A stretch of 64,000 nucleotides of DNA. Source: Tetragenococcus osmophilus. GTDB taxonomy: Bacteria; Bacillota; Bacilli; Lactobacillales; Enterococcaceae. Shown here piece after piece: positions 1 through 64,000 of this stretch (positions are counted from its first letter, which is position 1; each line of letters begins with the position of its first letter). Position numbers and translations under genes: made by a program. The stretch is taken from NCBI RefSeq assembly GCF_003795125.1, contig NZ_CP027783.1, forward strand, positions 1,984,001 through 2,048,000, read 5' to 3'. Under the pieces are notes generated by a model. That model was not told the origin of the DNA and did no database searches. It worked only from the letters and a program-made list of their open reading frames with translations.

Positions 1-337
1 ACAAAGCAAACGTAAATTGAGCTACAGCTTCTGTTCCGTATGCTGGAACATTAGTTACTGTAATTCCAGCTTTAGCTGCTGCATCAATATCGATTATATT
101 ATAACCAGTAGCCAAGATACCTATATATTGTAAATTAGGTGCAGTGTTAAGTACTTCTTCATCCAAAGGAGTCTTATTCGTCAAAACGATTCGCGCATCA
201 CCGATCCGTTCCAAAATTTCTTCTTTATCAGTAAATGATGTTCTATCATATATCTCACATTCACCAATTTCTTTTAGCGGTTCCCAATCAATGTCCCCAG
301 GATTTAAAGCGTATCCGTCTAAAACTACAATTTTCAT
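1..337 (-). CDS. D-2-hydroxyacid dehydrogenase, N-terminal part only (cut by window start)
   Basis: The minus strand starting at 337 reads MKIVVLDGYALNPGDIDW and continues open to the window edge (about 112 codons). The visible part is the N-terminal substrate-binding half of the NAD-dependent D-2-hydroxyacid dehydrogenase family (glycerate, hydroxypyruvate or phosphoglycerate dehydrogenase type): the 'LDGYALNPGD' opening, 'ILATGYNIIDIDAAAKAGI' and 'TNVPAYGTEAVAQ' are characteristic. The Rossmann NAD site and catalytic Arg/Glu/His lie outside the window, so the exact substrate cannot be told. The start is chosen because GGGAGG stands 9 bases before this ATG; an out-of-frame ATG lies 4 bases upstream. 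It has its own promoter and a terminator separates it from the catalase gene. Confidence 0.88.
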   Translation of the reverse strand, partial: MKIVVLDGYALNPGDIDWEPLKEIGECEIYDRTSFTDKEEILERIGDARIVLTNKTPLDEEVLNTAPNLQYIGILATGYNIIDIDAAAKAGITVTNVPAYGTEAVAQFTFAL

Positions 338-353
338 TCATTAATACCTCCCA

Positions 354-396
354 ATGTTATGATTAATTTTATTCTTCTTTAAATCATAACATTATA
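354..396 (-). promoter_or_regulatory. Promoter -10 and perfect 11-bp inverted repeat in leader of the hydroxyacid dehydrogenase gene
   Basis: On the minus strand a TATAAT -10 (plus 391-396) is followed at once by ATGTTATGATT (plus 382-392) and its exact inverted copy (plus 354-364), 17 bases apart, ending just before the GGGAGG ribosome site. The -35 is poor (TTAGTT at 17-base spacing). The dyad could be an operator or a 5' UTR hairpin; there is no T-run, so it is not an intrinsic terminator. Confidence 0.55.
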
Positions 397-440
397 CTTA
401 TTTCTTTTCTAACAACTAAGAGGCGCATTTAGAAATAGAT

Positions 441-478
441 AAAAAAGTATAGGCGCTATTTTACTAGCAACCTATACT
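441..478 (-). terminator. Rho-independent terminator of catalase gene
   Basis: Minus-strand stem AGTATAGG...CCTATACT, extended inside by TAGC/GCTA with a small bulge, followed by six T. It lies about 20 bases after the catalase stop. Confidence 0.85.
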
Positions 479-499
479 CTTTCAAAGATTATTTCAGTT

Positions 500-2212
500 T
501 TATAATAAAAATGGATCGTTCATAGGTTCTGACAGATAGAAAGGATCTTCTACGTTCGTATCGCGTCCTTCAGGTCCTAAATCTTTTGCAGTTTCTGGCA
601 TAGCGGGTTCTGTTGGTACGTTTAAATCTTCGTAGCCACGAGCATTTGCTTCATCATTGGCTTTTTCCGAATCACGAGGCGTTGGCGTTAAATCAACATC
701 TTTTAGATCGATTCCTAATGCTTTAGCAACGCCCTCCCCATAGTTTGGATCCGCTTGATAGCAATTATTGATATGACGATGCTTAATTTGTAAAGTACTA
801 TCTCCCATGTTACGAGCAGTATTTTCAAATAATACAAGTTGTTGTTCTTTTGTCATGCGACGGAAAAGCATACCAGGTTGGGTATAATAATCATGATCGT
901 CTTCTCTAAAATCATAATTTTTTACATCTCCACCTTGCATTGCTGGTTCTTCCATAAATTTATGATCTGTATAATTTCCGTAGCTATTAGGGGTATAATG
1001 AACTTCACTACCAAGGTTTCCATCCATTCGTCCTTGTCCATCACGGCTATAAGGATGAGGATTTTTCACACCTCGAGGAGCATTAACGGGAATTTGATGA
1101 TGATTGACACCAATACGATAGCGTGCTGCGTCTTGATAAGCAAAAACGCGAGTTTGTAGCATACGGTCTGGCGAAATACCAATCCCTGGTACTTGTGCTG
1201 CAGGGTTAAATGATGCTTCTTCCACATCTTGGAAGTAATTATCTGGGTTTTTATTTAATTCAAATTCCCCTACCTCGATGAAAGGAAAATCTTCTTTGTA
1301 CCAAACTTTTGTCAGGTCAAAAGGATTATAGTCTAATTGATTCGCTTCTTCTTCAGTCATCACTTGAATATACATTTTCCACTTAGGATATTTCCCTTGT
1401 TCGATAGCATTGTATAAATCTGCTTGATGAGATTCACGAGTATTAGCATTAACAGTATCTGCTTCCTGGTCTGTTAAGTTCTGTATTCCTTGTTGGGAAC
1501 GAAAATGAAATTGTACCCACACACGTTCATTATCTGCATTAATCATACTATAAGCATGAGAACTAAAACCATGCATAAAGCGATAAGAAGAAGGTATTCC
1601 CCGATCACTCATAGTAATGGTTACTTGGTGTAATGACTCAGGTAACGATGTCCAAAAATCCCAGTTATTGTTAGGACTTCTCATATTTGTACGAGGGTCT
1701 CTTTTAATCGCACGATTCAAATCAATGAAATGTTTCGGGTCCCGATGGAAAAACACAGGGGTATTATTTCCAACTAGGTCCCAATTTCCTTCTTCTGTAT
1801 AGAATTTTAATGCGAAACCTCGGATATCTCGTTCAGCATCTGCAGCACCACGTTCACCAGCAACAGTAGAAAAACGTGCAAACATTTCGGTTTTTTTACC
1901 TACTTCAGAGAAAATTTTAGCTTTTGTATACTGAGTAATATCATGTGTTACTGTAAAGGTTCCAAAGGCGCCCGATCCTTTGGCATGCATACGACGTTCA
2001 GGAATGACTTCACGATTAAAATCGGCAAGCTTTTCTAATAGCCAAACGTCTTGTAGCATACTAGGACCACGTTGACCTGCTGTCATCGTATTGTCATTGT
2101 TGAAAACTGGAGCTCCAGCATTTGTTTGTAATTCTGGATTGTTACCAACATTTTGGTTACGACTACTTTGATAAGAATCTAACCCATTTTTAGCCATAGG
2201 GTCTTTTTCCAT
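500..2212 (-). CDS. katA: Haem catalase (monofunctional)
   Basis: Converts two H2O2 to O2 and water in the cytoplasm. At 570 residues it is a clade-type monofunctional catalase of the small-subunit group with a longer acidic tail. Visible catalytic features are the distal His in [12 protein letters not shown] (about residue 75), the Asn in [11 protein letters not shown] (about 148) and the proximal haem-ligand Tyr in [12 protein letters not shown] (about 358). The last 60 residues ([11 protein letters not shown]...[15 protein letters not shown] type sequence) are rich in Asp, Glu and Pro. The start at 2212 follows AAAGGAGA with 7-base spacing; a second Met five codons on is less well placed. 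Lactic acid bacteria of this group generally do not make haem, so activity probably depends on supplied haem (family knowledge). Single gene with its own promoter and terminator. Confidence 0.96.
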
Positions 2213-2311
2213 ATAAAAATCTCCTTTAATCTTGTTTTTAAGTTCTATATAAAACTAAATTCGAGACAAACAGACTATTTAATTTACAATGAAATATAGA
2301 CAATTTTCTCG

Positions 2312-2349
2312 GATAAATATATTATCGATGTTTTTTTATCTACTGTCAA
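2312..2349 (-). promoter_or_regulatory. Strong sigma-A promoter of katA with dyad over the -10
   Basis: Minus strand TTGACA (plus 2344-2349), 17-base spacer, GATAAT (plus 2321-2326). The -10 is part of a 15-base dyad GATAA-N5-TTATC (plus 2312-2326), a shape like Fur/PerR-family boxes, although the sequence is not a textbook PerR box. Confidence 0.65.
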
Positions 2350-2460
2350 TGGCTTAAAAACATTATTTATTTGTATGAATTACAGAAGATATCATACATA
2401 AGTTAATTCTCTAAAAGATCTTTCCGTATTTTATCTCAACGCTCGTTTTATTATAAACTA

Positions 2461-3429
2461 TTAAGTCTTTGTTTGGACTTTGTCAAATATTGATTTTGAT
2501 GTCATTAAATCTTGGGCTGCGATACCTACTGTTTCAAAGAAAATAATTTCTTCGTCACTTTCTCGTCCTACGATTTCATGGTTAATGACTTGTCCGATAT
2601 CTCCCATAAAATTTTCTTTTGTTATTTCTTTATTTTCTAAAGGAATTAGCAGGTCTCCTGCTTCAGATAAAACAGCTTCTTCTGAATCAAAATATATTTT
2701 CGAAGCACGTCGTAACAACTTAGGAGGAATTTCTTGCATATCTGTTTGATAAGAACCTACGCCAGAAATTGTTGCCCCTTCTTTTACCCTTGTTTCATCA
2801 AAAACAGGTTTTTTTGAGGAAGTAACAGTAATAATGACATCTGCATCATCTATCGCTTCGTTAGCACTTTTTACAGCAATAATATCGGTTGAGTATTCAG
2901 AAAGAGAGCTTTTCATAGTTTCAACAAACTTTTTAGCGCGTTCAAAGTCTAGATCAGAAACTCTAACTTCTCTTAAATCTTTTGCGACTATCATTGCTTC
3001 TAGTTGCGTTGCAGCCTGCCCACCCGTACCAATAACGGCACCAATCGCACAATTTTTTTTGGCTAATAGTTTAAAGGCAATGCCGCTTGCTGCGCCTGTT
3101 CGTAATTGTGTTGTGTAATTGCCGTCCAAAAGTCCGTCAACAGTTCCAGTTTCAGTGTTCATTATTAACACTTGCGCATTGATTGTGGGGATTCCTTTTT
3201 GAATATTTTCCGGGAACATATTCAAAACCTTAACACAAGAAGCATCATATTCTTTGCAATAAGCGGGCATGCATAAATAACTTCCTGTCCCCTCTTCATT
3301 TTTAATTTGAGTTCGTAATGGTGCTTTTACCTTTCCTTGTGAAAATAATGAAAATGCGTCTTTTACTGCTTGCATACATTCTTTCATTGTATAAACTTTT
3401 TTTATCTCATCTTTTGAAATAATAAGCAA
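2461..3429 (-). CDS. Ornithine cyclodeaminase / mu-crystallin family protein
   Basis: 322 residues, the usual length of the family, which comprises NAD(P)-dependent ornithine cyclodeaminases, alanine dehydrogenases and pyrroline-2-carboxylate reductases. Seen: the N-terminal half with 'KAPLRTQI' and 'YLCMPAY', the QLRTGAASGIAFKLLA signature (about 110-125) and the Rossmann motif GTGGQAATQLEA (about 135-147), then 'VSDLDFERAKKF'. The substrate cannot be read from sequence. The start is TTG at 3429, supported by GGGGG 7 bases upstream; the next Met is 14 codons later. It lies 68 bases after the upstream P-type ATPase with no clear terminator between, so co-transcription with that ATPase is possible. 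Confidence 0.85.
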   Translation of the reverse strand: MLIISKDEIKKVYTMKECMQAVKDAFSLFSQGKVKAPLRTQIKNEEGTGSYLCMPAYCKEYDASCVKVLNMFPENIQKGIPTINAQVLIMNTETGTVDGLLDGNYTTQLRTGAASGIAFKLLAKKNCAIGAVIGTGGQAATQLEAMIVAKDLREVRVSDLDFERAKKFVETMKSSLSEYSTDIIAVKSANEAIDDADVIITVTSSKKPVFDETRVKEGATISGVGSYQTDMQEIPPKLLRRASKIYFDSEEAVLSEAGDLLIPLENKEITKENFMGDIGQVINHEIVGRESDEEIIFFETVGIAAQDLMTSKSIFDKVQTKT

Positions 3430-3497
3430 TGAAGTTCCCCCTTTATTAATTGTAGTTACGCTTTAGTATTAAGGACATGTTATCACAAAAAAGCGTT

Positions 3498-6047
3498 TCA
3501 AAATACATTAAAGAACTTTTTAATTTCAATATATACCAACGAGATTATGGATAAAGCTATTACCCAAATCCATTGTATAAAGTTCAAAGAAACAAAATCG
3601 AGAAGATTTTGTGTCAGAGGTAAAGTCACCAATAGTAAAAGAATTGCTGCACCTACGACAGTTGTTGTAACTAATAAAGTGTTGCTTAGAAAACGTAATT
3701 TAAAAATAGAATGTTCACTACGACAATTATACATATGAATAATTGTCGTCCAACCTAATACAACAAATGTCATTGTTTCTGCGATTGCAATAGAATAAGT
3801 ACGCCCTACAAAAATGGCAATCAAAGTAGCGACTGTAAATACAATAGAGATCTCAATAATCCTCCTTAATAAGCCATTATTAAATATACTTTCGTTTTTC
3901 CTAACTGGATGATTTTTCATAATATCATTTTCAACAGGTTCTACACTTAAACTAAATCCAGGAATACCATCTGCCACAACTTTGATAATTAGTAGATGGA
4001 TAGCTGTTACAGGAGCCCCCCATCCGATAAGCATTGAGATTAATACGATCGTTAAAGCGGAGATATTACACCCTAACATGGCATACAATGATTTACGAAT
4101 ATTACTATATACTCTTCTTCCCTCTTCTACGGCTTGTACGATTGTCGCAAAATTGTCATCTACTATCGTCATATCTGCTGCTTCTTTTGCAACTTCAGTA
4201 CCACCACCCATAGCAATACCTACATCAACTGCTTTTAGTGCCGGTGCGTCGTTGACGCCGTCCCCTGTCATAGCCACTACTTCTTCGTTGTTTTGAAATG
4301 CTTTAACAATTCGAATCTTATCTTCAGGAGATGTACGAGCAAAGACGCGGTAATCACGAATAACTTCTGCTAATTGAGCATCCGAAAATTTGTTCAATTC
4401 AGCCCCTGTCATACCTTTCGTTCCTTCTACTAAAATTCCTACGTCTTCGGCAATTTTTTCAGCCGTAATTAAGTGGTCACCAGTAATCATGATTGGTTGA
4501 ATGCCCGCTTGTTTAGCTATTTCTACAGCTTGATAGCTTTCTTTTCTAGCCGGATCAATGATGCCAACAAAGCCGACGAAATTTAAATGACTTTCCAAGT
4601 CTTCATCTGAAAAATTTTCTGGATAATTTTCAAAAACTTGATAACCTAAACCTAATACACGGTAAGCTTGGTTTGCTAGACTGGTTTGTTCGTCTTGATA
4701 ATATTTTTGGTCTTCTTTGTTGTCAGCTAATTGTAAGCGCTCAAAAGCTCCTTTAGTAATGGAAATATATCTACCATTAACTTCGTATAAGACTGTCATT
4801 TGTTTCCGTGTAGAATCAAACGGGATTTCATAAATCTTATTGAAACCTTGAGCCAGTTTATATAATTCTTCCTTACTGAAGGTATCATCCAATGATTTTT
4901 GAATGGCTAACTCCGTCGGGTTTTTATTGGTCTCTTGATCGTCTATACTACTTGCTAAATAAAAGAGAAAGAGCAAATTATGGTCTTTATTTGATGTTAC
5001 TCGTAGTAAAGATTCATTAGGTTCTTTTAAAGGCGTTACTTGTTTAACGCTCATATTATTTTCTGTAATCGTTCCTGTTTTGTCAGAGCAAATAACCGAA
5101 ACACTACCTATTGTCTCCACAGTGGAAGGTGTTCTTACAATCGTCTTTTTTCTAGCCATATTATTCATACCAACAGCTAAAGAAATAGTCACTACTACGG
5201 GCAATACTTCTGGGATAGCAGCTACCGTCATGGAAATAGCTGTCATTATGCTAGTTTCTAACTGATATCCTTTAATAAAGCCGATAATAATAGCGAATAT
5301 TCCTGCTAATATAGCTACAATGCCTAAACTTTTTCCTAACTTTTGCATTTTTATTTGTAAAGGAGCCATATCGGGTTCTTCTTTATTTATTAAATCAGAA
5401 ATTTTACCAATTTCGGTATCTAACCCTGTGTTTATTACAGCTGCTTTAGCATTTCCAGTGACAACTAATGAACCAGAAAAAGTTAAGTCCTTTCGATCGC
5501 CAATAGTGTCATTTTGATTTGTTTGATAATTTTCATCCTTTTCGCTAGGTTCACTTTCTCCCGTTAAAAAAGATTCATCAACAAAGAAATTATTACAGTT
5601 TAATATTTGCGCATCTGCTGGAACACGGTCGCCTAAATTTAACTGAAGAATATCTCCTGGCACAATCTCTGAACTTTTAACTTCTACTACTTCCCCATCT
5701 CTTAGTACTTGGCTTGTAGGTGTGTTCATTTGTTTTAATTCATTCATCGATTTTTCTGCATCTTTTTGTTGCTTAATCGATAAATAAATATTTAAAATGA
5801 CAATCGAAAATATAACAATAGGTTCAGTAAAGTCATCTGGATGTGTTTGAAAAGCAACATAACTAGAAAGAATGGTAGCAAATAATAAAATGATGATAGT
5901 GATATCTTTTAACGCTTCTTTTAAATAAGTTATAAAGCTTTTATTTGTTTGTGTTTTTACTGTGTTATAACCAAACTTTTCTAGTCGTTTACTAACTTCT
6001 TCTTGTGTAAGGCCCTTATAATTATTTATTTTTTTCTTATTTGCCAT
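3498..6047 (-). CDS. P-type (P2-like) cation-transporting ATPase with altered ion-site residues
   Basis: 849-residue membrane pump that couples ATP hydrolysis to cation export. In order: N-terminal cytosolic domain (1-45), two membrane helices, actuator domain with FLTGESEP (about 165-172), helices with PEVLP in TM4, phosphorylation motif ICSDKTGTIT, nucleotide domain with KGAFER, hinge TGDGVNDAPALK, and C-terminal helices TM5-10. Aligned to the SERCA Ca2+ sites, TM5 keeps Asn (N661) but has Ala664 where Ca2+ pumps have Glu, and TM6 has Lys689 in place of Asn and Ala692 in place of Thr, while Asp693 is kept. The transported ion is therefore unlikely to be bound exactly as in Ca2+ pumps; Na+, K+ or another ion is possible. 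Start at 6047 follows GGGAGG by 8 bases. It has its own promoter and a hairpin leader. Confidence 0.92.
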   Translation of the reverse strand: MANKKKINNYKGLTQEEVSKRLEKFGYNTVKTQTNKSFITYLKEALKDITIIILLFATILSSYVAFQTHPDDFTEPIVIFSIVILNIYLSIKQQKDAEKSMNELKQMNTPTSQVLRDGEVVEVKSSEIVPGDILQLNLGDRVPADAQILNCNNFFVDESFLTGESEPSEKDENYQTNQNDTIGDRKDLTFSGSLVVTGNAKAAVINTGLDTEIGKISDLINKEEPDMAPLQIKMQKLGKSLGIVAILAGIFAIIIGFIKGYQLETSIMTAISMTVAAIPEVLPVVVTISLAVGMNNMARKKTIVRTPSTVETIGSVSVICSDKTGTITENNMSVKQVTPLKEPNESLLRVTSNKDHNLLFLFYLASSIDDQETNKNPTELAIQKSLDDTFSKEELYKLAQGFNKIYEIPFDSTRKQMTVLYEVNGRYISITKGAFERLQLADNKEDQKYYQDEQTSLANQAYRVLGLGYQVFENYPENFSDEDLESHLNFVGFVGIIDPARKESYQAVEIAKQAGIQPIMITGDHLITAEKIAEDVGILVEGTKGMTGAELNKFSDAQLAEVIRDYRVFARTSPEDKIRIVKAFQNNEEVVAMTGDGVNDAPALKAVDVGIAMGGGTEVAKEAADMTIVDDNFATIVQAVEEGRRVYSNIRKSLYAMLGCNISALTIVLISMLIGWGAPVTAIHLLIIKVVADGIPGFSLSVEPVENDIMKNHPVRKNESIFNNGLLRRIIEISIVFTVATLIAIFVGRTYSIAIAETMTFVVLGWTTIIHMYNCRSEHSIFKLRFLSNTLLVTTTVVGAAILLLLVTLPLTQNLLDFVSLNFIQWIWVIALSIISLVYIEIKKFFNVF

Positions 6048-6065
6048 ACCTAAAACCTCCCTAAC

Positions 6066-6205
6066 AAAAAAAGCCAGGCAAACTAACCATAAAAGCCTAA
6101 GGTTAGTTTGGCTGACTTTTTATAAGACTTATTCCGGCGAATAAATCTTAAGTCCGTTTTATTTATTATATGAGGTATTATTTCACATCTAATTTTTAAG
6201 GTCAA
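6066..6205 (-). promoter_or_regulatory. Promoter and terminator-like hairpin leader of the first P-type ATPase
   Basis: Minus-strand promoter TTGACC (plus 6200-6205), 17-base spacer, AATAAT (plus 6177-6182). The leader first forms a hairpin AAGATTTATTC/GAATAAGTCTT (plus 6124-6149), then a 17-base-arm hairpin (plus arms 6072-6088 and 6101-6117, one mismatched step) followed by seven T, about 20 bases before the start codon's ribosome site. Because the previous gene already has its own terminator at 6239-6278, this second terminator lies between promoter and gene and is probably a transcription attenuator. I do not recognise the ligand. Confidence 0.6.
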
Positions 6206-6238
6206 CACTATTTCGTACTTTACTTACTTTTATGTTAC

Positions 6239-6278
6239 AAAAAAAGACATATGGTGAAATAATCACCATATGTCTTTT
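6239..6278 (-). terminator. Rho-independent terminator of the second P-type ATPase gene
   Basis: Perfect 12-bp stem GACATATGGTGA/TCACCATATGTC with a 5-base loop, extended by A/T pairs and a run of seven T on the minus strand; it is 15 bases beyond the stop codon. Confidence 0.92.
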
Positions 6279-6292
6279 GAACTGTGTCAAAA

Positions 6293-9055
6293 TTACCAAA
6301 TCTTAACGCCAAATAGCTCTTTAATTCCTGATAGGATAAGTGTAGGTAAGGCAGGAATAAATAGAACCATTAGATAAACATATCCATCAAGAGGAGCTGT
6401 ACCCATAACTAAGTTAAAGAATGGGATAATTGTTACTAAGAAGGAGCTAATTCCAGCAAATAAAACAGCAGCCACTAGATATTTATTTTCAAATGGACTT
6501 CTTTCAAATAAAGTTCTTGTACTACGAGCGTCGAAAACGTGCCACAATTGTCCATAAACTAAGGTTAGGAAAGCGACAGTTTGCGCTTGGCTACTAGACA
6601 TACCTTCATGAGCAGCCCAAAGAAATGCTACATATACTAATAGTCCCATAAAGAAACCACGAATTAATACGCGAGACCAAGTATGATTAGCTAATATTGA
6701 TTCGTTTGGATCACGTGGCGATTCTTCCATAATATTTGCTTCAGGCACATCATAACCTAGAGAAAAGGAAGGTACTGCGTCACTGATCATGTTTACCCAT
6801 AGTACCATTAAAGCTGATAAAGTAGGCGTTGCCCCAGGGACATTACCAACTGTTTGAGTGAAAAACAGCAAACCAATCAATATGGACAATACTTCAGCCA
6901 CATTTGTTGTCAATTCATGACGGATAAAGTTTTTAATATTACCATAAATCGTACGTCCGCTTTTAACGGCATTTTCAATGGTTGTAAATTTGTCATCTAA
7001 TAGAACTAAGTCAGCCGAATCTTTCGTTACTTCTGTTCCGGCAACGCCCATTGCAATACCAATGTCTGCAACACGCAGTGCAGGAGCGTCATTAACACCG
7101 TCGCCAGTCATAGCTGTGATTTGACCATAGTTTTGTAATTGTTTAACAATACGTTGTTTATGTTCTGGTGACACACGAGCATAGACATTAGTTTCTTTTA
7201 CCGTTTCATACAATTCATCATCGGACATTTTTTCAATATCTACACCTTTAACAACAGTAGCAGATTTACTATCAACGATGCCTAAGTCATACGCAATAGC
7301 TCGTGCTGTCTTTTCATGGTCACCTGTAATCATAACCACTTCAACATTAGCATTGTGCAACGTTTGAACAGAAACTTTAACTTCTTCACGTGCAGGGTCA
7401 ATAATTCCTGCGACCCCAGTTAAGACAAGAGAATGCTCAAGTGTATCTGTTGTTCCGTTCAAGGCTTCATCTTCAGTAATCTCTTTTTGTCCAACTGCTA
7501 ATGTACGTAAAGCGTCATCGGCATAATCATCTACGATGGATAAAAAGTTGTTTCTTTCTTCTTCTGTCTTGTCAACTTCACCATCTTTTAAAATACCATT
7601 GCTACGGTTGATCATAACATCCGGTGCGCCCTTAGTATACAAGGTATATTTACCATCGTTTTCCTTTACAATGACACTCATCATTTTACGGCTACTTGAA
7701 AAAGGTAGCGTGCGAACAATTTCTTTGTCTTGTTGCAAATCTTCGCGACTAATATTTACTTTCTTCCCTAATACAGTTAAAGCAACTTCAGTCGGAAGTC
7801 CTAGAGGCGTATACTCTCCGTTGTCATTTTCTTGGACGGAAGAATCATTACACAATACGGCGCCATATAAGAAGGCTTTTGATGTAGCGACTGGATCGTC
7901 ATTATCTTGATTTTTAACTTCTCCATTAGGATTGTAACCTAGACCAGTTACTTCATATTTATGGCCATTGGCATAATATTGAACAACGGTCATTTCGTTC
8001 TTAGTTAATGTTCCTGTTTTATCGGAACAAATATAGGAGGTAGCACCTAATGTTTCTACACTATTTAATGACTTAATTAATCCCTTGTTTTTAGCCATAG
8101 CGCTAGCGCCGATGGTTAATACAATAGATAATACAGCCGGTAAAGCATCTGGAATAGAAGCGACTGCTAGTGCAATTGAAGTTGATAGGACAGAACCAAT
8201 CGATGCAAAACTAAGTTCACCTGCTTGAATAATTCCCATAATAAGAGTAAAGATAACAATAATCCCAGAAATGAACATAAGGGTTTTTGTTAGTTTATTA
8301 ACGGTATTTTGTAGAGGAGAAGGTTTTTCTTCAACAGATTCAATCATTTGAGCAATATTACCTAATTCAGTATTTGCCCCTGCTGCAACAACAACGCCAG
8401 TTCCTTGTCCGTTGGAAACAGTAGAACCAGAAAAGCCCATATTGGTTCGGTCACCAAGTTCGACATCTTCACTGATTGCTTCCGTACCCTTTTCAATAGC
8501 GTCAGCTTCCCCAGTTAAATGAGATTCAATGACTTGAAGTTCGTTTACATCTAGCCAACGAACATCTGCTTCAACAAAGTCGCCAACTTGGTTACTTACG
8601 ATGTCGCCAACCACCATTTCGTTAACAGGAATCGTTTGCCACTTCCCGTTACGTAATACCGTAGTGTTTCGGGTATTCATTTCTTTTAGTGCATTTAGAC
8701 TCTTCCGAGCACTAATTTCTTGCCAAAATCCTAGAAATGCATTAATGATAATTAAGATAAAAATAGCTGCTGCTTCATATAGTGACTCATATCCAGTTTC
8801 TAAATTACCTTGAATTTGAATATCATGAAAAGCACTTAATGAAGATAAAACAATTGCTCCCATTAGTACAATGACAATAGGTTCCTTGAAGTTTTTAAGA
8901 AAGACCTTCCAATAAGGGTCCTCTTTTTTTTCAGGTAGTTTATTCTCACCGTATTTTTCACGTTGTTGAGTTACCTTTTCGTCTGTTAACCCATTCTGTA
9001 AATCAACCTGAAAGTCCTCTATGACTTGATCTTTTGTTTGTTGATAGAGTTTCAC
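6293..9055 (-). CDS. P-type Ca2+-like cation-transporting ATPase
   Basis: About 920 residues, P2-type pump. Seen in order: N-terminal cytosolic domain, TM1-2, actuator domain with SHLTGEADA, TM4 with PDALP, phosphorylation motif ICSDKTGTLT, nucleotide domain with YTKGAPDVM, hinge MTGDGVNDAPALR, TM5 with NVAEV (N718, E721) and TM6 with VNMISDA (N755, D759). These are the residues that bind Ca2+ in SERCA-type pumps, so Ca2+ (or Mn2+) export is the first guess; only the TM4 acidic residue is Asp rather than Glu. The start is taken as GTG at 9055 because AAAGGA lies 8 bases before it; the ATG at 9064 overlaps the ribosome site, and the open frame upstream (to 9124) falls inside the hairpin leader. 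Single-gene transcript with its own promoter and terminator. Confidence 0.92.
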   Translation of the reverse strand: MKLYQQTKDQVIEDFQVDLQNGLTDEKVTQQREKYGENKLPEKKEDPYWKVFLKNFKEPIVIVLMGAIVLSSLSAFHDIQIQGNLETGYESLYEAAAIFILIIINAFLGFWQEISARKSLNALKEMNTRNTTVLRNGKWQTIPVNEMVVGDIVSNQVGDFVEADVRWLDVNELQVIESHLTGEADAIEKGTEAISEDVELGDRTNMGFSGSTVSNGQGTGVVVAAGANTELGNIAQMIESVEEKPSPLQNTVNKLTKTLMFISGIIVIFTLIMGIIQAGELSFASIGSVLSTSIALAVASIPDALPAVLSIVLTIGASAMAKNKGLIKSLNSVETLGATSYICSDKTGTLTKNEMTVVQYYANGHKYEVTGLGYNPNGEVKNQDNDDPVATSKAFLYGAVLCNDSSVQENDNGEYTPLGLPTEVALTVLGKKVNISREDLQQDKEIVRTLPFSSSRKMMSVIVKENDGKYTLYTKGAPDVMINRSNGILKDGEVDKTEEERNNFLSIVDDYADDALRTLAVGQKEITEDEALNGTTDTLEHSLVLTGVAGIIDPAREEVKVSVQTLHNANVEVVMITGDHEKTARAIAYDLGIVDSKSATVVKGVDIEKMSDDELYETVKETNVYARVSPEHKQRIVKQLQNYGQITAMTGDGVNDAPALRVADIGIAMGVAGTEVTKDSADLVLLDDKFTTIENAVKSGRTIYGNIKNFIRHELTTNVAEVLSILIGLLFFTQTVGNVPGATPTLSALMVLWVNMISDAVPSFSLGYDVPEANIMEESPRDPNESILANHTWSRVLIRGFFMGLLVYVAFLWAAHEGMSSSQAQTVAFLTLVYGQLWHVFDARSTRTLFERSPFENKYLVAAVLFAGISSFLVTIIPFFNLVMGTAPLDGYVYLMVLFIPALPTLILSGIKELFGVKIW

Positions 9056-9080
9056 TTTCTTCATCCTTTCTAGTTTATTT

Positions 9081-9217
9081 ATAAAAAAGCATACAAAAGC
9101 GCAAGCAAACAAGGTCTTCCTCACCCTTGGAAGACATGTCTTGAAAGCTTGCGCTCAACCTGTTTGCTTATTCGTATAACACTTATATACTATAGCAAAA
9201 AGTATTCTTTTTGTCTA
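9081..9217 (-). promoter_or_regulatory. Promoter and riboswitch-like leader of the second P-type ATPase
   Basis: Promoter on the minus strand: TAGACA (plus 9212-9217), 17-base spacer, TATAGT (plus 9189-9194). In the leader, segment A (plus 9158-9169) can pair with A' (9103-9115) with one bulged base, and segment B (9147-9156) can pair with B' (9097-9106). A' and B' share 9103-9106, so the two pairings exclude each other. Between them is a 7-bp hairpin (9114-9120 with 9129-9135, loop 9121-9128). The B-B' stem is followed by an interrupted T-run (TTTTGTATGCTTTTTT). This is the layout of a switch between terminator and antiterminator. Ligand unknown. Confidence 0.55.
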
Positions 9218-9283
9218 GGAACTTTCTTTTTTTACTAGAAAATTCAATGTTCGTCTAATAAGCAAATATAAAAGCAGTTCCTC

Positions 9284-10486
9284 TTAATTTTCTTTAATGG
9301 AGCCGATTAAGGCTTCTTTATTAGCTGGTGGGTTCGCTAATAAATTACGAACATCGTCTAGGTCTACAGATACATTCCAAAGTAAAACACCAGCTAAACG
9401 ATCTTCTTTTAAGAAATAAACGATCGTTCCGTTGTCTCTGGTATCAAATACTTGTTCTAAGTTTGGATCTAATGTACCAATAGCTTGCCAAGAAATCGAG
9501 AATATGTTGGAGTAAAAGTAAGGTGTATGAGTATAAGCGACATTCGCACCTGCCATATTTCTTCCTACTTGTTCACCAGAATTTCTAGCATGGTCCACGT
9601 GTTCAATTCTTTGATACCCTAATATTTTGTCAGGGTAATAAGCAATATCTCCTGCAGACCAAATAGCTGGATCACTTGTTTGCAGATACTCGTTAACTTC
9701 TACACCATCGCCGTCTAATTTTAGACCGCTAGCTTTAGCTAAAGCTATTCTTGGAGAAACACCAAGTCCTATAACGACAGTGTCGCCTGAAATTTGTGAG
9801 CCATCATCTAAAGTAACGACAAGCTGGTCACCATCTCGTTGATAGGATTCGGCTTTTTTGCCATTTATCAAATGCACGCCATTTTTTTTGAATGCATCTT
9901 CATATTCTGCAGTAATAGCTTCAGGAAATTGATTTTCACCTAAAGTATTTTCTAAATAAACCATGGTAACTTTAGTATCATTTTGTGCGAGTGCTGCTGC
10001 AACTTCACTTCCAATGTAGCCACCACCTACGATGATGACGTGTTTATTATTTCCACTGAATTGGCGTAGTTTGCGATAATCAGACCAATCTCTAAAAACA
10101 ATTGCATGAGGATCATCGGGGCCATTGATGGCCATTGGTTCCCCGCCTGTAGCAAGTAGCAACTGATTATAATGGACAACTACATCATCACCTAATTGAA
10201 TCTTTTTGTTATTGCGATCAATTTTATTTACCGTCGTGTTAAATCGAAAGGTTACATTCGGCTGGTCTTCTGCCCCGATTCGAATGTTTTCTTCCGTAAA
10301 TTCATCGTCTAACCACAATTTTTTACTTAAAGCAGGACGTTCATAAGGAACATCTGCATCTTTTGAAACCATAAGAATAGAGCCATTTGGGTCTTCTTGG
10401 CGTATGCCTTTTACTGCATAGCCTGCGACCATTCCGCCACCGACAATGACATAGTCATAGTTATTATTATTTTCTAAGTTACTCAT
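9284..10486 (-). CDS. FAD/NAD(P)-dependent oxidoreductase (ferredoxin/rubredoxin-reductase type)
   Basis: 400 residues with two dinucleotide-binding folds: FAD motif YVIVGGGMVAGYAV (about 11-24), 'YERPALSKKLW' after it, 'LLLATGGEP' (about 110), NAD(P) motif VIIVGGGYIGSEVAAAL (about 150) and FAD motif 2 WSAGDIAYYP (about 275). 'VPYERPALSK' and the absence of a CxxxxC or a single redox Cys after the first motif place it with the ferredoxin/rubredoxin reductase and AIF-like group rather than with thioredoxin or lipoamide reductases. The electron partner is not encoded next door. Ribosome site GGAGGG 6 bases before ATG. Neighbours are a P-type ATPase downstream and an aldehyde dehydrogenase upstream, each with its own terminator, so it is probably a single-gene unit. 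Confidence 0.87.
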   Translation of the reverse strand: MSNLENNNNYDYVIVGGGMVAGYAVKGIRQEDPNGSILMVSKDADVPYERPALSKKLWLDDEFTEENIRIGAEDQPNVTFRFNTTVNKIDRNNKKIQLGDDVVVHYNQLLLATGGEPMAINGPDDPHAIVFRDWSDYRKLRQFSGNNKHVIIVGGGYIGSEVAAALAQNDTKVTMVYLENTLGENQFPEAITAEYEDAFKKNGVHLINGKKAESYQRDGDQLVVTLDDGSQISGDTVVIGLGVSPRIALAKASGLKLDGDGVEVNEYLQTSDPAIWSAGDIAYYPDKILGYQRIEHVDHARNSGEQVGRNMAGANVAYTHTPYFYSNIFSISWQAIGTLDPNLEQVFDTRDNGTIVYFLKEDRLAGVLLWNVSVDLDDVRNLLANPPANKEALIGSIKEN

Positions 10487-10590
10487 ATTCTTCCCTCCGT
10501 AAAAATATTATCTTTATTTTATCGATAGTCTCATTGTAATATAAAAAAGGAAAATATAAAAAGATATCGCTTTTTTTAGTACATTAAATA

Positions 10591-10634
10591 AAAAATACGC
10601 TAAATAACGTATTTAATTGTTATTTAGCGTATTT
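10591..10634 (-). terminator. Intrinsic terminator after aldehyde dehydrogenase gene
   Basis: 16-bp perfect stem AAATACGCTAAATAAC/GTTATTTAGCGTATTT with a 10-base loop, flanked by A on one side and T on the other; lies just beyond the stop at 10651 and could work in both directions. Confidence 0.85.
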
Positions 10635-10650
10635 TCTTTATTTAGCTAGA

Positions 10651-12057
10651 TTATTTAAACAGTGCTTTGACTTCTAAATAATCTTCTAAACCATACAACC
10701 CATTTTCACGGCCAATACCAGATTGTTTATAACCGCCAAAAGGTGCTTTTGGTGTACGAGAGCCACCGTTGATTGCTACATTTCCTGTTCTTAGTTGACG
10801 AGCAACTTCCATGGCTTCTTTTTCTGGTCCTACTACACCACCAGATAATCCATAAGAAGAGTCATTAGCAATCTTAACAGCTTCTTCTTGTGTATCATAA
10901 GTGATAACGACTAATACGGGTCCAAAAATTTCTTCTTGAGCAATTGTCATATCATTCGTAACATCTGTAAATACAGTTGGTTCGACAAAGAAGCCTTTAC
11001 GGTTGAGACGATTGCCTCCGATAAATACGTTTGCTCCTTCATCTACGCCTTTTTGAATATAATCCAAAACCGTATTCATTTGATCTTCAGATACCATAGG
11101 ACCTACTCGGGTATCATCTTCAGCTGGATCGCCTACTTTAATATCTTTGTAGTAATCTTGAATAACTTCTTTTGTTCTTTCAAGTTCATCTTTTGGAACT
11201 AATAAACGAGTTAATGCTGAGCACGTTTGACCTTGGTTATCTAAAACAGTACTTGCAGCTGATCTTACAGCTAATTCTAAATCGCCGCCTTTAAGATAAA
11301 CCATTGGAGATTTACCTCCTAATTCAAGCACTAGTTTTTTCACTGTTGTTGCAGCATTTTCATATAGCCCTTTTCCAACAGCAGTTGAACCAGTAAAGGA
11401 AACAACAGCTACATCTGGATGTTTAGTCAAATAATCACCTGTATCTCCGCCACTACCTGTAACTAAGTTGAAGACGCCTTTTGGTAATCCTGCTTCTTCA
11501 ATAATTTCAGCATAGATAATTGCCGTAAGTGGTGTATTACTTGCCGGATTTACTACTACTGTATTTCCTGCGAGTAAAGCAGGCGTGATTTTACGTTGTA
11601 TTTGATTCATTGGATAATTCCAAGGAGTGACACAAGCTACAACGCCATAGCCTTCTTTGATAATGGTTGCATTATCGACTTCTTCTTCAAAGCTAAAATC
11701 TTTAAATTCATCTAATGTTCCTTGAATTTCATTTACTGATTGTGGGACTTGTCCCTTTTGGGCAAATGTTTTCGAAGCGCCTAATTCTTGCACCATTGTA
11801 TCTGCAATTTCATCTTGACGGTCTTCTATTCCTTGTTTTATTTTTTCGATATATTTAGCGCGTGTTTCAGGAGAGGTGTTATTCCATTGGCCAAAAGCTG
11901 CTTTAGCAGATGCTACTGCTTGGTCAACATCTTGATGGGAAGCTTTGACTACCTTTGCAATCACTTCTTCATTAGCAGTGTTAATGATATCAGAATAGTC
12001 ATTTGATTGAGCTTCTTGCCATTGACCGTTATAAAATATTTTATTATAAGTTTGCAT
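10651..12057 (-). CDS. Aldehyde dehydrogenase family protein (NAD(P)+-dependent)
   Basis: 468 residues, typical ALDH length; oxidises an aldehyde to the acid in the cytoplasm. Seen: VTPWNYPMNQ, the cofactor segment ALLAGNTVVVNPAS, the catalytic Glu in LELGGKSP and the catalytic Cys in DNQGQTCSA, then the C-terminal EEIFGPV and PFGGYKQSGIGREN motifs. One oddity: the Lys of the usual V-L-K-P-S/A cofactor motif, which contacts the adenosine ribose of NAD(P), is Asn here. Substrate not deducible; the overall look is of the broad-specificity bacterial aldehyde dehydrogenases. It has a clear promoter (12106-12134) and terminator, so it is transcribed alone. Confidence 0.92.
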   Translation of the reverse strand: MQTYNKIFYNGQWQEAQSNDYSDIINTANEEVIAKVVKASHQDVDQAVASAKAAFGQWNNTSPETRAKYIEKIKQGIEDRQDEIADTMVQELGASKTFAQKGQVPQSVNEIQGTLDEFKDFSFEEEVDNATIIKEGYGVVACVTPWNYPMNQIQRKITPALLAGNTVVVNPASNTPLTAIIYAEIIEEAGLPKGVFNLVTGSGGDTGDYLTKHPDVAVVSFTGSTAVGKGLYENAATTVKKLVLELGGKSPMVYLKGGDLELAVRSAASTVLDNQGQTCSALTRLLVPKDELERTKEVIQDYYKDIKVGDPAEDDTRVGPMVSEDQMNTVLDYIQKGVDEGANVFIGGNRLNRKGFFVEPTVFTDVTNDMTIAQEEIFGPVLVVITYDTQEEAVKIANDSSYGLSGGVVGPEKEAMEVARQLRTGNVAINGGSRTPKAPFGGYKQSGIGRENGLYGLEDYLEVKALFK

Positions 12058-12105
12058 AAACAGTTCCTCCTTGCTTTTTTGAGCTAACTTTCAAACTCTA
12101 GTCTA

Positions 12106-12134
12106 ATTGTAGCAAAGCAAAAAAAGCGCTTCAA
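12106..12134 (-). promoter_or_regulatory. Promoter of aldehyde dehydrogenase gene
   Basis: Minus strand TTGAAG (plus 12129-12134), 17-base spacer, TACAAT (plus 12106-12111). A loose catabolite-response-like sequence overlaps the -35 but is one key base off, so I do not call a cre site. Confidence 0.6.
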
Positions 12135-12162
12135 ACATTTCGTCTTATTGTTAAATAAGATG

Positions 12163-12795
12163 TTATTCATCTACAGCTGATAATTCATCTTCTGTCACCC
12201 ATTTATGATTTACAAATTCTTGGCTACCATCATTTGGTTCGAAGTTAATCATATAAGCAGGGCCTTCATGAACCCCGGTAATTTCAGCAATCTGTCCTTG
12301 CATTCCATCCATATGATCGGCAGTAAGGGTTACTTCATCGCCTTTTTCGTAATTCTTCGAATCATCTTCTGAGCTTAATTCTTCTTTGACTACCCATTTA
12401 TGGTCTTCAATAGGTTCATCGCTATCTTCAGGCGTGAAAGTTACTTGGTATAGTGTCGTATCATAAGCTCCAGAAATAGTGGCGGTAACGCCATCCATCA
12501 TTTCCATATGAGCATCTGTGACTTTGACATCTTCTCCTACTGGATATTCTGGGTCTTTGGCTTCTTGCATGTCTTCTGGTTCTTCTTCATGCCGATTGTG
12601 TTGCATTTCCATATCTCCATGATCCATAGGACCGCTTGGGTCTTCCATTGCTTGACTTGAATCTTGCATTTCACTCATTTCTGTACTTGCAGTTGAGCTA
12701 CTTTGCCCTTCTTGGGCCCTTTCATTGTTACTACAAGCTCCTAAAAGCAATACTGTCGATAAGAGTGTGATGAAGCTAAGGCTTTTTAATTTCAA
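12163..12795 (-). CDS. DUF1541 (YdhK-type) lipoprotein with two repeat domains
   Basis: 210-residue secreted lipoprotein. The N-terminus is a lipoprotein signal peptide with lipobox LLGAC (lipidated Cys about 21). Residues 22-75 are a low-complexity linker rich in Ser, Glu, Met and His (SGPMDHGDMEMQHNRHEEE), which could hold metal. Then come two copies of a domain of about 60 residues, each running from 'GEDVKVTDAHMEMMDGV' or 'GDEVTLTADHMDGMQG' to 'DHKWVVKEEL' or 'NHKWVTEDEL'. That is the DUF1541 layout; homologues often sit near copper-resistance genes, but none is nearby here. Role unknown; outer face of the membrane. Confidence 0.82.
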   Translation of the reverse strand: MKLKSLSFITLLSTVLLLGACSNNERAQEGQSSSTASTEMSEMQDSSQAMEDPSGPMDHGDMEMQHNRHEEEPEDMQEAKDPEYPVGEDVKVTDAHMEMMDGVTATISGAYDTTLYQVTFTPEDSDEPIEDHKWVVKEELSSEDDSKNYEKGDEVTLTADHMDGMQGQIAEITGVHEGPAYMINFEPNDGSQEFVNHKWVTEDELSAVDE

Positions 12796-12880
12796 TCATG
12801 CCATCTCCTTAAATTAATAATTAAAAGCAAATTTAATATAACACTTTCGTTTACATAAGTAAATTCAAAGCATTCTTAGT

Positions 12881-13744
12881 TTAGCTTTTCCCTTCTAGGT
12901 AACGACTCATTAGTTCCATATGATGCATGACGGATGCTTTGCGCATAACGCCCATACCAGGAAACTTTTTTTGATCGGCATAATCTATCAGTAAGGATAA
13001 CCCTTTTGTTAAACTTTCGTGACATAAAACTTTTTGCCAAGCACAAACCTCTTGCATTAACTCTAAAAATTTTTCCTTTTGAGTCGCTGGTTCTTCAGTA
13101 GATAAAAAATGATGAATGCGTAATTGTTCTTGCGAAAAATAAACTAAATGTAGACTCAGCAAAGTTGATGGGAAACTTTTTTCATAATAAATACGACTAT
13201 CAATCGAAAAATCACTAAAACCTAAAAATCCTTTTTCTTTATAAGATAAATGATCGGAAGAAAATGGTTCATCCGTGCATGCTTGATAAAAACTGAGTTT
13301 GGGCAAACGCGTGAAATGATCTTGTGAAATAATTTTATCCCCTATGACTTTATTTAGTAGGCGAAATTCAGGAGGAATAAAAACGGGTTTTTGATTATCC
13401 GTCCAATCACTGGCTAAAGCAATTGATGGTTGATCAATAACTAATAGATCAGCAGACGAACGCCTGGTCTCTAAAGGTTGGTTAACAAGTAGCGCTTTTT
13501 TAGCCGGAAGTTCTTGCAGTAAAATACTTGCGTTGAGGGTGTTAAATTCTCCTAGTTGAGGGTTTTGCACTAAAAAAAAGCTATGCTGCTTTTTTTGTGC
13601 ATAAGACAGTAGTTTATGTAAAGCAGCTGTGTTTTTGATAGGTTCGATGATGGGGTTGACTTTTTTAGATAATCCATCATTTTCTAAAAGAGTGCGCAAA
13701 GCTAAAAGATCGAACTGTTTTCCTCTAAAATAAGGGTAATACAT
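12881..13744 (-). CDS. Beta / sce7725-like family protein of unknown function
   Basis: 287 residues, opening MYYPYFRGKQFDLLALR, which resembles the start of the 'beta' (sce7725-like) family; family placement is from memory of this motif. No membrane segment or signal peptide. The middle has alternating strand/helix blocks such as KKALLVNQPL and ADLLVIDQPS (like the TIM-barrel-type beta proteins). The start codon overlaps the stop codon of the upstream nuclease-like gene (TAATG), so the two are translationally coupled and probably act together. No recognised catalytic motif. A role in a defence or DNA-processing pair is only an inference from the partner. Confidence 0.6.
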   Translation of the reverse strand: MYYPYFRGKQFDLLALRTLLENDGLSKKVNPIIEPIKNTAALHKLLSYAQKKQHSFFLVQNPQLGEFNTLNASILLQELPAKKALLVNQPLETRRSSADLLVIDQPSIALASDWTDNQKPVFIPPEFRLLNKVIGDKIISQDHFTRLPKLSFYQACTDEPFSSDHLSYKEKGFLGFSDFSIDSRIYYEKSFPSTLLSLHLVYFSQEQLRIHHFLSTEEPATQKEKFLELMQEVCAWQKVLCHESLTKGLSLLIDYADQKKFPGMGVMRKASVMHHMELMSRYLEGKS

Positions 13745-14418
13745 TAATTTCTATGCTCCTTAGCAAATTTTTGTTCTAATTGAAAGTAGGCTTCTCGGGT
13801 AGCTTCTAATTCTTCTTTTAAAGCTTCCACTGCTTGGTTTTGTGTGTCTTCAATAAAGCGGTCATAATAGTTAACGCCGCCTCCAAATAGATCGTATTCT
13901 GGCTGGCGTTTTTTTAATTCTTTATAAATTTGTTTGCTACTAAATGTATGCAAGCCACGTGCCGTTTGTTTGGCCTTGCCTACTTCCCTGGCTTGGGAAG
14001 AAATCAAGTGATAAAGCAACTCATCTTCATTTACTTGTAACAACTGGCGCTGAGGCTTTTTTTCAGTAGTAAAAAAGCCTGGAAGCGGCAAATCTTCACT
14101 TATATAAGGACGATAGACCAAAACCCCAATATGAGCAGGGATTTCTTCTTTAACACTTATATAAAGCGGTTCAGGCAGAACAAAATAGTTATAATGGCCA
14201 ATAAATGAAAGCTTAGCTGAAGAACGAAAATCGGATTTACTCACCTTTAGCTCATAACAGCGCCACTCAAATTGTTGTTTATTATCCAAACGACAGCCAA
14301 GTGTATCTACAATCCCTTGCTCATCAGGTATGGTAACTTCTTCAATAGCAATATATCCATTTTCGCGAAGAAAATAATATAATGTTTCTTCCATTTGGGT
14401 GGTTAAAGATGTCTTCAT
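13744..14418 (-). CDS. PD-(D/E)XK nuclease-like protein (MmcB-like)
   Basis: 224 residues. Residues about 30-80 read IVDTLGCRL ... RCYELKVSKSDF ... KLSFIGHYNYFVLP. The order Asp, then E-x-K after a strand, then a basic helix and the 'YNYFVLP' strand match the PD-(D/E)XK nuclease fold of the MmcB-like group (probable DNA-binding or DNA-cleaving proteins linked to repair). The C-terminal 45 residues (about 175-224) are a predicted coiled coil rich in Glu, Lys and Gln. Downstream gene starts within this gene's stop codon (TAATG), so the two proteins are made at linked rates. Enterococcal and phage genomes carry similar proteins, so mobile origin is possible, but base composition does not stand out. 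Confidence 0.6.
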   Translation of the reverse strand: MKTSLTTQMEETLYYFLRENGYIAIEEVTIPDEQGIVDTLGCRLDNKQQFEWRCYELKVSKSDFRSSAKLSFIGHYNYFVLPEPLYISVKEEIPAHIGVLVYRPYISEDLPLPGFFTTEKKPQRQLLQVNEDELLYHLISSQAREVGKAKQTARGLHTFSSKQIYKELKKRQPEYDLFGGGVNYYDRFIEDTQNQAVEALKEELEATREAYFQLEQKFAKEHRN

Positions 14419-14524
14419 TCTTTTACTCCTTTGTACTTATTTCTCCTTTAGTATAAAACTTCCATTATTAAAGGAAAAGCTTTTTATTAAAATGACGGAT
14501 AAAAGGATTTAACATGAAAAATTT

Positions 14525-14533
14525 TGTTATAAT
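14525..14533 (+). promoter_or_regulatory. Extended -10 promoter of the short-chain dehydrogenase
   Basis: TG-T-TATAAT (14525-14533), 33 bases before the start codon. The -35 region is poor, as usual for extended -10 promoters. Confidence 0.6.
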
Positions 14534-14566
14534 GAAGGTAACGTATATATGAAGGAGGAAATGCAT

Positions 14567-15169
14567 TTGCGTATTCTACTTGTAGGAGCAAGCGGTACGA
14601 TTGGTCAATTAGTCGCTAGCCGCCTTTTAGCTAGAAATCATGAAGTAATTACTGCTGGGCGTTCTACTGGAGATATCCATGTCGATTTAACTTCAAAAGA
14701 AAGTATAGCGTATTTATTTAAAAAAGCTGGAGCTATCGATGCCATTATAAGCACAGCGGGTGCGGCTGAATTTGCCTCAGTATCTTCTCTGACACCTGAG
14801 ATCAATCAAACAGCCGTACTTAGTAAATTACTTGGACAAATAAATTTGGCTTTGATTGGACAACACTATTTATATGCTAATGGTAGTATAACCTTAATTA
14901 CGGGAATTATGAAAGATGATCCGATTCCTGGAGGAGCTTCTGCAGCTATGGCTAATGGGGGTGTAGCCGCTTTTGTAAAATCAGCTGCTATTGATTTACA
15001 AAATGGCCAGCGTATTAACTGTCTAAACCCTAATGTTTTAGAAGAATCTATGGAAGACTATGGGGAATCTTTTATTGGTTTCACACCCGTTGCCGGCAAA
15101 AAAGTAGCCAATGCTTTTTTAAAAAGCGTTGAAGGCAAGCAAACAGGCCAAGAATATAAAATTTATTAA
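14567..15169 (+). CDS. Short-chain dehydrogenase/reductase (SDR)
   Basis: About 200 residues, cytoplasmic NAD(P)-dependent oxidoreductase. The N-terminal Rossmann motif LLVGASGTIGQLVASRLL and the 'DVDLTSKESI' and 'AIISTAGAAEF' segments show the SDR fold; 'SAAMANGGVAAFVKSAAIDL' is the helix that usually follows the catalytic Ser/Tyr, but the classical YxxxK is replaced (SAAMANGGV), so catalysis may differ from standard SDRs. The start is taken as TTG at 14567 because GGAGG lies 8 bases before it; the ATGs at 14549 and 14561 would overlap or crowd the ribosome site. Single gene with own promoter and terminator. Confidence 0.8.
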   Translation: MRILLVGASGTIGQLVASRLLARNHEVITAGRSTGDIHVDLTSKESIAYLFKKAGAIDAIISTAGAAEFASVSSLTPEINQTAVLSKLLGQINLALIGQHYLYANGSITLITGIMKDDPIPGGASAAMANGGVAAFVKSAAIDLQNGQRINCLNPNVLEESMEDYGESFIGFTPVAGKKVANAFLKSVEGKQTGQEYKIY

Positions 15170-15170
15170 A

Positions 15171-15212
15171 AAAAACACTTACTAGCCAAAATAAAACTAG
15201 TAAGTGTTTTTT
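15171..15212. terminator. Bidirectional intrinsic terminator
   Basis: Stem AACACTTACTAG/CTAGTAAGTGTT between the convergent dehydrogenase (+) and YibF-like gene (-), with A-run on the left and T6 on the right. Confidence 0.88.
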
Positions 15213-15231
15213 GTGTTTAAGTCTAATATTT

Positions 15232-15996
15232 TTATATTTTTTCAGCGCTTTTTATTAAGTAACGACAAGTTACCACTGCTGTAAAAGGTAAAACTAAAGC
15301 TACACTGATACTTGAAAGAACGATGACAGCAAATTCAAAAACAAAAGCTTTAGAATTAATCATTTCATACCAAGGAATGGCCAGGTCTTGATACCAAAAA
15401 ATCAAGGCCAGACCAGTACTGATAAAAGCAAATAACAAAGTGTTCACGGTAGAATTCAAAATATTTTTAACTACTGCCATACTAGAGGAAAATAACATTT
15501 TTCGATCAATTTTTTGATAGCGACGTTCAAAAATTTCTGAAGTCGCACTGGCGATGGACATGCTCCCATCAATGAGTGCACCTGATACGCCAATCAAAAT
15601 GACAGAAACACTTAGTTGGGAAAAAGAGATCGGGACATTTAGATTTAATGCGGCTAGCTCTTCTAATTCCTGAGAAGAAAATCCTGAAATCGATAATTTT
15701 TGGATTAAAGGTATAAAAACTAAGGATAAAATCACTAAGAATAAGACTAAGCTATAAAAAGCCGCTTTTGTCTTTTCATTCCAACCATTAACATAGCCTA
15801 AAGTTATTAGACTGTTTAATAAAATATAACTAAGTGCTGCAATGTAGACAGGAATTCCCTGATGTAAACAAAAGATTAAAAGGAAAAACAGCAGTATATT
15901 TATAAACAAACCGCTTAATACATAAAACGAAGAGCGGCCTAAAATAAGGACTAATAGCAAGATAAAGACAAGCAATAAACTTGTAATGACATTCAT
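15232..15996 (-). CDS. YibE/F-family membrane protein, second subunit
   Basis: About 254 residues, almost wholly hydrophobic, with roughly seven membrane helices. It resembles the C-terminal half of the YibE/F family ('LIGVSGALIDGSMSIASATSEIFER' with the conserved Gly/Asp/Ser pattern also seen in its partner). The start at 15996 is set by AAGGGGGT 6 bases upstream and by a 4-base ATGA overlap with the upstream YibE-like gene; the longer open frame (to 16074) lies inside that gene. Function of the family is unknown; a transport or export role is inferred from topology. Confidence 0.8.
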   Translation of the reverse strand: MNVITSLLLVFILLLVLILGRSSFYVLSGLFINILLFFLLIFCLHQGIPVYIAALSYILLNSLITLGYVNGWNEKTKAAFYSLVLFLVILSLVFIPLIQKLSISGFSSQELEELAALNLNVPISFSQLSVSVILIGVSGALIDGSMSIASATSEIFERRYQKIDRKMLFSSSMAVVKNILNSTVNTLLFAFISTGLALIFWYQDLAIPWYEMINSKAFVFEFAVIVLSSISVALVLPFTAVVTCRYLIKSAEKI

Positions 15997-17021
15997 TGTC
16001 TTACCCCCTTGCGACTCAATTGAAAGAAAATAAGGGAAAATGGAATAGAAAGTAAAATACCAAATCCACCACATAAAACACGTACAAATTCTATAGATAG
16101 TAGCATACTAACGGTTTGGGCAAAGGGCCAACCATTATGAAGATAAATTAACATCATAGGAATGGCGCTACTAAAATAAGAACAGATTAACACATTAACC
16201 ATCGTTGAACTAATGTCTTCGCCAACTTTTTTCCCAGAATAAATAAGTTGATTTAGTGTAACGATCGGATTTTTCACTTCGATTTCTTCTAAAGTAGAAA
16301 TAACCGAAACGACAGTATCTAATGAAGCACCAATGGCCCCAACTAATAAACCAGATAAAAAGATTGGTCGATAAGGACGTGTTAAAGCCCCCATCTCTTC
16401 AAAACGCAACCCTTCATCATTGAAAATCTCCATTGCAATAAAACAAATAAAAAAAGCACTAAACACAGTCAAAAGCGTCGCAAAAAATTTCTGCAGACTG
16501 TCCTTTTTAATACCATCAATAAGAAATAAGGTAATAGCAATGGATAATACTGTATAGATGGCTGTAAAAACCACTAATGAAATATTTGTGTGATTACGAT
16601 AAATAGCAATAATTAAAAATAAGGCAGCGCTATTTAATAAAACACTGATAAAGGTGGTCACTCCTGTTTTTCCTCCGATAAAAATGAGAGTGAATAATAA
16701 GAAAGTCACCATAAAGAATACGAATCCGTCGCGTTTTTTCTCTTGTGCTTCTCCTTGGGAATAAAAAACTTGTTCTCCTTCAGAAAAATGAGTCGTATCT
16801 AGTTCGTTGCTACGGTATTTAGCTGTAAGATGAACCGACTCCCCTTTATCTTGTCCGTTCATTTGAGTTGCTTGAATATCTTGTTGCTGATCATTTATTT
16901 CAATTTGATCAATTTTTGCCAAAGGCTGGCTATATAAAGTGCCGCTTGTTAACTGTATACCAAAGCTTATAAGGACACAAAAAACAAAGCAAATAATGGC
17001 ACTAATCGCTTTTTTACTCAT
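15993..17021 (-). CDS. YibE/F-family membrane protein, first subunit
   Basis: 342 residues. One N-terminal helix (about 6-28), an extracytoplasmic loop of about 85 residues (30-118) that is hydrophilic and has a beta-like make-up (KIDQIEINDQQQDIQ, VHLTAKYRSNE), then about seven helices. The loop 'LVGAIGASLDTVVSVISTLEEI' repeats the 'G-x-x-GA-x-D-x-x-x-S/A-I-x-S/T' signature found in the partner. The next gene overlaps by 4 bases, so the pair forms one operon and probably one complex. Family role is not established. Confidence 0.82.
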   Translation of the reverse strand: MSKKAISAIICFVFCVLISFGIQLTSGTLYSQPLAKIDQIEINDQQQDIQATQMNGQDKGESVHLTAKYRSNELDTTHFSEGEQVFYSQGEAQEKKRDGFVFFMVTFLLFTLIFIGGKTGVTTFISVLLNSAALFLIIAIYRNHTNISLVVFTAIYTVLSIAITLFLIDGIKKDSLQKFFATLLTVFSAFFICFIAMEIFNDEGLRFEEMGALTRPYRPIFLSGLLVGAIGASLDTVVSVISTLEEIEVKNPIVTLNQLIYSGKKVGEDISSTMVNVLICSYFSSAIPMMLIYLHNGWPFAQTVSMLLSIEFVRVLCGGFGILLSIPFSLIFFQLSRKGVRQ

Positions 17022-17138
17022 TGTTTGTCTCCTATCATTATTCGTTCAATCACTTATACTAAACGAATAAAATTTACAAAACAAGCTTTCCTATGGTTAT
17101 TTTAAGAAAAAATAATCCATTAAATTTCAAATTTTTTA

Positions 17139-18488
17139 TTATACAATTAAAGCTTCCATCGCTAGATCATTTAAAAAATGCAACGGCAAAGATAATTTAG
17201 GATTAAAATAAAAATCCATAGTGGCTATTTGCTGTAGGCTTGCTTGCATAGTAATTAAAGAGGAGATTGTATTTATCATTTCCAATATTTCTGGACTATT
17301 TGTTACAAATTGTGCTCCTCGGATTTGTTTATTTTCTTGGTCAAAAACAAGCTTTAATGTCAATTCAAACCTGTCTTCTGCAGCAAAAAATTGTCGTTTT
17401 GTATAGGTTTTTGTAATAGAAGAAGTTTGAAAGCCATGATATAAAGCTTCTGCCTCATTAATGCCCGAACTGGCTAAATAAAAATGAAAAAGTTTACTTA
17501 CAACAGTTCTTTGCCCCTTTGAAAAGGTGATTTTTTCTTGCATTAAAATATTTGAAGCAGCAACAATACCTGTACGATAAGCATTTGTGACTAACGGAAG
17601 GTACATCGCAGAAGCTGAATCATTGAAATCAATGGAAATCAGATCTCCTACTGCGTAAATAAAAGGATCAGAAGTTTGTAGATATTGATCCGTACAAACC
17701 GCGCCGTCTTGGTTAATTGTTAAGGTATCTGCGACCAAATTCACATTAGGACGTGGATTAATTGCAAATACGACTTCATCGCAAACTAGAGTATCTTTAT
17801 TAGATAAAATAACCTCTTTCTCCTGTTTTTGCTCATTTAAATTTATTTTTTCAACACTATTATTTAAAAATATATGAACATTTTCAGGGAAGCTTTCTAT
17901 TAACTTTTGTGTCATCTCTTTATCAAAATAGCGAAATAATACACTATCCATACGTTCGACTATATAGATTTCTTTTTGATATTTTGCTAAGGTGTTAGCT
18001 AATTCAAGTCCAATTAACCCTGCTCCGATAATCGTGACTATTTTAGCTGATTGAAGATGAGTCATTGCTTGTTTTGCTTGAGGAAGGGTCTTGTAATTAA
18101 TCATTTCTTGACTAGACTGTAAGGGAAAATCTGTTTGATATTGACTTGAGCCCATCGCTAATATTAAATAGCCATAAGAAATGTTCTCTTTGGCCTTTTG
18201 CTCGGAGGAAGAAGAAACTATCACTTGTTTCTGTTCATTTTGGATGGTTATTGCCTCTGTATTTAAGTAAACGTTAATACCTTCTGCTGACAACTGGGTA
18301 GTACTATAAGTTTTTGCTTCTGTTAGATTACTAATAATACCTTCCAAGTAAAGATTCAAACCGCTTCCCACATAACCTAAAATGTTCGAACGTTCAATAA
18401 TGAATACTTCTATGTTTGCGTCCATTTTTTTTAAACGTCTAGCGGCTGCAATTCCTGCATGAGATCCACCGATAATTACTACTCGCAT
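17139..18488 (-). CDS. NADH oxidase/peroxidase-family flavoprotein with Ser in place of the redox Cys
   Basis: 449 residues, same length and layout as enterococcal NADH peroxidase and NADH oxidase: FAD motif VVIIGGSHAGIAAARRL (3-19), His10 retained, NAD motif VTIIGAGLIGLELANTLA (about 150), FAD motif 2 YAVGDLISID (about 280), and the C-terminal dimer domain. At the position of the redox-active Cys42 the sequence is GYVGSGLNLYL, with Ser42 (codon AGC). Without that thiol the enzyme cannot form the sulphenic acid used to reduce H2O2 or O2 to water; by analogy with C42S forms of NADH oxidase it may produce H2O2 or act as a plain NADH dehydrogenase. It is 14 bases after the Mga-like regulator gene, so likely co-transcribed. 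Confidence 0.85.
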   Translation of the reverse strand: MRVVIIGGSHAGIAAARRLKKMDANIEVFIIERSNILGYVGSGLNLYLEGIISNLTEAKTYSTTQLSAEGINVYLNTEAITIQNEQKQVIVSSSSEQKAKENISYGYLILAMGSSQYQTDFPLQSSQEMINYKTLPQAKQAMTHLQSAKIVTIIGAGLIGLELANTLAKYQKEIYIVERMDSVLFRYFDKEMTQKLIESFPENVHIFLNNSVEKINLNEQKQEKEVILSNKDTLVCDEVVFAINPRPNVNLVADTLTINQDGAVCTDQYLQTSDPFIYAVGDLISIDFNDSASAMYLPLVTNAYRTGIVAASNILMQEKITFSKGQRTVVSKLFHFYLASSGINEAEALYHGFQTSSITKTYTKRQFFAAEDRFELTLKLVFDQENKQIRGAQFVTNSPEILEMINTISSLITMQASLQQIATMDFYFNPKLSLPLHFLNDLAMEALIV

Positions 18489-18502
18489 TTTTGCCGTCCC
18501 TC

Positions 18503-19924
18503 CTACTTTTCTTGGATGATTTTTTGAACTGCGTCTTTTAATCGTTGTGCCTCAAATGAAGATAAAACTCCTGTTAAAAGATAACTTTGTGTATATGAAA
18601 GCGATTGTAGATCTGAGACATCCTTAGCAACCAACAAATCGTAGTTCCGCTTTTTGGCTTTTTTTATGGTGATGTTTGCCATACCTGCCAGAGACTGTTT
18701 AATAAAACGCATGATCTCTTCTGCTTCTAATGATCCATCGTCTATTACACCAATCAGTACTTCTTTTTGCAGCCGTCTTTGATAAATATCGTAAATGAGC
18801 CCATAAGAAGCATCAAGCATTACCCATTGCGAATGTGAAATCTTGCGCGTTAGGCTTTTTTCCACAATAGACATGCATTGATTCATAGTATTAGGGTCAA
18901 TATCTGATAACAGTAAGGCATGATTTTCATTGGGATGAATCTCTCCTTTGTAAAAGGTAATTTTTACATGATTTTGTAAAAGAAAACTAGTAAAGGTTGG
19001 ATCATACGCTTTTTTCTGAGTAATTGTTTGATAGATTTTTTGGTTAATTGTTAAAAAATAATGGAACAAAGAAGACCTTTGCCCCCATTTATTTTCGTAG
19101 GGTAAAAGCCCTTCACTAATAAAAAAAAGATACAATTGGAGGGCTTCATTATCCGCCCCAGGAAGAGCAAAGCGGCTAAAAAAGCGGGTTAAAATATTTT
19201 TTAATTCTTGATAAAAAGGATCTTTTTCAATTTGCTGCCTTCTATTATGAGCTACTTCATTTTTTGCCGGCTGACGATAATCAAGGCGCTGCTGCATGAT
19301 GTGTAATTGCAAACTTAACATTTGTTCTTGTTTTTTGCTTAAATGTAGCTGAAACTCCCTTTTTAGGACCGTAATTAAATTATTGATTGCATCATTTGTA
19401 GTTAAATGGATGAAGTGATCTCTAGGTACAGTTTTATAAAATAACTGAAAATAAAACCGTTGAATTTGTAATTGTTTCCCGGTTAACTTCTTGTTTTTGA
19501 ACTGAATATCAAACTCAGCTAACATATGGTTAATTGTTTTTAAACGTCTAAAAACTGAGGCTTCACTCAAATTATTTTTTTGAGCTAATTTAGTTATAGA
19601 AATTTCTTTTTCATAAAATAAATTGATTAATATCATATAATTCAATGACTGTTCTAAATATGTATAGAAAAAATGTTGAACTGAAAAATTAGAGGGCAAA
19701 ACTAATTGAAAGACGTCACTACTTTTTTTGTCTAAGCTAGCTTCCTTATTAAAATGATGCAAACTTAGATGAAGCCCGTTCAGCGTTTTTTGTAAGGTAG
19801 GATAAGAAACATCCATGTGTTCATTTAACTCTTTTATTTTAACCCTAGGACCTTTTTGTAAAAAATAGTTCATCACTCTCATTTGTACTTTATGGTCTTT
19901 ATCCAGTAGGTCAAGCAATTGCAT
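18503..19924 (-). CDS. Mga-family helix-turn-helix transcriptional regulator
   Basis: About 473 residues. Two N-terminal helix-turn-helix blocks are visible (VKIKELNEHMDVSYPTLQKTL, about 30-50, and ISITKLAQKNNLSEASVFRRL, about 105-125), followed by a long helical central region of the PRD/Mga type (FYFQLFYKTVPRDHF onward) and a C-terminal EIIB-like end (YDLLVAKDVSDL). This is the layout of Mga/AtxA-like regulators, which respond to sugar phosphotransferase signalling. The ATG at 19924 has GGGG 8 bases upstream; the GTG at 19933 lies inside that site. It sits between a methyltransferase gene (26 bases upstream) and the C42S oxidoreductase (14 bases downstream), which it may control. Confidence 0.82.
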   Translation of the reverse strand: MQLLDLLDKDHKVQMRVMNYFLQKGPRVKIKELNEHMDVSYPTLQKTLNGLHLSLHHFNKEASLDKKSSDVFQLVLPSNFSVQHFFYTYLEQSLNYMILINLFYEKEISITKLAQKNNLSEASVFRRLKTINHMLAEFDIQFKNKKLTGKQLQIQRFYFQLFYKTVPRDHFIHLTTNDAINNLITVLKREFQLHLSKKQEQMLSLQLHIMQQRLDYRQPAKNEVAHNRRQQIEKDPFYQELKNILTRFFSRFALPGADNEALQLYLFFISEGLLPYENKWGQRSSLFHYFLTINQKIYQTITQKKAYDPTFTSFLLQNHVKITFYKGEIHPNENHALLLSDIDPNTMNQCMSIVEKSLTRKISHSQWVMLDASYGLIYDIYQRRLQKEVLIGVIDDGSLEAEEIMRFIKQSLAGMANITIKKAKKRNYDLLVAKDVSDLQSLSYTQSYLLTGVLSSFEAQRLKDAVQKIIQEK

Positions 19925-19950
19925 CTTTTTCACCCCACTTAATTATATAT

Positions 19951-20673
19951 CTAGCCCTTATAATAGAGTAACTCAAAAGTATAAGACGTACTATTGATAA
20001 CTTCCTTTTTATCTTGAAATAGTTTATTCACCTTTTGTTGGATTTGTTCAATTGTTAGTTCATCAGTAAAATACAAAGAAAAAAAGTCAGAGGAAATCCT
20101 TTCATCTACCGTATAGTAAAAATATTTCGTATCAAAAGGACGGTTTAACCATTCTTTATAGCTCGCCATCCATGCTAACTCTTCAGGCTTACCATATAAC
20201 TTTTCTTCAATAGGGGTAAAAAGCTGATCTGTTTCTTCTACTAAACGTAAGATACATACGTATTTTTTTGCAATACGTCCCATTTCTTTTAATTGATCGG
20301 CGGAATCAAGTGAGGGATTCATCGCGCTAAAAACTATGTCATAACTATTGTCTTTGGCTTGAGTTAAAAAATCTTGTTGGCTACTTTCAACAAATGATAA
20401 GTAAGAAGAAGGATATGTACTAGCAGCTAACTGTAACATTTCAGAAGAGATATCTAGCAATACGTAATTTTGTACATAAGGAAGAAAATAAGGAATATAC
20501 TTGCCGCTACCACCAGCTAGATCCAAAAATCGCTCTTGTGGCAATATTCCTTTCTCTCGTAAAAAATGAACAACATCTTTTTGAATAGGCAGCTGGGATT
20601 CGGCTTGAATTTTTGTATACTCTTCAGCAAAGTCATCCCAAAACTGTTTAACTTCATTTAAGTCCTCACCCAT
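19951..20673 (-). CDS. Class I SAM-dependent methyltransferase
   Basis: 240 residues with the class I fold: motif I FLDLAGGSGKYIPYF (about 45-60), motif II YVLLDISSEML (about 70-80), DIVFSAMNPSLDSADQ at motif IV (about 112), and 'VCILRLVEE' at motif VI. 'EVKQFWDDFAEEYTKIQ' at the N-terminus is the start seen in ubiE-like and tellurite-type small-molecule methyltransferases. Substrate unknown. Ribosome site GGAGA, 7 bases before ATG. First gene of a likely three-gene run with the Mga-like regulator and oxidoreductase. Confidence 0.82.
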   Translation of the reverse strand: MGEDLNEVKQFWDDFAEEYTKIQAESQLPIQKDVVHFLREKGILPQERFLDLAGGSGKYIPYFLPYVQNYVLLDISSEMLQLAASTYPSSYLSFVESSQQDFLTQAKDNSYDIVFSAMNPSLDSADQLKEMGRIAKKYVCILRLVEETDQLFTPIEEKLYGKPEELAWMASYKEWLNRPFDTKYFYYTVDERISSDFFSLYFTDELTIEQIQQKVNKLFQDKKEVINSTSYTFELLYYKG

Positions 20674-20701
20674 ATTTTTCTCTCCTTAAGACGTAATGAA
20701 T

Positions 20702-20732
20702 AAAAAGCCTGGAATATTCTTCCAGACTTTTT
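20702..20732 (-). terminator. Intrinsic terminator after the coiled-coil gene pair
   Basis: Stem AAAGTCTGGAA/TTCCAGGCTTT (one G-T step) with T5, immediately past the stop at 20735. Confidence 0.85.
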
Positions 20733-20734
20733 AT

Positions 20735-21643
20735 TTAATCTCGAACAATTAAAGGAACAAAAAATGGATAATGCGTAAAGAAATCCAAAATAGAACGACG
20801 TCGATTATTTGAATCCACAAACAATTGCGTACGATTTTCTTTGGCATGAATAAATACATTTTGTTCCTGATTTAATTTTACTTGATAGTCAGCTTGCCCG
20901 ATTTTATCAAAATCATATTCGGTGGAATCCATCGTTGTAATAAAAATATTATCTAAAATACGGGTTTCTAATGGAAATTCGCTTTGCAAGTTTACTGCAA
21001 GGGCTCTTGTATTATCTAAAAGATTAGGACCTACAGAAAAACCAAGCTGTTTAAAGTTAGCCAATAAACGATTTAAATCATAATTAATTAAGGACAACTG
21101 ATTGCGCGAAAATACCTTTTCAGAGTACCATAGACGAATCAATTCTAGCACTTGGTGTTCGTCCACTGTAGCTGTCATTTCTTGTAAATCTAACAAAATC
21201 AAGGGCATAAAACTCGCCGTAAAACGTGTATCAATCACATTCATTTTAAAGCTCAATGCTAGTTCCCTTTTATCTGTTAGCTGATATTTTACTAAGAAGT
21301 ATTTCGCTTGCCAAATATTATATGTCTCTGTTTGTTTTAAAGTTGCGTCTTTTAGCGGTTGTAATAACTCGTAAGTAAGGTAAGCTAATAAACTCGTTTT
21401 AGCGACAGTAGAGATAGCAGCATCTGTGATGATTAAACGTCGGTATTCACTTAATAGTTCAGAAAAATCATCTTCTAATAAGGTTTTACGTAGTCTTAAG
21501 TCAGCCAATTCTTTTTCGGCTGAAGCAATCCATGAGACGATTTCGGCATGATTTTGAGCTTTTTCATCATAATAAGGGTCGTTCATTTGTTTATTTTGTT
21601 GTCTTTTTTTAACTTCATTTGTTTGATTGTCCTTTTCGCTCAC
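20735..21643 (-). CDS. Protein of unknown function, second gene of a coupled pair
   Basis: 302 residues, not recognised. No signal peptide or clear membrane helix. N-terminal 35 residues are very hydrophilic; about 45-75 (IVSWIASAEKELADLRLRKTLLEDDFSELL) is coiled coil. The rest is mixed helix and strand without a known catalytic motif. The start is GTG at 21643, overlapping the stop of the upstream gene (GTGA), with GGAGGG 8 bases before. Translational coupling implies that it acts with the upstream coiled-coil protein. A well-formed terminator follows directly. Confidence 0.72.
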   Translation of the reverse strand: MSEKDNQTNEVKKRQQNKQMNDPYYDEKAQNHAEIVSWIASAEKELADLRLRKTLLEDDFSELLSEYRRLIITDAAISTVAKTSLLAYLTYELLQPLKDATLKQTETYNIWQAKYFLVKYQLTDKRELALSFKMNVIDTRFTASFMPLILLDLQEMTATVDEHQVLELIRLWYSEKVFSRNQLSLINYDLNRLLANFKQLGFSVGPNLLDNTRALAVNLQSEFPLETRILDNIFITTMDSTEYDFDKIGQADYQVKLNQEQNVFIHAKENRTQLFVDSNNRRRSILDFFTHYPFFVPLIVRD

Positions 21644-22515
21644 GATTGGTTCCCTCCTTTGGCTTTACCTAAATAAGCGGATAAAAAGTCTTGGATTTGT
21701 TGGTTCATAGCTTTTAACGAACCAAAATATTGTTGAATTAGCCGAAATTCTTTGGTTACAAGCGCTTGTTTTAGACGAATATCGTGATGGTTTTTCATTA
21801 ATTCTTCTCGTTGTTGGTTGGTTTGTGCTTCATCTTCAACATAAGGTAACCATTCTTTTCTTGTTTCTTCTAATTCTGACAATTTTCGATCTAATTCTTC
21901 AATTTCACCTTCTGTTTTATTACGATTGAATAACCCTTTTGTGTTTTCCGCAGATGCTTTTTGATTTTGCACTTCTTTGATTTGATCATCAACTTTTGCC
22001 AATTCTGATTCAGCTGTAATTACTTTTGCATCGAGCTCGTCAATTTCTTTTTCGATTTTGTTTAAAGCGTCTCGTTTGCCCGGCGCGAATTCTTGCCATT
22101 CTTTGTCAATATTTGGCAAAACAAAAATTTCTGGAATACTTGCATCTATAGCAATCGTAGGGCGTTCACGATAATAACTTCCTAAACGGTAGTAATGCAC
22201 TGTTGGAGAAACTTTACGTACATAGTAAATAAAAGGAAAAGTTTGTGTAAAGCTATCATGAATTTTTTGAGCTAATAACTCATCAATTTCATGGTGCTTA
22301 TTTGAAGTTTTCTTTAATTCTTCATGAAGTTTTCCTTTATAAATACGATAGATTTCAGAAATATTTTCATTTCTAATGGCTTCTTCAAAAGCCTGAAGGT
22401 CTTTTAATAATGAGCCTACATTTTGAAATGCGACTTCTTTAATTTCATTAAAATCTGTATTTTGTAATCCATCTGTGGCTACTTCGTTGTTTTCATTGCC
22501 TTTTTTGTCGGACAT
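21640..22515 (-). CDS. Coiled-coil protein of unknown function, first gene of a coupled pair
   Basis: 291 residues, not recognised. Residues about 145-225 form a long coiled coil (INKIEKEIDELDAK, TAESELAKVDDQIKEV, EGEIEELDRKLSELEETRKEW type heptads). The N-terminal 25 residues are acidic and Asn-rich; between lies an alpha/beta block with YYRLGSYYRERPTIAIDAS. No signal peptide and no nucleotide-binding motif. The downstream gene overlaps by 4 bases. Some databases label similar coiled-coil proteins as SbcC-like, but neither Walker motif is present here, so I do not use that name. Confidence 0.72.
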   Translation of the reverse strand: MSDKKGNENNEVATDGLQNTDFNEIKEVAFQNVGSLLKDLQAFEEAIRNENISEIYRIYKGKLHEELKKTSNKHHEIDELLAQKIHDSFTQTFPFIYYVRKVSPTVHYYRLGSYYRERPTIAIDASIPEIFVLPNIDKEWQEFAPGKRDALNKIEKEIDELDAKVITAESELAKVDDQIKEVQNQKASAENTKGLFNRNKTEGEIEELDRKLSELEETRKEWLPYVEDEAQTNQQREELMKNHHDIRLKQALVTKEFRLIQQYFGSLKAMNQQIQDFLSAYLGKAKGGNQS

Positions 22516-22730
22516 GGTAATATAGCCCCCTTTACTTTTTCTTCTATTATTTTATCATGTTTATTACAAAAAAGAAGGCTTATGACTAGCGTTATAAAAA
22601 TATTTATTCGTCATTTGTTCGCTTGGTATGGCGCCCTCACTAAAAATGATATCAAAAATAATTTTGCAATGCTATTTTATTTTTGATTCTTAAGATTCTT
22701 TATAGAAAGCGCTAGCCTACTGATTGTGTA

Positions 22731-22780
22731 GATAGTAAAAGAAGAACTTGTTTTTATAAAAGAGTTCTTCTTTTACTATC
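22731..22780. repeat. Perfect 18-bp inverted repeat across the acetyltransferase stop codon
   Basis: Arms GATAGTAAAAGAAGAACT (22731-22748) and its exact reverse complement (22763-22780), 14-base loop. The right arm encodes the last residues of the acetyltransferase and the stop codon (22754) is in the loop. No T-run follows on the minus strand, so this is not a normal intrinsic terminator; it may protect the mRNA 3' end. Confidence 0.7.
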
Positions 22781-23284
22781 TATGAAATATTGGTAAGCCC
22801 AGCGGTTACCATAAGGTATAGGAAAATTCACTTTACCTCGGTAAGTAAAACCAGCTTTTTGAATGACTTTTTGCATTCCAGTATTTACAGGATGCGTATC
22901 AATACGAATATCGTTAAAACCCATTTGTTGGCTAGTAATAATTAAATCATTTAACAATTGTTGCGCAAGACCGTTGCCTGTTAATCTACTATCAACTACA
23001 ACACGATGAATAGAAACATAGTCTTGGGAAGTGCACCAAGTGCCTTCTGTAATAGCTGTATACACAGGATCAATGCCTGCAATTAGAGCAGCATAAGCAA
23101 TTACTTTTTCAGTTACTAACACATAGGCAGCTCCATTTTCAATATCTTGTTCAATTTGCTCTTGCGTTGGACCATAGCCATCTTGCCATTGTGGGGAACC
23201 TTGTTTTTTTAATGATTCAATTCCAAGAGAAATAATTTCCATAATTTGAGTGATATCTTGTAGTTTAGCTTGTCTAAAAATCAT
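22754..23284 (-). CDS. GNAT-family N-acetyltransferase
   Basis: 176 residues, GNAT fold: VHRVVVDSRLTGNGLAQQLL (about 95-113) holds the acetyl-CoA pyrophosphate loop (normally R/Q-x-x-G-x-G/A; here RLTGNGLA). 'FRQAKLQDITQIMEII' is the usual first strand and helix, and 'DTHPVNTGMQKVIQKAGF' the conserved late motif, close to putative small-molecule acetyltransferases of lactic acid bacteria. Substrate unknown. It begins 12 bases after pyrD, whose 3' end supplies a weak, distant ribosome site, so the two are probably one operon. Confidence 0.85.
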   Translation of the reverse strand: MIFRQAKLQDITQIMEIISLGIESLKKQGSPQWQDGYGPTQEQIEQDIENGAAYVLVTEKVIAYAALIAGIDPVYTAITEGTWCTSQDYVSIHRVVVDSRLTGNGLAQQLLNDLIITSQQMGFNDIRIDTHPVNTGMQKVIQKAGFTYRGKVNFPIPYGNRWAYQYFIDSKRRTLL

Positions 23285-23296
23285 CTTAATTTTTAT

Positions 23297-24232
23297 TTAC
23301 TCCTCAAAAGTTTTTAAATTTCCGCGGAATTGCTCGATGCGGCTGTACCCTTTTGCATCCATAATTGCTTCTAATTCAGAAAGTACTCTACTAAAAACGG
23401 AGGTACCTTCTTTGTATAGCTGTGTACCAATTTGTAACATTGAAGCTCCGCATAATAAATGTTCAAAAGCATCTTGACCTGAAGTAATTCCTCCTGTTCC
23501 AATGATTTGGATCGAAGGATTTAAACGAAGGTAAAAAGCTCGCACATTAGCTAAGGCAGTTGGTTTAATGTACTGTCCTCCTATGCCTCCAAAGCCTTCT
23601 TTAGGCTTAATAACTACTTGTTCTTTCTCAGTGTCGACGATCAGTCCATTTCCTACTGAATTAATCGAGTTAACAAAAGCGAGTGGAAATTTGTTTAGAA
23701 TAGTAGCCATTTGATCAAAATGAACAAGGTCAAAATAAGGAGGTAATTTCACTCCTAGTGGTTTGGTAAAAAATGAAAACACTTCAGTTAAGATTTTTTC
23801 TGTTGTCTCAAAATCATAAGCTACTTGTGGTTTTCCCGGTACATTTGGACAAGATAAATTTAGTTCTGTAAACCCACGAAACTCACTATCTTCAAGTCTT
23901 TTTAATGTTTCTATGTTATCTTGCATGTTCATACTAGCTACCGAGAAAAAGACTGGGGTTGATGCTATTTTTTGATGTTTTTTAAGATAATCAAGGTAAT
24001 AGTCAAAACCTAAATTAGGTAATCCCATAGAATTGATACTACCAAAATCTGTTTCATAATATCTGGGCTCTGGATTACCTTGTCTTTTTTGCTTGGTTAC
24101 ACTTTTAGTTACAAATGTTCCAGCTTTTGAATTTGCTAATTCATTTAATTCCTCAGTAGTCATACAATGAACACCCGAAGCATTCATCAATGGGGATTGA
24201 AATGTATAATCTTGAAAAGCCGTCTCCAACAT
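23297..24232 (-). CDS. pyrD: Dihydroorotate dehydrogenase, class 1A (fumarate-type)
   Basis: About 311 residues. Oxidises dihydroorotate to orotate in pyrimidine synthesis; class 1A enzymes are cytosolic FMN homodimers that use fumarate. Seen: '[12 protein letters not shown]' near the N-terminus, '[17 protein letters not shown]' and '[18 protein letters not shown]', '[19 protein letters not shown]' with the active-site Cys (about 130), FMN phosphate loop [20 protein letters not shown] (about 250-270). The start at 24232 is set by AGGAGG 7 bases before; the open frame upstream (to 24256) lacks this. No other pyr gene is next to it; a GNAT acetyltransferase follows. Confidence 0.94.
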
Positions 24233-24368
24233 GCTGCTACCTCCTAAAGATTCCAATGATATTTGTTAGTAGTTTATCTAACCTTTATTTAAAAAGCAAT
24301 AAGAGAATGCGCTTTTCAAGAGATTTACCCAGTTAGCTTTATATAAGCAAAAAGTGTCGTTCTTTCAC

Positions 24369-24992
24369 TTATGTCTCCTCCCATTTTCCCGAAACAGCAG
24401 CAAGTATTAACCATGGTTCAATCAGTAAATTAATCAAAATATGCGCAATCATCGGAGCAAGTATATTTCGTTCAGTAAGAAGATACAAGATTGCTAAAGC
24501 TGCACCAAGAATTGTCGTGGCCAAAACAACTGGTAAAATAACTTTTACTTCTCCTCTAAGCAACCCCCAAACACTATGGGCCAAACCAAAAATAACAGCA
24601 GAAACTAGTACTTGTATAACCGCTGAAATATTTAGTTCACTTAACCAATCCATTAGCCTTTTACGGAAAAAGAGCTCTTCAACTGTACTTGAAGTAAAAG
24701 CAACCCAAATACCTAATAATTTAAGATGGGAAAATACAAATAGCCGTTTACGAACAAAAGGAATAAATATTATGGTATAAATGATGTAACATACAGCAAC
24801 AGTTAAAGTCAGTAACCAATCTGTAAGATTATTAAAAATGCCCTGCTCTATACCTAGATAATGTGTAATAAATTGCTGAGGATTGATAAAATATTTAAAC
24901 GACAGCCATATCGTAATAGTAAATGAAATATTTATAAGGATGATCGCCGATTTTTTATCCTCTTGTGATAATCTACTTTTTCTTGTAAACAT
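24369..24992 (-). CDS. CPBP (CAAX/Abi) family intramembrane metalloprotease
   Basis: 207 residues with about six membrane helices. The three catalytic motifs of the CPBP family are present: EELFFRKRL (EExxxR, about 110), the His in FGLAHSVWG (about 138) and HILIN (about 185). Members process membrane proteins or act in bacteriocin self-immunity; the substrate cannot be told. It is divergent from the AraC-type regulator, with an inverted repeat in the shared intergenic region. Confidence 0.85.
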   Translation of the reverse strand: MFTRKSRLSQEDKKSAIILINISFTITIWLSFKYFINPQQFITHYLGIEQGIFNNLTDWLLTLTVAVCYIIYTIIFIPFVRKRLFVFSHLKLLGIWVAFTSSTVEELFFRKRLMDWLSELNISAVIQVLVSAVIFGLAHSVWGLLRGEVKVILPVVLATTILGAALAILYLLTERNILAPMIAHILINLLIEPWLILAAVSGKWEET

Positions 24993-25089
24993 AACTTAAC
25001 TCCTTTACCATTTTTGTTAATTAATAGCTTTGTAAAACTCAAATAAATGTATCCTTCCTACAGGTTTATTATGAAGCATATAGAACTAA

Positions 25090-25127
25090 TCGTTCCGATA
25101 ATTATATATATAAAAATGTCGGAACGA
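25090..25127. promoter_or_regulatory. Inverted repeat TCGTTCCGA-N20-TCGGAACGA in divergent promoter region
   Basis: Perfect 9-bp arms at 25090-25098 and 25119-25127. The 20-base spacer is A/T only and contains -10-like TATATATAA. It lies between the CPBP protease and the AraC-type regulator, 40 bases before the latter's start: likely operator for a dimeric regulator. Confidence 0.6.
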
Positions 25128-25167
25128 ATTTTGGTAGAAGTTTTACTTATATTGAACGGAGGTAAAT

Positions 25168-26049
25168 ATGTTAAATAAAATGAATGAAGTCATGCATTAT
25201 ATTGAAAATCATTTAATAGATAATTTAGATTTAGACAAAAAAGTTCCTCAAATTACTGGGGAATCCTTATCACAATTTAAAAAAATATTTCTTTTTATTT
25301 CCAACATAACTTTGTTAGAGTATATTCGCAAAAGACGGCTTACTTTGGCAGCTTATGATTTAAGAGAAAGACGGATGAAGGTAATCGATGTTGCTATAAA
25401 ATATAGATATAGTTCACCTGATTCATTTACAAAAGCTTTTTACAATTTTCATCAAGTGACTCCTTCCATGGTTTATGAACAAAATATACAAATAAAATCT
25501 TTTGCTCCGATTTTTTTTCAAGCAACAATGAGCGGTGGTAGTTCAATGGATTATAGAATCGAAGAAAAAGGACCATTTCAAATTGTTGGTTTAAAACAAA
25601 GAGTTCCTTTTATAACAGAAGGTGATCATAAAGAGATACTTGCTATGAGGGAGTCATTTGATTCTAGTTTATTAAAAAAATTGGAAAAACTAAGCGATGT
25701 TAAGCCCTATGGGGGTTATAACGCTGTATACGATATTTCGGAAAACGCAATAGAAACAGTTCCCTACTGTAATGTTATTCTAGGTACTTTAACAACAAAG
25801 ATGGATACTTTAGGATTGGACTATTTACATTTTTCTAAAACCACTTGGGCAATATTTACATCTAAAGAAAATAATCAACATTACTTGCAAGAAACATGGA
25901 AGAAAATTTATACGGAGTGGTTACCTTTTTCTGAGTATTCCCTTATAGAAGATACGCCCAATATCTTTTTTACGGAAAATGGCGAGATAGATAACCCCAA
26001 AATAAAAAAAGAGATATGGGTACCTGTTCGAAAAACTCAAATTAGTTAG
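25168..26049 (+). CDS. AraC-type regulator with GyrI-like ligand-binding domain
   Basis: 293 residues. The N-terminal half has two helix-turn-helix units of the AraC/XylS type (VPQITGESLSQFKKIF and MKVIDVAIKYRYSSPDSFTKAFYNFHQVTPS, about 28-107), followed by a GyrI/SbmC-like domain (about 125-290; 'MDYRIEEKGPFQIVGLKQRV', 'PYCNVILGTL', ending in a 'EIWVPVRK' strand). This is the architecture of Rob/SoxS-like regulators that bind small amphipathic molecules. Ribosome site CGGAGG 6 bases before ATG. Probably controls itself and/or the divergent CPBP gene through the inverted repeat. Confidence 0.85.
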   Translation: MLNKMNEVMHYIENHLIDNLDLDKKVPQITGESLSQFKKIFLFISNITLLEYIRKRRLTLAAYDLRERRMKVIDVAIKYRYSSPDSFTKAFYNFHQVTPSMVYEQNIQIKSFAPIFFQATMSGGSSMDYRIEEKGPFQIVGLKQRVPFITEGDHKEILAMRESFDSSLLKKLEKLSDVKPYGGYNAVYDISENAIETVPYCNVILGTLTTKMDTLGLDYLHFSKTTWAIFTSKENNQHYLQETWKKIYTEWLPFSEYSLIEDTPNIFFTENGEIDNPKIKKEIWVPVRKTQIS

Positions 26050-26174
26050 GTGTTTTATTTAACTAGCATAAAAATACGAGTTTTATACCAAAGTTAAAAA
26101 AGTATCTTTATTGTGTCTACTCTATATAAATCAACATTGAGTGTTTGTAAAACTCTTATAGTTGAAATACAAAA

Positions 26175-26208
26175 AGTACATTTCTCGTTTTATAGCGAGA
26201 AATGTACT
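26175..26208. terminator. Bidirectional-looking terminator between convergent genes
   Basis: 13-bp perfect stem AGTACATTTCTCG/CGAGAAATGTACT with T5 on the minus side and TTCAATTTT on the plus side; between the AraC-type gene (+) and the MIP18-type gene (-), both of which end toward it. Confidence 0.78.
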
Positions 26209-26304
26209 TCAATTTTAGTACGCGCTAATTAATTTATAAAGCCAGTGTACTTAGTTAAAATAACCAATATATACATAGAAGATACTAGACTTCAAGCGTA
26301 ATAC

Positions 26305-26640
26305 TTACCGTATACCAAGAGCGATCCGTGCATAACGACTCATTTTTTCAGGCGTCCATGGTGGATACCAAACAAGTTTTACGTCCGCTTGGTTTACTTC
26401 TGGAATTTCACTTAATACTTCATAAATAGACTCAGTTAAAATATCAGCTAAAGGACAACCCATGGTAGTCAGTGTCATTTTAATTTCTGCATTTCCTGTA
26501 GCATCATCGTATTCTACTTCATAAATTAAACCTAGATTTACAATATCAACGCCTAGCTCTGGGTCAATAACGGTTTCTAGTGCCATTAAAATAGTTGCTT
26601 TAATGTCATTAATTTCTTCTTCTGTACGTGCCGCTCCCAT
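26305..26640 (-). CDS. MIP18 / DUF59-family Fe-S cluster assembly factor (SufT-like)
   Basis: About 111 residues, the MIP18 (DUF59) family that helps mature Fe-S proteins. Seen: 'ALETVIDPELGVDIVNLGLIYEVEYD' and 'MTLTTMGCPLADILTE' with the conserved Cys in a loop. The start at 26640 is supported by GGGGG 8 bases upstream; the frame is open further (to 26742) but the extra N-terminus is unlike the family. No suf genes are adjacent, which is common for this orphan type. Cytoplasmic. Confidence 0.87.
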   Translation of the reverse strand: MGAARTEEEINDIKATILMALETVIDPELGVDIVNLGLIYEVEYDDATGNAEIKMTLTTMGCPLADILTESIYEVLSEIPEVNQADVKLVWYPPWTPEKMSRYARIALGIR

Positions 26641-26758
26641 TTTAATATCCCCCTCACCTGTTTCTAAGCAAATCATAACTTGTTTTTTGTTATTTGTAAA
26701 CGCTACTTGTAAACAATTGAACAATTTAAATTTTCCAGCCATAAAAGGCTTAAGAGTT

Positions 26759-26805
26759 TAAAAAAAAAGTCACACAAAAAATTATAATTTCTCATGTGAC
26801 TTTTT
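26759..26805 (-). terminator. Intrinsic terminator after the helicase gene
   Basis: Stem AAAAAGTCACA/TGTGACTTTTT, 20-base loop, T10 on the minus strand, just past the helicase stop at 26829. Confidence 0.85.
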
Positions 26806-26828
26806 CAGCAAAGCGTTAATATAGACTT

Positions 26829-29174
26829 CTAGTCTTGCTCTTGCCAAAAGTTTTCTAAGTTTTGCTTTAATTGCTCTGGTTTACGACAGATTTTGATATT
26901 TTGCCAGTGGCTAGGAAATAAACGTCGATAAGTATTCATTGTAAACCGTTGATCTAAAAGTAAAACAACTCCCTTATCATTTGCGTCGCGGATAACTCGA
27001 CCGGCAGCTTGTAAAACTTTATTCATCCCTGGCAGTTGATAGGCATACTCAAAGCCTTTACCTTCTTTTTCATCAAAATAATTTTTGATTAATTCTTGTT
27101 CATGATTCATTTGAGGTAAACCAACACCTACTACGATACTACCAATTAAACGAGTTCCCTTTAAATCGATCCCTTCGGAAAATACACCACCGAGTACACA
27201 AAAGCCAACTAGAGACTGTTCAGGATTATCTATGAATTTTGCCAAAAAGTCTTCTCTTTCTTGCTCGTTCATTTGCGTATCTTGTAAGACAACCTTTATG
27301 TCAGGAAACAATTGGCGAAAAACTTCGTAGCAATTGTCTAAATACTTATAAGAAGAAAAAAAGACTAGATAATTTCCTTTCTTCGCATAAACAGCCGCTG
27401 CGATAGCTTGTGCAATCGAGTGGTAACTATCTCCTCTTTTTTTATAAGTCGTTTGGATATAACTAGCAACCATAACTTCTTGATTTTTTGCTGGAAAAGG
27501 ACTAGGCAAGCGGTAACGCAATGCGTCCTGTTCTCCTCCTAATACTTCTTGATAATAAGGTAAAGGTGTTAAACTAGCAGAAAATAGTAAACTTGCTTTA
27601 CCTTTGTTGAGCATATCATTTAAAAAATGAGCCGGTGACATACAAAATTGTTTAATTTTTAGATCATTTCCTATGATTTCAATGGTAGTCTCATAAGTAT
27701 CGTCATAAAAATCGCTAATTTTTAAAAAGTGCAATACTTCAAAATAAAGGTTTAGGATTTCTTCTTGATTTTGGTTTTCAGGATTAGCTGCCAACCATTC
27801 TTTAGCTAGTCCACTAAAACGAAGCAAAAGTTTATTTAACGTTTCCGCCGGTGCTTTTTGGTGATGAAACGTCCAACCGTCTTGTTGTGCTAGTTCTTCA
27901 ATCGAAGCGAATTCATCGTCAATACTGCGCAAACTTTTTTGAATCTTTTTGTCGTTTTTTGAAAAACTTTTAAAAGCACTGTTAAAAGTTTTTCTTTTGA
28001 TATCTGCAGAATACATTTCTCGAGAACGGTTAACTAAATTATGAGCCTCATCAACTAAAAAATAATAGCTTTCATTATTATCTTCAAAAAAGCGTCTTAG
28101 ATATACGGTTGGATCAAATAAGTAATTATAATCAGCGATAATAACGTCACAAAAAAGACTAACATCAAGCGATAATTCAAAAGGAGAAAGCATATGCTTT
28201 TTAGCGTAACCCTCAATTATAGACCGTGTCATCTGATTTTCATGATGCAGGATATCCCACAAACCTTCATTAATTCGGTCATAGTAGCCTACGGCATAAG
28301 GATTATCTTCCGGAGCACGATCTTGTTCTTCCAAAAAGGATATTTTGTCTTTAGCAGTAATCGTAATACTTTTTATTTGTGCGCCCTCAGTTGCTAAAGT
28401 AGCCAGTGCGTTCTCGGCCGCCTGGCGTGTAATTGTTTTAGCAGTTAAGTAAAAAAGACGATCTGCACGATCCTCTCCTAAAGCTTTAAGCGCTGGAAAA
28501 AGTGAAGATATCGTTTTACCTACGCCAGTAGGAGCTTCGACAAATAGTTCTTGTTCAGTACGTACTGTTTTGTAAGCTGCACTGGCTAGTTCGCGCTGTC
28601 CCGTGCGAAAGTTTTTGTGAGGAAATGCTACATTAGATAATGTCTTATTACGTAGCTGACGCCACTCTTTTTGGAAAACTACCCATTTATGGTATTCTTT
28701 TATAAGATCATCGAAAAAGTCTTTTAAAAAACTCCATTCATATGTACGTCTATTGTAGGTAACTTTTTCTTCGTTTGTTTGATAATAAGTTAATTGGACT
28801 TGGATGTTAGTTAACTCATTTTGCAAACAGTAAATATAAGCATATACCATGGCTTGGGAATAATACATTTCTATTTGAGAATCCTCTAAATCTTCAAAGC
28901 GTACTTCTGAAGTTTTAATTTCATCAATAACCCATAAATCATCTTCTTTAAAAATGCCATCGGCACGGCCTTCTACTATAATTTTGTCATTTTCAATTGA
29001 AGTTTCCTCTTTTAGGAAAACTTCTTTTTGATAAGTATCTCCTGCTGCTTTTTGTAGCTTGCGGTGGATCTTTGCTCCTTCTTGAGCGGTGTGATTACTA
29101 ATCTTTCGATTATCTAGATTTCCTCTTCGTAGAATGAACTCTACGAGATTTCTAACAGAAACCCTCCATTGCAT
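26829..29174 (-). CDS. XPD/DinG-like DNA helicase with N-terminal PD-(D/E)XK nuclease domain
   Basis: About 781 residues. Residues 1-170: nuclease-like domain with IVEGRADGIFKEDDLWVID then EIKTSEV (D...ExK), as in Cas4/RecB-type modules. Then superfamily 2 XPD/DinG-type helicase: Walker A EAPTGVGKT (about 220), DEAH box VDEAHN (about 390), and motif VI near GRVIRD with 'GVGLPQ'. In the XPD group four cysteines between Walker A and DEAH hold a 4Fe-4S cluster; here the corresponding places are Ala, Asn and Ser (RAPEDNPYAVGYYDRIN ... HMLSPFEL). The cluster is probably absent. The start at 29174 follows AAGAAGG by 7 bases; an earlier Met at 29198 has no such site. Not DinG proper, which lacks this nuclease domain. 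Confidence 0.85.
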   Translation of the reverse strand: MQWRVSVRNLVEFILRRGNLDNRKISNHTAQEGAKIHRKLQKAAGDTYQKEVFLKEETSIENDKIIVEGRADGIFKEDDLWVIDEIKTSEVRFEDLEDSQIEMYYSQAMVYAYIYCLQNELTNIQVQLTYYQTNEEKVTYNRRTYEWSFLKDFFDDLIKEYHKWVVFQKEWRQLRNKTLSNVAFPHKNFRTGQRELASAAYKTVRTEQELFVEAPTGVGKTISSLFPALKALGEDRADRLFYLTAKTITRQAAENALATLATEGAQIKSITITAKDKISFLEEQDRAPEDNPYAVGYYDRINEGLWDILHHENQMTRSIIEGYAKKHMLSPFELSLDVSLFCDVIIADYNYLFDPTVYLRRFFEDNNESYYFLVDEAHNLVNRSREMYSADIKRKTFNSAFKSFSKNDKKIQKSLRSIDDEFASIEELAQQDGWTFHHQKAPAETLNKLLLRFSGLAKEWLAANPENQNQEEILNLYFEVLHFLKISDFYDDTYETTIEIIGNDLKIKQFCMSPAHFLNDMLNKGKASLLFSASLTPLPYYQEVLGGEQDALRYRLPSPFPAKNQEVMVASYIQTTYKKRGDSYHSIAQAIAAAVYAKKGNYLVFFSSYKYLDNCYEVFRQLFPDIKVVLQDTQMNEQEREDFLAKFIDNPEQSLVGFCVLGGVFSEGIDLKGTRLIGSIVVGVGLPQMNHEQELIKNYFDEKEGKGFEYAYQLPGMNKVLQAAGRVIRDANDKGVVLLLDQRFTMNTYRRLFPSHWQNIKICRKPEQLKQNLENFWQEQD

Positions 29175-29255
29175 GCCGACACCTTCTTTCCAAAACATTA
29201 TTATAAAATACTTTTATCTTTTTTAACAGCTTGAAAAAGAAATCGTTCTTCTTCT

Positions 29256-29284
29256 TTGTTTGTCTGTATAAATTACGTTATACT
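29256..29284 (+). promoter_or_regulatory. Promoter of the metallo-hydrolase/phosphatase operon
   Basis: TTGTTT (29256-29261), 17-base spacer, TATACT (29279-29284), 36 bases before the start codon. Confidence 0.7.
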
Positions 29285-29320
29285 TAAGGTACTATCTTTA
29301 TAAAAGGAGGCCCACTTTTT

Positions 29321-29938
29321 ATGCATGTGGTACGTCTGGTAACAGGCAATATTGAAGAAAACTGTTATCTTATATGGCAGAACCATTCTCTTTTGATCAT
29401 TGATCCAGGAGCAGATGCGATGGCTATTTGGCAAAAAATTGAGCAAATAGGAGTAACGCCGATCGCTATTTTATTAACCCATACTCATTATGACCATATT
29501 GGAGCTGTAGATGACTTACGTGATAAATATCAAATACCTGTTTATGTAAATCCTTTAGAAATCGATTGGTTACAACATCCAACATTTAATTTGTCTGATA
29601 GATTTCCAAAAGAAAAACAAGTCGTCATACGTCCTGCGGAATATAAATTAGAACTACGCGAATATACATTAGGTGATATATCTTTTAAAGTAGTTCCTAC
29701 TCCAGGGCATTCGATTGGTAGTGTTAGCTTTATTTTTAATGACTTTGTTGTTTCTGGGGATGCCTTATTTAAAGGAAGCATCGGTCGTCCAGATTTATAT
29801 ACCGGTGATTTGACCCAGCTATTAGACAGTATTAAATCGCAATTATTTATTTTACCTGAACAATTTGATGTTTATCCAGGTCATGGCCAGACGACTACGA
29901 TTGGCTATGAAAAGACAACGAATCCTTTTTTCGATTAA
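29321..29938 (+). CDS. Metallo-beta-lactamase-fold hydrolase (glyoxalase II-like)
   Basis: 205 residues. Zinc ligands visible: LLTHTHYDHIGA (HxHxDH, about 53-58), then His in 'PTPGHSIGS' (about 130), Asp in 'VSGDALF' (about 148) and the last His in 'VYPGHGQTT' (about 187). This is the small cytoplasmic type of MBL-fold hydrolase common in Firmicutes, often called hydroxyacylglutathione-hydrolase-like, though this group lacks glutathione and the true substrate is not set. First of two genes with a histidine phosphatase 20 bases downstream. Confidence 0.9.
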   Translation: MHVVRLVTGNIEENCYLIWQNHSLLIIDPGADAMAIWQKIEQIGVTPIAILLTHTHYDHIGAVDDLRDKYQIPVYVNPLEIDWLQHPTFNLSDRFPKEKQVVIRPAEYKLELREYTLGDISFKVVPTPGHSIGSVSFIFNDFVVSGDALFKGSIGRPDLYTGDLTQLLDSIKSQLFILPEQFDVYPGHGQTTTIGYEKTTNPFFD

Positions 29939-29958
29939 TTAACTAAGGAGTGAAAAAA

Positions 29959-30654
29959 ATGGCAAAAACAGAATTATATGTAGTAAGACACGGTAAAACG
30001 ATGTTTAATACCGTACAACGGGTTCAAGGTTGGTGTGATACCCCGCTTACAAAAACAGGTGTAGAAGGCATCCAACATCTTGGCGCTGGTCTTAAAGATG
30101 TGGATTTTAAAGAAGCTTACGCGAGTGACTCTGGCCGTGCTATTGAAACAGCAAGACTTATTTTAAGCCAACATCCTAATGGTCCACAAATCCCTTTTCG
30201 TGTAGATAAACGTATTCGTGAATGGTGTTTTGGTTCCTTAGAAGGTGGCTATGACGCTGAAATGTGGGGGGTTGTTCCTCGAGTTCTAAATTTTAGTAAT
30301 TATGATGAAATGATTGATAAAGAAACAACTTTTAAAGAAATTTGCGAAGCAATCTATGATGCCGATACTGCGAATTGGGCAGAAACTTATGAAGAACTAA
30401 GTTACCGTGTGCGTACTGGATTTGAAGATATTGCTCACCATATGGAAAAAAATGGAGGCGGAAAAGCTCTCGTTGTCTCTCATGGTTTAACTATTGCTTT
30501 CTTATTGAATCTAATTAATGAAGAAAGTGATGTCCGTATGGATTTAGCTAATGGTTCGGTCACTCATTTAACCTATGAAGACGGTGACTTTAGTTGCCAG
30601 TCCATTGGTTCAACAGAATATATTGAAAAAGGAAAAGAATTAGACCAAGCATAA
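29959..30654 (+). CDS. Histidine phosphatase superfamily protein (phosphoglycerate mutase-like)
   Basis: About 231 residues. Catalytic RHG motif VVRHGKTMFN (about 8) plus 'SDSGRAIETARLIL' (Arg ligand, about 58) and the second His in 'VVSHGLTIAF' (about 170). This is the phosphatase rather than a dPGM branch. 'REWCFGSLEGGYDAEMWG' is typical of lactic acid bacteria homologues. The ATG at 29959 follows AAGGAG by 8 bases; the in-frame GTG nine bases earlier is inside the ribosome site. Co-transcribed with the MBL-fold gene; terminator follows. Confidence 0.9.
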   Translation: MAKTELYVVRHGKTMFNTVQRVQGWCDTPLTKTGVEGIQHLGAGLKDVDFKEAYASDSGRAIETARLILSQHPNGPQIPFRVDKRIREWCFGSLEGGYDAEMWGVVPRVLNFSNYDEMIDKETTFKEICEAIYDADTANWAETYEELSYRVRTGFEDIAHHMEKNGGGKALVVSHGLTIAFLLNLINEESDVRMDLANGSVTHLTYEDGDFSCQSIGSTEYIEKGKELDQA

Positions 30655-30677
30655 AAATAATAAAATAATGAATATCG

Positions 30678-30711
30678 AAAAAGCAAGTTTTTTTAAAACT
30701 TGCTTTTTTTT
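30678..30711 (+). terminator. Intrinsic terminator
   Basis: Stem AAAAGCAAGTTTT/AAAACTTGCTTTT with T8, 24 bases after the phosphatase stop. Confidence 0.88.
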
Positions 30712-30785
30712 ATAAAAAATTATTTATAATCCTTTACTTTAAAGGTATACTTATTCTTGGCATTCTTTAAGAAGGGATTGAAACT

Positions 30786-31619
30786 ATGTTTTTTACAAAT
30801 GTCATTAAGGCAATTATTTTAGGAATTATTGAAGGTGTAACGGAGTGGTTACCCATTAGTAGTACAGGACATCTTATCTTAGCTGATGAGTTTGTTCGAT
30901 TAGAGACCAGCCCAGCATTTATGTCGATGTTTAATGTCGTTATTCAACTAGGAGCAATCTTAGCTGTGGTTGTTTTGTACTTTAATAAGCTAAATCCGTT
31001 TGCTAGTAATAAAAACACGATTCAAAAAAATGAAACTTGGCAGTTATGGTTTCGTGTCATTGCGGCTATTATTCCATCAGGAATTATTGGTTTACTTTTA
31101 GATGATTGGCTTGATGCAAACTTCCACAAGTTTTTACCAGTAGCTATCGTACTTATTATTTACGGGGTTGCCTTTATTCTTGTGGAAAGAAGAAATCAAA
31201 ATAGACAACCCAAAGTTGAACAACTTAACCAAATCACCTATAAATTTGCTTTAATTATTGGTTTATTTCAAGTGCTTGCATTAGTTCCAGGAACCTCAAG
31301 ATCGGGGGCTACAATTTTAGGCGCTATTTTAATTGGTGGTTCGCGTTTTGTTTCTACGGAATTTTCCTTTTTCCTAGGTATTCCTACGATGTTTGGCGCT
31401 AGTTTAATTAAGATTTTAAAATTCATAGGAACTGGTAATAGCTTTGATTTTGCGGGAACGGTCATTTTATTAATTGGAACAGTCGTTTCATTTATTGTTT
31501 CAATTTTGGCTATTAAGTTCTTGCTAAACTACCTTAAGAAAAACGACTTTACGGCGTTTGGTTGGTACCGCATAGTTTTAGGATTTGTCCTAATTCTTTA
31601 TTGGATGATTGCTATGTAA
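30786..31619 (+). CDS. uppP: Undecaprenyl-diphosphate phosphatase
   Basis: 277 residues, integral membrane protein (BacA/UppP family) that recycles the lipid carrier for peptidoglycan and teichoic acid and gives bacitracin tolerance. Seen: the first motif [19 protein letters not shown] (about 14-32) with Glu and the Ser pair, and the second motif [13 protein letters not shown] (about 170). Length and helix count are as in the family. Ribosome site AAGGG 9 bases before ATG. Monocistronic, ended by a strong terminator. Confidence 0.95.
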
Positions 31620-31635
31620 TATTAAATAAAGAATG

Positions 31636-31682
31636 AAAAGCTCTAAGAACAGTTAGTACAACTACTTTCTTAGAGCTTTTTT
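31636..31682 (+). terminator. Intrinsic terminator of uppP
   Basis: Stem AAAAGCTCTAAGAA/TTCTTAGAGCTTTT with a long loop and T6. Confidence 0.9.
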
Positions 31683-31938
31683 AATTATTTTTAATTGTCA
31701 TATCATCGGTTACATCGACTGACTGTGTCTTCAGTAGAATTGATAAAGAGCTCAAAATCCTCATAGATTTCTTTCCATTAATAGTGAAGGTCATTAATGA
31801 CACAATATGACAAAACATTTCAGCAACTTACGTATTAAAAAAAGTCATTTATCCTGCCAATAAAGTTCGTGATAACAGCCTGGCTATGCTACCTGTCTCC
31901 TCTTATTCTTACTGGTACAAATTTATTTTTCATTGTTA
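31683..31938. other. Intergenic stretch between uppP and rpsT with no gene called
   Basis: Together with the flanking terminator and promoter this is a 400-base gap. On the minus strand one 45-codon frame runs from 31818 to the stop at 31681 (MFCHIVSLMTFTINGKKSM...), part of which faintly recalls the end of HPr-like phosphocarriers. It has no ribosome site and overlaps the uppP terminator, so I regard it as a decayed fragment at most. Nothing else is recognisable. Confidence 0.35.
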
Positions 31939-32002
31939 TTGCAAACGACTTATGCTTTATGTATAATAACTATTGTTGAATTATACGTTATTTTCGTATA
32001 AT
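31939..32002 (+). promoter_or_regulatory. Tandem promoters of rpsT with inverted repeat
   Basis: P1: TTGCAA (31939-31944), 17-base spacer, TATAAT (31962-31967). P2: TTGAAT (31976-31981), 15-base spacer, TATAAT (31997-32002). Between and over P2 is the inverted repeat ATTATACG/CGTATAAT (31980-31987 and 31995-32002). Confidence 0.7.
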
Positions 32003-32027
32003 ATTTTTAACCACGGAGGTGAAATAA

Positions 32028-32282
32028 ATGCCACAAATTAAAGGTTCAATTAAACGAGTTCGCCAAAATTATAAAGTTACTCCTAAAAATTCAGCTCAAG
32101 TAAGTGCGATGCGTACTGCAATTAAGCAAGCTAAAGAAGCTGCTAGACAGGATGCTTCGAATAAAGATGAATTATTTAGAAGTGCGGTTAAAAAAATTGA
32201 TATGGCTGAATCAAAGGGTTTGGTTCATAAAAACAAAGCTGCACGTGATAAATCACGCTTAAGTAAAGTTGCTGCTAAATAA
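32028..32282 (+). CDS. rpsT: 30S ribosomal protein S20
   Basis: 84 residues, full-length S20: basic, helical, '[16 protein letters not shown]', '[17 protein letters not shown]' and '[17 protein letters not shown]' are typical. Binds 16S rRNA early in 30S assembly. Ribosome site GGAGG 8 bases before ATG. It is convergent with holA, the common arrangement in this order. Confidence 0.97.
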
Positions 32283-32284
32283 TA

Positions 32285-32327
32285 AAAAAGGATTTGAAGT
32301 TTAGAGATAGACTTCAAATCCTTTTTT
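32285..32327. terminator. Bidirectional terminator between rpsT and holA
   Basis: Stem AAAAAGGATTTGAAGT/ACTTCAAATCCTTTTT, 10-base loop, A-run and T-run on both sides; it separates two convergent genes. Confidence 0.92.
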
Positions 32328-32328
32328 A

Positions 32329-33342
32329 TTAAGTTTCTTGTAGAAGAAATAATTGGAATAAAAATTCCTTGTCTCTTTGCCCTGACTTTATTTTATAGTC
32401 GTTTTCGATAAGTTCATCATATAAACGAGTTAATGTCTGAATATCCATCTTACGAACTTGTTGAACAGCTAGTTTAACACGATAAGGATGCACGTTTAAG
32501 CTTTTGGTAATATTACCTTGCTGGTATCCCAAATTTAATAAAATAGCTGTTTGCAAATAAAGGCGAATCTGACTAATTAAAATCGCATTAATTTTAATGG
32601 TTTCTTCTCCTTGAATATGCAAATCTTCATATAGTTCTAACGCTTCTTTTGTTTGTCCTTTTAATACATAGTTTGTTAAGTCAAAAACATTATCTTCCAA
32701 TGATTTGGGTACTAATGCTTCTACGTCATTTTTACTAATTTGCTTTGTTTGTGCTGCAAAAAGTTGTAATTTTTGTAATTCCCCCATTACTTTAGTTAAA
32801 TTAGCATCTGTCAAACGAATAAATAATTCAAACGCATCTCGACTCATAGTTATGGCTTCGTTATCTAAGGTCTGTTGTAAGAAGCGACGTACCTCTCCTT
32901 CATTCATAGGAGCTACATCAATAACTTCAGCGTTTTTTTTCAATTGTTTTGAAATCTTTTTTCGTTCATCTAGCTTTTCATAATTAGCAAAAAACACTAG
33001 AATAGTTGAAGTAACTGGATCTTTTAAGTAAGAAATAAGACGATCAAGATCGTGCTCAGGCGCATTTGTCTTTTTTTCGGCAGTTAAAATAAAGGGGTTT
33101 TCCACAAAAACTAAGCGGTAATCTCCAAAAAAGGGCATTGATTCTGCCTCATCAATAACGGCATCTACGGAGTCTTCTTCCATATCAAATTCTGCAAAAT
33201 TTAAATCATCTACATCTAATTGCAAACTTTCAATAAATGCCTGACGAATTTGTTTTTGTAAATATTTCTCCGTTCCCAAAACTAGATAGCTTGCTTTGAA
33301 GTCTTGGTCATGTATAGCTTGTAAAGCATTTTGAACATTCAT
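32329..33342 (-). CDS. holA: DNA polymerase III delta subunit
   Basis: 337 residues, clamp-loader subunit that opens the beta clamp. Seen: 'SYLVLGTEKYLQKQI' near the N-terminus, 'EEDSVDAVIDEAESMPFFGDYRLVFVENPFIL' (the RarA/HolA-like N-domain), the 'EVIDVAPMNEGEVRRFL' segment and the C-terminal collar helices 'IKINAILISQIRLYLQTAIL'. Last gene of the late competence operon, 57 bases after comEC. Ribosome site AGAGGG, 6 bases before ATG. Confidence 0.94.
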   Translation of the reverse strand: MNVQNALQAIHDQDFKASYLVLGTEKYLQKQIRQAFIESLQLDVDDLNFAEFDMEEDSVDAVIDEAESMPFFGDYRLVFVENPFILTAEKKTNAPEHDLDRLISYLKDPVTSTILVFFANYEKLDERKKISKQLKKNAEVIDVAPMNEGEVRRFLQQTLDNEAITMSRDAFELFIRLTDANLTKVMGELQKLQLFAAQTKQISKNDVEALVPKSLEDNVFDLTNYVLKGQTKEALELYEDLHIQGEETIKINAILISQIRLYLQTAILLNLGYQQGNITKSLNVHPYRVKLAVQQVRKMDIQTLTRLYDELIENDYKIKSGQRDKEFLFQLFLLQET

Positions 33343-33399
33343 ATAATACCCTCTCTTTTTACTTCTTGGAAATATCCTATCACGAAGAAAAAGAGATGG

Positions 33400-35658
33400 C
33401 TAGTCTTCTTTTTGTTTGGTGATTTTCATTTTGGGGTTAAACATCTTCCAAGAATAACGAATCATCCCCTGTTCATCTGTCCGTAAAATTTGTACGTGAT
33501 TTTCTTTTAAGGTATCGACGACTTCTGCATGGGGATGACCAAACCGGTTATCTATTCCGCAAGATATAATCCCATGTTTTGGTTGTAATTGGTCGACAAA
33601 TGCCGAAGCAGTAGAAGTACGACTGCCGTGATGTCCTAATTTTAATACATCTGCTTGTAAACTTGGATAATCTTGCGTTATCTTTTTTTCACCAGCTTGA
33701 TCTAAATCACCTGTCATCACAAAATTTGTCCCATAAATGGTAGCACCAATAGCTAACGAATCTTCATTTTCCCCTTTTCCAACATGTTCAGGTGCTAGAA
33801 TATGAAGTTTTAGTTTATCACCGATTTGAGTTTTACTTCCAACTTCTTTAACAGGTATTTTTTCAGGAGATTTTTTTAGAAGCTTTTTTATATTAGAACT
33901 CTGCAAGCTTCCTTTTCCTAAATAAAGCGCTTTTACATCGAATTCTTCTATTAGTTTTTGTGCATCCCCCATATGGTCCATGTCTCCATGTGTTAAAAAT
34001 AAACCGTCAACTTTTTTAACGCCTTCTCCTTTTAAATAAGGGATTAATGTATACTCCGCATTTGTACGGTACTCCCTGCTTTTCCAATCCTCTTGGAAAA
34101 AGTTGACTCTGCCTCCGGTGTCAATAATATATACCTCATGTTTAAGAGGCGTTTGAATCACGATACTATCCCCTTGCCCAACGTCTACAAAGGCAATTGA
34201 AGTTTCTAAAGATAATAGTTGAAAGACAATAAGAAAAAAAGTTGGTAAAAACAACCAACGCCTTCGCCAATTTTGATAGATATAAATCCCTGCAATTAAA
34301 GAAAATATAGTTACAATCAGCGGTGGCTGTCCCGTGGTTAAAACAAAATCCTGTGTTAAGTGGAGTAATTGCTCAAAGACCATAATAGCTTTTTCTAATA
34401 ACATTTCCAAAATATTTTCGGATAAACCTATGATTTTTAAAAAGCAAGTAGTAACAAGTAATGGCAAAATAAATTGACTAAACAGTGGAATAAACAAAGC
34501 AGTTAATAAACCGCCTAAAAGTGAAATCTCAAAAAACATATACATGAGAAGCGGAGCAGCTAATAGAGTAATTTCTTGGGATTGTAACAGCCGTTGCTTT
34601 CGCCCTTTTGGGTGGTTTTCCCTAAGTAAAATCACCCAAGACATCCAAAGGGATAAAATCCCAGAAAATTGTAATAAGGTTTTAGGATCAAGTAGTAGTA
34701 ATAAAAACAACACGATACTAAAACGATCTAAGCTGGATAAATGAATATTTACTTCATGAAAAATTAGACGCAAACTATACATTAAAGCGGCACGCCAAAC
34801 ACTAACAGCTTGACCAAAGAGAATGATACTAAAAGCGATGAATAAGAAAAAGAAGATTCCAAATTCACTAAAAGTCAAACGTGTACGACGTAAAAGATAA
34901 AAGATCCATCCATAAAATAAATAAACATGCATTCCTGAAATAGTAAAAAGATGTAAAATCCCAGCACTACTATATACTTCTTTTACTTGTTGAAAATTGG
35001 TATCTTTATAACCAAAAAGCAAGGAATGTATATATGTTGTCATTTTGGGTGAAAAATTATTTTGCACCCAATCAATACTAAAAGCTCGCCCTTGGCGTAA
35101 GTTATCAAATCCACGTAACGGACGTTTATTTTTTATTTGCTCAATGCGAAATGTAGGCAATTTATGGTTTGAAAAAACAAACCATTTTGCATCGAAACCA
35201 TGTAAGTTACGCTGGCCCTCTGTTGGTAAAAAAGTTCCTGCCACTTGTAATTCTTTATTCCAATTCTTGCGTTGTTGCCAGCTTTCTTGTTCTTTCTTAT
35301 TTGTGACTTGATATTGCACATCTGCTTTCCAATCACCTATTTTCCCTGTAAAACTGACAAGATCGCCATTAACTTTAATCGTATCATTATAAATTTTTAT
35401 TTCTGTTGTTATTGTTTCTTCTGGTGCGGGTGTCTGTGGTAAAGGGTCGCTATAAGCTCTTAGCAATAGAAAAAAACTACAAAATATTGCTAAAATGCTT
35501 AAAACAACTTGTTTTTTATAGCAAAGTAAGAATAAAAAGTAAACACCAACAAATAGTAATATTGGTTGTAAAAGTAAATAAGCATTTAGGAAACTAGCAG
35601 CAATGATTATAGGGAAAAGTAGTTGATTTTTCCAAGAAAAATCAAGGCTGTTGCTCAT
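33400..35658 (-). CDS. comEC: DNA-internalisation competence protein ComEC/Rec2
   Basis: 752 residues, the membrane channel for single-stranded DNA in natural transformation. N-terminal helices (about 10-60), an OB-like extracytoplasmic domain (about 70-180), the Competence domain with '[21 protein letters not shown]' (about 235-255), many helices to about 490, then a C-terminal metallo-beta-lactamase domain: [25 protein letters not shown] (HxDxDH-type) and [10 protein letters not shown]. It overlaps comEB by 17 bases. Complete, with no frameshift. Confidence 0.94.
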
Positions 35659-36127
35659 TCAGTTGGCCAAAAGACAATTTTTCAAAGTAATGAGGTTCAA
35701 GCGTCACTTGATGAACACTTCCTCCTACTTGTTGAATTAATTCTAATGCGTAAGAGTCATTATGATAGTTATTAAGGTAATGAATTGTTTTCACGCCTGC
35801 TTGTAATAATGCTTTCGTACATTGTAAACAAGGAAAATGCGTGACATAAATTTCTGCGCCTTCAGTTGAAATTCCTAATTTAGCGCATTGTAATAAAGCA
35901 TTCATTTCTGCATGAATTGTACGGATACAATGCCCATCAACCAGATAACAGCCTTCATCGATACAATGCTTATCTCCAGAAACAGAACCATTATATCCTC
36001 CAGCAATAATTCGCCGATCCTTAACTAAACTAGCTCCAACTTCAAGTCGTGTACAAGTACTTCTTAAAGATAAAAGTAAAGACTGAGCCATAAAATATTG
36101 ATCCCAAGGAATTCGTTTGTCTACCAT
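35642..36127 (-). CDS. comEB: ComEB, dCMP/cytidine-deaminase-family protein of the competence operon
   Basis: About 161 residues. Zinc deaminase motifs are intact: [11 protein letters not shown] (His and Glu, about 75) and PCLQCTKAL (PCxxC, about 100). Homologues act as dCMP deaminase; the role in competence is not essential in relatives. Two ATGs follow each other (36130, 36127); GGAGG is 6 bases from the second, which I choose. Its 3' end overlaps comEC. Confidence 0.92.
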
Positions 36128-36152
36128 CATTCTCCTCCTTTTCTTATTTTAA

Positions 36153-36770
36153 CTATATTTTAATGGACTCACGCAATTTTTCAACAGTCTTTTCCCCAAA
36201 TCCTGAAATTTCATTTAATTCATCCACTTCTTTAAAAGGACCATTTTCTTCTCGATAATCAATAATTGCTTGAGCTTTTGCTGGTCCAATACCGCTTAGT
36301 TCCTGTAATTCAGTTAAATCGGCTGCGTTAATATCCACCATTTTTTCTTCAGTATTATTATCTTTTTCTGTTTCTACTACTTCCATATCTTGTGCTTCTT
36401 TTTTATTAGGCACATAAATCATTTGTTGGTCTTGTAATTTTTCAGCTAAGTTTAACTGTTTTTCCTCTGCTTGTTTTGTTAGTCCTCCGGCTTTTAGAAC
36501 AACTTCTTTTACTCGTGCATCCCCTTCAAGCTCATAAACGCCAGGCTTTTGTACTTCTCCTTTTATGTCTACAATAATTTTTTCAGAAGTTGTTTTGGTC
36601 ATTTCCTCAGTCTTAGTAGTCTCCTGTTCATATACTTCTGTCGTTTCTTCTTCTTGCCAAGCTGTCGTTTTATCTGTGTTTTGTATTAAATAAAACAGCA
36701 AAACTAATAATAAAATAAAAATCGCAATTATAAGCGGTAAAAATTTTTTAATATGGTCTTTTAATGGCAC
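36153..36770 (-). CDS. comEA: ComEA, membrane-anchored DNA receptor for competence
   Basis: 205 residues: one N-terminal membrane helix (about 11-29), an acidic Thr/Glu-rich linker (35-62), an SLBB-type domain ('VDIKGEVQKPGVYELEG', about 66-115), a second linker, and a C-terminal helix-hairpin-helix DNA-binding pair (VDINAADLTELQELSGIGPAKAQAII, about 143-170, and 'ISGFGEKTVEKL'). The start is GTG at 36770, with GGGGGG about 10 bases before. First gene of the comEA-comEB-comEC-holA operon. It binds incoming double-stranded DNA outside the membrane. Confidence 0.94.
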   Translation of the reverse strand: MPLKDHIKKFLPLIIAIFILLLVLLFYLIQNTDKTTAWQEEETTEVYEQETTKTEEMTKTTSEKIIVDIKGEVQKPGVYELEGDARVKEVVLKAGGLTKQAEEKQLNLAEKLQDQQMIYVPNKKEAQDMEVVETEKDNNTEEKMVDINAADLTELQELSGIGPAKAQAIIDYREENGPFKEVDELNEISGFGEKTVEKLRESIKI

Positions 36771-36803
36771 CTCTGTTCTTCCCCCCTTTCACTTATAAGT
36801 ACG

Positions 36804-36869
36804 CAAAAAAACACCAAAACTTTTTTAATCATCGAAAGTTTTTTCGAAAATTAAAAAGTTTGGTGTTTT
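36804..36869 (-). terminator. Intrinsic terminator after the HAD phosphatase gene
   Basis: Long stem AAAACACCAAA(A)CTTTTTTAAT/ATTAAAAAGTTTGGTGTTTT, with a minor inner hairpin, and T7 on the minus strand; it begins inside the stop codon of the upstream HAD gene and ends close to comEA. Confidence 0.85.
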
Positions 36870-37479
36870 AAACAAATCTTTCTATTTCTTGCATAGTCGT
36901 CACGCGATGGTCTGCTTGGATATTATGGAGTAAATTTTCATTGTCAAAAAACAAAGTATGAACTCCAGCATTTTTTCCTGCATCTACATCAAGTGCACGA
37001 TCACCGATCATTACGGTTTTTTTAGGATCTAATGAATATTTATCCAATAAATATTGCAATGCTGTTGGATCAGGTTTCCTGGGAAATTCATTTTCCGGAC
37101 CAACAATCTCGCTAATTAGATCATCTAATTGTTCTTTTTCTAATAAAAGCTGAGTGGAATCTTGTTTACGATGAGTTAGAATGATATTTCTTTTTTGTTT
37201 TCTTACCACCGCTTGTAAAACTTTTTTCGCTCCTGAAAAACTTTTAGGAAGATAAGTAGATTTTTCTTCATGCAATTTAGCATTATCCGATAGTTCAGTA
37301 AAATCTACTTGAAATTTTTTAGCGATTGCAGCTGAAGAATATTCTTTTAATAAACGATAGATCTCTTCTTTGCTACTTTCTATTCCATAATCCTTCAAGG
37401 CTAACATGTAACCTTGTACAATCATGGGATACGTGTTAAACAATGTCCCATCAAAATCCCAAATAAATGTATTAAACAA
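36868..37479 (-). CDS. HAD-family hydrolase (phosphoglycolate-phosphatase-like)
   Basis: 203 residues. Motif I FIWDFDGTLFNTY (nucleophile Asp about 8, acid/base Asp about 10), cap domain of helices (15-85), motif II 'NIILTHRKQ' (Thr), Lys in 'FPRKPDPTAL' (motif III) and motif IV MIGDRALDVDAG. It belongs to the HAD subfamily IA with a small helical cap. Substrate unknown. Monocistronic. Confidence 0.88.
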   Translation of the reverse strand: MFNTFIWDFDGTLFNTYPMIVQGYMLALKDYGIESSKEEIYRLLKEYSSAAIAKKFQVDFTELSDNAKLHEEKSTYLPKSFSGAKKVLQAVVRKQKRNIILTHRKQDSTQLLLEKEQLDDLISEIVGPENEFPRKPDPTALQYLLDKYSLDPKKTVMIGDRALDVDAGKNAGVHTLFFDNENLLHNIQADHRVTTMQEIERFV

Positions 37480-37580
37480 ACTAGCTTACTCCTTCATTCA
37501 TTATTTCTTTTATTTTAACATGTCTTTTTAGTAAGTTCTATGTTTATTAAAGACTCTTTGGAGATATAACTAGCCAAAAG

Positions 37581-38741
37581 TTACGTTGTTTCAATAGACA
37601 TTTGTTCAATTCGGTCAAAAGCTTCTTTTAATACAGACATTTTTTGTGTTACAGCTAAGCGTACGTGTTTACTACCCACTGTAGTCCCAAAAGCATTTCC
37701 TGGGACCACCAGCACTTTAGCTTCGTCTAATAGACGCTTAGAAAAAGTAGTTGCGTCTAATTGTGTATCAGCAACGTTAATGAAGGCATACATTGTCCCT
37801 TCTACTTCACCTAAGTGAAGGAAATTAATAGCATCTACACGTTTTTTTACATATTCAAGCCGTTCTTTAAAGACACCTGTGACCTCTGGAATAAGTTCAT
37901 TCGCATGATTTAACGCATAAATGCCAGCTTGTTGAGAGATAGAAGGCGCAGAATAAGTGATATTTTCATTGATTAATTTAGCTGTTTCACTTATATATGT
38001 TGGCGCAATCATATAACCAATTCGCCATCCTGTCATAGCAAATGATTTTGAGAAACCACTAAAAGTAATTGTATTTTCAGGAGCAAAAGTAGCCATAGGC
38101 GTAAAATGATCATTAAAAACTAATGCTTCATAGATTTCATCAGAAAGGATAAATAGATCCTGTGCAATAGCAATGTCTGCGATTTTTTCAAATGTCTCCT
38201 TAGAAAAAACTGCCCCAGTCGGGTTATTGGGAGAGTTAATGATAACAGCTTTGGTTTTCTTTGTGATAGCTTGTTTTAATTTATCTTCCTCTAGTTGAAA
38301 GCCATCTTTTTCATAGGTAGGCACAGTAACAGGAACGCCCCCGGCTAATTCAATTTGTTCTTTATAAGGAGGAAAATAAGGCTCATGAATAATAACTTCA
38401 TCACCTGGGTCAAGTATAGCTAAAAGTGTTAAATACATCCCATGCATAGCACCTACTGTTGCTCGTACTTGGCTGGGAGCAAAATCCAAATGATAAAGAT
38501 TTTTATAGTGATCAATTACCGCTTGGATAAATGCTGTACTGCCATCTGAAGCAGTATAGTGTGTGTGGCCATCTTTAGCATCTGCAAAAGCTTGATCGAT
38601 TATGCGTTTGTCAGTATCTAAATCTGGATCTCCGATGGATAAATCAATTAAATCTGTTTTACTTTTAGCTAATGTTCCAATATCCATCATAATATTTTCG
38701 GCTGGTTCTTGATATTTCTTAGCTAAGTTATAGCGATCCAT
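37581..38741 (-). CDS. PLP-dependent class I/II aminotransferase
   Basis: 386 residues. Catalytic PLP Lys in SGFSKSFAMTGWRIGYM (about 235), plus 'NSPNNPTGAVFS' (about 170, PLP pyridine contact), 'LSDEIYEAL' and the phosphate-binding Arg in 'RLAVTQK'. 'SIGDPDLDTDKRI' in the N-terminus is common in the aspartate/aromatic/N-acetyldiaminopimelate-type I-gamma aminotransferases. It is the third gene of an operon with an amino-acid ABC transporter (15 bases after the ATPase gene), so an amino acid delivered by that transporter is the likely substrate. Confidence 0.9.
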   Translation of the reverse strand: MDRYNLAKKYQEPAENIMMDIGTLAKSKTDLIDLSIGDPDLDTDKRIIDQAFADAKDGHTHYTASDGSTAFIQAVIDHYKNLYHLDFAPSQVRATVGAMHGMYLTLLAILDPGDEVIIHEPYFPPYKEQIELAGGVPVTVPTYEKDGFQLEEDKLKQAITKKTKAVIINSPNNPTGAVFSKETFEKIADIAIAQDLFILSDEIYEALVFNDHFTPMATFAPENTITFSGFSKSFAMTGWRIGYMIAPTYISETAKLINENITYSAPSISQQAGIYALNHANELIPEVTGVFKERLEYVKKRVDAINFLHLGEVEGTMYAFINVADTQLDATTFSKRLLDEAKVLVVPGNAFGTTVGSKHVRLAVTQKMSVLKEAFDRIEQMSIETT

Positions 38742-38756
38742 AGATATCTCTCCTCT

Positions 38757-39479
38757 TTATAACACTTTTTTGAGAAAGCTTTGTGTCCGTTCATTTTTAG
38801 GAAGGTTAAAGATTTCTTCAGGTTGTCCTTCTTCTTGAATGACACCCTCATCCATAAAAATCACACGATCAGCTACTTCTCTAGCAAATCCCATTTCGTG
38901 GCTGACTACAACCATGGTCATGCCTTCTTGTGCTAAAGTTTTCATTACTGAAAGAACTTCTCCTACCATTTCTGGGTCTAAAGCAGAAGTTGGCTCATCA
39001 AATAACATCACATCAGGGTCCATCGCTAAGGCTCTGGCGATGGCAACCCTTTGTTCTTGTCCACCAGAAAGACTGGCTGGATAACTTTGTGCTTTATCAT
39101 TTAGCCCAACTAATTGTAATAAGTCATAAGCTTTTTTCTCGGCTTCAGCTGTACTTTCTCCCTTTACTTTTATGGGACTAATTGTAATATTTTCTAAAAC
39201 TGTCATATGAGGAAATAAATTAAAGTTTTGAAATACCATCCCCATTTTTTGACGTAATTCATCAATATTGTTTTTTTCTGCTAAGAGATCTTTTCCTTCA
39301 AAAGAAAGAGTATCTGCGGTAGGCTGTTCTAATAAATTTAAGCAACGTAGAAATGTACTTTTCCCACTACCTGAAGGACCAATAACAACCACGACTTCAC
39401 CTGAATCAATAGTTAGATCGATCCCTTTTAGCACTTGGTTTTCGCCAAAAGTTTTATGCAAATTTTGAATATTAATCAC
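38757..39479 (-). CDS. Polar amino-acid ABC transporter, ATP-binding protein
   Basis: 240 residues, PAAT (GlnQ/ArtP) ATPase. Walker [10 protein letters not shown] (about 32), Q-loop '[11 protein letters not shown]', signature [16 protein letters not shown] (about 137; the usual Q-Q is Q-E here), Walker [15 protein letters not shown] and H-loop [10 protein letters not shown]. It overlaps the 3' end of the binding-protein/permease gene by 8 bases, so coupling is tight. Cytoplasmic face of the membrane. Confidence 0.94.
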
Positions 39480-40941
39480 TCGACTTCAACTTCCTTTCTG
39501 CTAACCCCAAAAGACGGGAGAGCGTAAATGTTAATACAAAATAAATTAATGAGACAATTAGATAAGGTAGAAACGGCTTAAAGCTTGCTCCTTGAACATT
39601 ACCAGCTTGGAAAATCAATTCGGAAACACCGATAACTGAAATAACAGAGGATTCTTTAATAACAGTAACAAGTTCGTTACCTAAAGCTGGTAGAATATTT
39701 TTAATAGCTTGCGGGAAAATAACATAACGCATAGCCTGTATACGATTCATGCCAAGCGAACGGCCTGCTTCCATTTGCCCTTTATTAACACCGTTAATAC
39801 CTGCACGAATGATCTCTGCTACATAGGCAGCACTATTTAAGGACAAAGCAATACAACCAGCAACAAAGCGTGAAAGGTCAAAGCCAAGCATTCCAGTACC
39901 AAAATAAACAATAAAGATTTGTACTAGTAAAGGCGTCCCGCGTACATATTCAATATAAATTGAAGCTAAGGCTCTTAATAATTTTATAGATGATAGCTTC
40001 ATCAATGCAAAAATAGTACCTAAAATAATTCCAAAAAGGACACCTATTAAAGCTAGAAGGATAGTATAACCAGTTCCTGAAAGATAATAAGGATAATATT
40101 CAGTAAAGAAATTTTGTTCATCATCAAACATTAAACTATTAGCTTCTTCTTGGTAATCATCTAACAAGTTTTCCTCATTAATTGTTTGAATAGAATTATT
40201 AATATTTTCAAGAAGGACAGGAGAATCTTTAGGTAGTGCCACCGCTGATTGTTTATCTCCTTCTTCAAATTCTAAATCGGAAAAGGCTAAATCATCATTT
40301 TCTCCTACATAGGCCTCGGCCACTGGTCCTTCAAGTATAGCACCATCAATTTTTTCATTTTTTAAATTCATCACAACGTCAGGTATTTTTTGTAATGAAG
40401 TAATTTGAGAACCTTCTAATTCGGATTCAGCTAGTTCTTCTTGGGTAGTCTGTTTTTGAACACCAATAGGTACACCATTAAATTGATTAACATCCGTATA
40501 TTCGTCTTGATCTTCTTCTCGCACAACTAAACGTTGCTGGGCGTTCATATAGGGATCAGAGAAATCTACTTCTTGCAAGCGTTCAGGCGTGGGCGTCATT
40601 CCAGAAATAATTAAGTCAATTTTACCCGTCTTTAAAGCTCCTAATAAAGCGTCAAAACCTAACTCTTCGACATGAAGATCTACTCCCATATCGTCTGCGA
40701 TTTTTTGGGCAATAGAAATATCAAATCCTACAATTTCGTCTTCGCCATCTACTGTAGCATGAAACTCATAAGGGGCATAATCAGCAGAAAGACCGACGAC
40801 TAACTCCCCACGCTCCATAATAGCATCATAACGTTCGTCTTCTTCCTCTTCTTCGGCGGCCGCTTGCACCGTTGGAAAGAATTGAGCAAACAATATCAGA
40901 AACGGTAACAACAAGAAAACCATCTTTTTAAACTTTTCCAT
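39472..40941 (-). CDS. Fused substrate-binding protein and permease of an amino-acid ABC transporter
   Basis: 489 residues: Sec signal peptide (1-28), an acidic stretch (about 30-40, EEEEED), one periplasmic-binding-protein type II domain (about 45-265: '[16 protein letters not shown]', '[16 protein letters not shown]', '[20 protein letters not shown]'), then a membrane domain of about five helices with the permease EAA motif in '[22 protein letters not shown]' (about 400-420). This fused form with a single binding domain is typical of lactic acid bacteria GlnP-like systems; '[17 protein letters not shown]' is found in Gln, Arg and polar amino-acid binders. Candidate ArgR boxes in front suggest arginine or a related amino acid. 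First gene of an operon with the ATPase and an aminotransferase. Confidence 0.92.
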
Positions 40942-40971
40942 TTACTATCTTCCCCTTTTGTTTAAAATATA

Positions 40972-41008
40972 TGCATAAAAATTCATTATGTGATTGCAAT
41001 TCATCTTA
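40972..41008 (-). promoter_or_regulatory. Extended -10 promoter and candidate ArgR box of the ABC transporter operon
   Basis: Minus strand TGATAAGAT, an extended -10 (hexamer plus 41003-41008). About 18 bases downstream of the -10 is plus 40972-40985, TGCATAAAAATTCA, which differs from the ARG-box pattern TGAATWWWWATTCA by one base (read in either direction it is a palindromic operator). Position over the likely transcript start suggests repression. Confidence 0.55.
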
Positions 41009-41147
41009 TCATAAATTAAACAAAAGGAAAAGTTTTTTTCAGTTTATTTTTATACAAAATCTTTGAATACTGGAAAAACATACAGAATCTATCATTTTAT
41101 GGTATTAGTAAATAAGAATAAAACTAAGTAGCTCTTAAGAAAAAATA

Positions 41148-41202
41148 ATATTCATTTATTATGCAGAATAATAAAACATAAATAAAAATGAATAAAAATA
41201 CA
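41148..41202. promoter_or_regulatory. Upstream candidate ArgR boxes
   Basis: TGAATAAAAATACA at 41189-41202 matches TGAATWWWWATTCA with one change; half-site-like AATATTCA at 41148-41155 lies 30-40 bases away. Together with the box at 40972 they form a spaced pair over about 220 bases, as seen where ArgR loops DNA. The region 40986-41235 otherwise holds no gene. Confidence 0.45.
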
Positions 41203-41235
41203 TATAGAGATCGCCTATTGTTAGAAACTAAGTTC

Positions 41236-41787
41236 TTATTTAAAAGAGCAACTAACTACATGATCATTAATCATTCCGATAGCTTGCATAAAAGAATAAA
41301 TGATCGTAGGGCCTACAAATTTAAAACCCTGTTTTTTTAAGTCTTTGCTGATCTGTTTGGATAAATCAGTAGAAGCTGGAATTTCACTAGAAGATTCCCA
41401 ATAATTTACTAAAGGCTGGTTTTCAAAAAACGACCAGATATAAGACGCAAAGCTATCATAGTCTTTTTGAATAGACAACACCATTTGTGCATTTTTTATA
41501 GCTGCATGTATCTTTAAACGATTACGTATGATTCCTGGGTCTGCTAATAATTCATCTATTTTGGCTTCATCATAATAAGCCACCTTGGTATAATCAAATT
41601 GATCGAAGGCTTTTCGAAAATTTTCTCTTTTTTCTAATACAGTAGACCAACTTAGACCGGCTTGCATACTTTCTAGTACTAACATCTCATAAAGCTTATC
41701 GTCATTATGGCTTGGTTTTCCCCATTCATTATCATGATAGTCTTGCATTAGTGGGCTTGTTAAAGCCCAATCACAACGAACTGTCAT
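41236..41787 (-). CDS. tag: DNA-3-methyladenine glycosylase I
   Basis: 183 residues, base-excision repair of 3-methyladenine. The zinc set is complete: Cys5 (VRCDW), His18 (YHDNEWG), and His and Cys in NDHVVSC near the C-terminus. The 'DDKLYEMLVLESMQAGLSWSTVL' segment and the helix-hairpin-helix with 'FVGPTIIYSFMQAIGM' are family marks. Ribosome site GAGGG 6-7 bases before ATG; the acetyltransferase gene ends 19 bases upstream, so they are co-transcribed. Confidence 0.95.
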   Translation of the reverse strand: MTVRCDWALTSPLMQDYHDNEWGKPSHNDDKLYEMLVLESMQAGLSWSTVLEKRENFRKAFDQFDYTKVAYYDEAKIDELLADPGIIRNRLKIHAAIKNAQMVLSIQKDYDSFASYIWSFFENQPLVNYWESSSEIPASTDLSKQISKDLKKQGFKFVGPTIIYSFMQAIGMINDHVVSCSFK

Positions 41788-41806
41788 TACTTTTCCCTCA
41801 TTTCTT

Positions 41807-42307
41807 TTAATCGCGACCGACTTTTTTACTTCTACGTTCCATCAATACAGTATCTCGCCATTTTCCATACTGATCTTTTCCTAGTTTTTCACGGTAACCT
41901 ACTTTACGAAAGCCACTTTTTTCATGTAGACGTTGGCTACCATAATTATTAGCAAAAATATCTGCTTCTAATGTCCAAAATCCAGCTTTTTCTGAAAAAA
42001 CAATTAAATGATTTAACAAAGTAGACCCCGCCCCTTTTCCTTTATAATCATTTGCTATATATATGCTAACTTCAGCAACACCTCTATATTCTGGTATTGT
42101 GTATGCTTGTTTTAAAGTCGTCCAACCAATGACTTTTTCATTATCCAATAAAACAAATCGGCCTTTTTGTAATCGTTCCTGATCAAATTCTTTATAAGTA
42201 GGCCTTTCTACTTTAAATGTCGCTAAATTACTCTTCATTCCTTGGTAATAAATATCATATACTGCTTTCCAATCTGTTTCTTTCATTTCCCGTACTTTGT
42301 ATTCCAT
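41807..42307 (-). CDS. GNAT acetyltransferase (phosphinothricin/methionine-sulphoximine acetyltransferase type)
   Basis: 166 residues. The start 'YKVREMKETDWKAVYDIY', 'EVSIYIANDYKGKGAGSTLLN' (acetyl-CoA site Gln/Arg-x-x-G-x-G, here KGKGAG) and 'ANNYGSQRLHEKSGFRKVGY' match the Pat/MddA group, which acetylates methionine sulphoximine and sulphone in relatives. True substrate uncertain. Two-gene unit with tag. Confidence 0.88.
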   Translation of the reverse strand: MEYKVREMKETDWKAVYDIYYQGMKSNLATFKVERPTYKEFDQERLQKGRFVLLDNEKVIGWTTLKQAYTIPEYRGVAEVSIYIANDYKGKGAGSTLLNHLIVFSEKAGFWTLEADIFANNYGSQRLHEKSGFRKVGYREKLGKDQYGKWRDTVLMERRSKKVGRD

Positions 42308-42357
42308 AAATGCCTCCTTGTGACGTAAGTATTTTCTATTATTCTATATTAATAAAG

Positions 42358-42399
42358 AAAAAGCAATCACCCAATTAAAAAAAGGATGGTTGCTTTTTT
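42358..42399. terminator. Intrinsic terminator
   Basis: Stem AAAAAGCAATCACCC/GGATGGTTGCTTTTT (one mismatch), T-runs at both ends; follows the NAD(P)-binding gene on the minus strand. Confidence 0.78.
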
Positions 42400-42444
42400 A
42401 CTATGCCTCAAGATTTATAAAAAATTACCCATATACTTAATTTT

Positions 42445-43113
42445 TTATAGTTGATCTAAAGCTTCGCTGATTTTGGTATCGCCATTTACTACATCAAATT
42501 CTTTTTTCTTTGTATGTTCGTTAGCTAAACTTTCGACAACAATTTGAGCCACATCACTACGAGTGATATCTGTTTGATCGCCAAATGCATCAGGTGTATC
42601 TGCCACTTGGATTTTGTCTTTAGCTTCATCATCTGAAAGAAGCCCTGGACGAACAATTGTATAATTTAACCCACTATTTTTTAACCATTGGTCTGCGTAA
42701 AATTTTGCAGGATAGTAAGGACCTAATTTTTCTAGCCATTCTGGATGTGGTTCAAGCCATTGTTGACTACCCATTGCGCTTACAATAACAAATCGATCAA
42801 TGTTAGCTTTTTTGGCCGCTTCTACAGATTTTACAGCGCCATCTAAATCAACAAACATCGTTTTGTCTGCCCCTGTACTACCACCGGACCCAGCAGCAAA
42901 TACGATGGCATCTGCTCCTGAAGCTGCTTGTACAAGTGTATCAATAGGATCTTCCAAATCAGCTAGAACAGTTTTTACTCCTTGGTTTTGAAAGCTTTCT
43001 TGTTGCTCTTTTTTACGTACCATTGCAATTGGAGTATGTTGGCTATTTTCTTGTAGTTTGTCTACAACTAAATTGCCAACGCTACCATGTGCGCCAATAA
43101 CTAATACGTTCAT
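42445..43113 (-). CDS. NAD(P)-binding SDR-like protein (NmrA/atypical SDR type)
   Basis: 222 residues. Rossmann motif VLVIGAHGSVGNLVVDKL (3-20), 'VLADLEDPID', 'AIVFAAGSGGSTGADKT', and 'NYTIVRPGLL' (Pro-Gly loop) place it in the atypical SDR5 group that includes NAD(P)H-binding flavin reductase-like and nucleoside-diphosphate-sugar epimerase-like proteins. The YxxxK site is YPAKFYADQ (Y-x-x-K). Function unknown, cytosolic. Confidence 0.85.
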   Translation of the reverse strand: MNVLVIGAHGSVGNLVVDKLQENSQHTPIAMVRKKEQQESFQNQGVKTVLADLEDPIDTLVQAASGADAIVFAAGSGGSTGADKTMFVDLDGAVKSVEAAKKANIDRFVIVSAMGSQQWLEPHPEWLEKLGPYYPAKFYADQWLKNSGLNYTIVRPGLLSDDEAKDKIQVADTPDAFGDQTDITRSDVAQIVVESLANEHTKKKEFDVVNGDTKISEALDQL

Positions 43114-43182
43114 TAAAACATCTCCTTTTTGTTACTAAATTAATCTTAACACGAGGAAAGCTTTTTTCACGAATAATTGAGT

Positions 43183-44229
43183 TTAGTCTTCTTCAATTAA
43201 AAAACACGAAGGGCGTTGATTTACATATTTTTCCTGCCAATCTAGCTCAAGTTTTTCCCACTTGGAAGCACCACTGGCTAAATGATAAATCCCATAATTA
43301 TTCATTGCATAAAAAGCCCCAAAATCCGTTGGATCAGCAGCTAAATGATGGTTAGAAGAATGATTTTCTGGTAAGCCTTCGCTTATATCAACCCATGAAG
43401 CTTCTCCTTGTTTACGATAGACAGCTGAGTATTTATAAATACTATGGGCAGCAGAAGGACTTTTCGCAGCTGAAATAATTTGATCAGAAGGATCATTGGA
43501 ACTAATTGCTAGATGATAAGCATAAGGATGATTTTCTAACCCGCTACTTTTATATTGCCAACTTTGTCCTTCATCGTTACTTTCTGCATAGGAATGAGCT
43601 TTATTGTAGATACCATCCCCGCAAGCTGCGTAAAGTTTCTTCGGAGACTTCGGATGAGTAAGTAAGGTATGAATATCAATAGGGCTATCTTCAGGGCGAT
43701 CATTCCAAGTCTCTCCTTGATTTGTAGTATAAATAAAAGCTCCCGCTTCGATAGCAACACCTAGATAATCTTCATTAGAATAACTCGTTGTAATAAAACG
43801 CACGTGATGAGTTGTTGGGCGTGGCGGAAAACTCCAACTTTTTTTAGATGGTAGCGATTGAATGCCAGTGAATTCCTGCCATGTTTCTCCTTTGTCATTC
43901 GAATAATAAAGCATACTAGGTTCTGTTCCTACATAAATAACTGAATTTCCATTTATCTTTTTAAAAGGATTTATAGCAAGAGCGGTAATTGTTTTTGACT
44001 CAATTTCTAAGGACGTTTTGTTTCCAATATTTTCCCAACTTTTTCCACCATCTTCACTTTTTAAAAGCCCATCTTTATCTGTACCACAGTAGATAACGTT
44101 TTCATTTTGTGGATCAACTACTATACAGGTGGGATGTTTTCCTTCCAAACAAGAAAAATACGCATATCCTTCTGGGGCTTTTTTAATTATAAGTAATTCA
44201 TTTTCCATACCTAGGAAAAATTTTTTCAT
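43183..44229 (-). CDS. Cytosolic Asp-box (BNR/sialidase-like) repeat protein
   Basis: About 348 residues of beta-propeller repeats. Asp-box motifs S/T-x-D/N-x-G-x-[ST]-W: SEDGGKSW (about 63), SNDKGETW (about 120), TTNQGETW (about 175), SNDEGQSW (about 220). No signal peptide, no catalytic sialidase residues recognised, so it is probably a propeller-fold protein of unknown role, like the 'exo-alpha-sialidase-like' or plant photosystem-assembly-type propellers. The start at 44229 is set by AAGGAGG 9 bases upstream. Followed by an NAD(P)-binding gene after 69 bases. Confidence 0.8.
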   Translation of the reverse strand: MKKFFLGMENELLIIKKAPEGYAYFSCLEGKHPTCIVVDPQNENVIYCGTDKDGLLKSEDGGKSWENIGNKTSLEIESKTITALAINPFKKINGNSVIYVGTEPSMLYYSNDKGETWQEFTGIQSLPSKKSWSFPPRPTTHHVRFITTSYSNEDYLGVAIEAGAFIYTTNQGETWNDRPEDSPIDIHTLLTHPKSPKKLYAACGDGIYNKAHSYAESNDEGQSWQYKSSGLENHPYAYHLAISSNDPSDQIISAAKSPSAAHSIYKYSAVYRKQGEASWVDISEGLPENHSSNHHLAADPTDFGAFYAMNNYGIYHLASGASKWEKLELDWQEKYVNQRPSCFLIEED

Positions 44230-44282
44230 AATGGTTCGCCTCCTTGTTAACATTATTTTAACTTATTTTATTCTTTTTGAAC

Positions 44283-44315
44283 AAAAAAAGATGTCCCTGT
44301 AAAAAGAAACATCTT
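44283..44315 (-). terminator. Intrinsic terminator of the RNA methyltransferase gene
   Basis: Stem AAGATGT/ACATCTT with T7 on the minus strand, 45 bases after its stop codon. Confidence 0.75.
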
Positions 44316-44360
44316 ATAAACTATATTCGATTATAGAAAGAAAAAACACAAGAAATTAGC

Positions 44361-45728
44361 TTAACGCTTCTTTAGAGCCATAACTGTTTCCACGTGATGA
44401 GTCTGAGGAAATAGATCCACTGGTTGAATATTATCTGTGTAATAACCCTTGTCTGCAAAAATTTGCAAGTCTCTAGCCATTGTAGCTGGATTACAAGAAA
44501 TATAGACAATTTTTTCCGGATCCATATCACAGGCTGTTTCAATAAATGTTTGATCTAACCCTTTGCGTGGTGGATCGACAAAGATGACGTTAGGTTTTAT
44601 TCCTTCTTCTTTCCATTTAGGCATCACTGTTTCGGCTTTACCTACCACGTATGCGGCATTATCAATTTCATTGATCTTAGCATTTTTTTGCGCATCTGTT
44701 ACAGCTTGCGGAGTTACCTCCATCCCGTATACTTGAGCTACTTTATCAGCTAATGAAAGCCCAATTGTCCCAATGCCTGAATAAGCATCTACGACAGTAT
44801 CTGTTTGCTTTAAGCTAGCCAAATCAAACGCTTTTTGATATAAAACTTCTGCCTGTGGTGTATTTACTTGATAAAAGGATTTAGCAGAAATACGAAAAGT
44901 TTTATCAAACAGTTGATCATAAATAAAGCTACGTCCTAATAAAAGACGTTCTTCTTCTCCCAAAATGACATTTGTTTGCTTAAAATTAATATTTTGAATA
45001 ATGGAAACAACTTCAGGTAATTTTTCCTGAATCTTTTGTGCGATCTTTTCCCCTTGCGGAAAGTGCTTTTTACGAGTTACAAGCACGACCATCATTTCAT
45101 GAGAATAAGAACCACGTCGAATAACAATATGACGTAAAAATCCGCTATGCTCCCTTTCATTATAGGCTTTTACTTCAAATTGTTGCAATATCTCACGAAT
45201 AATTACAATAGCCGCGTCAATTGCTGGATCTTGAATATAAAAATGATCAAGAGGAACTAATTCATGACTATTTTTACGATAAAACCCGGTTTGCAATATC
45301 CCATCGATTTTACGCACTGGAATTTGGGCTTTATTACGATAGCCAAAGGCAAAAGAACTACCTATTGTTTCTTCAACGTGTATTTCCGGCATTTTCGCCA
45401 CTTTAGCTAATACATTTTCTACTTGATTTTGTTTAAATTTTAACTGCTGCTCGTATTGTAAGTGACTAAGAGGAGCAATTCCAGTTCGTATCAAGTCTTT
45501 ATTTTCCACTGTTTGTCGATAGGGACTCGTTTGGATAATGGAGAGCATTTTTCCAAAGCCAAATTTTTTCCCCACTTTGACAATTTTTACTTGCACCTTT
45601 TCTTGTGGTAAAGCATTTTCAATAAAAATAGGGTATCCGTCGATTTTAGCAACTCCCATACCTAAATGAGATAAATCAACGATTGTCATTTCTAGTTCCT
45701 GATTCTTTTTCACTGGAATAGCTTCCAT
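44361..45728 (-). CDS. rlmD: 23S rRNA (uracil-C5)-methyltransferase, RlmD/RlmCD family
   Basis: 455 residues. N-terminal TRAM domain (about 8-62), central domain, C-terminal Rossmann methyltransferase: VVDAYSGIGTIGLSLA (about 315), 'NVIFVDPPRKGLD' and the catalytic Cys in VYISCNPATMARDL (about 412). The Cys cluster that binds 4Fe-4S in E. coli RlmD is absent (the corresponding stretch is TGIAPLSHLQYEQQL), so this is the cluster-free Gram-positive subtype, which in relatives modifies U747 and U1939. It follows dgkB after a weak terminator. Confidence 0.93.
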   Translation of the reverse strand: MEAIPVKKNQELEMTIVDLSHLGMGVAKIDGYPIFIENALPQEKVQVKIVKVGKKFGFGKMLSIIQTSPYRQTVENKDLIRTGIAPLSHLQYEQQLKFKQNQVENVLAKVAKMPEIHVEETIGSSFAFGYRNKAQIPVRKIDGILQTGFYRKNSHELVPLDHFYIQDPAIDAAIVIIREILQQFEVKAYNEREHSGFLRHIVIRRGSYSHEMMVVLVTRKKHFPQGEKIAQKIQEKLPEVVSIIQNINFKQTNVILGEEERLLLGRSFIYDQLFDKTFRISAKSFYQVNTPQAEVLYQKAFDLASLKQTDTVVDAYSGIGTIGLSLADKVAQVYGMEVTPQAVTDAQKNAKINEIDNAAYVVGKAETVMPKWKEEGIKPNVIFVDPPRKGLDQTFIETACDMDPEKIVYISCNPATMARDLQIFADKGYYTDNIQPVDLFPQTHHVETVMALKKR

Positions 45729-45770
45729 TATCTTTCTCCTTTACAGTTACACCTAGCGGGTATATAAGGC

Positions 45771-45799
45771 AAAAAGGAGCTTAGTCACAGCTCCTTTTT
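45771..45799 (-). terminator. Terminator-like hairpin after dgkB
   Basis: Stem AAAAAGGAGCT/AGCTCCTTTTT with a 7-base loop; its T5 is inside the stem, so strength is moderate. Confidence 0.65.
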
Positions 45800-45810
45800 A
45801 AAAGTACCTT

Positions 45811-46830
45811 TTAATCTTTTTTATCTTCATCGATTTCTTCGTCATTCAAACGTTCTACTTCTTTAATAAAACCTTCACTGATTCTTTCTAAATCTTCCGC
45901 AGTAGAAACAGCGCTATTAGGAATTTTATCTACATCAGCATACATTTCAATATGTTGATGTAAGTTTTCAAAAGTCATGGGCGCCTCTCCCCCATATTCT
46001 CCATCCAAATTAATCATAAGACGTTTTTGCGACTGTGGAACTGAAACCTCTAATTTCGACGTTTTAGTATATATTACTCGCGGATCTTCCACGTGTTTAC
46101 CACTTCGAAGCATAATTGCTACAAGATGTAAAATTTCAAAAATATTTGCCGTTTTTACGATAATTAAAGAGAATTTACCATCATCAAGTTTAGCGTCAGG
46201 AACAATTTGCTCAAATCCACCAACAGAATTGGTTAGTCCTAAGAAAAACATAGAAGCTTTCCCGTCATATTCACCTTCATCAAACTTTAAATGCATTTTA
46301 ATAGGTCTAATTTGTGGTAATAATTCTGCGCCCTTAGCTAAATAAGCTAAATAACCGAAAACTCGCTTCAAATCTGAAGGAACTTCATAAGTTAATTCAG
46401 TTAAATGACCACCAGCTGCGATATTGATAAAATAATTATCGGGCGTTTTGCCTACATCCATATTAACCGTCTGATTTTTTAAAATCACCTCAGCTGCAGC
46501 TTTTACATTATCCCGCGGAATTTTTAATGCTCGAGCATAATCATTTGTAGTACCACCTGGAATAATTGCCATTTTAGGCCGTTTTTCTAAAGGAGCTAAA
46601 CCATTAACGACTTCGTTAATGGTCCCATCTCCTCCAGCAGCCACGACTAAATCAAAGCCCGCTTGTCCGGCTCGTCTTGCTTCATTGGTAGCAGAATATG
46701 GAACTGGGGTAGTTGCATAAGCACTCGCTTCATACCCTGCCTTTTCAAGGACAGCTAAAATATCCGCTAAATTTCTTTTCATCAATTCTTTTCCTGAAGT
46801 TGGATTATAAATTACCCGCGCTCTTTCCAT
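45811..46830 (-). CDS. dgkB: Diacylglycerol kinase (lipid kinase, YegS/DgkB family)
   Basis: 339 residues, phosphorylates diacylglycerol left from lipoteichoic-acid synthesis. 'YNPTSGKELM' near the N-terminus, nucleotide loop VAAGGDGTINEVVNGL (about 60-75), 'IIPGGTTNDYARAL' (about 90), and the C-terminal 'FFLGLTNSVGGFEQI' and 'INLDGEYGGEAPM' are the DgkB signature; the C-terminal 45 residues are charged and extended. It begins 10 bases after gatB, the gene order typical of this order, so the two are one operon. Confidence 0.93.
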   Translation of the reverse strand: MERARVIYNPTSGKELMKRNLADILAVLEKAGYEASAYATTPVPYSATNEARRAGQAGFDLVVAAGGDGTINEVVNGLAPLEKRPKMAIIPGGTTNDYARALKIPRDNVKAAAEVILKNQTVNMDVGKTPDNYFINIAAGGHLTELTYEVPSDLKRVFGYLAYLAKGAELLPQIRPIKMHLKFDEGEYDGKASMFFLGLTNSVGGFEQIVPDAKLDDGKFSLIIVKTANIFEILHLVAIMLRSGKHVEDPRVIYTKTSKLEVSVPQSQKRLMINLDGEYGGEAPMTFENLHQHIEMYADVDKIPNSAVSTAEDLERISEGFIKEVERLNDEEIDEDKKD

Positions 46831-46839
46831 GATTACCTC

Positions 46840-48270
46840 TTATCGTTTTTCTAATTCTTCTTTTAACAACTTGTTTACCACACCAGGATTGGCTTTTCCT
46901 TTAGTTGCTTTCATGATTTGGCCAACTAAAAAGCCAATCGCTTTGTCTTTCCCATTTTTAAAGTCATCAATAGATTGTTGGTTATTATCTAAAACTTCAT
47001 TAATCATTGGCAATAATTGTGCTGGATCTGATAATTGTATCCAACCATTTGCTTCGACAACTTCATTAGGGTCTCCCCCATGTTCAATTAATTCTTGAAA
47101 TACTTTTTTAGCAATCTTGGAACTGATTGTACCATCGTTAATAAGTTGTATCATACCTGCCAAATTGTTTGGCGTTAATTGTGTATCAGCTAAGTCTATC
47201 TTTTCGCTGTTCAAATAGGCAGAAACATCTCCCATTAGCCAGTTAGAAGCTTGTTTAGCATCTGCCCCTTGCTGAATAGTTTCTTCAAAGAAATCAGACA
47301 TTTCTTTTGTTAGAGTAAGTACCTTTGCATCGTATTCTGGCAAACCAAGTTCATTTACATAACGCTTGCGACGATCCTTTGGCATTTCTGGTAAAGTTTC
47401 TTCTACGCTTTTAATCCATGCATCATCAATTTCAAAGCGTGGAATATCTGGTTCTGGGAAATAACGATAATCAGAAGAACCTTCTTTGACTCGCATTAGC
47501 ACTGTTTCTCCTGAAGCTTCATCAAAGCGACGTGTTTCTTGTTGTAAGGAGCCACCAGATAATAAAAGTTTTGCTTGTCGTTTTTCTTCAAAAGCTAGTC
47601 CTTTTCTTACAAAGTTAAGCGAATTTAAGTTTTTCAGTTCTGTTTTGATTCCAAATTCTTCTTGTCCTAAAGGTCGTAAGGAAATATTCGCATCACAACG
47701 CAATGATCCTTCTTCCATTTTAACATCAGAGACTCCGGTAAATTGAATAATCGAACGCAAAGCATCTAAGTAAGCATAAGCTTCCTCAGGAGAACGCATG
47801 TCTGCTTCTGAGACAATTTCGATTAACGGAGTTCCTTGGCGATTTAAGTCAACGTAAGAATAGCCATCGTTTCCGTGCGTATTTTTCCCTGCATCTTCTT
47901 CTAAGTGAACACGCTCAATACGGATCTTTTTCTTTTGTCCTTCAACATCAATTTCAATCCAACCATTATGTCCAATAGGTTCATCAAATTGGGAAATTTG
48001 ATAAGCTTTAGGATTATCTGGATAAAAATAATTTTTACGATCAAAATGTGTTTCTTGTGAAATATCACAATTTAACGCTAAAGCAGCTTTCATCCCATAT
48101 TCTAAAGCAGACTTATTCATCACAGGCAAAACCCCTGGGTATCCCCAGTCGATGACATTGGTATTACTATTTGGTTCTGCTCCAAAATGAGCAGGAGCAG
48201 GAGAAAATATCTTCGTATTGGTTTTTAATTCTACATGGACTTCAAGTCCGATCACAGTTTCGAAGTTCAT
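46840..48270 (-). CDS. gatB: Asp-tRNA(Asn)/Glu-tRNA(Gln) amidotransferase subunit B
   Basis: 476 residues. '[14 protein letters not shown]' start, the ATP-dependent tRNA kinase domain with '[18 protein letters not shown]' and a C-terminal YqeY-like tail domain ('[16 protein letters not shown]'). Activates the misacylated tRNA by phosphorylation so GatA-derived ammonia can amidate it. The start codon follows directly on the gatA stop, with GGAGC 7 bases before. Complete. Confidence 0.97.
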
Positions 48271-49740
48271 TTATTTGCTCCTTTCAAATATTTCAGGTTT
48301 TTTATTATGAAATTCAGTTGCTTGTTCAAAAGAATAAGCTGCTTGATACATTGTTTCTTCAGCAAAACGATCGCCAATTAATTGTAAACCTATAGGTAAA
48401 TTATTCGAAAAACCACAAGGTAAAGACATGCCAGGTAAACCGGCTAAGTTCACTGGGATCGTCAAAACATCATTTGTATACATTGTTACTGGATCATCGA
48501 TTTCTTCACCTAAGCCAAAAGCAACTGTTGGCGTTGTTGGTCCAATGATTAAATCGTAATCAGCAAAAACTTTTTTGAAATCTTGTCTAATTAATGTACG
48601 AACTTGAGCAGCTTTTTTGAAGAAAGCATCAAAATACCCGGCGCTTAAGGAAAATGTACCTAACATAATCCGACGTTTAACTTCATCGCCAAAACCTTCA
48701 CTACGAGAATTTACGTACACATCTTCTAAGCTTGCCACATTTTCACTACGGTAACCATAGCGAATACCGTCAAAACGTTGTAAGTTAGAACTTGCTTCAG
48801 AAGAAGCAATAATATAATAAGCAGCTACACCGTATTTGGAATGAGGTAAACTTACTTCTTCCACTGTAGCGCCTAGAGAGCGGAATGTATCTGCTGCTTT
48901 TAAAACAGCGTCTTTAATTTCGTCATCTACACCTTTATCTAAATATTCTTTTGGCAAAGCAATTTTCATGCCTTCCATGCTTTTTTCCAAATTATTTGTA
49001 AAATCAGGAACAGCTTGTCCAGAAGAAGTTCCATCTTTTGCATCATAACCACTGATGGCATTTAAAGCTAAGGCATTGTCTTTGACTGTCCGAGTAAGAG
49101 GGCCAATTTGGTCTAAAGAAGAACCAAAAGCAATTAAACCAAAACGAGAAACGCGACCATAAGTAGGTTTCATACCGACAATACCATTAAAAGCGGCTGG
49201 TTGGCGGATAGAACCTCCCGTATCCGTTCCTAAAGCAAGCGGGATTTGTCCACTAGCTACAGCGGCTGCTGAACCACCAGAAGAACCTCCCGGAACTTTA
49301 CTAGTATCCCAGGCGTTTTTAGTTGTTTTAAAATAAGAGTTTTCCGTACTTCCTCCCATAGCAAATTCGTCCATGTTCAATTTCCCTACAGGAATCATAT
49401 CGGATTGATGAACTTTTTCCATTACAGTAGCATCATAAATAGGTTCAAAATTGTATAACATTTTTGAAGCAGCTGTGGTCAAAAGGTCCTTCGTTACGAT
49501 ATTATCTTTAATTCCAATAGGAAGACCTGCTAGGATATTTTCTTCACTGACTCCCTTTTCATCAATTGCTCTAGCCATTTCAAGAGCTTTTTCTTCATTT
49601 AAAGTAATAAACGAATCAATTTCTGGTTCAATTTCCTTTAGATGAGCAAAAGTTTCTTGGATTAACTCCACTACCGTGATTTCTTTTGAAACAAGTAATG
49701 TGTGCAGTTCTTCTAATGTTTTACCATAAATTTTTGTCAT
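48271..49740 (-). CDS. gatA: Asp-tRNA(Asn)/Glu-tRNA(Gln) amidotransferase subunit A
   Basis: 489 residues, amidase-signature enzyme that releases ammonia from Gln. The Lys of the Ser-cisSer-Lys triad is in PIGIKDNI (about 77), Ser in [13 protein letters not shown] (about 152) and the nucleophile Ser in [10 protein letters not shown] (about 176). The gatC stop codon and this start overlap (TAATG), so the subunits are translationally coupled. Confidence 0.97.
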
Positions 49741-50045
49741 TATGCTCCACCTTCCTTGTTTTCGATAATGGAAGGAACTTTTATGAATCCATTTTCTGAT
49801 TCTGGTGCATTTTTCATTAGTTCTTGTCTATCCGTTCCATTTGTTGGTTGATCTTGTCTTATCACGTTAATTTCATCATTTACATTAGAAGTAAGGGCTA
49901 CATCTGTGGTATCCACTTCTTCTAATGTTTCCACCATATCAATAATTTCGCCTAATTGATCGGTAAATTGTTTTAGCTCATCTTCTGAAAAAGATAATTT
50001 TGCTAGTTCAGCTACATGTTGTGCTTGTTCTTCACGGATCGCCAT
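49740..50045 (-). CDS. gatC: Asp-tRNA(Asn)/Glu-tRNA(Gln) amidotransferase subunit C
   Basis: About 101 residues, small helical subunit joining GatA and GatB ('[31 protein letters not shown]' type sequence). The start at 50045 has GAGGAGG 5 bases upstream; the longer frame to 50093 lacks a ribosome site. First gene of gatC-gatA-gatB-dgkB, with the promoter at 50097-50125. Confidence 0.94.
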
Positions 50046-50096
50046 AATATCCTCCTCAATCATTTTAATTAAATATTTACAGATTATTTTCACTGT

Positions 50097-50125
50097 ATTA
50101 TACCACTTTATTGAAAATCATTGAA
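50097..50125 (-). promoter_or_regulatory. Promoter of the gatCAB operon
   Basis: Minus strand TTCAAT (plus 50120-50125), 17-base spacer, TATAAT (plus 50097-50102), 52 bases before gatC. Confidence 0.7.
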
Positions 50126-50166
50126 TAATTCTCATGAAAGATTTACATTATTATTTAATTTTTAAC

Positions 50167-52188
<2,022 letters not shown>

Positions 52189-52197
52189 TTACCTCCT

Positions 52198-54429
52198 TCA
52201 ATCCACTTTTTCAATAGGCGCAAAACTTGCTAGTAAACGTTTGACACCTAAATTTGGAAAAGCAATATCAAGTTCTACATCTTTTTGCTTGCCACTAACT
52301 TTTACTACAGTTCCTTTGCCCCACTTTTTATGTTGAGCTTTATCTCCAATTTCCCAAGACTGGCCTTCGTTAGTTGAAAAACTTGGAGAAAAAGTGGCCT
52401 TACTTTGCGAATTATTTTTAACCGTTTGACGATTTGCAGAAATGCGTTGATTCTTATATACGACTGGCTGATCAGAACTCAATAATTCAGGATTGATTTC
52501 TTCCACGAAACGAGAAGGGCGGTTGTATTGAGGCTTTCCATATAAAGTTCTTGAGAAAGCATTGGTTAAGTAAAGTTTTTCTTCTGCTCGTGTAATCCCA
52601 ACGTAAGCTAGCCGCCGTTCTTCTTCTAACTCGCTTTCTTCCATTAAAGAACGACTTAGCGGGAAGATGTTTTCTTCCATCCCAATTAAAAAAACCACTG
52701 GAAACTCTAATCCCTTAGCTGCATGTAAAGTCATTAAGGTGACTTCCGAACTCTCTTCTTCATATTGATCAACATCAGATAATAAAGATAAATCATTAAG
52801 AAAGACAGTCAGTTTATTTTCAGGTGCTTCTTTTTCTTCATCAGCCATGTTCTCGTATTGTTTATCAAAGTCTTGGGTGACTGTAAGAAACTCTTCCAAA
52901 TTTTCTAGTCGAGCTTGAGATTCTAAAGAATTTTGAGCTTTTAGTTCATCATAATATCCACTTTCTTGTAAAACCTCTTTTGTTAGTTCTGTCATTGATA
53001 AGTAAGGGATCATTTGCTGGAAGTTACCTATCATATCACCGAAAGCTTTTAATTTTTTACCTACTTTTCCGCTTATGTTTGATAATTCAATATTTTCCGC
53101 AGCTTCTAAAAGTGGCATTCCGTTAAAATCGGCAAAATCATTGAGTTTTTCCATAGTACCTGGGCCTATTCCTCGTTTAGGAGTATTAATAATACGTGAC
53201 AAACTCAGTGAATCTGCAGGGTTTGCAATAGCGTTTAAATAAGCTAGCACATCTTTAATTTCCTTGCGGTCATAGAACTTATGCCCACCGACCATCGTAT
53301 AAGGGATATTAGCTTTTAACAACATCTCTTCGATTACCCGGGATTGAGCGTTCGTTCGGTATAAAACGGCGAAATCTCCATATTTTTTTCCTTCATTGTT
53401 CATGGTATCTTGCATTGTCTCTACAATAAATTGGGCTTCGTCACGTTCTGAATCTCCGCGATAATAAGTGATTGTTTCTCCGGTGATATTATCTGTCCAT
53501 AAGTTTTTATCTTTTCGATTTTGGTTATTTGTAATGACTTGGTTAGCAGCTTCTAAAATATTTTGAGTAGAGCGATAATTTTGTTCTAATAAAATTGTTT
53601 GGGCTTCGGGGTAATCTTTTTCAAAGTCCAAAATATTTTGCATATCAGCTCCTCGCCAACCATAAATACTTTGATCGGCATCCCCTACTACACAAAGATT
53701 TTTTAACCGTTTAGCTAAAAGATTAACCAAGTGATATTGTGCATGGTTTGTGTCTTGGTATTCATCCACATGAATATACTGAAATTTATTTTGATAGAAC
53801 TGCAAAACTTCTGAATTATTTTCCAATAAGGTGATGGTATTCATAATCAAATCATCAAAATCCATACATTGGTTTTTATACAATTCTTTTTGGTATACTT
53901 CGTAACATTTTCCTACGATTTCTTCAAAATAACTCCCCTGCATTTTTTGATAGTTTTCAGGAGTAAGTAAAGCGTTTTTTGCGTTAGAAATACTTCCTAA
54001 AATAGCGCGCGGGTCATATTTTTTGGGATCAATGTCTAAGATTTTTAAGACATTTTTCATTAGTGTCCGTTGTTCTGCGGTATCAATAATGGTGAAATTT
54101 TTCGAGTAGCCGATGCGTTCAACATCTCTTCGTAAAATGCGCACACACATCGAATGAAAGGTAGATACCCAAATGTCTTCTGCTTGTTTTCCTAGCAGTT
54201 CTTTTACTCGCCCTTTCATCTCTTTTGCTGCTTTATTAGTAAAAGTGATTGCTAAAATATTCCAAGGGTTCACACTTCTTTCTTCAATTAAGTAAGCAAT
54301 ACGATGAGTTAACACTCTTGTTTTTCCACTACCGGCCCCTGCCATTAAAAGAAGCGGGCCTTCAGTAGTAGTAATCGCTTCTTCTTGTTTTTGGTTCATA
54401 TTTGTTAATAGTTCATTTTGGGAGGTCAT
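52198..54429 (-). CDS. pcrA: ATP-dependent 3'-5' DNA helicase PcrA (UvrD family)
   Basis: 743 residues, superfamily 1A helicase needed for rolling-circle replication and repair. Walker [16 protein letters not shown] (about 29), motif II '[11 protein letters not shown]', '[14 protein letters not shown]' (motif III), '[16 protein letters not shown]' (motif V) and '[16 protein letters not shown]' (motif VI). The C-terminal tail (about 655-743) ends in the RNA-polymerase-binding Tudor-like domain ([18 protein letters not shown]). Followed closely by ligA. Confidence 0.97.
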
Positions 54430-54462
54430 TGAACAAACACCCTTTCTTTTTCAATCCCTTTA

Positions 54463-54523
54463 ATTATAGCATGTTCTTTTCTTTCAATAAACCTAACAAA
54501 CTGGAAGCACGGTTCCAGTTTTT
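54463..54523 (-). promoter_or_regulatory. Extended -10 promoter of pcrA, and an unassigned hairpin beyond it
   Basis: Minus strand TGC-TATAAT (hexamer plus 54463-54468) 34 bases before pcrA. Upstream of it, plus 54499-54523 is AACTGGAA-GCACGG-TTCCAGTT followed by five T on the plus strand: a terminator-like hairpin pointing away from pcrA, with no known plus gene before it. Confidence 0.5.
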
Positions 54524-54642
54524 ATCGATGATTTAAAAATAAATATTAAAACGACAATACAGCTTACGAAAAGGTATCCATTATGTTTTATAATCAATAA
54601 CCTACTTTATTATTTTCTTTTCTGATATGTAATGAAAATTTA

Positions 54643-54671
54643 TTGTAGTTTTCTGAAAGCAGCGCTAGAAT
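54643..54671 (+). promoter_or_regulatory. Promoter of the ClC gene
   Basis: TTGTAG (54643-54648), 17-base spacer, TAGAAT (54666-54671), 20 bases before the ATG at 54692, so the untranslated leader is very short. Confidence 0.65.
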
Positions 54672-54691
54672 GATAAAGTAGGAGTGAAAAA

Positions 54692-56227
54692 ATGTTAAAA
54701 AAATTATATACAACGGATCAAACACGGTTATATTTTATTCTAAAAGGAGGAATTGTTGGCATTATTTCGGGTGTTCTGGTCAGTATTTTTCGCTTAACCA
54801 TCGAAAAAATGACAGAATACGTGCAACATTTTTACCTTTTTGCGCAAGAAGAACCACTTTGGCTAATTTTTTGGGCCATGCTCTCTATTGTTGTAGCTAT
54901 TTTTATCGGCTATCTTATTAAAGCACAGCCACATATTTCTGGAAGTGGGATTCCACAGGTTGAAGGATTATTACAAGAAGAAATTCATTACCGTTGGTTT
55001 CCTGTTCTTTTGAATAAATTTGTCGGAGGCATACTTGCTGTTGGCTCTGGGCTCTTTTTAGGACGAGAAGGCCCTTCTATCCAACTAGGGGCATCTGTGG
55101 GACAAGGATTAAGCAGTACTTACGATTCTCCTAAGTATGAACAAAAGATTTTAATTTCAAGCGGTGCTAGCGCTGGTTTAGCAGCGGCTTTTAATGCGCC
55201 TATTGCGGCTGTTTTATTTATTGTTGAAGAAGTTCATCATACCTTTTCTCCACTTATCTGGTTAACTTCTCTTGTTTCATCCATTATAGCTAATTTTATT
55301 TCTCTTTATATTTTTGGTTTACAGCCTGTTTTATATTTAGGCCACATGGAATCTCTACCTTTAAAGTATTATGGTTTATTACTCATACTAGGGATCTTTT
55401 TAGGTGTTTTTGGCAGAATGTATCAAAAGAATTTGCTTAATTTGCCTAAGTGGTTTAATAAATTGCCTATCCCCTCGCCTTTTTATGGCCTTGTTCCTTT
55501 ATTGTTGGTTATTCCGATCGGCTTTTATTTCCCACAACTTTTAGGCGGTGGGAACCAAATTATTTTAAATCTAGAAGAAAATAATCATTCACTTTACTTA
55601 TTATTATTTTTGTTCCTGCTTCGCTATCTTTTTTCCATGATTTCTTATGGGTCTAATCTTCCTGGAGGAATTTTTCTTCCTATTTTATCATTAGGTGCTA
55701 TCTTAGGAGCATTATTTGGCGTATTTTCGATTGAATATTTAGGCCTTGAAAGTTTTTACTTGAAGAACTTTATCATTATCGCAATGGCAGGTTATTTTAC
55801 TGCTATTGGAAAAGCCCCTCTTACTGCCATTATTTTAGTAACTGAAATGGTCGGTTCGATTAATCACTTAATGCCGCTAGGTTTTGTGGCATTAATAGCT
55901 TATATTGTAGTGGATTCTTTAGGTGGTCATCCTATATATGAATCATTACTTGATCGCTTAGTTTCCTTTAAAAAAATCGCAGATCCTAATGAAAAAATTG
56001 TTATTGAGTTTCCAGTTACTGCTGAAAGTATTTTAGATGGTATGCCTGTCCGTGATTTTGTATGGCCAGAAGAAACTTTACTAGTTTCTATCCGACGTAA
56101 TGAACAAGATATTTTACCACATGGCGATACTATTTTAAGAATGGATGATACCCTTTTGATACTAACCGATACCGACCATGCAACTGATGTTCGAAGGCAA
56201 TTAAGAAAAAAGACTTTAATAAAATAG
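54692..56227 (+). CDS. ClC-family H+/Cl- exchange transporter with C-terminal TrkA-C domain
   Basis: 511 residues with about ten membrane helices. ClC signatures: GSGIPQVEGLLQEE (selectivity filter), GREGPSIQLGASVGQGL (gating Glu, about 127), 'VLFIVEEVHHTF' with the inner proton-path Glu, 'GGIFLPILSLGAILG' and 'GKAPLTAIILVTEM'. The two acidic residues fit a proton exchanger rather than a channel. Residues about 440-505 form an RCK-C/TrkA-C domain (a regulatory ligand site). Start close to the promoter; ribosome site AGGAG 7 bases before. Could serve osmotic or acid-stress balance. Confidence 0.94.
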   Translation: MLKKLYTTDQTRLYFILKGGIVGIISGVLVSIFRLTIEKMTEYVQHFYLFAQEEPLWLIFWAMLSIVVAIFIGYLIKAQPHISGSGIPQVEGLLQEEIHYRWFPVLLNKFVGGILAVGSGLFLGREGPSIQLGASVGQGLSSTYDSPKYEQKILISSGASAGLAAAFNAPIAAVLFIVEEVHHTFSPLIWLTSLVSSIIANFISLYIFGLQPVLYLGHMESLPLKYYGLLLILGIFLGVFGRMYQKNLLNLPKWFNKLPIPSPFYGLVPLLLVIPIGFYFPQLLGGGNQIILNLEENNHSLYLLLFLFLLRYLFSMISYGSNLPGGIFLPILSLGAILGALFGVFSIEYLGLESFYLKNFIIIAMAGYFTAIGKAPLTAIILVTEMVGSINHLMPLGFVALIAYIVVDSLGGHPIYESLLDRLVSFKKIADPNEKIVIEFPVTAESILDGMPVRDFVWPEETLLVSIRRNEQDILPHGDTILRMDDTLLILTDTDHATDVRRQLRKKTLIK

Positions 56228-56377
56228 AGTGTTTCACTAATACTTTTAACTAGCTCCAATATGTCCACTTTTCCTACTTTTTGCTTAGTAGATAAGGTTG
56301 GTATATTGGTTTTTTCATTATGCTTAGAAAAAATTCCTTGTTCAGCTGTGAATTTGATTGTTTATGCGTGATTTTGA

Positions 56378-56406
56378 TTGATTTTGAAAAAATATCATGC
56401 TAGAAT
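56378..56406 (+). promoter_or_regulatory. Promoter of fruR-fruK-fruA with TGATT repeats
   Basis: TTGATT (56378-56383), 17-base spacer, TAGAAT (56401-56406). Upstream and over the -35 are repeated GATTG/TGATT units from 56354 to 56383, like the tandem sites bound by DeoR-type FruR; autoregulation and fructose-1-phosphate control are likely. Confidence 0.6.
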
Positions 56407-56429
56407 GTCTATGGAAGGATTGATTGGAA

Positions 56430-57182
56430 ATGCTTACAGAAAAGAGGCATCAGTTCATACTGGACCTTTTGACTGAAAATGACATCGTAACAATAAATGA
56501 GCTTTTGAAACCGCTCAATGCTTCAGAGTCGACAGTTCGTCGCGATTTAAAAAATCTCGAAGAACAAGGGTTACTTGCACGGGTTCATGGAGGCGCTAAA
56601 AAAATGCCTCATCTTAGTTTTGAGGCAACCATGGCTGAAAAGGAAGAAAAATTTCATCAGCAAAAAGTACAAATTGCTAAATTCTGTGCCGGTTTATTGG
56701 ACATAGAAGATGTGATTTATCTTGATGCTGGCTCAACAACGATTGAAATGATTCAATTTATTCCAAATGACCTTTCTATTAAGGTCGTAACGAATTCAGT
56801 AAAGCATGCCGCTCTTCTAATTGATCGTCAGATTGAAACGATTATTTTAGGTGGGAATATAAAACTATCAACTAATGCTACACTTGGTGCTACAGCTATG
56901 CAGCAGTTAAGTGACTTCCGTTTTAGTAAGAGCTTTTTAGGTATGAATGGCGCAGAGCTTGAAGCTGGCTTTACTACCCCTGACCCTGAAGAAGCAGCGG
57001 TTAAACGACAAGCATTACAGCAAAGTCAACAAGCATATGTACTGCTTGATCATTCAAAATTACAACAAGTCACATTTGTACAAGTAGCCTCTTTAAAGTC
57101 AGCTACCATTGTTACAAACAGTTGTCCCCAAAAGTTTCGTGAGGATTTCCAAGATCAAACAACGCTAAAGGAGGTTAACTAA
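56430..57182 (+). CDS. fruR: DeoR-family repressor of the fructose operon
   Basis: About 250 residues. N-terminal winged HTH (EKRHQFILDLL, ASESTVRRDLKNLEEQGLLARVHGGA, about 3-58), then the DeoR sugar-phosphate sensor domain ('YLDAGSTTIEMI', 'VVTNSV', 'LGGNIKLSTNATLGATA', 'LDHSKL', about 75-240). The start at ATG 56430 has GGAAGGA about 10 bases before; an in-frame TTG is two codons earlier. The stop overlaps the fruK start (TAATG). Effector is likely fructose-1-phosphate. Confidence 0.92.
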   Translation: MLTEKRHQFILDLLTENDIVTINELLKPLNASESTVRRDLKNLEEQGLLARVHGGAKKMPHLSFEATMAEKEEKFHQQKVQIAKFCAGLLDIEDVIYLDAGSTTIEMIQFIPNDLSIKVVTNSVKHAALLIDRQIETIILGGNIKLSTNATLGATAMQQLSDFRFSKSFLGMNGAELEAGFTTPDPEEAAVKRQALQQSQQAYVLLDHSKLQQVTFVQVASLKSATIVTNSCPQKFREDFQDQTTLKEVN

Positions 57183-58096
57183 TGATTTATACCTTAACAT
57201 TGAATCCTTCAATTGATTATATTGTTCATGTAAATCAACTGAAAACAGGAGAAATTAATCGCATGACCGCAGATTTTAAACTACCTGGAGGTAAAGGGAT
57301 CAATGTTTCTCGCATTTTACAACGAATAGATGCTAGTTCTTGCCCTCTAGGATTTTTAGGTGGTTTTACCGGTGATTTTATCGAAAAATGGTTAATTGAG
57401 GAAGGAATTCAAAGCCAATTTACCCGAGTTAAAGAAGATACTCGTATTAATGTCAAATTAAAGGCAGAAGAAGAAACTGAAATTAACGGACAAGGTCCAT
57501 CCTTAGCTGAAGATGAGATCAATCGCCTAAAATTTACCTTATCTGAACAAATTACTACCGGTGATATCGTTATTTTGTCTGGAAGTACACCTGGTGGTTT
57601 AAGAAAAGACTTTTATCAAGAACTCATTCAAATTATAAAAGATAATGGTGCTGAGTTCGTTATTGATACTACCGGTGAAGATTTATCAGCTGCCCTTTCT
57701 AAAGGCCCATTACTAGTAAAACCTAATAACCATGAGCTAGCAGAGCTTTACCATACAACACTTAATTCATTAGACGATATTATTGCTTATGGGAAAAAGC
57801 TATTAGAAGATGGAGCTAAAAACGCAATAATTTCTATGGCTGGCGATGGTGCTTTACTTATTACTCCAGAAGGTACTTACCTTTCAAATGTTTTAGAGCG
57901 TGAAGTGAAAAACTCGGTAGGCGCAGGAGACTCTATGATTGCTGGTTTTATCGGAAACTTTTCTCAAACAAAGGATCCACAAACTGCTTTCAAATGGGGA
58001 GTTGCCTGTGGAAGTGCAACTACTTTTTCTGATGATTTAGCAACAGGAGAATTTATCAACGAATTGCTCCCAGAAGTAACGATAAAAAATATATAG
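57182..58096 (+). CDS. fruK: 1-phosphofructokinase
   Basis: 304 residues, PfkB-type kinase converting fructose-1-phosphate to fructose-1,6-bisphosphate. 'TLNPSIDYIVHVN', the 'GGKGINVSRILQRI' substrate loop (about 37), 'ILSGSTPGGL', 'VKPNNHEL' and the C-terminal anion-hole/catalytic Asp in VGAGDSMIAGF (about 250). AAGGAGG precedes the start, which overlaps the fruR stop. Next gene fruA starts 12 bases after. Confidence 0.95.
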   Translation: MIYTLTLNPSIDYIVHVNQLKTGEINRMTADFKLPGGKGINVSRILQRIDASSCPLGFLGGFTGDFIEKWLIEEGIQSQFTRVKEDTRINVKLKAEEETEINGQGPSLAEDEINRLKFTLSEQITTGDIVILSGSTPGGLRKDFYQELIQIIKDNGAEFVIDTTGEDLSAALSKGPLLVKPNNHELAELYHTTLNSLDDIIAYGKKLLEDGAKNAIISMAGDGALLITPEGTYLSNVLEREVKNSVGAGDSMIAGFIGNFSQTKDPQTAFKWGVACGSATTFSDDLATGEFINELLPEVTIKNI

Positions 58097-58108
58097 GAGG
58101 ACTATAGA

Positions 58109-60055
58109 ATGAAAATCAATGACTTATTGGTTAAAGAAGCCATGATCATGGATCTTCAAGCAACAGAGAAAAAACCTGCGATCGATGAAATGGTCCAAAA
58201 GCTTTATGATATTGGTAGAATTACTGATCTTGATAAATTTAAAGAAGGTATTTTGGCTCGTGAAGAAGAAACATCTACAGGTTTAGGCGACGGTATCGCA
58301 ATGCCACACGCAAAAAATGATGCGGTAAAAGAAGCTACTGTCTTATTTGCTAAAAGCGAGCAAGGAGTCGACTATGAATCACTTGATGGACAACCTACCT
58401 ACCTCTTTTTCATGATTGCTGCTCCTGAAGGTGCTGATGATACACACTTACAAGCTTTAGCAGCTTTATCACGTCAATTAGTCAACCAAGATTTTGTAGC
58501 AAATCTTCAACAAGCTCAAACACCAGAAGATGTGCAAGCTGCCTTTGCTCAAGTCGAAGAAGATGACGATGATGACGAAGAAAATGAAAATAAAGACGAA
58601 GGTAACGAACAAACAGAAGAAAGTGGCGACCAAGAAAAAGACCGTCCTTTCATTGTTGCTGTAACTGCTTGTCCAACAGGGATTGCTCATACTTATATGG
58701 CAGAAGATTCTCTGAAAAATCAAGCAAAAGATATGGGCGTTGATATTAAAGTTGAAACAAATGGTTCTGAAGGTGTTAAACACCGTTTGACTTCAGAAGA
58801 CATTGCTCGTGCAAGTGGCGTTGTTATTGCTGCTGATACGAACGTGGAAATGAATCGCTTTGGCGGTAAACCTGTAGTATCTCGTCCAGTTAGTGACGGA
58901 ATCCGTAAGCCAGAAGAATTAATTAACAATGCCTTAAGTGGTAATGCTTCAATTTATCAAAGTAGTGAAGAACAAGCAAGTCAAAGTCAAAGCAGTTCTG
59001 AGGGCGAAAAACAATCTGTCGGCCAAAAGATTTATAAAGATTTGATGAATGGTGTATCTCACATGCTACCATTTGTTGTTGCCGGCGGAATTATGATGGC
59101 TCTTTCCTTCATGATCGACCAATGGATGGGCGTTCCGCAAGATTCCCTAGATCAATTAGGAAATTATAACCAGGTCGCTGATTGGTTCAACCAAATCGGA
59201 AATGCCGCATTTGGCTTTATGCTTCCAGTACTAGCTGGTTTTATAGCAATGAGTATTAGTGACCGTCCAGGTTTAGTCACAGGTTTTGCCGCTGGTGCGA
59301 TTGCTGAACAAGGTGGCGCTGGATTTATCGGTGCTTTAATTGGTGGTTTCGTTGGTGGTTATGTTGTTGAATTCCTACGTAAAATATTAAAGGGACTACC
59401 GCAATCACTAGATGGAATTAAAACGATTCTATTCTTCCCTTTCTTTGGTCTTTTAATTACCGGCTTCCTTATGCTTTTGATTAACGTTCCAATTAAAGTA
59501 ATCAATGATGGATTGAACAGCTTCTTATTGAACTTAAGTGGAGCTAACGCTGCCTTATTAGGTGCACTATTAGCTGGAATGATGGCTATTGACTTGGGTG
59601 GTCCTTTCAATAAAGCAGCTTACGTTTTTGGTACTGGCACGATTGCAGCAACAATTGCTCAAGGTGGTAGTCTTGTAATGGCAGCAGTTATGTCTGGTGG
59701 TATGGTTCCACCATTGGCAATCTTTGTAGCAACTCGTCTATTTAAAAACAAATTTACTGACCAAGAAAATCAAGCTGGTCTAACTAATGTTATTATGGGT
59801 GCTTCCTTTGTAACTGAAGGTGCCATTCCATTTACTGCTTCTGACCCATTCCGAGCAATTCCAAGTTTTGTCGTTGGTTCTGCAATAACTGGTGGCTTAG
59901 TTGGTGCCATGGGAATTCGTTTAATGGCTCCACATGGTGGTATCTTTGTCATTGCTCTTGTCAGCCAACCATTATGGTATATATTATTTGTTGTGATTGG
60001 CGCAATCATTTCAGGCGTTATGTTGGGCCTATTGAAAAAACCTGTAAAAGAATAA
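58109..60055 (+). CDS. fruA: PTS fructose transporter EIIABC
   Basis: 648 residues. EIIA (1-150) with phospho-His in IAMPHAKND (about 67); an acidic linker (about 150-178, DDDDDEEN and more); EIIB (about 180-275) with phospho-Cys in TACPTGIAHTYM (about 192); a Ser/Gln-rich linker; EIIC membrane domain (about 305-648) with about nine helices and the 'GIMLMAP' -like conserved end. Brings in fructose as fructose-1-phosphate. Last gene of the operon, ended by a strong terminator. Confidence 0.96.
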   Translation: MKINDLLVKEAMIMDLQATEKKPAIDEMVQKLYDIGRITDLDKFKEGILAREEETSTGLGDGIAMPHAKNDAVKEATVLFAKSEQGVDYESLDGQPTYLFFMIAAPEGADDTHLQALAALSRQLVNQDFVANLQQAQTPEDVQAAFAQVEEDDDDDEENENKDEGNEQTEESGDQEKDRPFIVAVTACPTGIAHTYMAEDSLKNQAKDMGVDIKVETNGSEGVKHRLTSEDIARASGVVIAADTNVEMNRFGGKPVVSRPVSDGIRKPEELINNALSGNASIYQSSEEQASQSQSSSEGEKQSVGQKIYKDLMNGVSHMLPFVVAGGIMMALSFMIDQWMGVPQDSLDQLGNYNQVADWFNQIGNAAFGFMLPVLAGFIAMSISDRPGLVTGFAAGAIAEQGGAGFIGALIGGFVGGYVVEFLRKILKGLPQSLDGIKTILFFPFFGLLITGFLMLLINVPIKVINDGLNSFLLNLSGANAALLGALLAGMMAIDLGGPFNKAAYVFGTGTIAATIAQGGSLVMAAVMSGGMVPPLAIFVATRLFKNKFTDQENQAGLTNVIMGASFVTEGAIPFTASDPFRAIPSFVVGSAITGGLVGAMGIRLMAPHGGIFVIALVSQPLWYILFVVIGAIISGVMLGLLKKPVKE

Positions 60056-60074
60056 TTTTCTTTACTAAAATGAG

Positions 60075-60125
60075 AAAGTTCCAGGTAAAGTTAGGGAGAT
60101 CCCTGCTTTATCTGGAACTTTTTTT
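60075..60125 (+). terminator. Intrinsic terminator of the fructose operon
   Basis: 16-base stem AAAGTTCCAGGTAAAG/CTTTATCTGGAACTTT (one G-T pair) with T7, 20 bases after fruA. Confidence 0.93.
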
Positions 60126-60216
60126 ATGGAATTTTTAAATTCTCGGTTAAATTTGTTTTATTTATATGAATAAGTAGCTTCTTAATGGTATGATAGAAAC
60201 AAATGGAGGTGGAATT

Positions 60217-60378
60217 ATGGGCTTAAAATTCAAACAAGATAATATTTTAGATCAAAAATTTGATGCATTCGCCTTTCTTCCAGATGAAAACAAAGATAAA
60301 AAAGTTGAAGAACAAGACTTAGAACGTTTTTTACATCCGGAAACAAAAAAAGAAGAAGATAAAAAAGAAAATAACTAA
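60217..60378 (+). CDS. Small acidic protein of unknown function (SPJ_0845-like)
   Basis: 53 residues, opening MGLKFKQDNILDQKFDAFAF, then 'EEQDLERFLHPETKKEEDKKENN'. The start at 60217 is set by GGAGG 7 bases before; an earlier in-frame ATG lies inside the ribosome site. It recalls the small conserved Firmicutes proteins labelled SPJ_0845-like, but this is a memory-based match on the first 20 residues. Highly charged, no membrane segment. Own transcript between two terminators. Confidence 0.65.
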   Translation: MGLKFKQDNILDQKFDAFAFLPDENKDKKVEEQDLERFLHPETKKEEDKKENN

Positions 60379-60381
60379 AAT

Positions 60382-60437
60382 AAAAAAATACCAAGTAAAG
60401 GTGATCAAAAGCTATTACCTTTACTTGGTATTTTTTT
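60382..60437. terminator. Bidirectional terminator
   Basis: Stem AAATACCAAGTAAAGGT/ACCTTTACTTGGTATTT, 14-base loop, A-run and T-run; separates the small plus-strand gene from engB on the minus strand. Confidence 0.92.
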
Positions 60438-60451
60438 AATGATCTAATTTC

Positions 60452-61033
60452 TTAGATAAATGTTTCAATTGCTTGCCAAGCCTCTTCTTTTCCATATTTT
60501 GTCACTGTAGAAAATACAACAAATGTATCATTTTCATCAAAATCCAATACATCTTTGATCCGTTCAATTTGTTGATTCTTTTTGCTTTTAGCTAATTTGT
60601 CCGCCTTGGTAGCTACTAAAATAACTGGAAATTCATAATACTTCAAAAAATCATACATTTGAATGTCCCCTTCTGTGGGATCATGGCGCATATCAATTAA
60701 AGAAATGACTGCTTGTAATTGCTTCCGGTTGGCAAAATATTCATCGATCATCGCGCCCCATTTAGCACGTTCTTTTTTAGATACTTTTGCATAACCATAA
60801 CCAGGCAAATCGACAAAATGAAACAGCTCTTCAATTAAATAAAAATTAATTGTTTGAGTTCTTCCAGGTTTAGAAGAAGTTCGCGCTAAATTTTTACGAT
60901 CAATTAAGGTATTAATAAAAGACGATTTACCTACATTAGACCGACCAGCTAAAGCAATTTCAGGTAAAGATGATTTAGGATATTGTTTTTTAGATACAGC
61001 ACTAATAATAATATCTGCCGAATGAACTTTCAT
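60452..61033 (-). CDS. engB: Ribosome biogenesis GTPase EngB (YsxC/YihA)
   Basis: About 193 residues. G1 [15 protein letters not shown] (about 28), G2 '[10 protein letters not shown]', G3 [11 protein letters not shown]4 VATKADKL, with the family's C-terminal '[16 protein letters not shown]'. Needed for 50S assembly. The start at 61033 has AGGAGG 5 bases before; the longer open frame (to 61075) lacks a ribosome site. Downstream of clpX on the minus strand, with an unusual repeat between them. Conserved order tig-clpX-engB. Confidence 0.95.
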
Positions 61034-61092
61034 ATACTCCTCCTGAGGTCTTTTAGAAATAAAGGACTGTGACATAAGTCCTTTGACTAATA

Positions 61093-61215
61093 AAATACCC
61101 GAACTATATTTATTGAAATTTGCTAATTCTTGTGAATTGCGACGAATAACCGCAGGAGCACTGATTTTCTGCGACGAGTAATCGCAGGAGCAATTTCTCT
61201 ATAGTTCGGATATTT
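61093..61215. repeat. Compound repeat: two 22-base direct copies inside a long inverted repeat
   Basis: GCGACGAATAACCGCAGGAG-CA at 61139-61160 and GCGACGAGTAATCGCAGGAG-CA at 61171-61192 (two base changes) are 32 bases apart. On the minus strand each folds as TGCGA-N7-TCGCA. They are enclosed by AAATACCCGAACTATA (61093-61108) and its near-exact reverse complement (61200-61215), one mismatch. The whole can make a large branched hairpin between clpX and engB. It may act as clpX's terminator or be a dispersed mobile repeat. Confidence 0.65.
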
Positions 61216-61251
61216 TTGTTTCGTTTTTACTTATGGCACATTTCTAATAAA

Positions 61252-62517
61252 TTAACCTGCTTTTTTCTCTTCTGTGTAAGTAATCTCTGGTGCTTCTACA
61301 CCATTGACCGCGCCTTCAGTAATATCTACCTTTTTAGCGGATTCTTTTGAAGGAATATCAAACATTGTATCCATCATAATTTCTTCTATAATAGAACGTA
61401 ATCCACGTGCGCCTGTTCCGCGTTCAATAGCTTTATTAGCAATAGCTTTTAATCCATCTTCAGTAAATTCTAATTCTGTGTCATCTAATGCTAATAGTTT
61501 TTTATATTGTTTCACTAGTGCGTTTTTAGGCTCTGTTAAGATACGGATTAAGTCTTCTTGCGTTAGTTTTTCTAAAGCCGCTGTTACAGGCAAGCGTCCG
61601 ATGAATTCTGGGATTAGACCAAAGTTCAATAAGTCTTCTGGAATAATATATTGCATAACACTTTCTTCATCTGCAATTTTTTGATTATTTGCTCCAAAAC
61701 CAATTGCTTTTTCGCCTAAGCGATTTTTAACGATGGAATCAATACCATCAAAAGCTCCGCCTACGATAAACAAGATATTGCTTGTATCGATTTGGATCAT
61801 TTCTTGTTGCGGATGCTTGCGTCCGCCTTGAGGGGGTACACTTGCTGTAGTTCCTTCTAAAATCTTCAACAATGCTTGTTGTACGCCTTCACCAGAAACA
61901 TCACGAGTAATCGAAACATTTTCACTTTTACGTGCAATTTTATCAATCTCATCGATATAAATAATACCTTTTTCAGCTTTTTCTACATTATTATCTGCTG
62001 ATTGTAAAAGCTTCAATAAAATATTTTCTACGTCATCTCCTACATACCCTGCTTCTGTAAGACTTGTTGCGTCAGCAATAGCAAAAGGAACATTTAAAGT
62101 TCTTGCTAATGTTTGCGCTAAGAAAGTCTTACCTGAGCCTGTAGGACCAATTAGACAAATGTTACTTTTTTGCAATTCCACATTTTCTTCTTCATCTTCA
62201 TTTTCAGAAGCTTCAGCATTTACGCGTTTATAATGATTATAAACGGCTACTGATAATGCCTTTTTAGCTTGGTCTTGTCCAATAACATATTCATTTAACG
62301 AATCTAAAATTTCCTTTGGTGTAGGTACTTCTGTAAATTCTCGTTCAGCGTCGTCATAAAATTCTTCATCGATAATGTCTTTACATAAATCAATACATTC
62401 ATCACAAATGTAAACACCCGGACCGGCAACAATTTTTCTTACTTCTTCTTGAGTTTTTCCGCAAAAAGAACAACGAACCGGTTGATTTGTATTTGTGTCA
62501 TCATACATAGTGTTCAC
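61252..62517 (-). CDS. clpX: ATP-dependent Clp protease ATP-binding subunit ClpX
   Basis: 421 residues, unfoldase for ClpP. N-terminal zinc domain CSFCGKTQ ... CDECIDLC (about 15-45), AAA+ domain: Walker [17 protein letters not shown] (about 120), Walker [14 protein letters not shown], sensor and '[13 protein letters not shown]', IGF-type ClpP-contact loop '[10 protein letters not shown]' (about 270), and the C-terminal '[14 protein letters not shown]'. Gene order with tig is as in other Lactobacillales. A dyad overlaps its promoter. Confidence 0.97.
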
Positions 62518-62599
62518 TCCTTGATTAGCGATTGATAAAGTTTATATTACTTTTACTATCCAACAATCGCCTAAGTTCAGCCGTTTCCTTTAAACAACC

Positions 62600-62627
62600 T
62601 TTAGTCATTTTAGCATAATTGACTAAA
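62600..62627 (-). promoter_or_regulatory. clpX promoter with 8-bp inverted repeat
   Basis: TTTAGTCA (62600-62607) and TGACTAAA (62620-62627), 12-base spacer, cover an extended -10 TATGC-TAAAAT read on the minus strand. This is a plausible operator; it is not a CtsR box or a CIRCE element as I know them. Confidence 0.5.
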
Positions 62628-62670
62628 AAGAAAAAGGTTTTTAACCTTGGTATTTACGGTTTTCTAAAGA

Positions 62671-62699
62671 AAACGGCCTGCAATATTCGCAGACCGTTT
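62671..62699 (-). terminator. Intrinsic terminator of tig
   Basis: Stem AAACGGTCTGC/GCAGGCCGTTT (one G-T-type step) with loop of 7 and a short T-rich tail on the minus strand, about 30 bases after the tig stop. Confidence 0.75.
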
Positions 62700-62730
62700 G
62701 TCTTTTATAAAATAGAAGGTAACTGAAATC

Positions 62731-64000
62731 TTACTCTTCAACTGCGGTTGAAGTGACTAAGTCAACAGCTTTTTTCATATTAATATCATGTTCAAGCATA
62801 TCTTCTGTTAATACAGAGCGAACTTGCGTTTCTGGCATGTTATAAGATTCAGCTAAGTTTGTAACTTCTGAAGAGATTTCTTCTTCTGTAGCTTGGAAGT
62901 TTTCTGCGTCTACAATAGCTTCAATAACAAGATTTGTCTTCACGCGTGTATCAGCTTCGCCTTCAAATTGCTTGTCCAAGTCTTCTTCTGAACTGCCTGT
63001 AATTTGATAGTACATTTCAGGAGAGATACCTTGTTGTTTTAAGTTATTCAAGAATTCATCTTTTGCTCGTTTAATTTCATCTTGAATCATTACATCTGGT
63101 AACTCAACAATTTCTGCGTTATCAACCGCTTGTTGGATAGCAGATTCTTCCACAGCATCTTTGGCAGATTTTTCTTTACTGTCTTTAATTTCTGTGCGAT
63201 ATTTTTCTCTTAATTCGTCCAATGTTTCTACTTCATCGTCTAGATCTTTTGCTAGTTCGTCGTCTAACTCTGGCAATTCTTTTTCTTTAACTTCATGAAC
63301 TGTTACTTTGAAAACAGCTTCTTTTCCTGCCAAGTCTTCTGCTTGATAGTCTTCTGGGAAAGTAACTGTTACATCTAAGTTGTCACCAGCTTTAGCGCCA
63401 ACTAATTGTTCTTCAAAACCAGGGATAAAGGAATTTGAACCTAATTCAAGTGAGTGGTTTTCTGCTTGGCCACCTTCAAAAGCTTCACCATCGACAAATC
63501 CTTCAAAGTCGATAACTACTGTGTCACCGTTAGCTGCTGGTTCGTCTTCTTTAATAACCATTTCAGCTTGTTGTTCACGTTGGTTTTGCAAGCGATCTTC
63601 TACGTCTTGATCTGTCACTTCACGATCTTGTTTTTCAACTTTTAATTCTTTGTATTGACCTAGTTTTACTTCAGGCTTTACGGTTACTTCGGCTTTAATT
63701 ACCCAGTCTTCCCCTTTTTCCATGCTATCAACATCGATCTGAGGTTGAGATACAGGGTCGATTCCAGCTTCTTGTACTGCAGCTTCGTAATTATTTGGTA
63801 AAAGATCGTTTAAAGTATCTTCATATAAAGCTTCTTCACCATACATACGATCAAAAACTGTACGGGAAACCTTTCCTTTACGAAAACCTGGAATGTTCAA
63901 GTCTTTTTTTACTTTATTAAAAGTTTTTGTTAAACCCTTCTGAATTTCTTCTTGTGGAATAGAAAATGTCAATACACCATTGTTGGTGCCTGTTTTTTCC
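62731..64000 (-). CDS. tig: Trigger factor, ribosome-bound chaperone/peptidyl-prolyl isomerase (N-terminus cut off)
   Basis: The reading frame is open to the window edge: upstream of the TTG at 63972 it continues EKTGTNNGV, matching the trigger factor N-terminus, so only about the first five residues are missing. N-terminal ribosome-binding domain with [19 protein letters not shown] (the GFRxGKxP-like signature; here K-V), FKBP-like PPIase domain (about 160-240, [18 protein letters not shown]), and helical C-terminal arms. The sequence is very acidic in the linkers. Upstream of clpX. Confidence 0.96.

Follow-up and report, generated by a model that had tools for sequence, protein, structure and literature searches.

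The Na+-I riboswitch class was described by White et al. in 2022. Published members are selective for Na+, reject alkaline earth or divalent ions and act as ON switches, and one of the probed members comes from a gene named mgtA (PMC9337991). An ion riboswitch of another family, the Mn2+-sensing yybP-ykoY RNA, lies upstream of the P-type pump YaoB of Lactococcus lactis, which is thought to export the sensed ion (PMC11477304). At pH 8, L. lactis shows increased levels of four P-type ATPases, and the passages considered make no mention of a riboswitch (PMC13379511). We analyzed the leader of a P-type ATPase gene in a 64-kb stretch of Tetragenococcus DNA, hereafter the window. This leader shares with the Na+-I class the aptamer sequence, the P1/P2 structure and a site before an ion transporter gene, as well as a terminator that excludes the aptamer and, by prediction, an ON polarity. 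It can be likened by annotation to the Lactococcus garvieae member (53 mgtA), which belongs to the same class and precedes a gene with a cation-pump annotation (PMC9337991). The YaoB riboswitch belongs to a different RNA family, whose model does not match the window leader. A strong outer helix (A-A') distinguishes the leader of the window, together with one near-identical relative (L059), from the Na+-I class.

An Rfam scan of the whole window returned one RNA family at its gathering threshold. This was RF03071, the Na+-I (DUF1646) riboswitch, on the minus strand of the leader (Table 1; E = 3.1e-6 for 64 kb). The alignment covers model positions 1-55 of 55 with an accuracy of 0.99, and the conserved GGUUG, UUUCAAGA and GGGUG segments and the P1 and P2 hairpins are all found. 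The margin is small, as the leader scores only 5 bits over the cut-off. It is the sole RF03071 match in the Tetragenococcus genome. Because the match exceeds gathering, we interpret the leader as a switch RNA of a published class; judged from its sequence, the switch is probably real but not new. The preliminary description had recognized the plan of an ion-sensing attenuator with two exclusive pairings, which agrees with the RF03071 match and the overlapping helices. It had also considered an undescribed class, and the RF03071 match is an Rfam hit of the kind that it had itself named as refuting this idea. A new riboswitch class was ruled out on these grounds. Its view that the leader is not a yybP-ykoY Mn2+ riboswitch was borne out. 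The covariance model for that family gave no gathering match in the window and none at E values up to 1 in 8990-9300, and we discarded this identity.

Table 1. Features of the ATPase gene and its leader, in window coordinates.
Feature	Position	Strand	Basis or remark
Promoter-like site (-35 TAGACA 9217-9212, TG, -10 TATAGT 9194-9189)	9189..9217	(-)	Consensus match only
A, 5' strand of outer helix	9159..9169	(-)	Pairs with A' by strand indexing
Na+-I riboswitch aptamer (RF03071)	9115..9160	(-)	45.6 bits, gathering 40.5
Aptamer P1	UUG 9158-9156 with CAA 9143-9141; AGC 9155-9153 with GCU 9148-9146	(-)	RF03071 alignment
B, likely terminator 5' arm, also part of aptamer P1 and its loop	9147..9156	(-)	Pairing, fold, covariation
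Aptamer P2	9135-9129 with 9120-9114	(-)	RF03071 alignment
Aptamer conserved segments CAAGA, GGGUG	within 9115..9160	(-)	RF03071 alignment
A', 3' strand of outer helix	9103..9114	(-)	Overlaps terminator 3' arm at 9103-9106
B', likely terminator 3' arm	9097..9106	(-)	Pairing, fold, arm covariation
Shine-Dalgarno-like AGAAAGG	9065..9071	(-)	Sequence; relatives compared
P2-type cation ATPase gene, likely start GTG 9055	6293..9055	(-)	Pfam E1-E2_ATPase, Cation_ATPase_N, Cation_ATPase_C
Inverted repeat and U run shortly past ATPase stop	6238..6278	(-)	Read by eye as terminator

The match to a Na+ riboswitch class also bears on the proposal that the leader senses Ca2+, Mn2+ or another ion as an undescribed class and controls a Ca2+/Mn2+ pump. 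The solved chains nearest to the ATPase are indeed Ca2+-ATPases, the best being lmo0841, which we take to be a Listeria protein. Some P-type ATPases are likewise preceded by Mn2+ riboswitches (PMC11477304). The conserved RF03071 core above gathering and the absence of a yybP-ykoY match argue against this proposal, as does the rejection of divalent ions by published members (PMC9337991). We consider such a sensor highly improbable, and the Ca2+/Mn2+-type pump named in the preliminary description found no support.

The leader was delimited by a promoter-like site, from which transcription would start near 9182. Promoter-like sites in 8400-9600 are no commoner than chance (2 found, against a shuffle mean of 3.2), and the promoter call is a weak one; a similar -10 site (TGCTATAGT) is present in the leaders L021, L039 and L094. 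The start codon of the ATPase is likely the GTG behind the Shine-Dalgarno-like sequence, the spacing of which is alike in the near relatives compared. The transcribed strand from 9182 to 9084 folds at -38.4 kcal/mol, compared to a shuffle mean of -22.67 (sd 3; z -5.24), and 0 of 200 shuffles were as good. Indexing the minus-strand leader recovered the B-B' pairing as first proposed, including the four bases that A' and B' have in common and the T-rich sequence that follows, which we resolved into U runs at 9098-9095 and 9088-9083. The A-A' helix was also found at its proposed site, but A and A' had each been drawn one base too long at one end. B-B' is likely an intrinsic terminator, with termination predicted from the pairing and the U runs. 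A consensus terminator scan listed the P2 hairpin (9135-9114) and not B-B', the scan being limited to loops of at most 8 bases. Aptamer and terminator are mutually exclusive because the bases of the terminator 5' arm also supply a P1 strand and its loop in the aptamer. When we folded the growing transcript, an aptamer-like structure with A-A' appeared for transcripts ending at 9104-9100, and the terminator took over once the end reached 9098.

We propose with high confidence that the leader is a Na+-I riboswitch of the transcriptional ON type controlling a P-type ATPase, and that this pump most likely exports Na+ and so closes a feedback loop. Once the polymerase is at about 9104-9100, P1 and P2 of the aptamer would be able to form, joined in this leader by the outer helix A-A'. 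At high Na+, the ion would bind and hold P1, keeping 9147-9156 occupied; B-B' would then be blocked and the pump mRNA completed. At low Na+, the same segment would pair with 9106-9097 and transcription would end in the U runs. Export of Na+ by the pump would close the loop. The ON polarity is expected by analogy with the published mechanism, in which Na+ stabilizes the aptamer (PMC9337991). One detail differs from the Clostridium acetobutylicum kefB member, whose terminator is described as displacing P2 (PMC9337991). In the window leader the terminator 5' arm is instead supplied by a P1 strand, a pairing also available to 28 ATPase leaders.

We examined conservation of the helices by asking whether strands pair better with their own partners than with partners swapped between leaders. 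These tests do not depend on an alignment, and we used them because, in a MAFFT alignment of the leaders, several rows had the terminator 3' arm in the wrong place. The terminator arms of 28 P-type-ATPase leaders (21 distinct arm pairs; 25 leaders at first, 28 after adding L194, L206 and L210) paired at -15.15 kcal/mol with their own partners and -11.45 with swapped ones, and 0 of 5000 shuffles were as good. The corresponding values for P2 (22 distinct) were -9.85 and -6.74 kcal/mol, again with 0 of 5000. The shuffles leave sequence relatedness in place, and the terminator-arm tests on 25 and on 28 leaders take the best-pairing U run, which slightly favors own-partner pairing. Copies of included leaders (L111-L114, L120 and L151) were excluded, as was L100 because no ATPase follows it. 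For A-A' (21 distinct of 24 leaders, with a wrong U run assigned to L125), own partners gave -5.84 and swapped partners -5.20 kcal/mol, and 347 of 5000 shuffles were as good. The outer helix reaches -14.7 in the window and ranges from -0.9 to -10.4 across the other distinct leaders. Among the leaders compared it is strong only in the window and in L059, and it is weaker or absent elsewhere. Of the two pairings first proposed, B-B' alone is conserved, with arms that co-vary; A-A' is not conserved and barely outperforms swapped partners. We rejected A-A' as a conserved antiterminator on the latter result. At most, this outer helix adds reinforcement locally; the pairing that competes with the terminator and is conserved is P1 of the aptamer itself.

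These tests also address whether the leader might be a decayed riboswitch that retains a terminator or hairpin but has lost its ligand response. Such a remnant would fit the dominance of the terminator in the full-length fold, but it does not account for the compensating changes in P2 and in the terminator arms, and among 9 genomes of the genus, 8 have the leader ahead of the ATPase (the ninth, G102, is without a match). We regard decay as exceedingly improbable here. The one leader that looks stranded, L100, lacks the ATPase. At that locus (G058:C46), a Na+-I riboswitch near the ATPase sub-type is followed by what appears by eye to be a remnant of an ATPase start and then by an ABC permease gene. 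The switch at L100 is perhaps stranded and decaying.

We surveyed the class among relatives of Tetragenococcus. RF03071 matches were present in 102 of 105 Enterococcaceae genomes at E <= 0.001 and in 126 of 295 sampled genomes of the order. The leader of L059 (genome G101) differs from that of the window at one position in 160 bases. Gene context was tallied for 110 of the 113 listed Enterococcaceae matches, with G043, G044 and G045 left out. V-type ATPase genes follow 89 of these matches, orthologs of the ATPase of the window follow 14 (6 of these 14 leaders fall below gathering), and 7 precede other genes. Na+/H+-exchanger genes follow four of the 110 (L065, L078, L091 and L107). L104 (G001) precedes a TrkH-type cation transporter gene and then a Na+/H+-exchanger-like gene, L109 a Na+/Ca2+-exchanger-family gene, and L100 an ABC permease gene. 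Downstream genes were checked with Pfam for L024 (V-type), L065 and L078 (exchangers), L100, L104 and L109. Three genomes of the genus (G099, G100 and G103) carry the switch on both the P-type and the V-type pump. The window's own genome has a V-type ATPase subunit I gene (L162, C1:662400-666500) with no Na+-I match or motif nearby.

We inspected 49 further loci from the order, 29 of them high-scoring and 20 chosen for a short ATPase-type match; because of the latter choice, the set is not a fair sample. Four of the 49 precede the ATPase (L191, L194, L206 and L210). The remainder precede V-type ATPase, Na+/H+-exchanger or, by eye, Na+/Ca2+-exchanger-like genes. We also collected 49 named orthologs of the ATPase, 48 of them with upstream sequence. 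The Na+-I motif was found before 16 of the 48, and 4 of these 16 score above gathering. The other 32 lack the motif under a strict pattern, and none of them passes gathering. Pump and switch are therefore not always paired.

The ATPase leaders form a recognizable sub-type within the Enterococcaceae. Ten of the 14 ATPase leaders contain CAAGACAT, which is absent from all 89 V-type leaders; CAAGGAT is present in all 89 V-type leaders and in none of the 14. This divergence would suit a Na+-I descendant with a changed ligand, for instance another monovalent ion, and the discoverers raise the possibility of ligand change in some class members (PMC9337991). Against this reading, the leader retains the segments that make up the core of the Rfam model. 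The L. garvieae member before the gene named mgtA, compared here irrespective of sub-type, binds Na+ with a KD of about 15 mM (PMC9337991). A change of ligand strikes us as very unlikely, and we retain Na+ as the predicted ligand of the window leader.

We then considered which ion the pump moves. The ATPase scores below every curated NCBIfam equivalog cut-off tried, with 583.9 against 798.3 for PMR1, 578.1 against 703.4 for SERCA, 484.1 against 507.05 for PMCA, 458.6 against 645.05 for fungal K/Na and 375.9 against 610.75 for MgtA. These curated models leave the pump ion unassigned. The closest named match is from T. muriaticus DSM 15685 (99%). The set of ion-site residues, numbered from the ATG at 9064, comprises Asp306 in M4 (SERCA Glu309), Asn721 and Glu724 in M5, Asn758, Ser761 and Asp762 in M6, and Gln839 in M8 (SERCA Glu908). 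The SERCA positions were placed by alignment with the solved Ca2+-ATPase chains. A Gln in M8 is also a feature of Na,K-ATPase. In the window's second ATPase, the corresponding residues are Glu, Asn, Ala, Lys, Ala, Asp and Thr. All 17 switch-associated proteins carry the full set, as do 31 of the 33 that lack the switch, the exceptions (L156 and L158) being reading frames with 47 and 24 stops. Because the set occurs in both groups, it is independent of the presence of the switch.

The riboswitch and the shared ion-site residues suggest that the function of the pump is likely Na+ export, a best guess that we make mainly because of the Na+-I switch upstream. The genus Tetragenococcus is halophilic. 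We lean toward the broader view that the ATPases behind switches and their switch-less orthologs, which sequence similarity would name Ca2+ or Mg2+ pumps, constitute a primary Na+ pump family of lactic acid bacteria that shares this ion-site set and that, in Tetragenococcus, an RNA would place under direct control of Na+. When the ligand of a riboswitch is known, it can hint at the ion moved by an unassigned P-type pump. White et al. suggested that transporters annotated for K+ or Mg2+ behind a Na+-I switch might move Na+; what is new beyond that suggestion (PMC9337991) is a delimited family of pumps that have their ion-site residues in common, in bacteria amenable to testing. The question of an undescribed class is answered, and a lead on pump function takes its place.

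The ATPase gene looks monocistronic because of the terminator-like repeat past its stop; an automatic terminator scan of 6000-6330 listed none. We rejected one switch serving both ATPases of the window, as the simplest reading, since this by-eye repeat and a separate promoter-like site lie between the genes. A separate leader, at 6048-6205 on the minus strand, precedes the window's other P-type ATPase gene (3498-6047) and includes a promoter-like site at 6205-6177. Ahead of the start it contains one hairpin and another, long one that resembles a terminator (z -4.96). No Rfam family came near gathering there, the best score being 30.4 bits for a threshold of 79. At L114, a related gene follows a leader related to this one (78% over 156 bases). 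Leaders with a hairpin and U run were also seen before ATPase orthologs that lack the Na+-I motif (L158, L159, L126, L135, L147, L115 and L119), and no regulatory RNA family reached gathering in these seven. They are possibly other sensors for the same pump. The leaders of L158 and L159 have a common core about 40-110 bases before the ATPase start, consisting of ACGCTTCCCC, one base and ATCGGAAACGCTC. When the L159 leader was used as a DNA query against 395 genomes, 2 of them gave matches; one match was identical and perhaps comes from the same organism.
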